NCBI GenBank assembly: GCA_026874595.1
Contig: CM049318.1
Coordinates: 59,184,250-59,248,249, forward strand
Direction of reading: 5' to 3'
From: Sipunculus nudus
Taxonomy: Eukaryota > Annelida > Sipuncula > Golfingiida > Sipunculidae
Length of the DNA: 64,000 nt
Part shown: positions 1 to 64,000 of the stretch, piece by piece
Layout of the letters: every line of letters begins with the position of its first letter
Numbering within the stretch: the first letter of the stretch is position 1
The notes under the pieces: generated by a model
The model's database searches: none
What the model was told of the DNA's origin: nothing
What the model saw: the letters and a program-made list of their open reading frames with translations, nothing else
Made by a program: the position numbers and the translations under genes

Positions 1-1808
1 TTAACACAGGTCTTTGTTTTCATTTTACAGATTTTATCCTCCAAAAATTCCTCTACCAAAAATAATTTTTCATTTTGATTCTGCAGCACAGTCAATTGTC
101 ATTCTCATTATATAAAAAAGTTTGAAAATACATGTTTGTCAGTGTCTATCACTGGTTATACAAAAGTTAGATGTTATAATAAAAAGGTTATATTTATTTG
201 AAAAAAAAAACTGATATTTTGATGGTGAACTCTTCAGAATAGTACATGATTTCAGCTTCCACTTTTTGTATATTTTGATAATTTACTGATTTAACAATTA
301 ATGTGGTGTTATTACGGCTTGACAAAAAGGAGTGATCAACTATTACTTGTTTCAAATGTATTTTACCAGCCTGAAATAAAAATTGTATAAACTATCTTAA
401 TTTTTAATGTTTCTTTTTATGAAACAAAAACCTGATTATGTTCATACCAAAAACAGCTTTTCATATGACCCTCTGCAGTAATTTGTAACAGAGTTGAAGC
501 CAGGATTGTTGCATCAGCTCTCTGTGCATGTTATTAGAAGGTACACATACATGCATGTCCAAACACTTTTTACTCTGCGGTCTTAAAACATTAGTTCTAT
601 TAATCCATTACATACAACAACTGCTTGCATGAAGGTGCTTTGCTGTATATAGACTATGGAGCATGATTTTTCAACCACTGGTTTCGACCAATGAGATGGT
701 GGATTCTTGGGTGTTAGCAAAGTTTGAACACTTAGTATGGCTGCATTAACACCCCACTCCCCATTTGTGTACAGCAAATGCTCCTAATGCAGGCAGTGGG
801 TGAATGAAATGGAATAGTAATTAATGTAATGAGAGCATTGAGTCAGGTAGTAGCCTGATCATAACGAGTGTAGTTAAAATGTTCCAGCATAACTATTCTG
901 TATGAGCATTGCTAACATGAATGCCAGTGTTGCTATGGTAAAGACAATTTCTGATGTTATTTTCCAATTAGATAGGCCTTTTTGTCAAGCCCTAATAATT
1001 TCAAACTTTTCAATTTTTAAAGGTTCAAGAAACATTTATACCATACCATGATGGTTAAATTACATACCGTAGATGTTTGATTTGTCACTGTTCAGTGTGT
1101 GCTTAAACATAATAGCAGCAACTGAATACCAAAACATACTGTAAATACTTCATTCTCAAGTCAGAGTTCAAACTTGATTAAGAAAAATCATTTATCCTAT
1201 TATTTGAATCAATAACATGATTTTCTGTGCTTTAAACCAGCTGTAATCAATGTACCAGTCTCAAAGACAACTCAAAATGAGAACAGTACTCATTAAGTGA
1301 GGGCACAGCAGTAAGGTTTTCTGATTCTGTTCCAGCTCAGAAAATTTATATTACAGTAAAAAATATATCAATATAAGATACATAACCAACATACCTGAAG
1401 TTTAGCAAGACAAATTATCAATTTTTATGCTTTGTATCAATCTTTGTAGAATAGTAATGTTTGATTTTTTAATTTATTTTGCACTCTGACACTGACGGGT
1501 AACACCCCCAGTAGGCTGATATTAAGACATATTTTGATGCCAAGTGAAAAAATTTTCAGATATCAGACCCTGGAGGTACACTGAACCTTCGGAACAGACA
1601 AAAGAAACATATTGAGCTTCAAATTCATATATCAGACTTGTCAACATTTCGGCATCCCTGTTTTTGGCCATCTGATATTTACAATGAGAGCCTGTGTTTG
1701 TTTTGAACTTCAAAGAATAAGAAGGTCGCACTGTGGAGTGTTTGACAGCTCAGAAGTGCAGTGATCTTTGGCCTGTAGCGCTGCTGAATTAATTACGAGA
1801 CTCGGATG
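1..1808 (-). other. 3' UTR and downstream flank of the POU6 gene
   Basis: This AT-rich sequence follows the stop codon at 1809-1811 and holds no supported coding region. On the gene strand an AATAAA hexamer lies at 1473-1478, about 330 nt past the stop, and another at 193-198. Either could end the transcript, but I see no clear GT-rich downstream element that would decide between them. No repeat family recognised elsewhere in the window was evident here. Confidence 0.4.
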
Positions 1809-1939
1809 TCAGGGTTGTACTTCTGCTGCCTTTAGCTTCTTAATGGTATTCTTTAATGCCTGCCTTTTGTTACAGAACCACACGCGGATGACTTCCCTGT
1901 CATAATTTAACTTCTCAGCTAGCTCTGTCATCTCAGCAC
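1809..1939 (-). CDS. POU6F: POU6 terminal exon: homeodomain helices 2-3 and C-terminus
   Basis: The last coding exon is 131 nt with an acceptor of type TTTTCAG|GTGCTGAG. It completes a split Gly codon and then encodes 42 residues and TGA. The sequence runs AEMTELAEKLNYDREV, IRVWFCNKRQALKNT and IKKLKAAEVQP. It supplies homeodomain helix 2 and recognition helix 3, with the invariant Trp48-Phe49-Cys50-Asn51 block; Cys50 is the POU-class hallmark and Asn51 contacts adenine. The basic run NKRQALKNTIKK also resembles a nuclear localisation segment. The tail after the homeodomain is only about 10 residues, shorter than in vertebrate class 6 proteins. The homeodomain is split after helix 1 (THPSG|AEM), as expected for class 6. 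Confidence 0.96.
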
Positions 1940-2464
1940 CTGAAAATAAAATGTCAAACACAAATGTTATATGATCTAAATCTTGCCAAGTAATAAAGAG
2001 TGACACAGGGGTCAAGATGCTCAGATAGATGAAAATACAATAATGCTCAGCTCAAGGACTGTAGCATTTGACTATATCAAACTGACATTATCAGCAGACT
2101 GGTGTGCTTACAAAGGCTCAGGAATAATCAGTTTCATGAAGTAGAGTCCTCAAAAAGTAAAGTCCCAGAATTGAGGAATTTTAAACTGAACTGAAGATAC
2201 AGTAACTTTCTTAAAAATTAAACAAGATGAAAGATACTGTTTAAATCCTTAAAATAAATCACACTTAACATTCCACACATGTGTATTAAGATTCAGCTGG
2301 CAAGTTTGGCTCATAAGTGAAAGAGGTAATTTTGTAACAGATTATTCTCAACACCATATTTGCTAAGATATACAAGACAGGTGTAAAAACTGCAGGACTT
2401 ACCACACAGCTTTACTTTGGGTGCTATTTTTATTGTATAATTATTTACATTCACTTAAAGGAAC

Positions 2465-3918
2465 TAGAATACGGGTAGTCGACAAGCGACTACATGTATC
2501 CGCCAATATCAGAGTTGAACGGGTGAAGTGAGGAATAGATTGAGTGACAAGGGGAAATAGAGTGAGGTGTGTTGCATATTAGCATGGATGTCTGCAGCCA
2601 TAATGTGTTTGTAGGTGGCGCCACCTGCCAAAAAAAAAATCGAGAAAGCTAACCAAGATGTATAAACACGCAAAATTTTAGGCAGATAAGTCAACCACTA
2701 CTGAGATATGAGTGATTTTAGCCCACAGCAGACAAACAGACGGACGCTGTGCAAAAATGATTGCAGGTGGCTATGTAAGATCTATACACATGCACAATTT
2801 TGGCCCAATCGGACAAACGTTCCCGAGATATGAGCTGGGATGTCTGCAGTGTAAAAAAAAATGTAGGTGCCGCCACCTGTCATAAAATCAAGAAAGCTGT
2901 CCCACATGTATAAACCAGCAAAATTTTAGGCAGATATGTCGAACCACTGCTGAGTTATGAGTGATTTTTTCCCACGGCAGACAAACTGACCGACACTGTG
3001 CAAAAATGGTTGCAGATGGCGCCACCAGTTTTGTGTATGTTAAAAAGCTATGTGAGATCTATACACATGCAAAATTTTGGCCCAATCGGTCAAACGGTTC
3101 CCGAGATATGAGCTTGGATGTCTGCAGCATAAACTAGAATGTAGGTGGTGCCACCTGTCATTAATCAAGAAAGCTGTTCAGGATGTATAAACTGCAAAAT
3201 TTTAGGCAAATATGTGAAACCACTGCCAAGTTAGGAGTGATTTTATCCCACGGCAGACAAACAGATGGTAACTGTGCAATCATGGTTGCAGGTGGCGCCA
3301 CCATTTTTGTGTATGGTAAAGAGCTATGTGAGATCTATACACATGCAAATTTTCATGAAGATACGTCAAACCAGTCCGGAGATATAAGCATGGATGTCTG
3401 TAGCGTGGACGTGAATGTAGGTGGCGTTATCTGTCATGAAATCAAGAAAGCTATCCAGGATGTATACACATGCCGAATTTCAGGTGAATTAGTCAAACCA
3501 CTGAGGAGATATGAGTGATTTTAACCCAAGGCACCCAAACAGATGGACACTGTACAAACATGGTTGCAGGTGGCATCACCATTTTTTGTGTATGTTATAA
3601 AGCTATCCAAGGGCTACATTTGCACAAAAATTTTTTCCTGATCGGTGAAACATTTCCCGAGATATTTGGGTTTATGTGTGGAAACAGACGCACAAATGGA
3701 AGCTGGGCAGAGAGGAAAGGTCAGAAGTCAACGCAAATTGGTTCGGCACCAGTTCACATGTGACCCGATAATTGGTGTAAGTTTCGGGAAAATCCGTCCA
3801 GCAGTCTCAGAGGAGTTCTCAAGAAATGAACTCGGCGGCAACGTAGTGGTGGCGGGTGGCGACAGAACCCGGTCAAAAACATAGTATCCGCAAAACTTTG
3901 TTTTGGCAGATACAATTA
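2465..3918 (+). mobile_element. Helitron/pearl-like non-autonomous element with internal tandem repeats
   Basis: The left end has AACTAGAATACGGG followed by a perfect 7-bp hairpin (GTAGTCG, 5-nt loop, CGACTAC) near 2476. The core is about four degenerate units of roughly 270-330 bp, each containing GGTGGCGCCACC or a variant, a phrase 'ATGTATAAAC(c)GCAAAATTT' and 'GAGATATGAG'. The right end has GTATCC...GATAC at 3884-3913, an imperfect stem-loop. No transposase, Rep or helicase is encoded. A left flank, tandem core and hairpin-bearing right end match the bivalve 'pearl' elements and Helentron-associated elements; that assignment is inference. A truncated sister copy lies at 52000-53140 and a divergent one at 56011-58628. 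Confidence 0.6.
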
Positions 3919-4096
3919 AATGAAAACCAAAAATCATTGTATGAGAGATCCCAAACCATATTGGATATACCCGTTCCTCTGACAAGTGCCTATTGACATG
4001 TGTCAATACATAACAGATGTTTTGTCGATAGATCAAGCAATCAATGATGAGACCAAACTCCAACCCACAGCTTATAACATGCGCAATTTCAATCAC

Positions 4097-4156
4097 TTGT
4101 CAGTGACCTGAAGAGTGAGTATTTCTTTTAGAGTATTAATTCAATAACTCTAAGAC
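4097..4156 (-). pseudogene. Decayed partial duplicate of the homeodomain helix-1 exon end
   Basis: This 60-nt stretch matches the last ~50 nt of the exon at 4195-4415 plus its donor and the first intron bases, with roughly 75-80% identity by eye. In the parent frame it reads VLELLN, a TAA stop, then a segment ending KRNTHSS before a retained GT (TTCAG|GTCACT), against ALEFLNEHFERNTHPS in the parent. A C-rich tract followed by TTGTCTTAG sits immediately upstream on the gene strand and resembles an acceptor. The in-frame stop and the 40-50 nt spacing to the parent exon argue against normal use, so I call it a pseudo-exon. Confidence 0.75.
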
Positions 4157-4194
4157 AAGGGGGGGGGGGGGGAGGGGGGTTCTTAGCCAGTTAC

Positions 4195-4415
4195 CTGATG
4201 GGTGAGTATTTCTTTCAAAGTGTTCATTTAAGAATTCCAAGGCCTGAGGTGTGAATGATGTTCTTCTCTTTCGTTTCTTGGAAGGTTCGCTGCCGATGAA
4301 TTCTGTCAGATTATGGACACCGTTTTTGTATCTCTCTTCAGCCTCTGCCATCCATCGTTCAAGTACTGGCTTAATTTTCTGGGCACTCTTTGGTGTAATA
4401 TCCAGTTTCTCAAAC
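4195..4415 (-). CDS. POU6F: POU6 exon: end of POU-specific domain, linker, homeodomain helix 1
   Basis: This 221-nt exon has acceptor ATTTCAG|GTTTGAG and donor CCATCAG|GTAACT. It completes the Arg codon of the preceding exon (...SAIC-R) and encodes FEKLDITPKSAQKIKPVLER, WMAEAEERYKNGVHNLTEF, IGSEPSKKRKRRTSFTPQAL and EFLNEHFERNTHPS. The first part is the end of POU-specific helix 3 plus helix 4, followed by a short linker, then the basic KKRKRR nuclear localisation and N-terminal arm that enters the minor groove, then homeodomain helix 1. The sequence is close to vertebrate POU6F1/2 over its whole length. Both alternative upstream exons join it at phase 2 without disturbing the frame. Confidence 0.97.
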
Positions 4416-7400
4416 CTGAAATGAAATGTAATATTTATTAGACTATATATTTTATGCATGCATAGGGATATACTGTTTAAAGTAATCAGATACCTCAATA
4501 ATATAATATTACAATTATCATGAAATTCAAGTTGACATAATATATTTATATAGAATTTTGAAAAACATTCAAATTTAAAAAATATATGAATTTATATATA
4601 TGTTAAATAGAGAAATAGTAATACAAAAAAGTATTATATCATTATGGATCTGAAACAGAGGACTAATAATCATCAAGGTATTTATAACATTATTATAAAA
4701 TAAAATATTATAAAACTAATTTAATCAAATTAATCATGATTCTGACAAATATGTTAAATAAAAATGTTATTCATTATTACTTAGGCATACTTGGTAATTA
4801 ATCTGCAATTTGTACAAAGAACAATAAAATCATACCTATTTAAACTTATTATTTAATATAATATCAAATATGACATAAATATGATATTATGTGTATCCCA
4901 TGTGCAGACATCTTACTTTGTAGCTTGGAAGAGTTACATAAAAAATTTCACAATACAAAAATTTGTGTGGACATGATTCTCTGTTACCCATCCGAACACT
5001 GGTGTCAATACGATTCTCTGTTACCCATCAAATATTGGTATAAGCATGATTCATGAATCATTTCTGGGCTTGCATGACACAAGGAATGCAAACCTCTTTT
5101 TTAAATTTGTGGACAATTACAGTTTACTAGAGCTGTTTAATGGTCAAACAAAAGTCATATACTGTATCAGTATGTCAGATGTCCATGTATCAATATACTG
5201 ATGATATCTGACAACTGAAAGCGATGTCTGAAATTTAACCAAGCCCTAAGCTTTATACAGGCAGTTACACAGAAACCTCACTGGCGAGAATATTGCTGAA
5301 ATTTATTTGACCTGACTGCATGATTAAAACAATCGACGGTTGGGGAAAAGATATACCTTTTATTATGTATAGTATATTGTATTAAACTATATGCAAAGTA
5401 TTATGATACATATCAAATAATGACACACAATGTATCATTATGGCCTCAGTGTTCACACACAAAATAACACCATTTTCATGCATTAAAATCACAATGTGCA
5501 AATGTTTTCAGTTATTTTTGCCTCATCATGGGCCTTATGGAATTGAATCAGGGTATGATGGGATAGGGGATTCCCCTCTTTTATGTGCGATGTTATGCAT
5601 GCTCAAGACCAATATATAAACCAGATGTCTGCAATTGCTCAATGATTCCAAGACAAGCCTCCCTTCCAATAAATGGACCTGTTTAACTGATCTATTTAAA
5701 CTGACCTGTTTAATTGGACCTTTTCAACTGACATGTTTAATTCGACCTTAGAACGAATAGTTGTGTGTTGTACATTCTGTCTAAATAAAACAGACCATGT
5801 ACAGTCAATGTAACCACATCTGCCATTTTGCTCTGGAACAAAATGTGATTTCGCTGCAAACCAAGCAATAGTCTTACTCATTACCTGTTGCATCACTATC
5901 AGTTTTCCTTCCAATATAATAAACGGCATGAAAAAGTATGATAAATTTTAAAATAATAATTTAAAAGAATTACGTTTTACCTAAATTTAAAATGATAAAT
6001 TTAAATATTTATATGTTTACCAACTGATTCAGGACAGCTTTTTTGACGAAAGAATTAAAGTCTATCTATCATAAATAAACACATTCAGCTACCATCAGTG
6101 GTCTTTAAATTAAATAAATAAAACAGAACTGTTATAATTAATTCTTATTAATCAGCATAAATATATTGGATTTAAAGATGTCATGGTAAAAAAGAAGTCT
6201 CCTTGCCAAAGTAATATGAAACTGTGCTGAAGGTCATAAAAACTTGATAATAAATAATTTTTCACATTTCAATGCTTGTGTCTGAGTTATGATAATATCA
6301 GGGCCTATCATACATTGATGGAGTGAATGAAAATAAGGCAATGTGACCTGTTATAAAGGATTACTGAGGCTCCATGCACGTGCTCTGAGAATCATGCTCC
6401 TGGTGCTGACAAGAACTAACTATGACAGATTATACACTTATGCAAAACCACATGCGGTTCTTTTAAATTAAATCCTGAATGACCACACATACTACTGAAG
6501 GACTATTTTATCAAGGTGCAGTCTTCTTTATATGAATGTGATCTGACCGAAGTGAGTTTATATTTTCATATAATGCTATAAAGTGTGAGCACTACATTTT
6601 TCTAACAAGCCCACATTGGTTAACATGAGCATACCAACACACTGGTAATTGTAATCAGTTCATCCTGGAGTTATTGACTGTGCTTTTCACACAGGCCATC
6701 CACTCCATCTGTTGAGGAACCCACAGCCCTGATAAAACCAGCAAATACCAAGAAAGAATATATAAAATCTGAAGGATTACTGCAATAATGGTGAAGCAAC
6801 CAGCCACTAATATCAGGTTCAAAAAAGGTTTTCTGAAAAACCCAAAACACTGGTGTCTGGGTACTTGTGACAAAACACCCATTGATGTACAATAAGAGGA
6901 GATGCAAGAGTTTTATATACCAAAAACACTGGTTTCATATGCTAAGCTTGAAATTTGTTGTAGCCACAAGGGGATAGAATCAGAGCATTAAAAAACAATT
7001 ATAAACAATTGTTTTTACAATTTATAATGCGTCCACCAGGATGTGTTCCCCTTGGTTGGTTGGTTATTCTGTTGAAACCAGTCTAAACAGATTTTGCTGA
7101 AATTTTTGTGGAAGGTTAGGATATCACCAATCATTAGACTTGGAGGGAATTTGGATCACCATCATATGTCATTCCATTCAAAGGCTTTCTTTCATTGTGA
7201 CAAACAGAGCTCTATATGTTTTGTTGCTGTTGAGGACCAGAGCTAACCAGTGAAGGGCGTTGTTGAACCATGGTACAAATTTTGAGACATATTGCCATAC
7301 TAAAGCTCATAGCACCTAATCTAACTTAACACTGTTTGTCATAAGGCACAGTATTACAGACAACAATAACAACACAACAAAAGTCCATCATTTAGGAAGA

Positions 7401-9409
7401 GACACTTAATGCAGATGAAACAGAAGTGAAGTCCAGACAATCCTTAATCCAGGATGGTAAAATGTCATACTACATGGTGGGACCAAGTCAGGACTGAACA
7501 ACAAAATCAATGACCACTTAAATAGATGTTTTAAAGGCATTAAAACTAACTTTAAGATGGCGCCGTGTTTGTACCTGCAGTTCTGAGATGATGTGATGCA
7601 AAAAATCACCCATGACAATTTACTTTTCATCATTTTACAGTAATTGACAGGTTTTGGACACTGCATAAAAGAAGAAAAGTTTTTTTTTTCCAAGAAAAAG
7701 TAGGAAAAATAGGACTGAGACCAAAAATAAAGAAAAGTAGAAAAAGTAGGACTGCTTGACAGCCTGAAATCAGGATGCTCAATAGACTTTGCAGTGTTTG
7801 GACAAATGTACAGATAATTTCTACAAGTAATTTACAATAAAAGGACAATAATATTAAAGAAATACAGTCCCTTCTACAGCTGAGATAGTTCACAACATGT
7901 TGAATGCAGACACAGTGATCACATGCAATTTTATTACTGGTGTCAAATAAAAACTGTATGTTAGTGTCTTAAGGAGAGTTAGGACAGTTTGATGTTTTAA
8001 CTGCCAATCATTTGAACAAACCAAGATAGATCAGGGATCCACATTAATGGTTAATAGTTTCAGAAAATGGTTGCCTCCTACTTGCCTAAATGGGCAAATG
8101 GATCCAATATCAACCTCTACCCAAAGGCATGTTTCTCAACTAATCTTCAGTCAGCCATTTTTTTTCTTGATGAAATGATAACATATTGATAATACTTCTT
8201 ATCTTAAATTACTTGTACATTTATCTTTACAAATACTAAAAAGAACTATAATTAATAAATATAAAACATTTAAAGTTAAACCTGTCTAACAATTAATTGT
8301 CTAACATGCAACAATATATGGTACAGTCATGTGGTACACACTTTGTGTTTGTGTCTAGGATCAACAATTTTAGATGGGCAAGTAAAAGTTCATAATAGGG
8401 CAAGTAAATGCTGGATGCTACTTGCCCAACTGGGCAAGTACTCTCATCAGTTATTGTCAAGCCCTGGGGTGCGATATATATCTTGTGCTTTGTGCATCTC
8501 ATGTTGGGAACTGGGCCTGCTTTGAATGGAGTATATATTCTGTATGACAGTATTAAAATGTTAAGATAATTATCATCAAATTTCAACTATTTATCATATA
8601 TTATTGTACTATTTAACATGCGCAAGAAATCCCTCAAGCCCAAGATCAAGTAACGTGCACTGTAACTATTTTTTTTAAACCCTGCAGGTTATTAGATTTT
8701 CTATTATGTAACAGAACTAAATTACTGATTATTTGTGTGAATTTCTTAACTGGAGATAATCTGTTGGTTATGGAATGGTTACCACTCTTAATGACTGGGA
8801 TTTAATATGTTTCCTATTTTGTTCAATTAAGCCAAACCAGTAAATGTTCAAAATATGCACATTTTTATTGTTTAAATTCTCCCTAAGACCTAACAGTAGT
8901 ATGCCTTTAAATCTAGGACCAATCTGCAGATTCTATGGTTTTAGCAACTGATATAACTTATTATATCAATTAAGTAAAAGAACAGGATGTATTATCATTA
9001 ATTAGAACCAGCTATGTAACAATGCAACAAGAGACTTTGGGGTTATATGTTTACAGACTGATTGTACAGTTCTGGTACCAGCTCATGCAGTTCCACACAA
9101 TCCAGCTAATCCCAGAACACATGCTTAATCTCTGTGAGTATTTACAAGGACTGTTAATCATTCACAACACGATGCTTCTGACAATACGCTTAGTGGAAGG
9201 GGACTCCCGGTGAAGCGACATTCTATCAAGTAAATGCAGGGGGCTTGTCAACAGGTGCAGTAACGAATCGCTGACAGATCTGCTGACTGTGAGAGTAAGC
9301 AAACATGAGAAGAAGAAGAATATCTGCAGCAAGCAATCTGTAAGGTGTTTGTCAGCTGGCTCTGGCGAGATCTAAGGATCTAGTCTACATCTGAGTGGCC
9401 TTTGCTTAC
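4416..9409 (-). other. Intron splitting the POU-specific domain (about 5 kb)
   Basis: The sequence is AT-rich and I see no supported exon, including none resembling the extra 36-residue POU-specific insert known from a vertebrate POU6F2 isoform at this same junction. At 7040-7260 there is an apparent MITE-like fragment (phrases also seen near 19550-19730). At 8040-8480 there are repeats of GGGCAAGT/ACTTGCCC with a 9-bp perfect inverted repeat near 8420-8440. Around 9020-9400, close to the alternative exons, the sequence is less AT-rich and looks unique. Confidence 0.7.
8040..8480. repeat. GGGCAAGT/ACTTGCCC repeat with near-perfect palindrome
   Basis: The core ACTTGCCCAACTGGGCAAGT (about 8420-8440) is a 9-bp inverted repeat with a 2-nt loop. 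Related words occur at 8072-8097 (ACTTGCCTAAATGGGCAAAT), 8378 and 8400. This looks like a small dispersed repeat or MITE remnant; I see no target-site duplication. Confidence 0.4.
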
Positions 9410-9587
9410 CGACAGATTGCTGATTGGCTATAGGACGGCCCCTCCCTGGCACTGAGGGCTTGGCCGACTTGAGTCTGTGTCAGCCCCAGAGACAAGCGGC
9501 GAATTTTAAACTGTTTGGCAAATTCTCTTATTTCATCCAGGTCAACCCCATCGACTGTCGTACGATCCGCCATGTTACTAACAGTGT
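9410..9587 (-). CDS. POU6F: POU6 alternative POU-specific exon, downstream copy (6b)
   Basis: This 178-nt exon has acceptor TTTCGCAG|ACACTG and donor TGTCG|GTAAGC. In frame it reads (N)TVSNMADRTTVDGVDLDEIR, EFAKQFKIRRLSLGLTQTQV and GQALSAREGPSYSQSAIC(R). It encodes POU-specific helices 1 and 2 and most of helix 3, including the equivalents of the Oct-1 base contacts Gln27 and Gln44; Arg49 is completed by the next exon. Relative to the upstream copy (9639-9816) it has MADR for STES, V/D for I/N, two K/R swaps and R for L just before EGPSY. Length and both splice phases are identical to that copy, so only one can be used per transcript. It contains an internal ATG in a strong context (AACATGGCG). 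Confidence 0.96.
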
Positions 9588-9638
9588 CTGCGAAACAACA
9601 ATGAAAAGAAATGAGATGTCTTGAGGAAGGGGTCTTAC
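9588..9638 (-). other. 51-nt intron between the two alternative POU-specific exons
   Basis: The interval has a proper donor (CCG|GTAAGA) and acceptor (TTTCGCAG), but the whole intron is only 51 nt. That is at or below the usual minimum for metazoan splicing once donor, branch point and acceptor must fit. Reading through the upstream donor gives CGG TAA, an immediate stop. The short spacing is a well-known steric means of making neighbouring exons mutually exclusive. Confidence 0.85.
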
Positions 9639-9816
9639 CGGCAGATCGCGGACTGGCTATAAGATGGACCCTCTAACGCACTCAGTGCCTGTCCTACTTG
9701 TGTTTGAGTCAAGCCAAGGGATAATCGGCGGATTTTGAACTGTCGTGCAAACTCTTTTATTTCGTCTAGGTTTATCCCATCAACTGTTGTGCTCTCTGTG
9801 GAGTTACTGACTGTGT
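9639..9816 (-). CDS. POU6F: POU6 alternative POU-specific exon, upstream copy (6a)
   Basis: This 178-nt exon has acceptor ATTTTGACAG|ACACAG and donor TGCCG|GTAAGA. In frame it reads (N)TVSNSTESTTVDGINLDEIK, EFARQFKIRRLSLGLTQTQV and GQALSALEGPSYSQSAIC(R). It encodes the N-terminal half of the POU-specific domain and joins the 4195-4415 exon at phase 2. It is about 84% identical to the downstream copy in protein. Over the 44 codons from the Asn/Asp after VDG(I/V) to the final Cys, I count 12 identical codons, 28 synonymous differences and 4 replacements. Both copies therefore appear to be under strong purifying selection. The STES segment just before the domain could be a Ser/Thr phosphorylation stretch that the MADR variant lacks; that is speculation. 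Confidence 0.96.
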
Positions 9817-11626
9817 CTGTCAAAATGAAGAATGGTGAAATCTTGTGTAAGTGGGGCTTGGCATTATCACGTGACTATCGGACACCACAACACCTGTTGT
9901 TATTTCAGGAACATCACATTAACCATAACATAACAAATGTTACATACAACAGACCGTGTAAATCTGTAGCTCATTCATCTGAAAATTTGTTCCATGTAAT
10001 TCAAATGGAGCACAAAATGGCCCTTCCTCAACCAAACATTAAGTCGATGTAATTCAACTCAAAATCAATATGGATTGTCCATCTTTATGCATGCGTTCTC
10101 ACTTTTCTTTTTTAGCAGGCCTGGACAAATTAAAAATCTGGAGTGCTTCTGTAGCTTGCTCAAAGGTATGACACATTTACTTTCTATTATGTATTTGAAA
10201 TTTGCCAGGTCCATTTTTTAAGGCTAGAATATTCTTTTTGCAAGGCTGAATTTTCACAATTTTTGTACTTTTCTGCCATTCCCTCGAGGTTTCATTTTTG
10301 TAATCTGATGATTAACAAGCATTAGCTGATACCCATCTAATTGCAGACACTGGCACAGATTCTCAAGTTAAGATGAGAGCAGGATAATTTTCCTCTACAG
10401 TAATCTTAATTTAATGAGAGAATTATGTCATGCTACTTGGACTTGCAAACAGTAGAGCATTGTTTATTTGAACATCATTTATCCAAAAATTGTTTATCTG
10501 AAATTTATAACTGAGAACTGAAATTTTGACCTATATCTTAAATCCAAACAATTAGAAAATATTCAGGAATGAATTGAATTTTGATTTTCCATGGCCAATT
10601 AGTAATATTCTCAATGTATTTTATATGATAAATTTATTAAAATTTATTGAAAACCTGACAAAAATCCTGTTATTTTGGAGTAGCTTCATTAGCTTTTTCT
10701 AGTCCAAACAATCATTTATCCGAACAAAAAGCCTGTCCCCCAAGCTTTTCAGATAAACAACACTCTACAGTATATATTTTATTGACACCTTGTATGCACA
10801 GATGAAAATATATATTCAGAAAATATGATTTTGCCTAATTTTTAATGATCATTTGCTTAATTTGTCCAGACCTGCATAGTGCATATATGTTTGTACTGTC
10901 ATCCAGAAAACATTAAAACAATCATTATGGTTTATGTAATATAGGGCTGCAATGATACCATATTTCATGATACAATACATATCTTGAAATGTTATGATAT
11001 GATATCATAAAAATATGTTATATTATAATTTAAATTCCAAGCAAGGTTTTTTTTACCCTGGAAACAGAATAATATATTCATCATCTCATTTTCTTGTTAA
11101 GTGTCTTTGTTAATTGTCTTGAGATAAAGTACAGTTGCAGCCCAAGTAATGAGTATATATTACCAAAGAAGTGCTAAACATTACTTTTTTATCATGAAGT
11201 AGACAAAAAAATGCATATGAAAATACTTAACATTTAAAAAATACTGATTTAAATTATATTTTATGGACAGATGGGTCTTGAAAACAGAAAGAACAGATTT
11301 AATTTTTGTGGAAATACAGGTCTAAAAGTGAATAAGAGTTGATTAACTTTAGAGTTGATTTGGATTCAGATGTAAAAACTTTTCCCTTTTTGTATAGCGG
11401 TCTCTATATGTAGAGTATACAGAACCAACAACTGCTGGAGGAATTTGGAACTGTCAGGAGATACAGGTGTTGAGGAAAGAAGTCTGTAAATTTGACATGA
11501 CTCATCACGTCAGAAACTTTTTAAGTTGGTAGAAGCAAGGGGATAGTTTATAAATGTTAGGAGTTTTGTATTCATGTAACTAGTGACTAGATTTATATTA
11601 CAGACAGAACATGCTGATGAACTTAC
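9817..11626 (-). other. Intron upstream of the alternative exons
   Basis: The intron begins GTAAGT at 11626 and ends TTTTGACAG. The only recognisable content is a pogo/Tigger-like MITE at 10449-10772; the remainder is AT-rich sequence with no supported exon. The acceptor of exon 6a is immediately preceded by CATTCTTCATTTTGACAG, a reasonable pyrimidine tract. Confidence 0.7.
10449..10772. mobile_element. pogo/Tigger-like MITE
   Basis: The ends are inverted repeats: left ACAGTAGAGCATTGTTTAT and, read on the opposite strand, right ACTGTAGAGTGTTGTTTAT, both followed by a TGAA-type continuation. The interior repeats 'TTTATC(C/T)GAA' phrases. There is no coding capacity. The ends resemble pogo-group elements, which insert at TA; the flanking TA is clear only on the right side. 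Confidence 0.6.
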
Positions 11627-11900
11627 TGGGTAATAGTTGACTAACACTTTGTGGAAGAGCAGCTTGGGCTAACATATGTGTCATGCTAGCTTGGCTTACA
11701 ACCGGTGGTGCCACCGTCTGCATGAGAGTTGGCGTCGACATCGCTGACTGGGTGGTGGGTAGTGTTGACGCGGCTAGCTGTGACGTGACATGAGACTGCG
11801 ACAGTGGGGGTGTTGGTAGCTGCTGTGTGAGGTGGCTTTGCGTTCCGATGCCATTCGTTAACCCTGTCGTCTGACTCGTAGCGACTGGACTCTGTAATAC
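11627..11900 (-). CDS. POU6F: POU6 exon: S/T/Q/P-rich activation-type region
   Basis: The exon encodes VLQSPVATSQTTGLTNGIG, TQSHLTQQLPTPPLSQSHVT, SQLAASTLPTTQSAMSTPTL, MQTVAPPVVSQASMTHMLAQ and AALPQSVSQLLP, a low-complexity stretch typical of transcription-factor activation regions. The donor CCCA|GTAAGT is strong and leaves phase 1, matching both POU-specific exons. The start is ambiguous: two in-phase AGs nine nt apart, GTACAG| at 11901 and TTACAG| at 11892, give exons of 274 or 265 nt, and both keep the frame with the preceding phase-0 donor. I used the longer. Gln/Ser/Thr-rich sequence upstream of the POU domain is the rule in class 6. Confidence 0.86.
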
Positions 11901-12468
11901 CTGTACCATTAAATACGAACATCTGCAGTGACCAGTCACTACAATTATTATACCACACCATATGTGTTTAATTAGAAATGTTTCAAGTAATCTAAAATCC
12001 AATTTTGGACTGATATAAAATAACTGATGACTTACTTTGCTGTAGATTTTACTGTCAAGTATAAACACCCGATGTAACCAACTTCTATTTATTTACAGTA
12101 AAAGTTTGTTATGACAATGTACTTTGACAAACAAGAGGTTCAAAACAAGTGTATTTTAACTGGAAATAATTCTGTTGGAACAAATAGCTTTATACTTATA
12201 CATGAATACTTTTTATATGTTACTTAATATTTCAAATTCAGCTTCTACCAATGCAATTCCAGCATCACCATCAAGCAGTGTATTTATAACATTTGCAAAG
12301 GCTTATAATGCCCTTTCCTAAAGATACAAAGAAAAATTATTCTTAAATGATATAAGTTTAAGTCTATTACATATCAAATAGTAGAGAGAACACAGCAGAT
12401 AACAGCTGGATCTGTTAACAGCTCTGTTTACACACATTATTTTGCTTGAATCTTGAGTAATGACATAC
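11901..12468 (-). other. Short intron, no other content seen
   Basis: The donor is CCG|GTATGT at 12468 and the acceptor is one of the two AGs near 11892-11901. The interior is AT-rich; I see no repeat or exon in it. Confidence 0.7.
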
Positions 12469-12650
12469 CGGTGTTGGTGCCCCGATGGCCACAATTTGAC
12501 CCTGTGCGTTTGTGATGATTTGTGGTAATCCTCCTGCAGAGGGCGCCACTGTGTTGGGGACAGCAGATAGCGCTTGTTGGTGTGTGGTTACTTGTGAGGG
12601 TATACTGGAGGTGACACTGACGGATGGGGTAGAGTTGGCCACAGATTGTG
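12469..12650 (-). CDS. POU6F: POU6 exon with conserved TNAQGQIVAIG motif
   Basis: This 182-nt exon has acceptor ATTTCAG|CACAATC and donor ACACCG|GTATGT. It encodes (A)QSVANSTPSVSVTSSIPSQ, VTTHQQALSAVPNTVAPSAG and GLPQIITNAQGQIVAIGAPTP. The segment PQIITNAQGQIVAIG matches a motif conserved in vertebrate class 6 proteins upstream of the POU domain. It supports family assignment of this otherwise low-complexity exon. It starts at phase 1 and ends at phase 0. A related motif (QLITTSNGQLIATNL) is present in the preceding exon. Confidence 0.9.
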
Positions 12651-12744
12651 CTGAAATATGTAAAATAATTACTTGTTTTATTTCATACAAAAAAAACAAC
12701 AAAAAACCAAGAGCACCACAAACGTGCAAAATACATCTGTCTTA

Positions 12745-13130
12745 CGTCTTGTGACCTCTGACCTCATTAAATATGTCTGAAATCTGCTGAGGAATTTAAT
12801 TGAGGTAAGAAACTCAATTGGTAAATAATTTTATATGTTTAATGAGTTTCATGAAAATCCATAGGATTTTTGTCAAGTCACTACTGTGCCTCCGAAGTGC
12901 GGTGACCTCTGACCTCCTTAAATATTTGTGTATCTTAGGCAAGATATTTTATTGATTAACATTTCTGATGAGTTTTATAAAAATCCTTTATATTCTTCGT
13001 AAGTTATCGGTGACACCACAAAGTAGCCTAGTGACCTGTGACCTTGTTAAATATGCTAGGATTCTGCTCCTAATTGAACTTGGGCGAGATTATCTGTTGG
13101 TTAGTAGTTATGGTAAGTATGGAGAAAATC
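12745..13130 (+). repeat. About 135-bp tandem repeat with TGACCTCTGACCT words
   Basis: Three diverged units start near 12750 (GTGACCTCTGACCTCATTAA), 12901 (GTGACCTCTGACCTCCTTAA) and 13030 (GTGACCTGTGACCTTGTTAA). Each is followed by AAATAT and a distant GAGTTT(C/T)ATGAAAATCC-type phrase. A further single copy is at 44530-44660. TGACCTCTGACCT is the complement of a direct repeat of AGGTCA with one-base spacing. Confidence 0.65.
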
Positions 13131-13454
13131 TATGAAAGCCCCGGTTTGTTATCACAGCGATACTATAAGTTAACAGAAGGAAGCATGACAGACAGATGGA
13201 CAGACTGTGGGTATACCATAATACTCCCTTCATATGACGGCCATATGACAAACAAATTGAAGAAACTATTGTGTCTGACATCTTTGACCATAAGTGTAAC
13301 TTCTATCACATGGTCACATTAGGAAAATAACCTCTTGCTATGGACACATCAAGAAAACATCGAAAAAGAAATATCTGGCATCAAACATAAACATCTTATC
13401 ATTAATATGAGAGTACTTACATTGTCATAGCCCAATCTTGTTTCATAGTTACAT

Positions 13455-13800
13455 TATGTAACAGGCCTAAGTTTGTTTGTTATATTGTGAAACAGGCCGA
13501 AGTTTGTTCATTATATTGTGAAACAGGCCTATGTTAGTCTGTTGTATTGTGAAACAGGCCTATTTTTGTCCACTGTTTTTATAAACAGGCCTATGTTGGA
13601 CCATTATATTTTGAAACAGGCCTATGTTTGTCTGTTGTGTTGTGAAACAGGCCTATGTTTGTCTTCTGTATTGTGAAACAGGCCCATGTTTGTCTGTTAT
13701 ATTGCGAAACAGGAAATATGTGAAACAGGCCATCAGTTGTCTGTTATATTGTGAAAGAGGCCCATGTTTGTGTGCATTATTGTGAAAAAAGCCTGTTTGT
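13455..13800 (+). repeat. 31-bp minisatellite
   Basis: About eleven degenerate copies of a unit containing GTGAAACAGGCCTATGTTTG then TCTGTTATATT. The word ACAGGCC recurs at 13461, 13492, 13523 and 13554, i.e. every 31 bp. Later copies lose the spacing and are partly truncated. Confidence 0.85.
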
Positions 13801-14223
13801 CTATGAAACTGTGTAACCAGCCTAAATGTATTTATCTGGCCTATGTTTGTTTGGTATATTGGGAGATAGTTCTATGCTGTGTGTTAATATTTTGATATAG
13901 TATCCCAGTTTTGTGTAATATATAAATATAAACTTATTTATTTTACATGGATTGTACAAATAGTTATTATAACTAATCGAGGCACTCTCTAGACTCCGAT
14001 GATGGCGTTCGGTAGTCTGCAATACAGACTCAAATGTGTTTCACTATTGTGTCTTTGAAAACTTTTCCGAATATATTTCCATACATAATTAGCCGTCTGT
14101 TACATTGAGATACAAACCCAATTTAGTACAATATAGACCAAGTTCAGATAACAGATTACACGATGACACTGACCCAGTTTTTTACATTACAATTTAATAC
14201 TGACATATCTAAATAATAATAAC

Positions 14224-14376
14224 CTGAGTTTGAGAGTGCAAAATTGAGGGGCTGAGCCAAGCTGGCAAGATTGGTAGCAATCAGCTGTCCATTTGAGGTA
14301 GTGATGAGTTGAATCTGACTTCCAGCGCCAGCAGCGAGAGATACGGGGATGGACAGCAACTGCTGTGTACCATTAC
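14224..14376 (-). CDS. POU6F: POU6 exon, symmetric phase 1-1
   Basis: This 153-nt exon has acceptor TATTTCAG|GTAATGG and donor AACTCAG|GTTATT. It encodes (G)NGTQQLLSIPVSLAAGAG, SQIQLITTSNGQLIATNLAS and LAQPLNFALSNS. QLITTSNGQLIA is a second version of the TNAQGQIVA motif in the next exon; vertebrate class 6 proteins also carry repeated copies. Both ends are phase 1 and the length is divisible by three, so the exon could be skipped without a frameshift. The donor GTTATT is weak. Confidence 0.88.
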
Positions 14377-15105
14377 CTGAAATATGAATAATTACAATAT
14401 GAAAGGTACCAATATAATATATTATAAATAAATAAAATCATATGTAAATACAATATGATATATATATAAATACAATCACAAAAATTTATGGCCTTTACTA
14501 AATATATAAATAATATGCAGTACTTCAGAAGTTGGGGGGTTAAAAAAAAAATACTAGATTTCTACAGATTTGACTGTGAAGATTAAGGTCAAGGTCACCA
14601 ATTTTCAAATTCATCCTAGAACTTAGTTGAAACAAATTTTGTATCAAATTTTGTACTATGGAAACACAATATAATTTATTTATATACAATCTCATAACTG
14701 ATGGCCTTTACTAAAATATAAATTTACAGTCCCTCAAGTGTTATGTTACAGGACAAACTATCATGTTCAAAAGTAATGTAGTTCACAATAATTTTACATT
14801 TTAGCTGATATGACCTTACTGATCAAAGTCACCAACACCAGTAATCGAACTTGTTCAAGATTTATGTAAAAACATTTTGTTTTGAAGTTCAGGAAAATGC
14901 AATGCTTAAAAAGTTAAAATGTTTAAAAGAAATACATAAGACAAAAACTGACCATGACGGATGATTGATAACAACAAGAGGGGATTTGGGGGGGGGGGGG
15001 GGAGGAGGCAGACAGAATCAATACATAACACTGCTATAAATACTTGTCATAATGATTTAATTAAATTTAATTCTGTGACTGATAACAATTATTTGGGATT
15101 TATAC
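14377..15105 (-). other. Short intron, G-tract only
   Basis: AT-rich sequence with a poly-G run at about 14989-15002 (poly-C on the gene strand). Phrases such as 'AAATTTATGGCCTTTACTAAA' recur near 14485 and 14700, suggesting an old repeat. No exon is supported. Confidence 0.6.
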
Positions 15106-15285
15106 CTGTTGACACTGGGATTAACAGATGCTGTATTGGCATTGCCTGGCCCTGACTTTGCACTGGTTGACCTGCCAGTATAAACTGTGGCGCCACCTGT
15201 GGTTGGCCCAGCAAAGCTTGCTGTGCTGCTTGTTGACTAGAAAATGGTGCTCCTGACTGTGACAAAATTGTGTGACCAGTGCCTG
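15106..15285 (-). CDS. POU6F: POU6 exon, Q-rich, symmetric phase 1-1
   Basis: This 180-nt exon encodes (A)GTGHTILSQSGAPFSSQQ, AAQQALLGQPQVAPQFILAG and QPVQSQGQAMPIQHLLIPVST, a Gln-rich activation-type region. The acceptor is TCTTTCAGCAG, a NAGNAG: use of the first or second AG adds or omits one Ala without changing frame. The donor is ACAACAG|GTATA-like (AACAG|GTATA). Like the next exon it is phase 1-1 with length divisible by three, so it could be a cassette exon. The Q-rich composition agrees with family members; no single motif identifies it, so the call rests on splice signals, phase and position. Confidence 0.87.
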
Positions 15286-16306
15286 CTGAAAGACAAAATA
15301 TATCCACCTTATTACACATATTCTGAAAAGACGTACAGGTATTAATCAGAGTGTCATGACTGAGGACACATAAAATTAGTGACCTATAGGTCATGAGGCT
15401 CAGCTGACAAGCATGACCTAACATCTTTGTCAGAAATGATAATAGCCACACAAAATCTAGCTATTTTATTTGTCTTTCTAAGGCCACTTTCCTGAGACAT
15501 AACAGTCACATTCTTAACATGGTTAGAAAACATGCATTTTGGAGCAAAATTTGTAAAATAATAAAAAAAACCAAGCCTTATTCTATATTTGTCAGTTTAT
15601 ATGCTAGAGTGGCCTATTCTTTTGTATCATTTGATTAGTTTTATGTTTAACTTGCAAGTCTTGTTTAATCTCTCATGGTTTTTGAACAAACAAGAACATA
15701 CATAATTTCACTTAAAGACTGACACTCCTCAGGCCCAAATTTTGCAGCCATAATTATGAAACTTACTCATATCAACAATACAGTATCTCTATACTGTTTT
15801 TTCCTCATCTTAGGAGCATGGCCACCAAGGGGAGTTGCACCTTAAAAACAATGATATATAATAATTGAGCCATATCTCCAAAATTGTAAACTATATCACA
15901 ACTTTTAGAGCAGCATCTGAAACTGCCATCCATGGGCTCATTCCTGTGATCAGTGATCACCTAGCCTTATAATATTCTGCCCTTACCATTGTTACTTATT
16001 TAGGAAGAATTCTTTAGAATTTGAATTATGGAGGTTAATCTTCTGTTTTCTGCATTCAGTAGCACTTGATTTCTTTCAAGTGTCACAGTTGAAAGTCTCA
16101 TAAAATTCCACCCTCTTTGTGAGAATGAGCAAGATTTTTAGCAAATGATTATAACCCGGGCATATTTTGTGCTAGGGAGGTCTTTTTTTTGGCATTGGGC
16201 TCCATTGGATATTCTTTCAGTGACACAAATATATTAAATCTTGTCAAAGCTCACTTATAAATTCAAACTTTAATCACTGTCTTGTTAATTTATGTGGGCT
16301 AAAATA

Positions 16307-16489
16307 TACAGTAAAACATCAAAATGATGACAACCAACGGAACCTCGATAAAGTGGTCACATTTATGAGGTGGTCATTTCAGCAAGGTCTGATATGTAGG
16401 ACAAGAAAATTATTGGGACCCTGAAGAAGTGGTTGTTATTTTTAGGTGGTTGCTAATTTGAGGTGGTCCTTAAGTGAGGCTTTACTGTA
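16307..16489. mobile_element. pogo/Tigger-like MITE (TACAGTAAAAC type)
   Basis: The 183-bp element begins TACAGTAAAAC and ends with the inverse, GCTTTACTGTA. The interior repeats 'GTGGTCA' and 'GAGGTGGTC' phrases in both orientations. A second copy is at 45457-45638. The terminal form (TA)CAGTAAAACCTC is typical of pogo-group MITEs; there is no coding capacity. Confidence 0.7.
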
Positions 16490-19400
16490 TGCACTGGGGA
16501 AGGAAATGGTGGTAATTCCGGGTTCTAATAGTGTTTACTGTAACAGGTCATTTTATCTTTCACGACAACTCAAAAAAAAAAAAATGTAGCTGTTTATATT
16601 TTAACTGCTAAACCAGCACCACTTTTGACATTGTGACATCTGTTTTCTAGCGTCGTCTGTTTGCCACATAAAGTGCAGGTCCTGGGACTGAATACCACAG
16701 TGTTCAGTCAAAACAGCAAAAGCATTTTATAATTAGAATGGATTAGAAACAATCCCTGGGCACAGATTTCTAGGCCATAATCAATAACTGTCAATAAGTA
16801 TTTGTCTTAATATAAAGGCCTTAATGAGCACTCATGGAGTGACCAAAGAATCAAGTGAATGGACAGTATTCTTACCATGCCACATAGTAAACCATGAGGC
16901 TTTCATCTAACTGCATTAAGTGTCTGTGAATCCTGTTGCGACTTACAAAATCACCTGATGTGAACTACTTTTCACCTGATATGGTTTACCTTATGTTTTT
17001 GTGTACAAACAATGGAACATACAGTTAAAATTTCTCTCCAATGTAATTTTAAGAGTCCTAAAATTATGTTTCCTGTTTTCGCAAGGTAAAAAGTATGTCA
17101 CTCATGATACAAATTTTCAAAATTCAGGTCAAAACACAAATGTTCCACAACAAATACATGGATTGAGCACTGCAGTGTTGCTCTTAAATGGTATCTATAC
17201 ACAGGGTACAAACATAGGAAATACCATTTTTTTTTTGTGATTGAGTGGGGGACCTTCAAACAGCCTTTGTTAACCTTAATGTCATCTTCCTTTATCTTGT
17301 TTAGCCCTTGAATGCATCAGACAACAGAGCAAACTGGTATCCCAATTTTGACAGACCATCATGGCCTGTTTATGGGGCTGATGTTGATGTATTAAAATTG
17401 CTGAAAGCAAAAACTCCAAACCTTCCACTAATTTAAAATTGTTGTCTCTCAGGGACAGCATCAAATTTACTGCCTTTCAAAGCCACTGGACCAAATTACT
17501 GGATTGTTTTACCCTGTTGTTGCATGTGAGATTTTTGCAAACAATTTCATCATTCATAAAATAAAACCCTCTAATATTAAAATAGTCCTGAGCTACAGCC
17601 AGCTGAATGGAGTATAGATGACACACCATTCCCCGGGTAATTTTCTTGCACTAGCCGATGCTGTTCTGCCTGGCCGAGCATGGAATCCTGTGCCAGCACC
17701 GATGACTTTTAGATCAATATCTAATGCTCAGGGACCCCCCCTGGCCTACCAATAGTCTGTTACAGCTATCCCCCCTGTACAATATCAAAGTCATTTCAGC
17801 TGAATTATTCTCTAACCCATTGTACTCTGAAGGCTGATATTAGCAATTTTCCACTGACTCTATCTACTGTGTTTTACTCTAATGAAAATACAGTCTAGCA
17901 TAATTCTACTTTCCTTGCCAATCCTGATATTAAGTATAAACAATTATATTTGACATATTAGAAAATTAGGTATGGAATGATATTAAGTGAAAACATTTTT
18001 TTACATAATATTACTGGTAATCATATATTGTAATATTTGTAAATATGTAATATATTCTGAATGAATGACAATAAATTCTCAGGATTTCAATTATAAATCT
18101 TTCAATTTAGCTGTAATTTAATATAAATAAGATAAAGCAAATGTTTTGGGGATTAAATAATCTTTCAGGAACATAAATTCCAATTTGCAGGTTTTCATTC
18201 AAATATATGTATATATATCCACTTCATTGAGGGTAAGATACTATGCAAAATGTGATTTATTTAAGAGCAGTTACAGAAGTTATTCCGTCTGGGAACATCT
18301 GTTTCCATTCAAAACATCTACTAATATTATGAATGCAACTAGTCCACTTAAAACTAGTCCACTTAAAACTAGTCCACTTAAAACCTCCCAATATCATCAC
18401 TTCCCAAGATAAGTAATATACAAAGTCTGACGCCCTCAGACAAGAACTTGCTCAGGCTGGCAGCCAGCAATCAAGTGAGCAAATACTACCTCTCTCGCAG
18501 ATGTTTTTCAGACTGTCCCCTGCCTCCCATTTTGATTCAGTCATTAGTATTTTGCTGAAAGGATTCTGAATCTCGTCTGACAGGAGAACGACAGGTGCAG
18601 GAAAAGGTTAACATTCTAATGGAACCGGTCCTTAAACAATCAATATTTTTTTTCTTTTTGTGTGGTTCCCTGCTGAGGCATAAGCTTATTGAGTACTAGG
18701 TATTTCAAATTATACTGTATCCCTTTAATCTTTTAGTCAATTTAATCCCTTCCACCTGTCCCACAACTTAATGGGCAAAGCGGCAGTAAAAACACTTTGG
18801 GATACTATAGCACATAGCATCTAGGATTACCTATTGAAATTATACTTTATCTTTACAAACTGGCAATTCACTGTAATAAGTGACCCATAGGTCATGACCC
18901 TCAGTTCATGAGCATGACCAATGCCATTAAAGCTAAACATCAGCTGAGAAATTAGGATAATAATGATGCAATTTCACACCACTGTTGGTGACATTTTCAT
19001 TGTTTTCATTTATCTGCTCCAACATTACAGTTATCATTGCTAGCTAATACTGTGTTATAGTTGTTGTTTTTCAATCTCTAAATTTCCATCATACTTGCAA
19101 AACAATAAAGGAGTTATTGATAGTACCTAAGTCCTATAGTCTGCAAAATATACATAAACATAAATTTCAAGTCACCTCAATTGATATTATAATTGAGAAA
19201 TAAGATATTTTCAAACAATGTTAATTCAAACTCAGGAATTAACAAATATTTAATTAAATATTATGAGAATTAACACATACCCTGACCAATTACAATGAGT
19301 ATATATACAAAAGGGTCACATCACATCAGACAAAAATGTTATATTCAGGTATCACCAAAGAGTTTCTAAATATACACTAAAAATAAACTTAAAATACATG

Positions 19401-19834
19401 TAAAACTGAGAAACTCAATAAAACTGCCTCTGCACTAGCTTACGTAGCATGTATGGGGACAATGAGAATATATATCCTTGCAATGTTGGAATAGATGTGG
19501 AAGGTTCTTTCTTCATTATATCTCCATCAGGTAACAAGAGGTATCATACTTAACCTTTGGTTTATTGTCTGTCAGTGAATTTACACAAAAAGCCAGAACA
19601 GACTTTGTTGCAATTTTGTGGAGGAATAGGAAAACATGCAAGGAACAATCCAATAAATTTTTGAGATAATCTAGATCACATCATATGTTTTTTCATTTGA
19701 AAGCTTCCTTCCTTTTTTTATAATGAACAGCTATTTCTTTTGTAACCAGTCAATCAGTCAGGGAACTGTGACAAATGTTTCTCCCTGCTCTCTATACAAA
19801 GCACCCGCTGCTATTAAAACACTCCACTGAATGA

Positions 19835-19835
<1 letters not shown>

Positions 19836-19877
<42 letters not shown>
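19836..19877. repeat. (AT)n microsatellite
   Basis: Uninterrupted alternating A and T for about 40 bp. Confidence 0.95.
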
Positions 19878-19879
<2 letters not shown>

Positions 19880-21109
19880 ACTTTATATGATAGTGATATT
19901 TTAGTAATATTATTTGACATATATTCCATCAATATGCCACAAGGTAACATGTAGAACAACCTTTTTAAGAATATTGAGAAACAGAACTGCATTGGTCGAG
20001 GTCTGTGTTCTCTGACCACTTTCTAATTGATCAGGGTTTTGCTCATGTCATTTTTATTTCTGCTCATGCTAGTCCTGTCTGTGTTTAGCCCATTAACGAG
20101 TATGCCCATACAAAATTCACTTGTGGCATTTTTGTGGCATTTTCATCCTGTGAATATTTATCTGTGCCATTTTTGTCTGTGGCATTTTAATTTAAGTAAT
20201 TTCCATACAATAATGGTCTAACCCTAGCTTTGGAATAAACCTTGAAACTATTCCATCAGGTTAATGTAATGACAGGACCTAAAATAGGACAGAGAGGTGA
20301 AGCAAGCATTAAACAGGTGTAGGCAGGTGATGGAGTTCCATATCGTCTGTACTATAAGGCAACACTACAGACTCTGGGAACAAATAAATATGGTGCAGCC
20401 GGAATTTATTTTGTTACTGGTAAAGACATAATACACTGAATTTGCCAGCTTGCTTTGAAAATACAAAATATTGCTCTACTTCTTGAAATGGTGTATTTGA
20501 CCAACACAAAATATAGTCCATTTTCCATTCCTTTCAGAATTATTTGAGGGAATCAGTGGACCCATAAAAAAAAGGGCGTGACAAATCTGTTGAATAATGA
20601 ATTTTTTTGTATGGCTTAACTGGTTTTACAGGAAGCTGGTATCCCTGGGGTTCAAATCTGGATGGAGAAACTCAAAAGATGAGGAAATGATGTATACCCA
20701 CTAGTGCATTAACATCAATCATAATCATTTCTCAGTCAGTCATCAATATTTACACAGCACTGTGAGCCATTCCTTGATCCATACAAACCCTAAAGACCTG
20801 ACCTTTAATACTGCTTTATTTAGCAAAATAACCTGTAGACTGAGACAGCCAGTCTCCTCGACTAAAAACGACTACATTCATCTGGGATAGATACTCAGCA
20901 TATGTAGCATATATAATGAATACAGTCATAGCAAAGGATATTAAGGCAAAGCAGCCACTCTGTAAAGCTTGGATGTATCATATCTGTGTATATATGTGTG
21001 CAGGGTTTAAATGACTGTACACTTTTATAACAATATTTTTCAATATTTTGCTTTGTGAAGGTAACTTTCCCCATTTTTAATGCTGGCTCAAGTTTGTCCT
21101 TGGTACACC

Positions 21110-21365
21110 TGCATATCCACATGATTATCCAGGTATCAACCAGGCTCTCTGTACTGCACATGTGTAACACTGGAGAACCCCTGAAAGGCGCACTCCTTTG
21201 TGAGTGAAAGAGGACTGTGGGGTATAATCTCCCCATTAAATCTACAAAGCAATCACCCTCAGTCTGATCCAACAGTGAAAAATCTCACTTCTCCTCAGCT
21301 GAGATTTGAACTGAAGATTTCATGGATTTAAGCGATGTTCTCTACCTCTAGACTATGGAAGCCTG
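21110..21365 (-). repeat. tRNA-derived SINE-like copy, family A
   Basis: Read on the minus strand, the head contains TAGTCTAGAGGTAGAGAAC (A-box-like) and AGTTCAAATCTC (B-box-like), followed by GTGAGATTTTTCACTGTTGG and a body ending CTTTCAGGGGTTCTCCAG. The body is shared with 37082-37388 (plus) and 61840-62110 (minus). RNA polymerase III boxes plus a shared unrelated body indicate a SINE. Confidence 0.7.
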
Positions 21366-23367
21366 TCTACACTTTGATAAATTAATTATAATGGAATTGG
21401 ACAAAATGCACAAACAATCACTTGGTATAATAAATTTTAACATGGTTTATTTGTTCAAAGTTTGAAATAAATCACATTCTAATGAGAAATTATCTATAAG
21501 AAATTTAAACTATTAACTGTTCTGTATGTGCATTTAAAATCCAGTCTAAAAAGCACAATAGGGGAAATGAAAAATGGTGAACATAAGATAAGTTACACAA
21601 AGTAAAATTAGTTATAAAATTTCAAATTTGTCCACATCTTTTGTAATTAAAAGATTACAGTTATCCCCAAATGAATACCTGATTAATTGAAATTTGAGCT
21701 TAACTAAAAGCAAATTGATAGTCAAAAGTACTGTTTTACTGAATATTATCTATTTACTTTAACATTTATAGTCAATATTTTCACTTAATTGTGACTAGAA
21801 TTCCTGAAAATTATTGGTAGGACCTATAGCTTTTGTGAATTAAATCACTCCCCAGTTAAATATGTTCTTATTAAATCTACCCCTACAAATGAAGGGGAAG
21901 ACACTTTCTCTGTACAGGTCACAGCGGACAGTATTAGCACTGATAGGAAGATACATGAGCAAAACTGGGTCCAGGACTGAAAAATTAACTGTTAGAGTTT
22001 TAACTTGCAGAAAAATATCAAGGGGAGAAGAGAAATCAATGCTCTTCACAGGAAATAAGAGAAGAAAGGACATGCAGTTTTCATAATATAAAAGAAAACA
22101 AATGTAGTTAGATAAAAGAAAACACAACCCTTGGCAAAAGGGAGAGGGAGGCATTAGGGCTCTAAATAGAGAAGGGTGATAGGGGAAGGTTCTTGACACA
22201 GAGAAGCAAAACACTTTGCATGACAGAAAATAAGGCACTTGAAACAAAGGAAAACAAGGCACTTGACATAAGAAGAACAACAATTTTGACATGAAAGAAA
22301 ACAAGGCATTCAAGGCACCAGACTCAAGAAACATGGCACTTCCAGTAAAGAAAGGATAACTTGGCTTTGAATTTAGAAAGACAACACGACACTTGCCATT
22401 AAAAAAAAACAATTATATGTCTTTGGAGACACAGGATCACAGGAAAGGGACAATTTCTATTGCAGCAATGTAGCCTACCTATCTGTCAGGCTGATGGCAA
22501 AAAATCTGCCTGCCATTTATGGAAATTTACAGGAGCACCAGAGTATATGCTCAAAATTGCATTTGTATGCTCGGCTTTGGTGGATCAGAAGGTCCAATCA
22601 GAGAACAAAATTTCCCTCTTGAGGTGTCCCAAAGATCAAATCTCTTGTCACCATCACTGACCGGGGTAAAAAATCTGACGATATTCTGAAAAATACAGTT
22701 TTCTGTACATTACTGATCTCAGTGCTTATTCAGGAAGAATTACCAGGCCACAATTCCAGGCCACATTTGTGAGCAAACGTCATAAGATACAAAACATAAC
22801 ATTTATTTAATTTTATAATTCATAATTTTTCCCTTTATTTTAACCTGATCTTCCCAGGCTCTCTAATTTCTTCTCCATATGAAAGTCCTGCTATTTGGTC
22901 AGGTACATTTTTGTTGTCTGACAGTCAGTTCAGCTAACCTGGGATGACTGGACAGGCCTCATTATCTAGCCCTGGCCACAGGTTTACCCATAATCCCGGA
23001 GGCTTCCACAATGATCTCATATGCTACACTGTTCTCTGTCACATGACCTGGCTGCAGCCTCTGATAATGATTCTTTGAAGCTGATGACATGTCTCCAAGT
23101 GACTAGTTGAACAGAACGGTGAAGAAATCTAAATTTAGAGTTTCTACAAGCTAATGTAGGCCCACAGTCATAATAGAGCAAAATAATAACTGATCTGAAG
23201 GAAATTAAAGAAAAAGTTAAATCAACCTGTGCATTGAAAGAACCTGCATGATAAAATAATATTACAGTGTGCCTTTATCATCCCTTTATATCTTCTGAAC
23301 AATTAAGATGATCCACTCTTTGAAATCCAGACAATGTAAAAAGATGATACTTTAAAAAGGAACATTT
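21366..23367. other. Intronic stretch: purine-rich repeat and unique block
   Basis: 21366-22090 is plain AT-rich sequence. 22100-22400 is a purine-rich degenerate minisatellite (AAAACAAGGCACTTGACA-like phrases), which produces a long but spurious minus-strand reading frame. 22840-23120 is GC-richer and looks unique (CATAATCCCGGAGG, ACATGACCTGGCTGCAG); it is a candidate conserved non-coding element, with no direct evidence of function. Confidence 0.45.
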
Positions 23368-26290
23368 TTAGTGAACCTCTGAGCTTATGCGATGGTGTGG
23401 CGTCGTCTGGCGTCCGGCGTCCATCGTCTGTACATTAACCCATACTATCTTGAAAACGGCAAGAGTTAGCATCACAAAATTTTATGCAAAAAATTAGTCA
23501 TCTAAAAAACTCTATCAGATTTTGCTTATGTTTTGGCTAACTGCATTTTCTTAGATTTTACAGGAAAAAAGCTAAAAAAGCTTTAAAAATCTTTTTTTCC
23601 GAAACTGTTCAGCAAAATTGTCCAATATTTCACAGAAATGATCCCTGGAACAATCTCTCTCGAGTTTGTTTGAATGGTTTAAGTTTGGTGATTTTTAGCT
23701 GAGTTACAGCTAGTTGAACTTAGTCATCTGTCCAAAAAAGCATACTAAAATTACAATCTTAGAAATGGCTGGAGCTATCATCACCAAATTTTATGCCAAT
23801 GTTGGTCACATGAGTCATATCTGAAATTGAGGTATTGGTGGCGCCACCTGTATCAGCCTTTTTGTACGGGGGTCATCAGTGCCCGTATCACACTGACAGC
23901 TACAAAAAAATTTTTCTCTGAAACCATGTGGCCAAATTGTTTAATATTGCACAGAAATGATCCTAGGGTAGTGCTTTCTGAAGTTTGTTCAAATGGTCTC
24001 AGTTCAGTGACTTTTGGCTGAGTTATGGGAAGCTGAATTTAGTCATATGCCATAACAGCCCATTTGAGCTCAGTGGCTACAAAGATCTTCATCTCAAAAA
24101 CCACTGGGCAAAATTCTTAAATTTCACACATTAATTATCCTTAGATGTTGATAATTTAAGTTTGTTCAAATGGTTTTGGTTCAGTGATTTTTGGCTGAGT
24201 TATGGGAAGCTGAACTTAGCCATTTTGCTTTATTTTCCCATATGAGTTATAAACCTGCAAAACGTTTTTTGACTGATGCCTCTGAGGCCCATTTGTTTAA
24301 TATTTTACAAGAATGATCCCCTGAATAGTTCTTATAATAATTGTCTTTTATGGTTCCATAGAATGAATTTTGGCTGAATTATAAAGATTGAATTGAGTCA
24401 TTTTACCATATATGTTAGCTATGTGAAGCAGATACATCTAGCCTGGCACCAGTTTATCAGCATCCATTACATCATGCCTCCAGACATTTAGATTTCAGGT
24501 TATTTTTGGTTAATATTGGCAAGAATGTTTATTTAAAACTTTTTAAAAATGTAGATTTATGATTTTAGATATTCCTCATGCCAGGCAATGTTTACAATCA
24601 CAGGTTTACATTAACCCATACTATTTCGAAAACGACTGGAGCTAGCATCATGAAATTTAACGCAAAAAATTAGCCATCTGAAAAAATCTGCATTTTCTCA
24701 GATTTTATAGAGAAAAAGCTAAAAAAACTTTAAAAATCTTCTCCTCCAAAAGCTGAATTTAGTCATATGCCATAACAGCCCATTTTAGCTAAGTGGCTAC
24801 AAAAATCTTCTCCTCAAAACCACTGGGCCAAATTCTTAAATCTCACACATTAATTATCCTTAGATGTTGATAATTCAAGTTTTTTCAAATAGTTTTGGTT
24901 CAATGATTTTTGGCTGAGTTATGGGAAGCTGAACTTAGCCATTTTGCTGTATTTTCCCATATGAGTTATAAACCTGCAAAACGTTTTTTGACTGATGCCT
25001 CTGAGGCCCATTTGTTTAATATTTTACAAGAATGATCCCCTGAATAGTTCTTATAATAATTGTCTTTTATGGTTCCATAGAATGAATTTTGGCTGAATTA
25101 TAAAGATTGAATTGAGTCATTTTACCATATATGTTAGCTATGTGAAGCAGATACATCTAGCCTGGCACCAGTTTATCAGCATCCATTACATCATGCCTCC
25201 AGACATTAAGATTTCAGGTTATTTTTGGTTAATATCGACAAGAATGTTTTTTAAAAACTTTTAAAATATGTAGATTTATGATTTTAGATATTCCTCATGC
25301 CAGGCAATGTTTACAATCACAGGTTTACGTTAACCCATACTATTTCGAAAACGACTGGAGCTAGCATCATGAAATTTAACGCAAAAAATTAGCCATCTGA
25401 AAAAATCTGCATTTTCTCAGATTTTATAGAGAAAAAGCTAAAAAAACTTTAAAAATCTTCTCCTCCAAAAGCTGAATTTAGTCATATGCCATAACAGCCC
25501 ATTTTAGCTAAGTGGCTACAAAAATCTTCTCCTCAAAACCACTGGGCCAAATTCTTAAATCTCACACATTCATTATCCTTAGATGTTGATAATTCAAGTT
25601 TTTTCAAATAGTTTTGGTTCAATGATTTTTGGCTGAGTTATGGGAAGCTGAACTTAGCCATTTTGCTGTATTTTCCCATATGAGTTATAAACCTGCAAAA
25701 CGTTTTTCGACTGACACTACTGAGGCCAATTTGTTTAATATTTTGCAAGAATGATCCCCTGAATAGTTCTTATAATAATTGTCTTTTATGGTTCCAAAGA
25801 ATGAATTTTGGCTGAATTATAAAGATTGAATTGAGTCATTTTACCATATATGTTAGCTGTGTGAAGCAGATACATCTAGCCTGGCACCAGTTTATCAGCA
25901 TCCATTAAATCATGCCTCTAGACATTTAGATTTCAGGTTATCTATGGAAAATATTGACAAGAATGTTTTTTAAAAGCTTTTAAAATATGTAGATTTATGA
26001 TATTAGATATCATCTGTACACTAACTCATAATTTCTCAGGAATAGCAGGAGCTACCATCCCCAAATTTTATGCAATTATCTATCAAATGTTGATGGATTC
26101 AGCTTATTTTTGCTATCTGCATTTACTTAGATTTTATAGGGAAAAAGCTGAAAAAAACTTTTAAAAGTCTTTTTCTTGTAAACAGTCCAGCCAAATTGTT
26201 CAATATTTTACAGAAATGATCCCAGAGGCGAGCTCTCTCAAGATTGTTCAAATGGTTTGTGTTTGATAAATTTTAGCAGAGTTACATATA
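23368..26290 (+). repeat. Composite dispersed repeat with 720-bp tandem array
   Basis: The left end reads TTTTTAGTGAACCTCTGAGC then a GGCGTC-rich stretch and CATCGTCTGTACATTAACCC. Within it a 720-bp unit is tandemly repeated: the phrase GAATTTAGTCATATGCCATA recurs at about 24032, 24752 and 25472, and the second and third units are nearly identical. A separate, inverted, diverged copy of the left part lies at 53480-53965. There is no coding potential. The end motif is related to the AGCTCA...TGAGCT repeats at 37.9 and 42.2 kb. Confidence 0.8.
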
Positions 26291-26339
26291 CATAACAGGC
26301 CAAGTTGTGTCTGTTTCTTGAATAGGTTGAGAAACTGCC

Positions 26340-26770
26340 AACTGTTTCAGATTTGGCAACAGATCAAGAGTTCATTCAGTGCAGCCAGATATAGGTCAAG
26401 AGTTCAATCAGTGCAGCCAAGCTCAAGGCATGTGATCACCTCATGGGTGTCATGTGAACACCTCATGGGCAGCATGTGATCATCTCATGGGTAGCATGTG
26501 ATCATCTCATGAGTTTCATGTGATCACCTCATGGCTGTCATGCCCTTAGGGCTGCATATGGAGCCAATCTGTGAGCTTATGCAATTGTGTGGCTACTATT
26601 TCAGATTTGGCAACAGGCCAAAGGTCAGTCTGGATTTATTTATAGCTTTGGCAGACTGCCAACTGTGTCAGATTATGCAACAGGTCAAGAGTTCACTCAG
26701 TGCAGCCAGGTACAGGTCAAAAGTTCACTCAGTCTAGCCAGGTGCAGGTCAAGAGTTCACTCAGTGCAGT
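26340..26770 (+). repeat. Minisatellites (about 31-bp and 23-bp units)
   Basis: Units of CAGGTCAAGAGTTCACTCAG plus TGCAGCCAGGTA recur at 26360-26420 and 26680-26770. Between them, at 26430-26545, a unit of about 23 bp based on CATGTGATCACCTCATGGGT is repeated about five times. The pieces flank a copy of TCAGATTTGGCAACAG. Confidence 0.75.
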
Positions 26771-28122
26771 AGCCTAAGCTAGTAATTTGTCACAGTACAA
26801 TCTGGGCAACAGCCTTTCTCACCTAAGCCTTGTCAGCCCTGTGCATCAGACTCATGGTAAGTTTGATATATTGGCCTGATATTCTGACCTGTCTATGTGT
26901 CTTTAATAGCTTTCTCGTTCACAAGACAGGTGTCCCCATCTATCATGACTTTTGCAAAGTGTATGTGCCTGCTTAATTCTACAGAGGAATTTGATATATC
27001 AGCCTGAAATTGGGCATATTTATACATGTCAAATAGCTTTGTCGTATACAAGACTGGTGGTGCCACCTACAATAATTTTTGTGTTGTGTGCACCCATGCT
27101 AGAATTTCAGCAGTGATGTTTGTGTATTGTTTCTTGTTCAAAATGTTTAGTACTTGCATTGTTCATATATATGAAAAGTAGTGGTTCAGCATTGAAGCGT
27201 TATACCTGGTGTAAATCCATATGCACAGGTTCGCATTAGGCCTGTAGGCCTTGTTCATATTTATCTTGTACTGTTCTTACAATAGCCTATTGTTTTCAAT
27301 GTCTACTGGGTCTGAATATTGATTATCCTTGTGTCATGCATTAATAATAAAAAGCATAATGTGCCCTGGCCAAACAAATAAAATAACTTTGAGTATGAAT
27401 TGTAAGGTAAATGAGAAAAGATGTTTGGAATAGAAAAGGAATGAGAAAAGAGTATTAATCATCTTGACCTTTGACAATTGACATTTGACCTCCTGTCTCA
27501 AAATCAACCAGATTTTTCCTTGAGGATGGGTAAAAAAATGTGAAAAAAAGTTCTGATCTTACCTGATCACTGCAGATCAGAGGTAGGATCTAGAAACTAA
27601 TGTGTGAATGATTTCAACCTGTGTTCCTTTGACCTTCTGACAATAAATCATATAAGTGGTTCCTGAAGTCATGTGGCTTTAAAATTGCTTCAAGTTTTGA
27701 GAAGTCAGCCTGAAGCATGATATTGCCTCCACCATGGGTGGGTGCATTGTTCATTCCGGTTTGTGTTTATGTGTTTGTTCACAACATAATTAACTCATGC
27801 AATCGCTTGGAATTTTCACAGCATTTCAGGAATTGGCCATAAAAGAATTGATTCAATTTTGGTGTGGATCTGGCACATGAACCAGATCCAGAAGCATGAT
27901 CAAGGAACATTCCAAAATATACAGTCACCTATGCATGAATGAAACTGGGAATATGGCCCAAATAAGTGAATGGCAGAGGCTTGCATTCATTAGAATGCAT
28001 ATTTCTGGTTTTCATTGTAACTCAAAAATTACCAAAACTCAGGTTAGTGATAAAGTTAGTTTGAACTTGAGACAGTGGAACTGAATATCACAATGAGTTT
28101 TAGTGGTTACATAAAAATTATA
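26771..28122. other. Intronic stretch of old repeats
   Basis: Contains GGTGGTGCCACC-type words near 27058, a TGACCTTTGAC-rich segment at 27465-27500, a GATC-rich inverted repeat at about 27560-27595 and a dispersed repeat at 27725-27905 (TTTTGGTGTGGATCTGG). No supported gene. Confidence 0.5.
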
Positions 28123-29710
28123 AAGAAGAAGAAGAAGAAGAAGATGTTTATTTGACATAAAATTGTACATATCCATATATTGTATATTCAATTGTTTATA
28201 TTTTCGTTTTTACTATGTCAGGAGACTGTTGTAAGGATTTTTTTTCCGCTGACACAACAGCCACCTGCAAACATTTGGTATAAGAAAGTATATATAACTA
28301 TATAAATATGGATGATTGAACATGTTTGATACATTTACAATTAGATGATAATAATTGTTTACAAAAATAGTGAAGGAGATTGAAAGAATTAATGGGTATT
28401 TATATGTTTGTTTGTTAATGGAGGAAAGGAAAAACAACGAAAAATTCTAATTTTTGTTACAGATGTAGCAGTTTGTTTGTGTGCAATTTTCTTTGTATGT
28501 ATTTATAAAATGTTGTTTGGTGTAATTAATTAATCCTTGGAGGCTGTGGGTGTAGATTTTATCAGCAATGTTATGGTCAGTTTCATTTATGACTTTTGGT
28601 ATTTTGTTCCTCAGACTATTGTCTGCTATTTTGGTTCTTGTTTTATTTGTAGCTAGGGTGTCTTTGTGTCTTGTGTTGTGTCTGTGCGTCATGTTTCTTG
28701 TCGATATATTAAATGTTAGGAAGAATTTTGGAAGTGCTGCATGACAATAATTATAATAAAATTTTATTATGTTTAATTTGAAAATATCCTTGATTTTTAG
28801 AGTTTTTGATGATTTAAAGATTGGTTCTGTGTGTGCATTGTAGTTGTTATTTGTAATTATTCTTAAGGCTTTTTTTTTGTAATTTTTCTAATCTATTTGT
28901 GTCAGAACCCCATATTAGGATTCCGTAATTTAATTGGGACAGAATAAGTGTATCATATATGGTTTTAAGTATGTGTATTGGTAGGTATTGTTTTAATTTA
29001 TTTAGTACTCCTATGTATTTTGAAATTTTTGATGCAATTTTGTTTGTGTGTGTTTGCCATTTCATGAGTTCATTTATTGTTATACCCAAGAAATTGAAAT
29101 CTGATACCCTTTCTATTGGTGTTTTATCAATTTTGAGATCAGGGCTTCCATCTTTTAGAGTTTTATGTTTAGTATGAAAGATGATAAATTTTGTTTTTTG
29201 TACATTTAATGAGAGTTTATTAGCATTTAACCAGTTATGTACTTTATTTAATTCTTTGTTGATGATGTGTTGGTCTTTTAGTTTGTTGTAACTTGCCAAG
29301 GGGTTAAATAATGTTGTATCGTCAGCGTATAGTATGAAATTAAAATAGTTGCTGCATTGATGTATGTCATTCATATATATTAAGTACAACAGAGGACCCA
29401 GGATTGATCCCTGGGGTACCCCGGTGTTTATTGGAAGTTTATTTGATTTGTGTCCTTTGTAATCAACGTATTGCGTTCTGTTAGTTAGATAGTTAGTAAG
29501 CCATAGTAGAGTTTTTCCTTTAATACCGTAAAATTTTAGTTTATGTGTCAATATGTCATGATTTAAGGTGTCGAATGCTTTTGATAAGTCTAAATATATT
29601 GCGGGTGGCGTATTTCCATTGTCTATTTCTTTATATAGTCTGTCTGCTAATTCTAATATTGCGTGTTCGGTCTCGTGTTTTTTTTTGTTTTTTTTTTTTT
29701 TTTTTTTTAC
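28123..29710 (-). mobile_element. 5'-truncated non-LTR retrotransposon (CR1/Rex1-like reverse transcriptase)
   Basis: On the minus strand the fragment begins inside the reverse transcriptase (KHETEHAILELADRL, YLDLSKAFDTLNHDIL), continues through INTGVPQGSILGPLLYLIYM, the catalytic FILYADDT motif near 29320 and FNFLGITI, and reaches LNYGILIWGSDTNRLEKLQK. An A-tract near 28870-28878 causes a one-base frameshift; the C-terminal part continues in another frame to about 28447. After an AATAAAC-type signal the element ends in (CTT)n (28123-28143 on the plus strand reads AAG repeats). No endonuclease domain is present, so it is a dead 5'-truncated copy. Motifs and the short repeat tail suggest the Jockey superfamily, CR1/Rex1-like; the clade is inferred. 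Confidence 0.9.
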
Positions 29711-32700
29711 ATCCTGAGGCTTGAAAAATAGTTAATGACAATATTAGCAAACTAGCACATTACCCGGTCACTATTTTGCACCTAAAGACCAGTAAAGTTT
29801 CATTTCACTCGGATACCAGTACACAATAGATGGCACTGGATACACTTGCATAGTTTCAGACAGTTAGTTCTGCAATAGCCCCACAATATTCACAAAATAA
29901 TGTCAAGTTTCTCAGGATTAATTGGAAATTATGGCAAATGAGCCCCCTCAGGACACACAGCGAGTGACACCATCATAAAAGCAAATAGATAGATGTATGT
30001 GTCTCTAAAACAGCAGCAGGACAATTATTCCAATACCTAAATGAACCCATCACCTGGTACCATTATAAATCTGCAACGATACATTCTTTTGGTATTTTGA
30101 GGATATAATATGAATAGAAAAAAATTCTTCTGATAAAATCAGAACACAAACAGCACACAATGTGACATTTTTTAACTGAATGATTACTTTTTCACAATAT
30201 AATATTGCTAATTTGAAACTCTTCCACATCGTCAGGAACTTTTTAATTTGATATTCAGGGTATTACAATATTTCATTTTTGTCCCTTCATGTCTTATTTT
30301 TTATAAGTATTGTTTTCATTGTTACTGGTAACTTATATATGTATATATTATATGAGAAAGAAAGTTAAAGTTGACAGGCTGCTTTAATTAATTTCTTTTA
30401 ATCAATATGTTAATTATACTGATGACAATACACAATATATAGTGCCATTGATAGCAATAGACAATGACAGATTTTTCTGTGAAGCATCGAATGTGTTATT
30501 GTAATTGGATTAGTCACTGCACAGCAAAGACATATATGGAAAAAGACTGTAAGCTTAAACTGTATATCTGTCGCATGGTTAACAATAATAATTATATTTT
30601 CTAAATGAGTAAACAAGGTCAACACAATCTCAGATCTGGGACTACAGCTGATCATACCAATTAATATCAATCAAGCAATAAAAGACAAATTATTTTGGTA
30701 ATACCCTACATGTATTAGTAACAAAAGTATATAAATAAATCTGAAAATAATTTCAAATTCAACAGATTCAAAAATCAAAGAAATTTCTGAAACAAAAAAT
30801 TCACATATTTATTAATAGCTTTGACAAAAATTTTCAGGTAGTGTATGTATAAAGCAAGGGGTGATTAAATGGAAAATTACTGCTGTTATATGATGCAAAA
30901 AAGGATAATACTCAGGTGTTGGAGGGGAAAAAAAGCCTGTCATGGCCATACTCGGTACTGACGGAGGCATCAGCCTTCAATAACAGGGATATGGGGCACA
31001 TCACGTGTGATTTGAGCCCAGTATTCCAACGTCCTTGTTGAATGTGATCACCGTTCACACCGACTGAAGTACGTATTTCATACTCATTTTATAGGCTCGC
31101 TGTAAAAGCAAGCCACAGCAGTGCTGGAAGAAAAAAAATATGCAGCTAACAGAGAAAGACGAGTGCAGGACACAGCTGTTCATTAGAGCTGGGAGAAAGA
31201 GTATTCTAGACTGACAGTTTGAAAAGCGTTTTTGTTACGGTAGAGAAAAAAATATAAGACAGAGAGACTGGAATACAAAGAGCCGTGCGGGGCCAATGAT
31301 TGACCACTATTGAACCGAACAGAAAAGCAGCAGTGTCTGGTAAGATGGTTCCACCCACATGTCAATGTGCAATCTGATTGCTTTGCTGTTATCGCTGCAG
31401 ACACGGGAACTGAAAGTCAGCCGGTCACTGGTTGCTGCGGCGACGCCGCATCCCCCTCATGTAAGCCTGGTGGCATTTGTCACCAACTACCGCAATAGTT
31501 GTCATAGCCTATTGGCTGATATGCTTTTCACAAGTGATGAAGCTTTTTATCAAAGGCGACCAAGCCTCAGCTGAAGACATTTTTTTCCGCAGCCAAGGCT
31601 GTATTTTTGAGGATGAAAAAATCTACCCTTTACCATTCTGAAGGGACTATAGTGAGTGGCAACTAGATGACTGGAACTCGGGCTACCAGCGCTGAATTAA
31701 TGGTGCTAGGCATTAGTCTTCTTGGCACGAGGATGAATGACTGTTAATTTACCATGAACCTGGACAGGAATTTCAATTCATTTCTTGCATGAATCTGGCC
31801 AGCATTAATATCCAAACAAACGCAGCTCCACGACGTAAAAACCCACTCTGAGTGTGAAGCCAAGCAATTGTTGGGTCAAAAACATGGGTCCATTTTTCAC
31901 AAAAACCCTCTTCAGAGCATATTATTTCTACTGAGCCTTTAAAAGTAATTAAATCTGATTTGATTATTGATGCAGAAGAAAATAATCAACATAATTAGAA
32001 ACATGTTAATTTAATAAAAGAAATAATGCTTTATTAAAAATATCAAATGTGAGCTACTTATCCGCTTCATGCTTTTCCCCCATTATAAGTCTGTCCACTT
32101 CTAAGTCTTCTAACTTTTCTAACATATCCATGTCAACAATCAGTTTTGACACCAGAGGGTGTTACTATCAATCCCCTACCGTTTCTGCTTCATGCTTGTC
32201 TGTATTTCACTCCGATGGGACAGAACAAGTACAAACTTTACCCAGGTTACAGGACATTATATTAGGGTAAGCAGAAAAAGTCCTGACAATTCAATAAGTT
32301 GAAGAATAATATGTTTGGATATTTGTTTTGATTTGCAAGTTGTATGTTTACTATGGTGATCTTTTTAACTTTACAATTTTAGAATCAGATGTATGGGAGC
32401 ATGATGAACAACAAACATATTTTTCAAATTAAATATGAATGCCCGAAGAACCAGTTAAAACGTGTTCCAACACGTCATACAGTAAATACCTGTAGGACTC
32501 AATTACATACTTAAAAATGGGTTTATAAAGTTTAACCCTTGTATGAATCATTCATTACATACATAATACCAGTATGTACTATAAATTTCAAACCCTGTAT
32601 GAATCAATTTTGACATACATGGTTTAAATTTCAATCACTCTATACGGCAGTAATCACATAAAAATTTATTGTGAATATTTTATACATGTGCTATTAATTG

Positions 32701-32914
32701 TATCAGTGATCATAAGTATCTAGTTTGAACAATGGTGTGGTTTAATCCCTTCACATAATTTCACAAATAAATATGAACTAACATGCCAAAATGTGAATAC
32801 ATCTGTTGCATGGAAGAAGCAAACTGGTAAACTACCGTTTGATTCAAATTTTTCTTGTAGTTTCAGACTTGTTGAAACTATTCTCAGTATTTATTAAAAT
32901 ATATAACCTGAAAA
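29711..32914. other. Intronic stretch including a GC-richer unique block (30950-31850)
   Basis: 29711-30950 and 31850-32914 are plain AT-rich sequence. 30950-31850 stands out by higher GC, many CpGs (e.g. GCTGCGGCGACGCCGC near 31435), an inverted CCAAT word (CCTATTGGCTG near 31508) and no obvious repeats. It could be an internal promoter or enhancer of the POU6 gene. I find no convincing start codon or exon in it. Confidence 0.35.
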
Positions 32915-33215
32915 ATATTAGAAGGTGCCACAGGCTTTATGTATGAGAAGGTGCCACAAGCTAAATGTGCTAGTAGGTGCCACAGGCTGCATGTAAAAGA
33001 ATGTGTCACAAGCTCTGTGTATTAAAAGGTGCCAAAGGCTGCATATATTAGGTGGCAGCATGCCGTAGATGCCACAGGCTGCATGTATTAGAAGGTGCCA
33101 TAGGCTGCATGCATTAGATGCCACAAGCTGCATGTTATAGAAGGTGCCACAGGCTGCATGTGTAAGGTGCCACAGGCTGCATGTAGTATAGGTGCCACAG
33201 GCTGCATGTTACCAT
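32915..33215 (+). repeat. Minisatellite, GGTGCCACAGGCTGCATGTA units
   Basis: About ten degenerate copies of a 20-28 bp unit (GGTGCCACAGGCTGCATG plus a variable TATTAGAA spacer). The spurious minus-strand peptides rich in QPVAP/HAACGT are repeat translations. Confidence 0.88.
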
Positions 33216-34254
33216 ACATTAAGACAATGGCAGGGAACACACCTGCTCTTACATAGGCTTGGGGTGGCTTATGAAAGCTGAAACCCAATAGCACACTGAA
33301 TAAACCAACATGGCACATTCATTTTTCAAGTTGCATTCCTCGGGTGAAGCTTCTAGATTCTCCATTATGATGCTTATATGCCTGTGTGAGTGTGAATTAA
33401 AGTATCCAAGACTTGTGAGACAAATTTCCCAAACACGACTCTTCATGTAAAGTCAAAGGGTGCTGCCACTCGACAAATAATTTGTGAGTTTTGATGACTA
33501 AGATGTGACATCTCTGAAAAGCTCAAAGGATCTGGGCTCCAATTAGGACAGGAATGTGATAAATGATGAGCAATTAAGCGGATCTGAGAATGATGAATAA
33601 CATCTAATGACAAATAAAGAAATATGACTGGCATGGAATCACAAAAGAAACAGGAATCCTCCAACAGTCTCTCTTGGTATCAGGCATGGGTTTCAATATA
33701 CAGCTCAAGACAATTATGAGTTCCAGAATACACTTGAAGACTTGAGCATTAACATGCTTCAATATTCAAATCATCTTTAGAGCAGTCTTGGAAAAAATTC
33801 TTTCAGCCACAATAACCGAACACACGGCATGGCCCCCCTCTTGATGAACAAACTAGGTCAATAAATACAGAATGATTTTAAATAAAGCTGAGTACTGACG
33901 AAAAGTTTTTTTTTTTTCATAAAAAGGAAAATGGCATGCAGAGCCATATCTGGCATAGCTAGGCATGGGCTTAGGCATGACAGAGAGAGACAGCACACTG
34001 TTTCCCCCTGTATACATGTTGGGAAAAACTAAACAAGAATGATATCACACCAATATAACATGTTTTGCTAGTGTTTTTTAACAAAATGGTCAGTGGGAGT
34101 ATGTACATTAACTAACAACAGTCTGGTCAGTGATCAACAAGCATCTATAGTACCTGTTGCAAGCACCAGGGGGAGTATATTGTAAGCCGCATGAGAACAG
34201 ATGTACAAATAAAAAGGTGCTGATTCTTTCTCACAGACTGGACCTACTCCAATA

Positions 34255-34560
34255 TATGTTTCTTTATCTGGATCCACACCAAAATCTACTGGATCCACCT
34301 CTCTATCTGGATCTATACCAAAATCAACTGGATCCACCTCTCTTTCTGGATCCACACCAAAATCAACTGGATCCACCTCTCTTTCTGGATCCACACCAAA
34401 ATCTACTGGATCCACCTCTCTATCTGGATCTATACCAAAATCAACTGGATCCACCTCTCTTTCTGGATCCACACCAAAATCTACTGGATCCACCTCTTTA
34501 TCTGGATCCATGCCAAAATCTGCTGGATCTGTCTTCATTTTCTGGATCCACACCAAGCTT
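34255..34560. repeat. 39-bp minisatellite, open in both directions
   Basis: Seven to eight copies of a 39-bp unit (GGATCCACCTCTCTATCTGG then a CACACCAAAATCTACT-type half). 39 is divisible by three, so a stop-free unit gives a long reading frame on each strand: minus-strand DPDREVDPVDFGV repeats and plus-strand LDPHQNLLDPPLY repeats. The array is dense in GGATCC. There is no splice-site support for use as an exon. Confidence 0.9.
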
Positions 34561-35231
34561 AGTCCCTATCCTACATTTTAGTGTCAAAGCAGCTTCTAGG
34601 TGGCAGCAGCTAAGCAGTTGTTAGAGTGATTCAGTTGTAAATGATGCTGAACCAATCCCACATGATCGGGCCCTTTATGCTGAACTTCAATAATATTTAA
34701 AATGGTCTCCCCTGGTCTAAGTCCTAAGTAACAGTGAAATCAATTCAGAAGTTGTTGTTAAATCCTATTAACAAATAAACCAACCATCAGACCGAAATAA
34801 CACAGGTATGAAAACGTAACCTTTCTGGCAGAATTAACAATCCAATTGTCTTCAGGGCAAAATTTGTTTCATTTTCATTTTTTTTAATATCTTGTTCATA
34901 TATAAAGTTTCTCTGTTTATTTTAGCTGTTTGGAATTATTTCACACCAAAAGCCAGCAGATAATAAGTACATTAGACTATGTGAAAGAACACACCCCTGT
35001 ATCTATTCTTCATTCTAACATATTTGTCCAATATGTTTCCGGTAACTTGTCTTTAAAGAACAGGCATAATACAACATAAAGTGTTAAAGCTGTGTTACTT
35101 TCAATGTGCATGCATATGTGTGAAAAATCGTTTGTATGATTTTGTAACTTGAGTGTTTCCATGTGTTTGTCAGTGTACATGCGTATATGCATGAAAATTG
35201 CCACAACAGCCATTTTAATGCTAGCATCTTT

Positions 35232-35395
35232 CAGGGGAAGACCAGCTAGATCAACTGCTGGGGGAAGACCAGCTAGATCAACTGCTGGGGGAAGACCAGC
35301 TCGATCAACTGTTGGGGAAGACCAGCTCGATCAACTGTTGGGGAAGACCAGCTAGATCAACTGTTGGGGGAAGACCAGCTAGATCAACTGTGCTA
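35232..35395 (+). repeat. 26/27-bp minisatellite
   Basis: Six copies of GGGGGAAGACCAGCTAGATC plus AACTGCT, some one base shorter, followed by unrelated sequence. Near-identity between copies suggests recent expansion. Confidence 0.92.
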
Positions 35396-36229
35396 TTATA
35401 TGTGCTTGTCAGTTCACACATATATGCACCCATGGAAATGCCTGTTTTTTTCAGGCATATACACACATACACATATACACACTCATGGAAACATAGTTTG
35501 ATGCTTGCTTACCCTTGTGGGATGGTTTGTGGGAGTGTAATCTTAAAGGAGGTGGCCAGCTGCAGTGCATTTGCAAAAAACAGTACGCATTACCATCTGT
35601 CTATCAGCTTATAGATCAGGTTTAGAGCAGTCAGTTTAGGCCATCAGTAAAATGCTGCAATACAATACACTTGTTCTGCAGTAATTTTTCATTTTTAAAT
35701 GGCAAAGGGAGAAGTGAGTTGCTGTCAGTTAATTGCGATGCTTTTCTGTTCTGTTGCTGGAGCAAGAAAAGGTGATCCTACATGAATTTTACAAATGTGC
35801 TTGAGCAAAGTCAGGTAGTCAGTGGTATAGTGTACAGACTGTTCCCTGGTGAAAGGCAGCACACAAGTTTTGTTTTCCTGGATGTCTGACTGGACTGAAG
35901 CTGACTATTTCAGTGAACTATTTTACTCAATTTCATTGACCATCAAATTATAACATTTAACTGATATGGCTGAAGAACACTGACTTGTCTGTCAAACCTG
36001 ACATAAAACATTCCATGTCTCACTATATATCAGTGCAGGTAATCTTTGTACTGGATCTGAATCAAATCTTGTGACATCACCATAGCATGAGTTGGCTCAG
36101 ACACAGTTCCACAATTCTTTTTAATATTATAAGAATATAAATTTGGATTTTCAGGCCTTTTTTGTCCCTTAACTGCCCCTTCAGATGATTCTTCACAGGT
36201 TTCTTTTATCTCTGATCATCTTCATTTTA

Positions 36230-36233
<4 letters not shown>

Positions 36234-36301
<68 letters not shown>
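36234..36301. repeat. (AT)n microsatellite
   Basis: About 66 bp of uninterrupted alternating A and T. Confidence 0.95.
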
Positions 36302-36304
<3 letters not shown>

Positions 36305-36625
36305 TTCACAAAAATAATGCAATCTTTGTTCATAGGTTAAGAAAGCCTTCTTCCTTTTGGTCTGATCAGGGCAAACATCAAAGTCTTCTCCAGAAGATTT
36401 TCAAAAATAGCTTAATTTCAAGGATTTTTAAGCATGTGGACACCCTGACTGACTGCCTAGTCTAATCATAGTGTATGTTGATCCAAGCATCACCAGTAGC
36501 AATCATGTTTAATACGAATGACGGAATGTGGTACTGGATGACTGGAGACATTTTATTTTTAGAGTTTCGTGGGGGTTAAGCACTGGTTGACCTGTCAAAC
36601 TGGCTACGCTGGTTTTTTTACCTAC

Positions 36626-36821
36626 CTGCGTCAGCTTTAAAGGTGGGGGATGAGATTCCATCGTGGGCCACGGACATAAAAAGACTCTCTGGGATAGCAC
36701 CCGTCAGGGAGGTGGTTCCAACCGATGTTGACACCATGGATCCTGTTGGCATGGTAACGGTAGGCAATGTGAGAACAGATGACACTGGGGACTGTGTACT
36801 TGGCCCTGACAGCATGACATC
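36626..36821 (-). CDS. POU6F: POU6 5'-most recognised exon, S/T-rich
   Basis: This 196-nt exon has acceptor TTTTTTTCCGCAG|GATGTC and donor GACGCAG|GTAGGT. It reads DVMLSGPSTQSPVSSVLTLP, TVTMPTGSMVSTSVGTTSLT, GAIPESLFMSVAHDGISSPT and FKADA. Length and phases (0 to 1) match the next exon at 15285 exactly. The S/T/P-rich composition fits the N-terminal region of class 6 proteins, though no diagnostic motif is present. ATG codons occur inside, but the strong acceptor implies at least one more upstream exon. It is separated from the next exon by 21.3 kb, so a second promoter in that intron could bypass it. Confidence 0.77.
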
Positions 36822-37081
36822 CTGCGGAAAAAAAGAACGCGAAATAAGTAACACAATAAGAGAGACATGATACAAGAAACGCAAAAAGGAACACATTATA
36901 GAGAATGTTTTTTTTTTTTAAATATAACCTGATTAGATGTAATTCATGCAATGCTGGATTCATGAGGCTTCACTGGCCAACGTATTGTCAAATCTGATTC
37001 CACCATCATCCTATGCTGCTGCTACTGAGCTGATGTACAAAAGTATCTGTGGGATTGAAATAAAAGAATGTCAGAACCAGC

Positions 37082-37388
37082 TTCTGTGGTCTAGCGGTAG
37101 TAGCACAGGACTCAAAGCAGGGAGGATGCGAGTTTAAACCTCAGCCGTGGAGGGTGAGATTATCATATCTGGCACCCACCCAGGATAATCCCACTGCAGG
37201 CTTAATAGGAAGGCTGTGCCCCACAGCCATGTATCAATCACAAATGAGGGCATCTTTGAGGGTTTGTTTGTGTTATGACACAGCAATTGGGATGACTTCA
37301 CACTGTCACACCAAGGACACACAGGTGCAGTAGCCCTGGGTGGCAGTAGGATATAAAATATAATGACCACCCTGTCACACAGTCCCAA
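37082..37388 (+). repeat. tRNA-derived SINE-like copy, family A
   Basis: The head TGTGGTCTAGCGGTAGTAGC is A-box-like and GAGTTTAAACCTC is B-box-like; the spacing is normal for a tRNA. The body (GGTGAGATTATCATATCTGG ... GTGCCCCACAGCCATGTATC, AATGAGGGCATCTTTGAGGG) matches the minus-strand copies at 21110-21365 and 61840-62110. Confidence 0.75.
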
Positions 37389-37439
37389 AATTAAAGCTAA
37401 ATGACCAAAAAAATGACTAAGTCCACTGAAATTTTTTAT

Positions 37440-37827
37440 TGACCTCCTGGGATGTAAAGTAAGAAGATTCTAGGTCTACTGGTTATGATTTGTGCCTTGT
37501 TAACAAACGACATCATCTTTAAAGGTCTCAAAAACAGAAAAAAAATGTAAAAAAAATTGCAGGTTGTGCCAGCAGTCTACAGAAACTGATGAAACATTCC
37601 ATGGTCAATATCCATGCAAAGAATCATGAGGATCAATGCATTAGATACATGAGCTTTTGTATCAAATTTTCCATTATTCTGGGGGGTACTTTCGAGCCCC
37701 ATAGCTCAAAGGTTATGGGTAACAGAGACCTAATTTCAGTTTTCCAAGGAAATTTTTCATGGACCTCTCTGGAAGTCAAGTAAGAAGTTTCCAGGTCCAG
37801 TGGTTACGATTTGTGCCTGGTTAATGG

Positions 37828-37862
<35 letters not shown>

Positions 37863-37945
37863 GACAGACAGCTAGACAGATGGACGACAGAAAAAGAGTG
37901 ATCGCTATAGCTCAGGTGACTTTCAGTGAGCTGAGCTAAAAAAAA
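37440..37945 (-). repeat. Dispersed repeat with (GACA)n and AGCTCA hairpin end
   Basis: Two units 320 bp apart share GACCTC(C/T)...GTAAGTAAGAAG-type phrases (37441 and 37761). The end carries a GACA/GACG run at about 37826-37885, then CTATAGCTCAGGTGACTTTC and AGTGAGCTGAGCTAAAA, forming an AGCTCA/TGAGCT stem. Read from the opposite strand it begins TTTTAGCTCAGCTCACTG. The same end is present at 42272. Confidence 0.7.
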
Positions 37946-39191
37946 TGTTGCTAAAATAAAAGAGTGAAAGAAGAGAATTAGCATCAGATTCAGTAAATCC
38001 TCAAGAGTGACCCTTTTTAAAAAGAGTTATTTGGCAAGCCTGTTAAGGAACTCTGCAGAGCTGCATACTTGGAGTAAGAATTGGATAAATTAGCATTAGA
38101 AAAAGGAGATGGTTACCTCCATAAAAACAAGGGACCTATGGGTCACGACGCTCAGCTGTTATATATGATAAAAAAATATTATTTAGAAATGAGGCACATA
38201 CTGGTTTTGTGTGGTAATTTATATAAGCTGTATTATGAGTTGTTGTTGTTTAGCTTATGTATGATTTTGATAGTACCTTTGGAGACAGGGAAGAGGATTG
38301 ATTTCATTTATTTTATTAACAAATGGAGTACTATTGTCACACAGATTTTGACTTGGCCATATAACTTATAAGCAGAACATATAATATAAGAGTTTAACTA
38401 TTTATTAAAAAAAATTACAAATATTGTCCCAAATATAATTTTTATTAAAAATAATAAGAGAATCATATGATTTTTTAAAATGAAATATAACTGATATGAT
38501 TATTAAAATAATATTAAAGAATATATTCATGAATGCACTCATGAATACATTTTGAAAGTATTTGCACGAGTATTCATATACTTTCATTTTTACCTGAATT
38601 CCCATTCTTTATGCAAGAAATTTTATAATGGAGTATATAATCATATTCGTATTTAAATACAATTACAAAGTATTCGCACCATGTCTGGTATTTATTCAGT
38701 TTTCACCAAACAATGATGTTGAGAATCCAGAATATACAAAATTCACACATTTAAATAATGATCATAAGTACCTGGTTTTATGGCTTTTATTTATATTAAA
38801 AAATAACTGTAAAAAATTCATTTTGGACTAATTTCACATCAATGTACACACTAGACACAGTAGGAATCTAGATTAATATTATCAACTGCTTCTTTGTCTA
38901 TCATTAATTTCCTTCATATGATCCCTAATGATTAGTAATGAATAATATGATTTACTTCTTTATCATTAAAATTGAACTGAAAAATGCCATAGGTGACTGC
39001 ATGGTGTTATTTGGAATATGTGACATTCTACCCATCGATACAAGATTCTTATATCATCAGTAACTGCAAGTTAATTTCCTGTTATTATAAACTAACAAAT
39101 TCCTTTTCTATTTTTCTTTAATTTGTTATTAAAAACCAATAAAAATTTATTAATTTATTGTTTATTGTTATGTTGTTGGTTAAAACTACTA

Positions 39192-40694
39192 CCGTAAAAT
39201 CTCCACTTAAAACCGCGGTTTAATCAAGAAATTCAAAATCTTTAAATCGGGTTGATTTCCTGAAAGCACTGAGCGGTTTATACTAGAAGGGTTTCCTGAA
39301 TATCTTCCTGACAGACGTCGTTTTTGGGCCGGCGAGTGGGCGATAATATCGCAACTTTCGAAGGCCGTTCTTAGCAGCAGTCTCGCATGCATGGCAGCCG
39401 TGTGTAAATGTGTTATTTAAGATTATTTGTTATTTATAGATTAAATATTGCTGATTAGTTTTCGTGTGATATATAACTTGTTATAAAATCTTGGTAATTG
39501 TCACCAAATAATACGTTTACAACAACCCTGCTGTAACACACAGCGGCCCACTTTGTTGGGCATGGTCTTGCCTTGGTGCAAGGCTGAGAATTACACACCA
39601 TGTGACCCGGGCTCCATACTCATCTCATTTCAGTTATGAACCCATAACAAGGCATGGTCAAGCAAAATTGAAATAAAAGCCTACTTTAAACCCATTTGCG
39701 GCATTATTTAGCAATGATTATTTGTTTCAAACGTAAAATGAATAAAAGGCTGACATCGTAAAGAGTCACACAATGGCAGACGATCGTTTTAAAATCAAGT
39801 TTGAGTGCCGCCATGTGCTGAAACGCCCTGGTATTCTGCCAAGAATATTTTGAACGGCTGTACGCTGTGGGTGGTAAACAGAACAGCCACCTATTTCGTC
39901 CCATCGTGCCTTGCGCGAACACTGCCTTGACAAAATGGCTCCCCACACGGAAACTTTCTTCAGGAAAAAACTTGCTTACCCGGACTGGCCACTTTAATTT
40001 TACCTTAAAATCACTCGTTTTCAAGCGTCATGTTTCCTATACGTGCGTATCTCGACAAGGTAACTTCAGTTACTTTGATATTTAGTTAAGTAGACCAGCG
40101 ATGTTTTCAAACGCACCAGCAAATTGTGACATGGAGCGATGTCAACGTACGACGTGACGATGATAATACCGAAGTAACCGGTATGAAAATGATTTGAATC
40201 TTCCGAGTAATTCCAGAAAATGGAATTTTCATCAAAATTAAGATTTCAAAATATTACTTTTAGAATTAAAATATACAGTGACTTGAAATGGATCAGCAGA
40301 ATATTTTTTTTCCAAAATATAATGACATCGGTAGTAAACAAGAATACGGCACGGAATATAAAATCTGTATAAACAGGCAGAGGTTCATCGGCCCTTACGT
40401 CTTCTCAAACTTTATGCTTGAGTGACCCTGCAAAAAAAAGTGTTATGATGTGTTTAAATAAAATGCCCAAGGAATTTTAATGTGGACAGGAATGGCCGAG
40501 TCGCAACCTACGCCTGTTCATTTCTAGATGATAGCTTGATTGTGTCTTTTGTCAAATCATTCTGAGCAAAAGTTGGTGCGGTTTTAAAGGGGGGTTCTTA
40601 GTATTTGAGCCTCTCGCGGTGTCTCACCTGGAATTTCGGCGAAGTCTGGGTGCGGTTTTAATCGGACGTGCGGTTTTAAGTGGAGATTTTACGG
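39192..40694. mobile_element. 1.5-kb non-autonomous TIR transposon, TA target site
   Basis: The ends are a perfect 25-bp inverted repeat (39192-39216 and 40670-40694) starting CCGTAAAATCTCC and ending AAAACCGC, flanked by TA on both sides (39190-39191 and 40695-40696). Extra copies of GCGGTTTTAA lie just inside the right end (near 40577 and 40651) and GCGGTTTA near the left, plausible transposase-binding subterminal repeats. No transposase motif is visible in any frame. TA flanks place it in the Tc1/mariner/pogo supergroup by inference. Perfect TIRs suggest recent movement. Confidence 0.85.
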
Positions 40695-40947
40695 TAGATG
40701 AGTTGGGTTGGACACCTGGATCAACTGTGGCTGGCCATAAGCTGCCTGGATTCCTGTATGCCTGGCCTCAAGCGTGCATAATATGATGAAAGGTCAACAA
40801 GGTCAACATACAGGTGACTCAAGAGGGGCTGGAGAGAGCCAAAGTCTGACAGGGTCTCATAAAAAACATAAATAAAAGCTACAATTTTTGGCCAATTTCT
40901 TTCAGCTTTCTAAACTAAAAAGCTGAAATCCTTATGTGTGCATGATA

Positions 40948-42272
40948 TGAAAATTATATCAACAGTGCTCACGGGAAACAAACGTGCCATGGTCACAGTT
41001 GGGCAAAATTGAAGGTACTAATTTTATATTTATACTAATAACATATAAAATTTGAAAAATTCAGAACTAATTTTGGTATTCAATTGAATCTTGATTAAAT
41101 AATGTTACATCCCTGACAAAAAAATCTCTAGCTTCAGCAATGCCGTTGTTAAGGGAGTAAATATATTTCTTGATTTTTTACAAAGTGCATTATGTTTGGG
41201 CCCATAACTTAAAACAATTAAGCAATACTGACATCATTCTGGCATGTGCATAGAGAATGAAAAATATGTATATTATTTATGATTAAAGTCAGATCAGTGG
41301 TTTTGATATTAGGCAGTCTTGAAGTGTAACAATGGGTTTTTTATTGAAAAATGAAGTTTTTCATTAATATCTCGAAGGTATTAAGTCCTAGTGACCAAAT
41401 TCTTGGCATGTTAGGGGATTTTGGAGACATCTAACTGTATGCCGAATTTAAGGAACTTAGAGCTGAAGCTGGGGAGCTGAGCTCTTGCAAACTGCATAAT
41501 ACTAGCTTGATGTAAACAATATGTTACATGGTGCTTGAAAACTTGATTAAAATCTACAGTTTTTGATCAACTGGTTGAAAATTTTTGGTGTTAACAGTTG
41601 AAATGCTAACAAAAACATGCTGTGAAAATTAAATCCACAGTACTTACAGGAAAAAAACGTGCCATGGTCAAAGTTGGGCAAAATTTAAGGTACCAATTTT
41701 TTATTTTTATTAATATTTTAAAAAATTTAAAAGATTTTCATCTAATTTTGGGTATACAATTTAATTTTGATTAATTAAAGTTATATTACTGGAAAAAAGG
41801 TCCATAGCTTTAACATTTTTTGTGTTAAGTGATCAAATATCTTTCCTGATTTTTTACAAAATGCATTATGTTTGGGCCCATAACTTTTTTAAATTAAATA
41901 ATACAGACATAATTTCTGGCATGTACATAGGAACTATATAGAGGAATATTTATGGTAAATATGAGGAAAAACAGATGAGTGGTTTTGATATTAGGCAGTC
42001 CTGAAGTGTGAAAATAGGTTTTTAATATAAAATTGAGGTTTTTCCTTAATTTCTCAAAGGAACGAAGTTGCAAAGACCCAGTTTTCGGCTTGGTAGGAGA
42101 TCTTGGGGACATCTAACATGATGATTCCGAATTTTGGATTCCTAGGTCTTACGGTTTCAAAACGTGCCACATCTACGGACGGACGGAAGGACGGACAGAC
42201 AGACGGACGGACGGACGACGGACAATGGACCACGACTATAGCTCAGATGACTTATAGTCAGCTGAGCTAAAA
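40948..42272 (-). repeat. Dispersed repeat, 675-bp tandem dimer
   Basis: The word AACGTGCCATGGTCA occurs at 40981 and 41656, and the ~490 bp after each are clearly similar (TTTGGGCCCATAACTT, GTGGTTTTGATATTAGGCAG). The end holds a GACG/GACA run (42177-42225) followed by CTATAGCTCAGATGAC and AGTCAGCTGAGCTAAAA. The same terminal module closes the repeat at 37945. Confidence 0.8.
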
Positions 42273-42291
42273 ATTGTAACAAAAAAAAATG

Positions 42292-42377
42292 TCTACGAGT
42301 CAAAGTAATCTTTCTCCTCCATACTGGACACACTGGAATCCATCTCTTTATCTTTATCAACAACCACACAATCATTT
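42292..42377 (-). CDS. Candidate small coding exon (uncertain)
   Basis: On the minus strand an acceptor-like CTGTCTGTTTTAG precedes a stretch reading (K/R)NDCVVVDKDKEMDSSVSS, MEEKDYFDS and TAG at 42292-42294. The hydrophilic, acidic text is unlike the surrounding intronic noise. It might be a terminal exon of an unknown transcript. Alternatively, translation could start at KE-MDSSVSS (context GAGATGG) as a 5' POU6 coding exon with a weak donor TC|GTAGAC at phase 2. That phase does not match the 36821 exon (phase 0), so a further small exon would be needed. Chance is a real alternative. Confidence 0.25.
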
Positions 42378-45300
42378 CTAAAACAGACAGATATTTAAGA
42401 CCAAAAACCTGTTTTTTTGTCCTCTTAAAACATATTACATGTTATACCCAATAGCTGTGAATTAGTTATTGATAAGGAAAGACATTTAAATTGCTTTTAT
42501 CTTTTTATTTAGTTTCTCTGCATAATAAGTATATATAAAAAGTGGTGAGCCATGCAGTTTATCATATAAATTCAATTTTGTAATGAATATATCAAAACTC
42601 GGTTTGCTTGTTCAATAAAACTCTTTGATCAGTATAATTTCATTGTCTTAAAAGGCCCATGGCAGACTTGCACTGGAGCAGACAGTCTCTGGAGGAAACA
42701 GCTTCCCCGTCCAATCGTGTCTCAGCATCTATGTGGTATCAAAGGTCAATACGTCCAGAATCACTGGCAGGAATAAAGGCTAAACCTGTCACAAATCAGG
42801 TGACGCTTACATGAATCACATCCACGTGGATTATTCAATCATGTTAGTATTCTCTCATTCCCACAGCAAGCCAACCCATCAGTGCTTCCTGCTAAGTTAG
42901 GTACAATCATACATCAGAGTCAGAATGGCAAAAAGACTCAAAATTACTGTCACCCAGTACTTACTTCCTTTGTTTTTAAGTAAACCACATCACTGCCCAT
43001 ATTGTATTAAATTAATACAAGACCCCCCTCTTATTCTCAGACTGGTTGATGTCAGTGATAGATAGTTCTTAAGCATCTGGTAAGTAATACAGTTAATTAC
43101 AACAGCATTACAATGGTAAAAGCCACTGTTTGAGAGGCATTATAATCTGTTCTTCTAAAGGCAGGCCTGCCAAAGGGAAATGACGGAAAAAATAGTAAGT
43201 GCTCTGTTAAAACAGAATAGCCTTCTTTGAAATAAAGTGTATAAAAAGAGTAAAATTAATGGCAATTCCCCATTTTTTATCACAGACTGAATAAGGGTGT
43301 GCTTCGCATACTATGTATGTGTATATACATATCGCTAAAAAAGTAAAAAAAAAAAAAAAAAAATACATGGTGCACATCCCCCTGCATGAAGGTAAGGGCA
43401 TTTTCCACATGATGTGACATGTTGGATATTTGCACACAAAAATTGTGAAGTGTCCAATTGTTGTTCCAACTGGACTGTTATTGTAGAAGAGAAATTGTAT
43501 ATATTGGAATTCTTTCAATGGAGAAAAAGAGTGAAAATATGAGTGCAGCTAAAAAAAAAAAGAGTGAAAAAAAGAGCAAATAGCATCATTTTGAATAATT
43601 CCTCAAATAAAAAGAATGACTCTTCTGAAAAAGAGTCATTTGGCAGGACTGTACAGGGTATATGCAAACACTGAATAAATGGTTTGGATTCAAATTTTAT
43701 GGGAGGAAGTGCAGCTATAATTTTATGAATGAAGACTATCAGCTTGGTATCAATATCATAACACCTTTTAAAATTGCTGTATCATGTATCATATAATGTA
43801 TTACATCACCAGCAAGCAAGGGCCTAGAAGCACAAATAGTCCCCCACCATGTGTTTAACTGGAAAAGAGGGGTGTCAGTGATGCTCAAATACCCCCAAAG
43901 AACATTTACAAATTTAAAATACTTTTTAAATACAAACTGGACTTAAAAAAAGTAAATGCATGATTAGCTATTTAGTTATCCTGATGAACCTATTTTAACT
44001 GGGAGCAATGGGGGTGTCATTTGTAAAGTAGACAAATTTAAACAAGACACCCCAAGGGACAGGTTATCAAAAATTGATGGCTGTCATGGTTATGGCCAAG
44101 AAATATGCCTGTAACATTTTATATTAACACCTCCTGCTGTTGCTGGCATATATATTGGTACTAGATTTAACATAATATATGCCACACCTGAAATCGTAAA
44201 ATGTTGTGGTTGGTAACATTTGGATTTGCTTGAATAAGTTATTTTTAAAATAAACCAATTAAGTCAAACAAATTTAAATTTCCTTGGTCTAAGATACAGC
44301 TGACCATGATCAGAAAAATGAAATTTTAAAATTTTCTGACTAATCGAGGAATAAGCTGAAAATACCATTTAACCTCACATAAAGTTGGCTACAATAGGTG
44401 GTGCCATCTGCAGGCCAAAATCATATAGCAGTGAAATGATGAAATATATCTAAAAAATTTAGTAATGATTGAACAAGTAGTTCATGAAATAACAGAAACA
44501 CTGCAAGAGTGCATAATAAGTTCATTGTATGTCTTGTGACCTCTGACCTCATTTAATATGCATGAATTTTAGCCGCGAATTTAATTAATTCATTTTAACT
44601 TAATATTTGTTAATATTTACAATGAGTTTCATGAAAAGCGTTCAGATATTTGCTAAGTCAAAATACCATCCAAGTTCAAATGAAAGAACGGTTGTTCACA
44701 GCATGAGTGACCAAATAATCAGACATAATCTACCGGTAGCTTCTTTTCTTGGGATGTCATTGTGGACCACAGATGTCATAACAATAGCTGGGTTATGGTT
44801 TTTATGTTTATTCTAATCTGATATCCATCCTACGTAAAGTGCAAGTCTCAAAGAATGTCTATCATGGCACTCATGGCAGTTGAAAGGTTTGGTTTCTTTT
44901 TTTAATGTTTTACTGCTTAACCTCTGTCGTCCTCATACAGAGAACCTCATCACTGCAGTCATAAAATCACGGTTTTCTATCAAGCTAACATGAATTATGT
45001 ACATATTTGTTCCTGGACATACACTTCCAGTTTCACATGTTTATCTCCACTGACAAAACCGGACAGATGTTACATTGTCTTGAAAGTCTACCTGTCTGTC
45101 CTGATAATCTGTTTCTCTGAACTGAATTGAAACTGAGAGGTCATGACACATTGAAATTGGTTTCAATGTATCCAGCTGATATTTTTAATGATTCACTGAA
45201 AAACAAAACTGTTGACAGTGTTTGCATCTTATGAATGAACTCTAATTTGGAGTATTTCTGAACAGTTATATTAATAAAACCTAATGTTCAGCTTATTGTA

Positions 45301-45456
45301 GATTCCTAATGCAGCAACATTGAGGAATAGCGCTTATTAAAACATGAAGTATGAAATTGCTTCTGCTTACAAGTATACATTATTTTCAAAATTACAGCAT
45401 AAAATAATGACGTACAATTGAGACAATAAGTTCACTAGTGAAGTTACATATTACAT
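42378..45456. other. Upstream region with a unique block and repeats
   Basis: 42640-42980 is GC-richer and apparently unique (CCCGTCCAATCGTGTCTCAG, CACGTGGATTATTCAATC), a weak candidate for a regulatory element. 43340-43361 is an A run. 44520-44660 holds one copy of the TGACCTCTGACCT repeat seen at 12.8 kb. No gene is supported. Confidence 0.45.
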
Positions 45457-45638
45457 ACAGTAAAACTTTGCCTATTGACCACATCTGTTTAGTGACCACC
45501 TCAAAATAATGACCACTACATCACAGTCCCCATTCTTTTTTTGCTATTCAATCAGACCTCACTTAGCCATCCACCTAGAAAATGTGACCACGTTATCAAG
45601 GTCCCACTGGTGGTTGAATTTTGAGATTTCACTGTACA
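45457..45638. mobile_element. pogo/Tigger-like MITE, second copy
   Basis: Begins TACAGTAAAACTTTG and ends GAGATTTCACTGTA in inverse orientation, about 180 bp, with interior TTAGTGACCACCTC and ATGTGACCACGTTATCAAGG phrases. It matches the design and length of 16307-16489. Confidence 0.65.
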
Positions 45639-48600
45639 TCAATATTTGTATCAAAATAATTTAACCAGCTCTTCTACTTGCAGTTCTCTTGAGACCACTC
45701 TTTAAAAGTACCAAAATCCACCAACAGATCTGTTTATACCAAAGGCAATACCTTCTAAATGGCAGCCAACATATGATTCAAAATCATAATGATTTTAATT
45801 ACGTTTAACTTAGTTTTATTATGGTGACTTGATATTTACATGTATTTTAGTATTTTAACATGTTATATCATATAATTGGGACATCACTGTTTATCCAAGT
45901 ACAACAGCACTGTAATATGCTTGTGAACAGATGTACCTGGTATGACAGCAATATGAATAATAAATTCTTCTTCTTATGATTACTATTTAAAAGACTCCAA
46001 ACTTTAATTAGCCATACCTTTCACTGAAGCCTATATATACCTTTAAAATATTCAACTGAAATATATGTTTAACATTTTGTGAGATCTTTTACACAGGTAA
46101 ACAAAGCAAAGAGACAAACAAACAGACAGACAGATGGGTAAAAATATAATCAATAGACTACAAAATTGGCAGATCAGAGATAATAATTCTGATATAAGCA
46201 TCAAAAGCCTAGGGTTTATACATTACACAATATTTCACCATATTTGATGAATTACTACAACACGCCAGCTAGCGTGCAGTAGTCCAAGGGCTGCTACAGC
46301 TAGACTGTGATCTATAACATCAACTCAGGACAGCATGAGCTGCGAAAATTCCAATCATGCACACTGGGTCTAGACCATATCTCATGAATATTTGATTTAA
46401 CACGGCTAGCATCTGTATTGAGAGGCTCCCAACTGTGATTTGATTTTTAACTCATAACATTATTTTGCTTTATCAGGATATGAACATATATCATCAAAAC
46501 CACCTGCTCTGTTAAAACACTGAAGCACACAGCTTAAAGCCAGCTATTCACCTGCCTTTTCTGTAGAATTTATGTGTTTTCTAGCTTACTGTGTGGATAT
46601 ATATATCAATATACTGTAGGTAACTGAGGACAGTTCTTATAACACTTCTGTGACGGCTATATAAACTTGTTTATCCACAAGCTGTTGGTAAACACAGTAC
46701 ATCTGCCAATGTTGGTGAACAAAAAGAGCTGTAACCTCAGGTGGTTGGTTGGTTGTGCTGAATTTGAAAGACTACTAGTTGCAAAACTGCCTTTGCAAAA
46801 CTCCGGTTCCTCTGACTTGCTGCAAGATGTCCTTCTTGAATGTGTTTGAATTAGTTCGGCAGACTACCCCCCACATGCTATAAACATGTGGATATAAACA
46901 ATACAAACAGCATGTTTACTGTGAGATCAGCACTTTCTGGCCTATTTTTTATGAAAAGTTCATGAGCTTATCTTATTTTGATTGATGTCAGATATCTGAA
47001 TCTCTCTCAACACCAAATCTAACCCAGGTATCTTTACAAATTGCTGATTGATCTCAGTTTGTCCACAAAAATTCATAATGCATACTTTATTAAATGTTCA
47101 AATTAAAGGTATGTAAACATTTGCAGTATTTTGCAGTTCATTTTGGATGAATTAATATTTCCTAGTAAAAGTATCCTGGCACACTGAGCCAATTTTCTCC
47201 AGTTAACCAGTTTTATAAGTTGTTATGGTTCCGTGTGTGAGTAAACAAAGTCCATGTGTGTCTGTTTACCATAACAAAACAGTGTGACTGGAGGTGGATC
47301 TTGCATATGTATGCTCAACTCCAGAAAAGGAAAAGAAACTTGACAGAAGAAACACAAGAAACATCCATTTGAGGCTTTCAAAATCTTGATATTTGATGTT
47401 GCAGGTGGCATGTTTACAATGTTTATGTTTTGCACCACTGATTGTACCCACTTCAAGTTTATTTCATCTTATATACACTTGTAAGCTTATAGTTTCAGAA
47501 TGATATATTGGCAGATATGAGGATATCTGAAGGAGAAAACACTATTGTTCATTGATATTAAACATGTCTAGTATGTGAATAGGTCTCTTTAAACTTACAT
47601 TAAATTAAAAGCCAGGAATTTCATATATATCTGAACACTGGTTTATTCATAAGTTTTATGATTAATTTAATTGATTGAAAATTAAAAACAAAATTTATTC
47701 AATATTTATTGAAAACCTGTACCATGCCCAGAACATTTTATAGCAGAGCTCATACCGTCATTTCACCACAATACCATGATTTACGTTGCTTTGATATGTT
47801 ATGTTTTCTACAATTTATGATTAAAGGGTTTACATAATCACAGGAAATCTTTGTACATTGCAAGACAGGACCCCCCCCCCCCCCCCAAACACAAATCATT
47901 TCCTAATACCAATAGTTGTGGATGACTCTCTTTTATCATGCCTGAACAATGCAGGAATTTACAATATCATTTACAATTTAGTGTCAACATATCTGTGATC
48001 ATTCCAAATGTGCTACAATAACCTGCGCTATTCAACAATGGTTTTGATTTTTCTGTGATAAACTGTGACACATAAAACACACAAAATATACAAATATGTT
48101 TAAACCAATACTGCTGCCAGAATCCATCATATTTATCATCGTCAAACATGGTCTGTACTTAGTAAGGCCTCAATCCTGGCTTGCTTTTATGCAACCTGTA
48201 TCGTGAATAATCATTCATTAACTGCTTATGACTGATGTTTCAATGAAACTGAACAGAACCAGACGTATCAACATGCAATGACACTGTTTATCATGATTCT
48301 TTAACCTGGTTCTTAGTGTGATCCTTTAAAATCCCAGTGACCTCCACACTGTAAAAGTGAAAACACTGTGACAATTCCTGATACATTTTTACATGTCAAA
48401 ACACTACAGCCTGTTAATAAAACAGTCTTTTCCTGAACATCCAAAATCATAAATTTGTCTAGGTACGGAATTTTAATATATCTATTCTAGAGTGGTGTTA
48501 CAAATTTATCATTGATATCTTATCAAACTCACAATTAAATAAATAAAAAAAAATAATCATAATAAATCAAGGTAATTTATATTTACATAAATATAATATG

Positions 48601-50019
48601 AAGAGTTCAATTCAACTATCGATTTATGTTATAAATATTTTCACCAACTTCTGTAAACACAATAAGGCAAAAATTACCAAAAACCTGAAGTGTATTTTTG
48701 ACAGACCTGATGTCCCAACTAGTACTTATTTTGGCACCAATAAGAGAACCATCTTAATGTCAGATTTTGAAAACAGATTTGTATCTAGGTTATTTTTTAT
48801 TACTTATAGGTAAGACAAAGCGTTTACAAGTTCCAGAAGTTCATGGATCTGCCAAACCTGTAACATCCGGGTTTTAGTGTGTACTCAAAATGGCAGCCTC
48901 TATGAGGGGTTTTGAAACCTGGGAGAAAGAAACCTGCCAAGGTTTGATTGGGGCGCGAGGATGTGACACAAAAGTACTCCATGGGCAAGCCCCCTAGCAA
49001 GAATCAAATAAGACTAAGAGATTGGTGGCAGGGGATGTGTATCAGCAAAGTTTAGAGTGGAATAACCCTTATTTTTGGACCAGGCCAGGATCCTTAAATT
49101 ATAGAAGGATGACACAAGACAGGTTTGTGATCAATTTAGCACAACACTGATGTTTAAAATCAAAGTACTCGCTGTCAGTTTTGTGAGAACTGCATGAAAT
49201 CCTTGACATTTTAGTGGCCTAATTTTTCAAGACCATATCCACAGGATAATCTCATTGTTTTGATCTACAGCCTTGACTTTTTGACCCTAAAATCAATAGG
49301 GTCCTCCCTTCAGTGATGGATCATAAGTATGTACAATTTTGATCCTATATCTCAATGCAAACAGGAGTTATCATCCAGTAAAGAATTCTTGGACTGACAG
49401 ACAGATGGACTAGGTGATTATTTTAGTATGGAGCACCCGCTGTTTCAAGTGTGGCCCTAATTACAATTAAGTACCAGTTCTTATAATACCCTATTGCACC
49501 TTAATAAAAAGTCTAGTTAAAAACAGAAATTAAAAACATAAATGTTTTAGTTAGATTACAGGACTCCCTTGGTCACACTGCTGGACTGGTTCTTTTATAT
49601 TACATCTCAATAATAAAGGCTTTAAAACATGATCAAATTGTTATGAATGGCTGTACTGATCAAGATAATTATGAATTGACTTGACAAGACATCAATTCTC
49701 CCTTCAAAGCAGTCATTTTTAGTTATAAAACTGCCCAGTCTGTCTCCATAGTAATGCCATTACGGCACCTCACTCAGGAAAATGCAACATTGATTCATTT
49801 TATTCTCAATTCCATGTGGGGTTAAGGATAAAATTTGAGGCACTGAGCAGAATCACTGAGGTGAAGGTCTGGATGACCCTGTGTTAGATTTAGAAGAAAA
49901 AATAATATTACTGTAATGCTTTCAAAGGCACAGTCTGGAAGAAGTTGCGGAATGGGGGGGAAGGGGGTTACTAAGTACCGGTACTCAAGTCAGAGAGATG
50001 TTTGAATAGCCAAGCTGGT
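45639..50019. other. Upstream region, mostly featureless
   Basis: AT-rich. A CTTCTTCTT tail after AATAATAAATT near 45955-45976 could be the 3' scar of a CR1-like LINE. 46255-46440 is GC-richer and unique-looking. A C17 run lies at about 47871-47887. I see no gene, and no upstream POU6 exon that I can support. Confidence 0.5.
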
Positions 50020-50135
50020 CCATTGCAGAGATACAGAACAATACACAGAAAAAGTCAGATCACACCGTATGGGAATCGAACCCATGACCCATGATAAACT
50101 GTTCACTGCTACATGCAAAGTCACTGTGTCGAAAC
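50020..50135 (-). repeat. tRNA-derived SINE-like copy, family B
   Basis: On the minus strand: GGGTCATGGGTTCGATTCCC (strong B box), then ATACGGTGTGATCTGACTTT and TTCTGTGTATTGTTCTGTA. The A-box side is degenerate. The tail after the B box matches the plus-strand copy at 50226-50335. Confidence 0.7.
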
Positions 50136-50225
50136 ATGTAGTATGTATAATACCAGTCACACTACAGTAGTTACATCACATGCTAGTTCCTATGAGAGTG
50201 TGCTGAATGCTGATACACAGAGGAG

Positions 50226-50335
50226 TTGGGTATCCCTGTTAGCTCAGTGGTAGAGCAGACGACCAACAATCGGAGGGTCATGGGTTCATTACCATATGGG
50301 TTGATCCGACTTTTTTCTGTGTATTCTTGTTCCGT
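50226..50335 (+). repeat. tRNA-derived SINE-like copy, family B
   Basis: TTAGCTCAGTGGTAGAGCA is a textbook A box; GGGTCATGGGTTCATTACC is the B-box region with one substitution. After the tRNA-like part comes GATCCGACTTTTTTCTGTGT and ATTCTTGTTCCGTAC, shared with the inverted copy 90 bp to the left. The anticodon stem does not pair well, so I call a SINE rather than a functional tRNA gene. Confidence 0.72.
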
Positions 50336-51999
50336 ACTTAATTCAGAGTTACCTCAAATGAGCACCAAAGTCCTTAAACAAATGCCCCCTGTTATACTGT
50401 ATAAATGGAAACAAATACCTGAATCCCAGTCAGTTAACTGAGATCTCTAGTCCAAAATCACTACCATTCACCATGGAGGGGAAGGGAAGGGGGGAGGGGT
50501 CCCGAGGGTCTGATTCAGCCAATTGGACAAAAGCAACTCAAGAACTAAACATCATGAGTAACATTGCCAATGGTGCCACAGAGACAGACAGATATATACG
50601 GAGATACAAAATGTGGAGTCTAAGAACAGTCAAACTGTAATTCGTTCTAATGCGTCAGCAACAGGCTTTCTGGGTTCCCCACCCCCCACCCCGAGTGTAA
50701 TACACAGCTTGAAAATAATAAAATATTGTTCAAAAGCCTATTGTTCTATTTATCTTTATACAATACACAAAAAAGGGGATATACCAGGAAAACTATTTGA
50801 GAAAAGGTGGTGTTTAAATTCCTTTAGAAGAGAGAAGACATCCCCTAAGTACGTGACACCAGAGGGTGTTAATACAACTGAACAATGAGCCTGGTAAAGA
50901 CATAGACTTTTTTTTTGTTCTCTTGGTATATTTTTTGCTGAAAGTGGGGTGTCATTTTCCCATTATTTCTTGCATCTTCACATTTATGGGATGAAGGAAC
51001 AAAAAATGACACTGTCAAGAATTCCATCTTGGCTCAGAATCTCCAGCACAAGAAATGACAAGCTTCAAGTGGCAACATGAAGGAGGTGGCATTTAAAAAT
51101 AATTCTCCTGCTTAAACTGAATATTTCTTACTTTCCATATTATTTTAAGTAGTCTATAACACATTTCCTCTCTGTCTTTTTTCCCCCTTTCTGAAAAACA
51201 GGTGTCACCACATTACAAAATTATACAATGACACCAATGGGTCTTCAGCAGAGGTATGACATAATAATGAAAATATACATTGGTGAAATAAAAATTGTCA
51301 ATTAATGCAGCCGGCTATATATAGATAGCTAAATAGTTATTACTGCATGATTTAAGGCGATTCACTGTCCAAAGAGCAATGGTCACTTTCTTTAAGTTCT
51401 TTAAATTCTGTTAAGATTATAATTTATCACTATAATATATATTTTTTTTAAATATGACAGTACATGTATCAGATTATCAACGGTGGAAAAAGACAAAATG
51501 GCACTGATAAACACAGCTGGATTACCACGGTCAGGTATTATAACAAAATGGCATTTTAATTTTTTGAAAAGCTGGAACCATAAAGATTTGGCAAGAATAT
51601 ATACCAAAAAATGGGACAGTATGACAGTGAAAGTAGTCCCTACATTAGTCAAGAATAGGCAAATATAATTGAAACCTACCTATTACCCTGCTGTTTTATC
51701 TAATTACAATTTTTATACTTTTAAACATATGAGATGGAAAAGATAGGAGACAAGATAACTGCATTATTGATGATAAGAAAAACAAGAATATAGTGGAGGT
51801 TGAAGTTTGAATTCTCTTCACTGATATTTTAAACAAGGCCTACAGGCCTAATGCGAACCTGTGCAAAGTTTGGGAGAATGAATGGAGGTTTATTTTTTAA
51901 ATTTAATACCGATCCTTTTAAGTCCTGCATATCTACCTTAGTCATTATGATTTCAGCAAAATGGACATTTCGGACCTGCAAGTTTCAGAATAGGACATT
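50336..51999. other. Upstream region, nothing recognisable
   Basis: Plain sequence with G-rich runs near 50480 and poly-C near 50680. The word GGCCTACAGGCCTAATGCGA at about 51838-51860 occurs in inverse form near 27230-27250, indicating another old dispersed repeat. Confidence 0.45.
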
Positions 52000-53140
52000 T
52001 TAAAACTACAATATGGGTAGTTGACAATCGACTATGTGTATCCGCAGAAATCAGAGTGGAACAGGTGAAGTGAGGCATGGGTTAAGTGGCAAGGGGAATA
52101 GAGCGAGGTGTGTTGCATATTAGCATGGATGTCTGCAGCGTAAACCTGAATGTAGATGGTGCCACCTGTCATAAAATCGAGAAAATTGCCCAAGATGTAT
52201 AAACCTTCAAAATTTCAGGTGGATAAGTCAAACCACTGCTGAGATATGAGTGACTTTATCCCAAGGCAGATGAACAGATGGACAGTGTTCATAAGTGGTT
52301 GCAGGTGGCGCCACCATTTTACCTATGATCAAGAGCTATGTGAGATCTATACACATGCAAAATTTTGGCCCAATCGGTCAAACGGTTCCTGAGATATGAG
52401 CTTGGATGTCTGCAGAGTAAACATGAATGTAGGTGACGTCACCTGTCATAAAATCAAGAAAGCTGTCCAAGATGTATAAACCTGCAAAATTTCAGGTGGA
52501 AAAGTGAAACCACTGCTGAGATATGAGTGATATTATCCCAAGGCAGATGACCAGATGCGTGCTGTGCAAAAATGGTTGCAGGTGGCGCCACCATTTTACC
52601 TATGATGAAGACCTATGTGAGATCTATACACATGCAAAATTTTTGCCAAATCGGTCAAACGGATCCTGAAATATGAGCTTGGATGTCTGCAGAGTAAATG
52701 TGAATGTAGGTGGCGTCACCTGTCATAAATCAAGAAAGCTGTTCAGGATGTATAAACCTGCAAAATTTCAGGTGGATAAGTCAAACCACTGCTGAGATAT
52801 GAGTGACATTATCCCAAGGCAGATGAACAGATGGACGCTGTGCAAAAATAGTTGCAGGTGGCGCCACCATTTTTAGTGTATGTTATAAAGCTATCAAAAG
52901 GCTACATTTGTGCAAAATTTTTAGCTTGATCGGTCAAACGGTTCCCGAGATATGCGGGTTTATGTATGGAAACAGACGCACAAATGGACACTGGGCTCGA
53001 GGAAAGGTCAGTGATCAACCAAAAATGAGGGCACAGCAGTTCACATGTGACCTGATGATAAACCCGGTTCGCTTAAAATGCAAAAAAATTTTTTTCAAAC
53101 AGTTGAAAGATATAGTTCCAATAATCTAGGAATTCTGCAT
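52000..53140 (+). mobile_element. Helitron/pearl-like element, truncated copy
   Basis: The left end ACTACAATATGGGTAGTTGAC and the phrases GAGGTGTGTTGCATATTAGC and ATGGATGTCTGCAG match 2465-3918. The core has three to four units of about 270-280 bp with GGTGGCGCCACC at about 52306, 52580 and 52858. The match ends near TTCACATGTGACC (53040-53055), so the right-end hairpin module is missing. Confidence 0.7.
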
Positions 53141-53479
53141 CTGAACATTGTGTCTAGACGTCTAGACACATTGTCTAGACACCCCCCAGAGCCAGGTCAG
53201 TTGCCATGGTGATGTCTGGACCCAACCTGTTTGTACTGAGTGACCTCTATACTTGGGTGCTGAAACTCAGCATGTTGTCAAATCTGTTTTCAAATACAGA
53301 AAGCCTTTTTCAATTGGCTACAACGCTTTTTTAAAACTGTATTTACCAAATCTTTTCTTATAAAACTGACGAAACCCTACAATAGAATAATTCTTGTAAA
53401 GTTTAAACCAATCAGCTTAACAGTTTCATCATAAATCAGTGTATAAGCTAGAAGAGTTTAAAATTACATTTTCGCTTGT

Positions 53480-53965
53480 AAAAAACACATCAATGTAGGT
53501 GGCGCCACCAATACCTCAAAATCAGATATGACATATGTGACAAACATTGGTATAAAATTTGGTGATTATAGCTCTAGCCATTTCTGAGATTTTAATTTTA
53601 TTGTGCTTTTTTGGACATATGACTAAGTTCAACCTCCTGTAACTCAGCCAACAATCACCAAACTGGAATCATTCGAACAAACTTGAGAGAAATTGTTCCA
53701 AAGATCATTTCTGTTAAATATTGGAAAATTTGGCTGGACAGTTTCAGAGAAGATTTTAAAAGCTTTTTAGCTTTTTCCCTATAAAATCTAAGAAAATGCA
53801 GTTAGTTAAAAATAAACAAAATCCGATAGAGTTTTTCAGATGACTGATTATTTGTAAAACATTTGGTGATGCTAGCTCCTGTCATTTTTGAGATAGGTAT
53901 GGTTAACATACAGACGACGCACGATGCCGCACCATCGCATAAGCTCACAGGTTTGCTAAAAATAG
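53480..53965 (-). repeat. Inverted diverged copy of the 23.4-kb repeat
   Basis: Read on the minus strand it begins TTTTTAGCAAACCTGTGAGC, then TTATGCGATGGTGCGGCATC, and continues in parallel with 23368-23860, ending near the GGTGGCGCCACC at about 53500. Identity is about 75-80% by eye. Confidence 0.75.
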
Positions 53966-54985
53966 ATTTAATGTGGAAACTATTTGAAAAGTTAGCAATC
54001 ATTGGTCGAGGTACCACACAAAATTTTTTTCAGCAATAAAGCATAATTCAATAGCGGGAATTAAGTACATGAATTAAAGGGGCACAAATTCATTAAAGAG
54101 GATTGAGGTACTTTCAGATTTTTGAAAGATGCAAAAATTACATGTGAATTCACATTATCATGTGAATAAATTCATGGTTTTCCAACAAAATTTTATTAAT
54201 AATCAATAACACCCATGTGCAAATGCATTTATCAAGCACAACCATTGTAATATTTGTTCAATATTTCCTCGCAAAAGCTGGGGAAAAAACTCTTTCACCG
54301 AAGGAACTTGGTGACACATTCTGCTTTTCAGATCAAACCATTGCATTGTAACCCTAATAGCGGCTTAAACATGAGACTGATTGTCCCGAACTGAACTTTT
54401 ATGTCATTGATTCTTGAACCAATAGGAAAAGCATGTGGAGGTTCATGAGTCATTCTCATATTAATCTTATCTGACTTTGCACTTTACCTTTCTAACTGTT
54501 TGAACCTATTTATCCTTGTTTTTTTTTCTCTAATCCCTTTAAAGTGTGAAACTGGTGTAGCCAATAAGGCACCCAAAGGTGATCCATTGAAAATACTTCA
54601 AACCACCCACTCCTCAGTATAGAGAGGGGACACTTGCGGATTGGCCAGGGGTACATCCACAGAATGTTCTTGGTGGTACAAAATTTAGACAGATAACCAT
54701 TTCTATGATTAGCTATCATGTTTCAGCTAGCATCTTACATGAATGAGATATTTAAGCAATATCTAAAGACACTAAATGTGGCATATCATTAGTTTCAGCA
54801 AAAATTAAGTGCTTAAGTCTTGTGGACTTATTAACCTTTCTGACTTGCCTGCAGGTCCATCTTTCATCATAAGTGTTGCTGTTCCAACCTTACAAATCAG
54901 ATCTTTCCCATACTGGACCAATACACTTTTACATTTGTATTATATTGGACAGTCATTTATTTGAAGCTCTGTTTGCAAGTCACAG
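53966..54985. other. Upstream region, nothing recognisable
   Basis: AT-rich unique-looking sequence without repeats or coding potential that I can support. Confidence 0.4.
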
Positions 54986-54993
54986 TGATGCAC

Positions 54994-55368
54994 AGTGGAG
55001 ATGAGGACAGGACCAGACCACCCCCTGGTGGTCCGGCCCAGCACAATAGCAGTCTGGTCCTGGTCCGGTCCAGCTGAAGGTGGTTCAGGCCCATAGTGAT
55101 CAAAATTAGGGGGCAAGCGGATATTCTACCTATTTTTGTGATTGGGCTGCAGTCAGCATTAGTCTTTTTTATGGGTTGTGTTTTGGATATAAATTATAAC
55201 AGGGTTTTATGCTTATCTATTTACCATAAACCTTAAAAATAATGATGCTAGGCAAAGTGTTCTGGACCAGTCCAGTCCAAGGAAAAGTGGTTCGGTATTT
55301 TGTTTTTGCTGTCCAGCCCAGCCCCGAACTAGGGGCTTCACCAGTCCAAGAGGTCTGGTCTGCACCTC
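54994..55368. mobile_element. hAT-like MITE
   Basis: The flanks carry TGATGCAC (54986-54993) and TAATGCAC (55369-55376), an 8-bp target duplication with one mismatch. The ends are imperfect inverted repeats (left AGTGGAGATG...GACCAGACC; right, inverted, GAGGTGCAGACCAGACC). The interior has repeated GGTCCGGTCC/GGACCAGTCC words. An 8-bp duplication with an AGAGGTGC-type end suggests hAT. No coding capacity. Confidence 0.55.
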
Positions 55369-56010
55369 TAATGCACAGCTTATATACTGTACATGATTTG
55401 TATTAATAAGAAAGCTAGATCTGCCTGTACCTATAATAATAATGCTTTAATGTTATTGCTGAGAAAAGATATTTTGTGTCAATAAAACATCACATTTCCT
55501 TCCTGTGGCTGTACTTAGCGTAAAAAACAAATCAGTGATAGACACGTATATAGAGCAGTGAATGTTAAAGAATAAGCAATGGAATCACAGCTCTTTTAAG
55601 GATAAGTGTTGGCCATGTTAGGGAACATCTTACAAGTTCAAATGTATCCAGCAGCATTTATATTGCATAAAATGGGGCAAAAAGTGCAAAAAGAAATAAT
55701 GCCTTCCAGGGCAGCAGTCATATTGTAATTGTAACAGTCATAAAAATCAATAAAGAAGAAAATCTGAGGCAAATCTTTGGTGTTCATGTAAAAAACAGTC
55801 ACTTCTGAATAACTCTTTTCTAATACCAACTGTGACCATAAAATCACCCAATGACGACCAGTCATAGAAATTTATGCAGGACATTATGAATCTATGTAAT
55901 AACTGGTACAATTTATGTTATAAATCAGAATGATTCAGAAAGGGAGGCTTCATTCCAAAGGTAGTGTAGGAGTAGCAAATCCAAATATTATTTTTACTGA
56001 TCTATGTTAA

Positions 56011-58539
56011 AACTAGACATTTCTTGGCACCGCAGGTGCCAGAGTATCCCCAGACATAGTAGGCCCTCCCCCCTTTAAGAACAGACCCCCATTTTTAGCA
56101 GCATATACTGACACTTTGCATATTTATTGTTTCTTCCATCTAACAATCCACAATCTTGTTGAAGATGTTGGTCCTGTGACCTTGATCTTTTTAGAGATGT
56201 GTCCTGTGACCTTGACCTTTGATCTCATGACCCCAAAATCAATAAGGGTCTTGCTTTTCCAATGGGACATATGCAAGTCAAGTTTGAAATCTATACATCA
56301 ATAAAGCAGGAATGATCATCCAGAAACTAATTTTTTTACAGGTGGCTCCTGTGACCTTCACCTTTGACCTTGTGACCTTAAATTGATAGTTTTCTTCCTC
56401 TCTTGGCAGGAGAACTATATGTGCAAGATGGAAGATCTGAGATGAAATGTTTGGCTGAAAATGCATCCACATCTTTTTAAAGATGTGTCCTGTGACCTTG
56501 ACCTTTGACCTCATGACCCCAAAATCAATTTTGGTCTTGCTTTTCCAATGGGACATATACAAGTCAAGTTTGAAAACCATACATCAATAAAAGCAGGAAT
56601 TATCATCCAGAAACTATTTTTTGGACAGATGGCTCCTGTGACCTTCACCTTTGACCTTGTGACCTCAAATTGATAGGGTTATTCCTCTCTTGGCAGGTGA
56701 ACTATATGTGCAAGATGAAAGATCTGAGATGAAATGTTTGGCTGAAAATGCATCCACATCTTTTTAAAGATGTGTCCTGTGACCTTGACCTTTGACCTCA
56801 TGACCCCAAAATCAATTCAGGTCTTGCTTTTCCAATGGGACATATACAGGTCAAGTTTGAAATCCATACATCAATAAAAGCAGGAATTATCATCCAGAAA
56901 CTAATTTTTGGACAGATGGCTCCTGTGACCTTCACCTTTGACCTTGTGACCTCAAAATTGATAGGGGTCTTCCACTCTATATGTGCAAGATGAAAGATCT
57001 GGGATGAATTATTTGGCTGAAATTGCATCCACAACCTTTTAAAAGAGGTTTCCTGTGACCTTGACCTTTGACCTCATGACCCCAAAATCAATTATGGTTT
57101 TGCTTTTCCAATGGGTCAAATACAAGTCAAGTTTGAAATCCATACATCAATAAAAGAAGGAATTATCATCCAGAAACTAATTTTTGGACAGATAGCTCCT
57201 GTGGCCTTGACCTTTGACCTTGTGACCCCAAAATTTATATGGTTTATCCACTATTGGCAAGTGAGCTATATATTCAAGATGGAAGACCTGGGATGAAAGT
57301 TTGGCTTAAAATGCATCCACATCTTTTTAGAGATGTGTCCTGTGACCTTGACCTTTGACCTCATGACCCCAAAATCAATTTGGGTCTTGCTTTTCCAATG
57401 GGACATATGCAAGTCAAGTTTGAAATCCACACATCAATAAAAGCAGGAATTATCATCCAGAAACTAATTTTTGGACAGATGGCTCCTGTGACCTTCGCCT
57501 TTGACCTTGTGACCTCAAAACTGATAGGGGTCTTCCTCTATTGGCAGATGACTTATATGTGCAAGATGAAAGGTCTGAGATGAAATGTTTGGCTGAAAAT
57601 GCATCCACAATCTTTTTAAAGATGTGTCATGTGACCTTGACCTTTGACCTCATGACCCCAAAATCAATTGGAGTTTTGCTTTTTCAATGGGACATATATA
57701 AGTCAAATTTGAAATCAATGCATCAATAAAAACAGGAATTATCATCAAGAAACTAATTTTTGGACAGATAGCTCCTGTGGCCTTGACCTTTGACCTTGTG
57801 ACCCCAAAATTTATATGGATCATCCACTATTGGCAAGTGAGCTATATATTCAAGATGGAAGACCTGGGATGAAAGTTTGGCTTAAAATGCATCCACAGTA
57901 TCTTTTAAAATGCCAGTCCAGTGACCTTGACCTTTGACCTCATGACCCTAGAACCTATAGGGTTCTTACTTTAGTGGTGGGCCATACATAAGTCATTTTT
58001 GAAATCCATATGGCTATCAACACTGGAGATATCATAAGAGGTGTGTGATTTTCACCATATATGGCAATATTCAAGGTCAAGGCCACTATCATAGGAAAGG
58101 TCATGACCCCAATTTAAATAAACATCATCCCATAACCCATACCTATGTATATGCATAATATAAAAGAAATCTGTCCATTAGTTTTTGACTTAAAATGCTC
58201 ACAGTACTGTAAGGTGGCAATTTTGGGGGTATTAAACGGCATGAAAACAAGTAAAGAATAATAGGTGGCGCCACCAGTTTCTGGAACATGACAACCCTAT
58301 CCATGATCTTCCATCAACTTGATTTTGGGATAAATCCATGCAAGATTTCTTGAGATATTAAAGAATTTGTGTGATTTTCCCCAAAATTGGACCTATTCAA
58401 GGTCAAGGACACTCTCCTAGTAAAGGTCATGACCTCATTTTAAATAGGCGTCGTCCTCTTACCCATATCTATACATATACCAAGTTTGGTAAAGTTCCGT
58501 GAAATATTTTTTGGGTTATCGCGCCAACAAGATTTATAT

Positions 58540-58576
<37 letters not shown>

Positions 58577-58628
58577 GACCGGTATGAAAACATAGTATCC
58601 CCCGACTTTGTCTGGGGATACAATTATT
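56011..58628 (+). mobile_element. Helitron/pearl-like element with about 288-bp core repeats
   Basis: The left end AACTAGACATTTCTTGGCAC contains the hairpin GGCACC-GCA-GGTGCC. The core is six units of 275-290 bp marked by CCAATGGGACATATACAAGT at about 56260, 56544, 56834, 57109, 57397 and 57685. Each carries GTGACCTTGACCTTTGACCT and GACCTTCACCTTTGACCTTG. The right part has GGTGGCGCCACC (58264), a CGG run and the terminal hairpin GTATCCCC...GGGGATAC (58595-58621). No coding capacity. The terminal module corresponds to that at 3884-3913. Confidence 0.7.
58538..58576 (+). repeat. (CGG)n trinucleotide run
   Basis: About twelve GCG/CGG triplets in a row inside the right module of the Helitron-like element. 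The poly-Ala minus-strand peptide here is a translation of this run. Confidence 0.95.
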
Positions 58629-61600
58629 AGAACTTTGTATCCCTATGTGTGTGGATTCAATGCGCTCTGTTGTTGCTTGTTTCCAACATTTACTCACCAT
58701 TAGGCTAGGCTATTCCGTTAGCTAACTATATAAGTACTAGTTGTGTACCTTTAATTTATGTAATACACCATGTACAACATGGCTTTATGTGTTATACATT
58801 ATAATTTGTTACATATTACCTTGCACGGTGAGATTTGTACTTTGTATGTTCATTCTTAAGTTCTGACATTTGGATTAACAATAGGAAGACTTTCTTTTAA
58901 CCAACACCTACAGTTGTTTTTGTCAAAATCACTTTTTACTCATTCAACTTTGTATACTATTCACAGTTTGTTATTTTGCAATTCATTTTGTTTCTTTTGT
59001 CATAATCAACAACATATAATCATCTTTCATGTGTTTGTGTTCATGATGTGTTGCCATTAAAAGGGTGTTACCACTGGAACTAGAAGTAGGAAATTGGCAA
59101 TGCTGTGGTTAAGAGATGGGCTCTTATATTTATATATATATATATGCTAAGATATAAAAACATGTTTTACTTTGAAATTATTTTATTAATCGCATGCATA
59201 TACAGGAATAGATGTAAAAACATTTTCTGTCTTTATGTATTGAAAAACAAAGGAACTGTATTAATGTATAACAAGGACTTGCATATATTAACAGATTTTT
59301 AGAAAAAAAAAACTTATAATTACAGGGACTTTGTTGGGTCCCTACACCATTCACTGTGTTTTGAAAACTGTTCTCCAGATCATGACTGGAGTAATTATAA
59401 GAGGCATAGCAAAATCATAGATCTTTCCTAAAAGGTGTCAGTAAAGGATAATTTGTACAGATCAAACTTCACATTTTCAGTATAACCCCATGGTTCAGTG
59501 TAAGATTTAAATACATCAAATGTGGGTTTCCTTAAAAAAGCTTCATTATTATGCCATCTGGTAGCACTGACTCATTGTTCATGAAGTCACCTATTCTTTT
59601 TATGCAATCTTCTAACTTTTACTATTCTGTTTACAATAAAACTTTCATGCTGAATGGGCAATAAACACTTAGGGTAAAACAATGCATCAAATTATTGATG
59701 CATTGAGTTGCACCACTCTATTAAATTTTAATCAATTTTAAACCTCCGAAAAAATTCCATTTGATTATTATTTTTATGCATGCACCAACCCAAAATCCTC
59801 TGTGAGCTGTCAATTTTAACAGATCACATTGTGATGTTTAGACTATTTATCAAATTGTGTATCATGCTCTGTGCTCAAGTTAACTTAAGTTGAAGTGTTC
59901 CTCAATCAGCGGCAGGATTGCGATCCTGGGGAATCCTGCAAAATCATTTATCCCTATGACTGTATTTATACTGAACAAAATCCTTGTCCTCTGAGCTGTT
60001 CAGAAAGACAACCTGCTACTGTATTACCTAAGATGTACCACAACATATTTAGGTTTTTTTAAAAGACCATACCCTTCAAAGTACACTAATTGCCTGTGAT
60101 TGATACAGTATGATTTGTAGAGAAAGAAACAAGTGATTTCCTACAATTTTCAAGCAGAAAATAAGGTATCACATCATACAAGGCTTCCTTAAAAAGGTAA
60201 GGGTTGCACATGAGAAGGGCATAACTGTATTTTTTTTTTTTTTCATAAAATTTATAAATTGCACTCATAAATAATATGTATAGTATATCCCTTAGATACA
60301 TGAGGTCAGTCTTAGCATTGGTATGTTCCTGACTGATATTAAATCTGTTTAATGCAGCACTAAAAACTGCCAACTAAGCTCAAATCTATGGAGAGCTTTC
60401 AATGGTAAAAGGAGACGGGAAGGTACAACTACAGATACATTATAACACAGAGGAACAGAACTCCGTTTGACATGTGCTCAGAGTAACACCAGCATGAAAG
60501 GTGGACTGATGGTTTTATGGTTGTCTTGGGAAATCAGAGTCGTGAGATACGTAAAATGTGTGGCAACAACAAGACACATTTAGTATATACTGTCTGGTGG
60601 CTGCCATTTTAGAGTATATAATTATTAACTCTTGTGAGTCACAGTGTGGGGGGAACACTTGTGAACACTGAAGAGTGACTAACTTATCTAAAGTTAAGTG
60701 TTCTCTTGGAGATTTTTACCACATCCATCCTAAACAAGAAACATATCAGGCTTGTAATGAAAGCAATGTCAAGAGAATGTAAGATTAGATTTAATCCTAA
60801 TCATTTACATAATTTTTACATTTTTTTCCCAAAAACTATACCACTAAAAATATCTTAATTTTTTTGTGTAGATCCAAACTGCAATGATGTTGTATCCAAG
60901 GTCACAAGCATCAAGCTTAATTTAGCAGCTTTTATTTTATTTGTATTTTATTAAATTGAGCAATGTTTTATGGTTGGGAGTTTGATTGTTGTACTTAATT
61001 ACCATGTCTATCACCATAGGTCAATGGTGGGGGGGGGGGGGGGTGGGGGTTGGGGGTTACTTTAAATAGGCCTGGAAAATTTATAAGGGTTCTTACAATT
61101 CATTCAAATTATTGTCGATAACTTTCATGCTTTCGATTTGATTCACAATATTTGAAATAATCATAATATTATTCATATATGGACCAAGTTATAATTAAAT
61201 CAATGGATTTAAACCTTCAGATCTGCTGCTGCACTGTTACTTAATAAAGGACAAAGTATGACCATCATTGTTATACAACAACGCTTGGAAAGTTATGAAA
61301 ATAATTGTAAATGGTGTGATATTAATCTACTATTGGCACCAAATATGGTTACTGATTAATGACTGGCTTCAATTAAATGTGTTTATTCTTTAATCCCTTG
61401 TCTTCCATTACCGCCTTTTAACAACCTCAGATTGTCACTGCTCTGGATTTCAACAGTGCCCTAAAATGCCCTCTAGAGGTCATTTTACATACCCTTAATT
61501 GGCATGAGTTTAGGGGTTGAAATATATATTGTCATCCATCATATCTGTAGTTAAAATAAAAGTTTTATATTTTTACCTGTATTTACATGAGAACCGAGGG

Positions 61601-61839
61601 ATATCAGATGTCTTGTCCTAATTTTAAAAGTTAAATGTCAATGTAAAGGGTCATTAAAGAAAAGAGTAATGTATCCAATATGTCAGTGATCATAGAAATG
61701 CAAGAGTAATAATTTTTAAATTTTTGTTGTTGTTGGAGGTAATCTATCTTTATAATGCTACCTTAGCTAGGTATGCAGATCTGCAGAATTCCATTCAAGT
61801 TTCATGCTTCCTCTTACTTTATATCCCAGTGTAATCCTG
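58629..61839. other. Upstream region, mostly featureless
   Basis: AT-rich sequence with a T run near 60231 and a G run at about 61028-61043. No gene or recognised repeat family apart from these simple tracts. Confidence 0.45.
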
Positions 61840-62110
61840 GCCCAGTGGCCACTGCACGTGAGGGGCCTTAGTGTGTTAATATTGCCACTGCTTTGGCACG
61901 CAGGAACCCCTGAAAGGTGCACTCATTTGTGAGTGAAACACAGCTGTGGGGCACGGCCTCCAAATTAAGCCAGCAGAGAGTTCTCCCTGGTCGGGGGCCA
62001 ACTGTGAAAAATCTCACCACTCGGCTGAGACTCAAACTCATGATCTCCCAGCTTTGAGTCCTTGATCACACCAGAGGAGAAGAGAAATCGGCTGAGCTGA
62101 CAATCATAAT
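61840..62110 (-). repeat. tRNA-derived SINE-like copy, family A
   Basis: On the minus strand: CAAGGACTCAAAGCTGGGAG, then ATGAGTTTGAGTCTCAGCCG (B-box region), GTGAGATTTTTCACAGTTGG and a body ending CCTTTCAGGGGTTCCTGCG. It matches 21110-21365 most closely. The A-box end is degraded. Confidence 0.7.
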
Positions 62111-62579
62111 CTCTGGTGGTCATATCCTGTAATCTGTGCTGCATCCAGAGCCTGGCAGAGCTCTGACACAGAGACTATGGCTGCAATAAGGGGAGTAGTT
62201 CTATTGACGAGGTATGTCCAATCAGTCTGTGTTGTAATCTACAGTAAGACTGAGGCAACTGTGATGGGAGTTGATGTGATAATATCAAGACATAATTAGT
62301 CAGGAATTCAATGAATTCAACATTTTGACTTATGGTCAAGCATCTGAGTGGTCTAACATTCATCTTACTGAACATTAGCAGATTTGTGAATTTTAAAGAA
62401 TCGCTAATGGCAATAACCTGTCAACAGATGGCATACTGACTGGACTTCAAAATTATAACCAGTTGATAACAGTAGTGTTCAAATAAAAAAAAGATCCACT
62501 TAGTCAAGTTCTAGGGTCTGCAGCAAAAACATTGTACTGGATTTATAAGCCCAGTAGCAGAACAAAATACCAGAGTTAC

Positions 62580-62676
62580 AAAGTTACAATTGTGATGTCA
62601 TAATGGTAACCATTGTGACACACAGAAACCAGAGGTACAGTTGTGATGTCATAATGTTTACCATTGTGACACACAG
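62580..62676 (+). repeat. 51-bp tandem duplication with TGATGTCATAA words
   Basis: Two units starting at 62586 and 62637, each with (A/G)TTGTGATGTCATAATG and ACCATTGTGACACACAG. TGATGTCA is close to CRE/ATF sites. The word AATGGTAACCATT in the first unit is a palindrome. Confidence 0.8.
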
Positions 62677-62931
62677 TAGCCCCTGGGCTTAAGTTATCAG
62701 CATGACTTAAGTCACCTTAACAGACCCCAGCACTTTAACAAAGCTTATTTCTGCTGATGCTGCTGTGACTTATTATTATATATAGAGAGACTTTCTCAAC
62801 ATGTTGTCTTTATATACAAAAAAAAATTCATTTACAAAATCAGGAAACTAATTCAAGACACTTCAATGGTCAGACTTATCTCTTCAAATGCCACTTCTTT
62901 TCAATACTGATCAAAGGAAATTACAAAAGAC

Positions 62932-63580
62932 CAGGGCCCAGTTTCACTAAGAATGCGTATGGCTTAAGTCAAATTTTACCGAAACGCCTCCCAAGTCGGC
63001 TAACGTAAGCCCGCGAGATAAGTCAGTTTCACTAAACGCGGTCTGAACCTTGGAAATCCCCTTTTCAACGCCACCTATTGATGAAATAATAAATTAAGAA
63101 AACGTCCGATATGGGGACGCAAACACTTCGCGGAAGATAGTGACATGGAATTTTAATTAACCCTGTGTTATTCCTGGGAACTTTTTAAATGAATAATTTA
63201 AAAAACGGTCTGGACATCGTGGTATTGCTGTACTTGACTGTACAAAATGAACAACAACCCCCATGATCTATTCTTTGGTTTACGGACACCTTTCAGGAAA
63301 ACGGCTTGTGGCGTGACGTCATTGTCGCCTGTGACGTACTTTACCACGCTCAACAGATGGCCGTATGGTCACCTGCAACGAATGCCAGTGATATAATGTG
63401 CTATACACCCATAAAATACAGAGTTAAGCCTCCTCGGTGCAGGCTTAGCATTTCAGCCCGCCAGGTGACTTAAGTCACTTACGTTATTTTTAATGAATCT
63501 GACTTAAGGCGCTACAAAAGTTACTTAAGTCAAAAACGCAGAATAACAGGCTTAAGTTAGTTTAAAGAAACGGGGCCCTG
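62932..63580. mobile_element. 649-bp TIR element (CAGGGCCC ends)
   Basis: The left end CAGGGCCCAGTTTCACTAAG is matched, inverted, by CAGGGCCCCGTTTCTTTAAA on the right. Subterminal CTTAAGTCA words occur in both halves (62975, 63487, 63523, 63550). The interior is CpG-richer than the surroundings and non-coding. I see no target-site duplication, so the superfamily is left open. Confidence 0.75.
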
Positions 63581-64000
63581 AGCAAATATTGGTAGATATA
63601 GGTCAACTTTGGTCCACTAAGACTGTTAATCATAGCAGTTAAACTGTTAAGTGTTTTCTCAAAAACTATAAACCACTGTTGCCTTTAAATAAATTTCAGA
63701 TCAAAATCAAAGAGCCTTTTGCAAAAAAATTCATCTGGAACTGAAGCATAATTCAACAGTTTGGCCTCTGTGCTCTGAAGTCTCCTGACTGTCACATTAC
63801 AATGGCTTATTCACCATATCTGGTTTTACTAAAACTTGCTTGGGCTTTGGATTATTCATGAATTGATAACAGGTAAAGAAATGAAAGAGCCTGCACAAAA
63901 TTTCTTATAATCTGAGCAATAGCACTCAGTACTGTTCATACTGGCTCCCGTGTTAGCTGCTAAATTGGTCTTTTGTGTGTACTAGGGATTTATTCATATG
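63581..64000. other. Window edge, nothing recognisable
   Basis: AT-rich sequence without supported features. Further POU6 5' exons, if on this side, would lie beyond the edge. Confidence 0.4.

Follow-up and report, generated by a model that had tools for sequence, protein, structure and literature searches.

The locus raises the question of whether one gene can exchange the first part of the POU-specific domain of its product by choosing between two neighbouring exons, and what such an exchange would alter in the protein. We address it here from the window (the whole stretch of 64,000 nucleotides that was analysed), the assembled genome and the literature.

Locus and Gene Identity

A POU-class gene has its 3' part on the minus strand of the window, where exons were placed from position 11900 down to the stop codon; all exon coordinates given here refer to this strand. 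An upstream exon (11627..11900), common to both predicted isoforms, ends with SQLLP and one further base. Its donor GTAAGT at 11626 was read directly, and its acceptor at 11901/11900 was inferred. Exon A (9639..9816) encodes ...TVSNSTESTTVDGINLDEIKEFARQFKIRRLSLGLTQTQVGQALSALEGPSYSQSAIC(R), the first part of the POU-specific domain through the recognition helix. After an intron of 51 nt (9588..9638) follows exon B (9410..9587), which encodes ...TVSNMADRTTVDGVDLDEIREFAKQFKIRRLSLGLTQTQVGQALSAREGPSYSQSAIC(R), an alternative version of exon A. A downstream shared exon (4195..4415) supplies the end of the POU-specific domain, the linker and the first part of the homeodomain, and the last coding exon (1809..1939) supplies the remaining homeodomain (VIRVWFCNKR) and the stop codon.

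Judged by its closest solved POU protein, the gene is a member of the POU6 class (class VI). The best solved match is human POU6F1 (3d1n) with 187 bits and the next is Pit-1 with 91.2 bits, both scored for isoform A only; the assignment to POU6 made in the preliminary description is in agreement with these scores. The joined isoforms A and B contain the full Pou domain (PF00157; 106.4 and 104.0 bits, respectively) and the Homeodomain (PF00046; 64.6 bits).

In the whole 1.43-Gb genome the Pou model matches six stretches, three of which belong to the POU6-class gene. The other three loci (C6, C10, C17) show 36-43% identity to the POU6-class protein over the POU region. The joined isoform A protein has 23 matches in the genome: four are its own exon stretches (81-98% identity) and three the other Pou loci, which leaves 16 that are confined to the homeodomain side. 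No second POU6-class gene is seen among these matches. By these searches the locus is the sole POU6-class gene found in the 1.43-Gb genome. The contig to which the window belongs (C13) extends to at least 68 Mb and bears myosin and kinesin matches as well.

Anatomy of the Exon Pair

Exons A and B are 178 nt long each, stand between an AG and a GTAAG, and lie 51 nt apart. Both complete a codon of which the upstream exon (with its end at 11627) supplies a single base, and leave two bases over for the downstream exon (starting at 4415), and the splice sites of both are intact and consensus-like. The two exons are thus adjacent, homologous, of equal length and of the same phases, with 85% protein identity, and each passes the Pfam cut-off for the Pou domain (27 bits) on its own, with 61.6 and 59.1 bits. 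That the window holds two intact 178-nt exons with matching phases, as had been proposed, is confirmed by coordinates, splice sites and frames. The region of 551 bp holding the pair matches nothing in the assembly but itself, and no second copy of it was found in the genome. A tblastn search of the window gave no third exon copy (best E-value beyond A and B: 0.057), and two scans each of the bacterial/archaeal and the viral contigs confirmed no relative.

Exon B contains an in-frame ATG at 9573-9571 just before the POU domain, in the context AACATGG, which is absent from exon A. AACATGG is a good context for a start codon, and the ATG could possibly serve as an alternative start. On these grounds exon B might mainly open the coding sequence of a short isoform, one that arises from an internal promoter or an alternative first exon, starts at this ATG (NMADRTTVDG) and yields a protein little larger than the POU domain. 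Exon B, however, has a pyrimidine-rich acceptor and shares with exon A both the NTVSN start and the phase, and so has the build of an internal exon. We therefore regard a main role as first exon as improbable.

Reading Frame and Probable Mutual Exclusivity

The four junctions 11627^9816, 9639^4415, 11627^9587 and 9410^4415 are all in frame, and the frame is kept into the shared exon at 4415 if either exon A or exon B is included alone. Inclusion of both leads to an early stop (...ICRHC followed by two stop codons), skipping of both shifts the frame, so that the translated product stops at codon 40, and retention of the 51-nt intron ends the protein at once (...ICR and a stop codon). It follows from these early stops that exactly one of the two exons is needed for a full protein.

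A further hint towards the mechanism arises from the length of the intron between the exons. As a sample of intron sizes we took all 294 genome matches of the myosin (75), dynein (93) and kinesin (126) models. They form 218 neighbour pairs within 60 kb, of which 124 fit a single intron; the other 94 were left out, their model positions overlapping by more than 12 or leaving more than 8 uncovered. The shortest of the 124 estimated introns has ~154 nt and the median is ~626 nt, with estimates good to ~36 nt either way. The smallest raw gap among the 218 neighbour pairs is 130 nt, again for these three gene families. A count on rows chosen by eye (64 of the 75 myosin, 85 of the 93 dynein and 57 of the 126 kinesin rows) comprised 113 introns with a shortest length of ~154 nt and a median of 609 nt, and leads to the same conclusion: the intron between A and B lies far outside the sampled intron sizes of the three gene families. 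Within its 51 nt there are two branch-like motifs, CTCAT and TTCAT, the A of which is located 27 and 37 nt from the intron start, and there is no branch site of the ACTAAY type.

Introns of ~50 nt do get spliced in some animals, for example in Drosophila. In the alpha-tropomyosin type of mutually exclusive splicing, a 5' splice site near the branch point stops the two exons from being joined; the present pair would resemble this type in the short distance between the two sites, as judged from intron length. As the shortest sampled intron is far longer than the one in question, direct joining of A to B is probably blocked sterically.

We infer that both exons are used and that their products differ in function, in the following way. 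The upstream exon would join either A or B, and the chosen exon would then join the shared exon at 4415. The outcome would be two POU6 proteins with nine differing residues, located inside the POU-specific domain and immediately ahead of it. Two layers would ensure exclusivity: the intron between the exons would be too short, its 5' splice site and branch point being too close to each other, and transcripts with both or neither exon would be out of frame, stop early and be removed by nonsense-mediated decay.

With respect to the choice between the exons, no clear regulatory element was found in our search, only an excess of the hexamer TGCATG, which we take to be of the Rbfox type. It occurs six times on the minus strand in the intron after exon B (9089, 8310, 7927, 6378, 5482, 4462) compared to 2.5 expected occurrences, the nearest being ~320 nt past exon B. 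On the minus strand of the window as a whole, 30 occurrences compare to 28.9 expected. The excess is a weak hint at a regulatory element.

Divergence, Selection and Age of the Duplication

Both exons agree in 129 of 178 bases (72%) and in 51 of 60 residues. The 49 base changes are distributed over codon positions one, two and three as 8, 4 and 37, and 22 of the 26 shared fourfold sites differ, which is approximately the expectation at saturation. Maximum likelihood estimation with Biopython gave a dN of 0.083 and a dS of ~4.2; by the NG86 method dN is 0.096 and dS is undefined due to saturation. We compared this to a randomisation in which these 49 base changes were put at random sites of exon A in 5,000 trials. 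The random placements kept 30.7 of the 60 residues on average and 40 at most, never reached 51 residues (0 of 5,000), and gave rise to a stop in 4,086 trials. As silent sites are near saturation and replacement sites are conserved, the duplication is old and purifying selection acts on both copies. By eye the introns flanking the pair show no similarity. Compared to human POU6F1, exon A and exon B each agree in 36 of 46 residues, and because of this equal closeness neither of the two is plainly the derived one.

The pair has the look of mutually exclusive exons because of the reading frame, the 51-nt gap and the purifying selection on both copies, and to this extent the preliminary description is supported. 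The reading that we favour, and consider probable, is that exons A and B of this POU6-class gene go back to an old tandem duplication and that splicing uses them in mutually exclusive fashion.

The early stop after double inclusion and after double skipping would also suit a switch in which just one exon serves under normal conditions and regulated inclusion of both or neither shuts the gene off via nonsense-mediated decay. A poison exon does not need to encode a complete half-domain, yet both copies have retained theirs while their silent sites came close to saturation, and double inclusion is disfavoured by the short intron; we hold such a switch to be hardly probable. That one copy is a non-functional relic which has not yet decayed, or that the pair is an artefact of an assembly which does also include contigs that read as bacterial, is very improbable, since silent but not replacement sites are near saturation, neither copy has lost its splice sites or its frame, and the locus is single. 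The degree of DNA identity and the distance between the exons suggest that they are neither mutual haplotypes nor a recent assembly duplication, and the assembly error against which the preliminary description had cautioned is improbable.

What the Proposed Exchange Would Change in the Protein

The nine differences between the 60 residues of A and B are STES/MADR, I15V, N16D, K21R, R25K and L48R, exactly those that had been listed before. We take STES/MADR to precede the domain, I15V and N16D to lie at its start and K21R and R25K in helix 1; L48R presumably belongs to the loop before the recognition helix, according to the helix borders. Residues 26-47 and 49-60 are identical. By comparison with Oct-1 this identical part presumably takes in helix 2, the recognition helix and the positions that contact bases, and the equivalents of Gln27 and Gln44 (Oct-1 numbering) are retained in both exons, in accordance with the earlier claim.

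As the base-contacting residues are identical, an altered base specificity is not predicted, and we do not follow the preliminary description in speaking of two DNA-binding variants. Most likely the swap would tune DNA affinity, half-site geometry, the arrangement of the domains or partner contacts on the same core motif; a change in affinity or in the choice of partners is more probable than one in sequence specificity. A tentative extension, which we find possible but would not yet favour, is that the pair represents an ancient splice switch of POU6, kept up until silent sites were saturated, that alters the lead-in to the domain together with helix 1 and the loop ahead of the recognition helix. 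The docking of the POU-specific domain on the homeodomain, the DNA backbone or partners might then shift between neurons, independently of the solution found at the same junction in vertebrate POU6F2. If true, splicing of the POU6 domain arose more than once. An old and maintained POU6 pair, if real, would also be a natural test of those POU-specific residues that lie outside the base contacts.

Comparison with Known Systems

This kind of exchange is known already, from TCF3 and FOXP1, and the POU6 gene as its host appears to be new within the open-licence papers searched. Exons 18A and 18B of TCF3 encode the bHLH region. Their alternative use in TCF3 (E2A) leads to E12 or E47 (PMC12585103). 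TCF3 differs from the present case in its domain family and in a conserved regulatory region within its inter-exon intron, compared to 51 nt here. In FOXP1 the mutually exclusive exons 18 and 18b swap part of the forkhead domain (PMC11701043). The likeness is that two alternative exons exchange part of a DNA-binding domain in one frame. The difference is that measurements on the FOXP1 isoforms showed preferences for different DNA motifs, whereas the base-contacting residues of the POU6 pair, as judged from sequence, are unchanged.

The boundary of exons 10 and 11 in POU6F2 presumably corresponds to the place where exons A and B end. Splicing at this boundary alters the POU-specific domain in POU6F2 isoforms 1 and 2, where the last exon has two acceptor sites that allow 36 amino acids to be inserted (PMC10436210). 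The earlier statement that vertebrate POU6F2 varies this domain by insertion and not by exon duplication is in agreement with that paper. Both cases share the gene class and the alteration of the POU-specific domain by splicing, but a 36-residue insertion there contrasts with an equal-length replacement by a duplicated half-domain exon here, and the pair is not of the POU6F2 type with an extra segment at the downstream junction.

Duplication of a half-domain exon had been suggested to lack an earlier description. Indeed, no report of duplicated POU-domain exons was found in the open-licence papers searched; papers on a Drosophila Nubbin isoform (PMC5851638) and on HNF1B splice variants (PMC7181708) may contain related POU-type splicing. 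To our knowledge tandem exon swaps inside a DNA-binding domain are rarer still than such swaps as a whole. For human genes at least, swaps of tandem duplicated exons have been described as rare events of high importance, in a paper whose main text is without the terms "POU" and "transcription factor" (PMC9741552). A squid study reports a partial POU6 of 163 amino acids with expression in the nervous system, its main text containing no word beginning with "splic-" (PMC4407788). In an amphioxus study "splice", "isoform" and "exon" are all absent (PMC9953854), as is "POU6" from the main text of a paper on transcription-factor splicing in the oyster (PMC12111275).

Other Observations in the Genome

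In a muscle-type myosin heavy chain gene of the same genome (G000:C2:44849337-44852248) there are four tandem exon copies of the form ...NPVLEAxGNAKTxRNNNSSRF. Three of the four matches stand directly before GTAAGT and the fourth extends one codon into that donor. This is probably the known loop-1 cluster; clusters of alternative exons in muscle myosin heavy chain genes are known across bilaterians (PMC3912159). The cluster is similar to the POU6 pair in that the exons are tandem and alternative-looking, and differs in that its matches are ~580-1,070 nt apart, so that another mechanism of exclusivity would be needed. One muscle myosin exon scores 194.1 bits against 3i5f (presumably squid), 193.0 bits against "Myosin-6" entries and 192.8 bits against 2ec6/2os8 (presumably scallop), values that are near-equal and thus uninformative. 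A dynein heavy chain region (G000:C6:39308505-39316367) contains four tandem SxGxWxCxDEFNRI stretches at positions ~73-123 of the AAA_6 model, which look like another cluster of alternative exons, or like one copy with relics.

The genome gave no match to the molluscan haemocyanin model PF14830 or to the annelid linker model PF16915, results that do not show absence, and 0 matches to a pattern of codons that spells APGWGK and the beginning of a following Arg codon (APGWamide repeats); these outcomes speak neither for nor against the molluscan origin implied in the preliminary description. A COX1 search of the genome gave 11 matches. The cytochrome oxidase genes on C60 (17380-18780) and C123 (9253-10542) have neighbourhoods that look bacterial by their open frames; no tRNA was found, and no mitochondrion was recognised in these two neighbourhoods. 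Strong COX1 matches likewise occur on C61, C62, C66, C72, C74, C75 and C89 (two on C89). Contigs with such bacterial-type COX1 probably stem from a symbiont or a contaminant. Finally, ten homeodomain-side matches with 33-36% identity to the POU6 homeodomain lie within ~370 kb (C10:12296785-12663889) and probably form a tandem cluster of homeobox genes.
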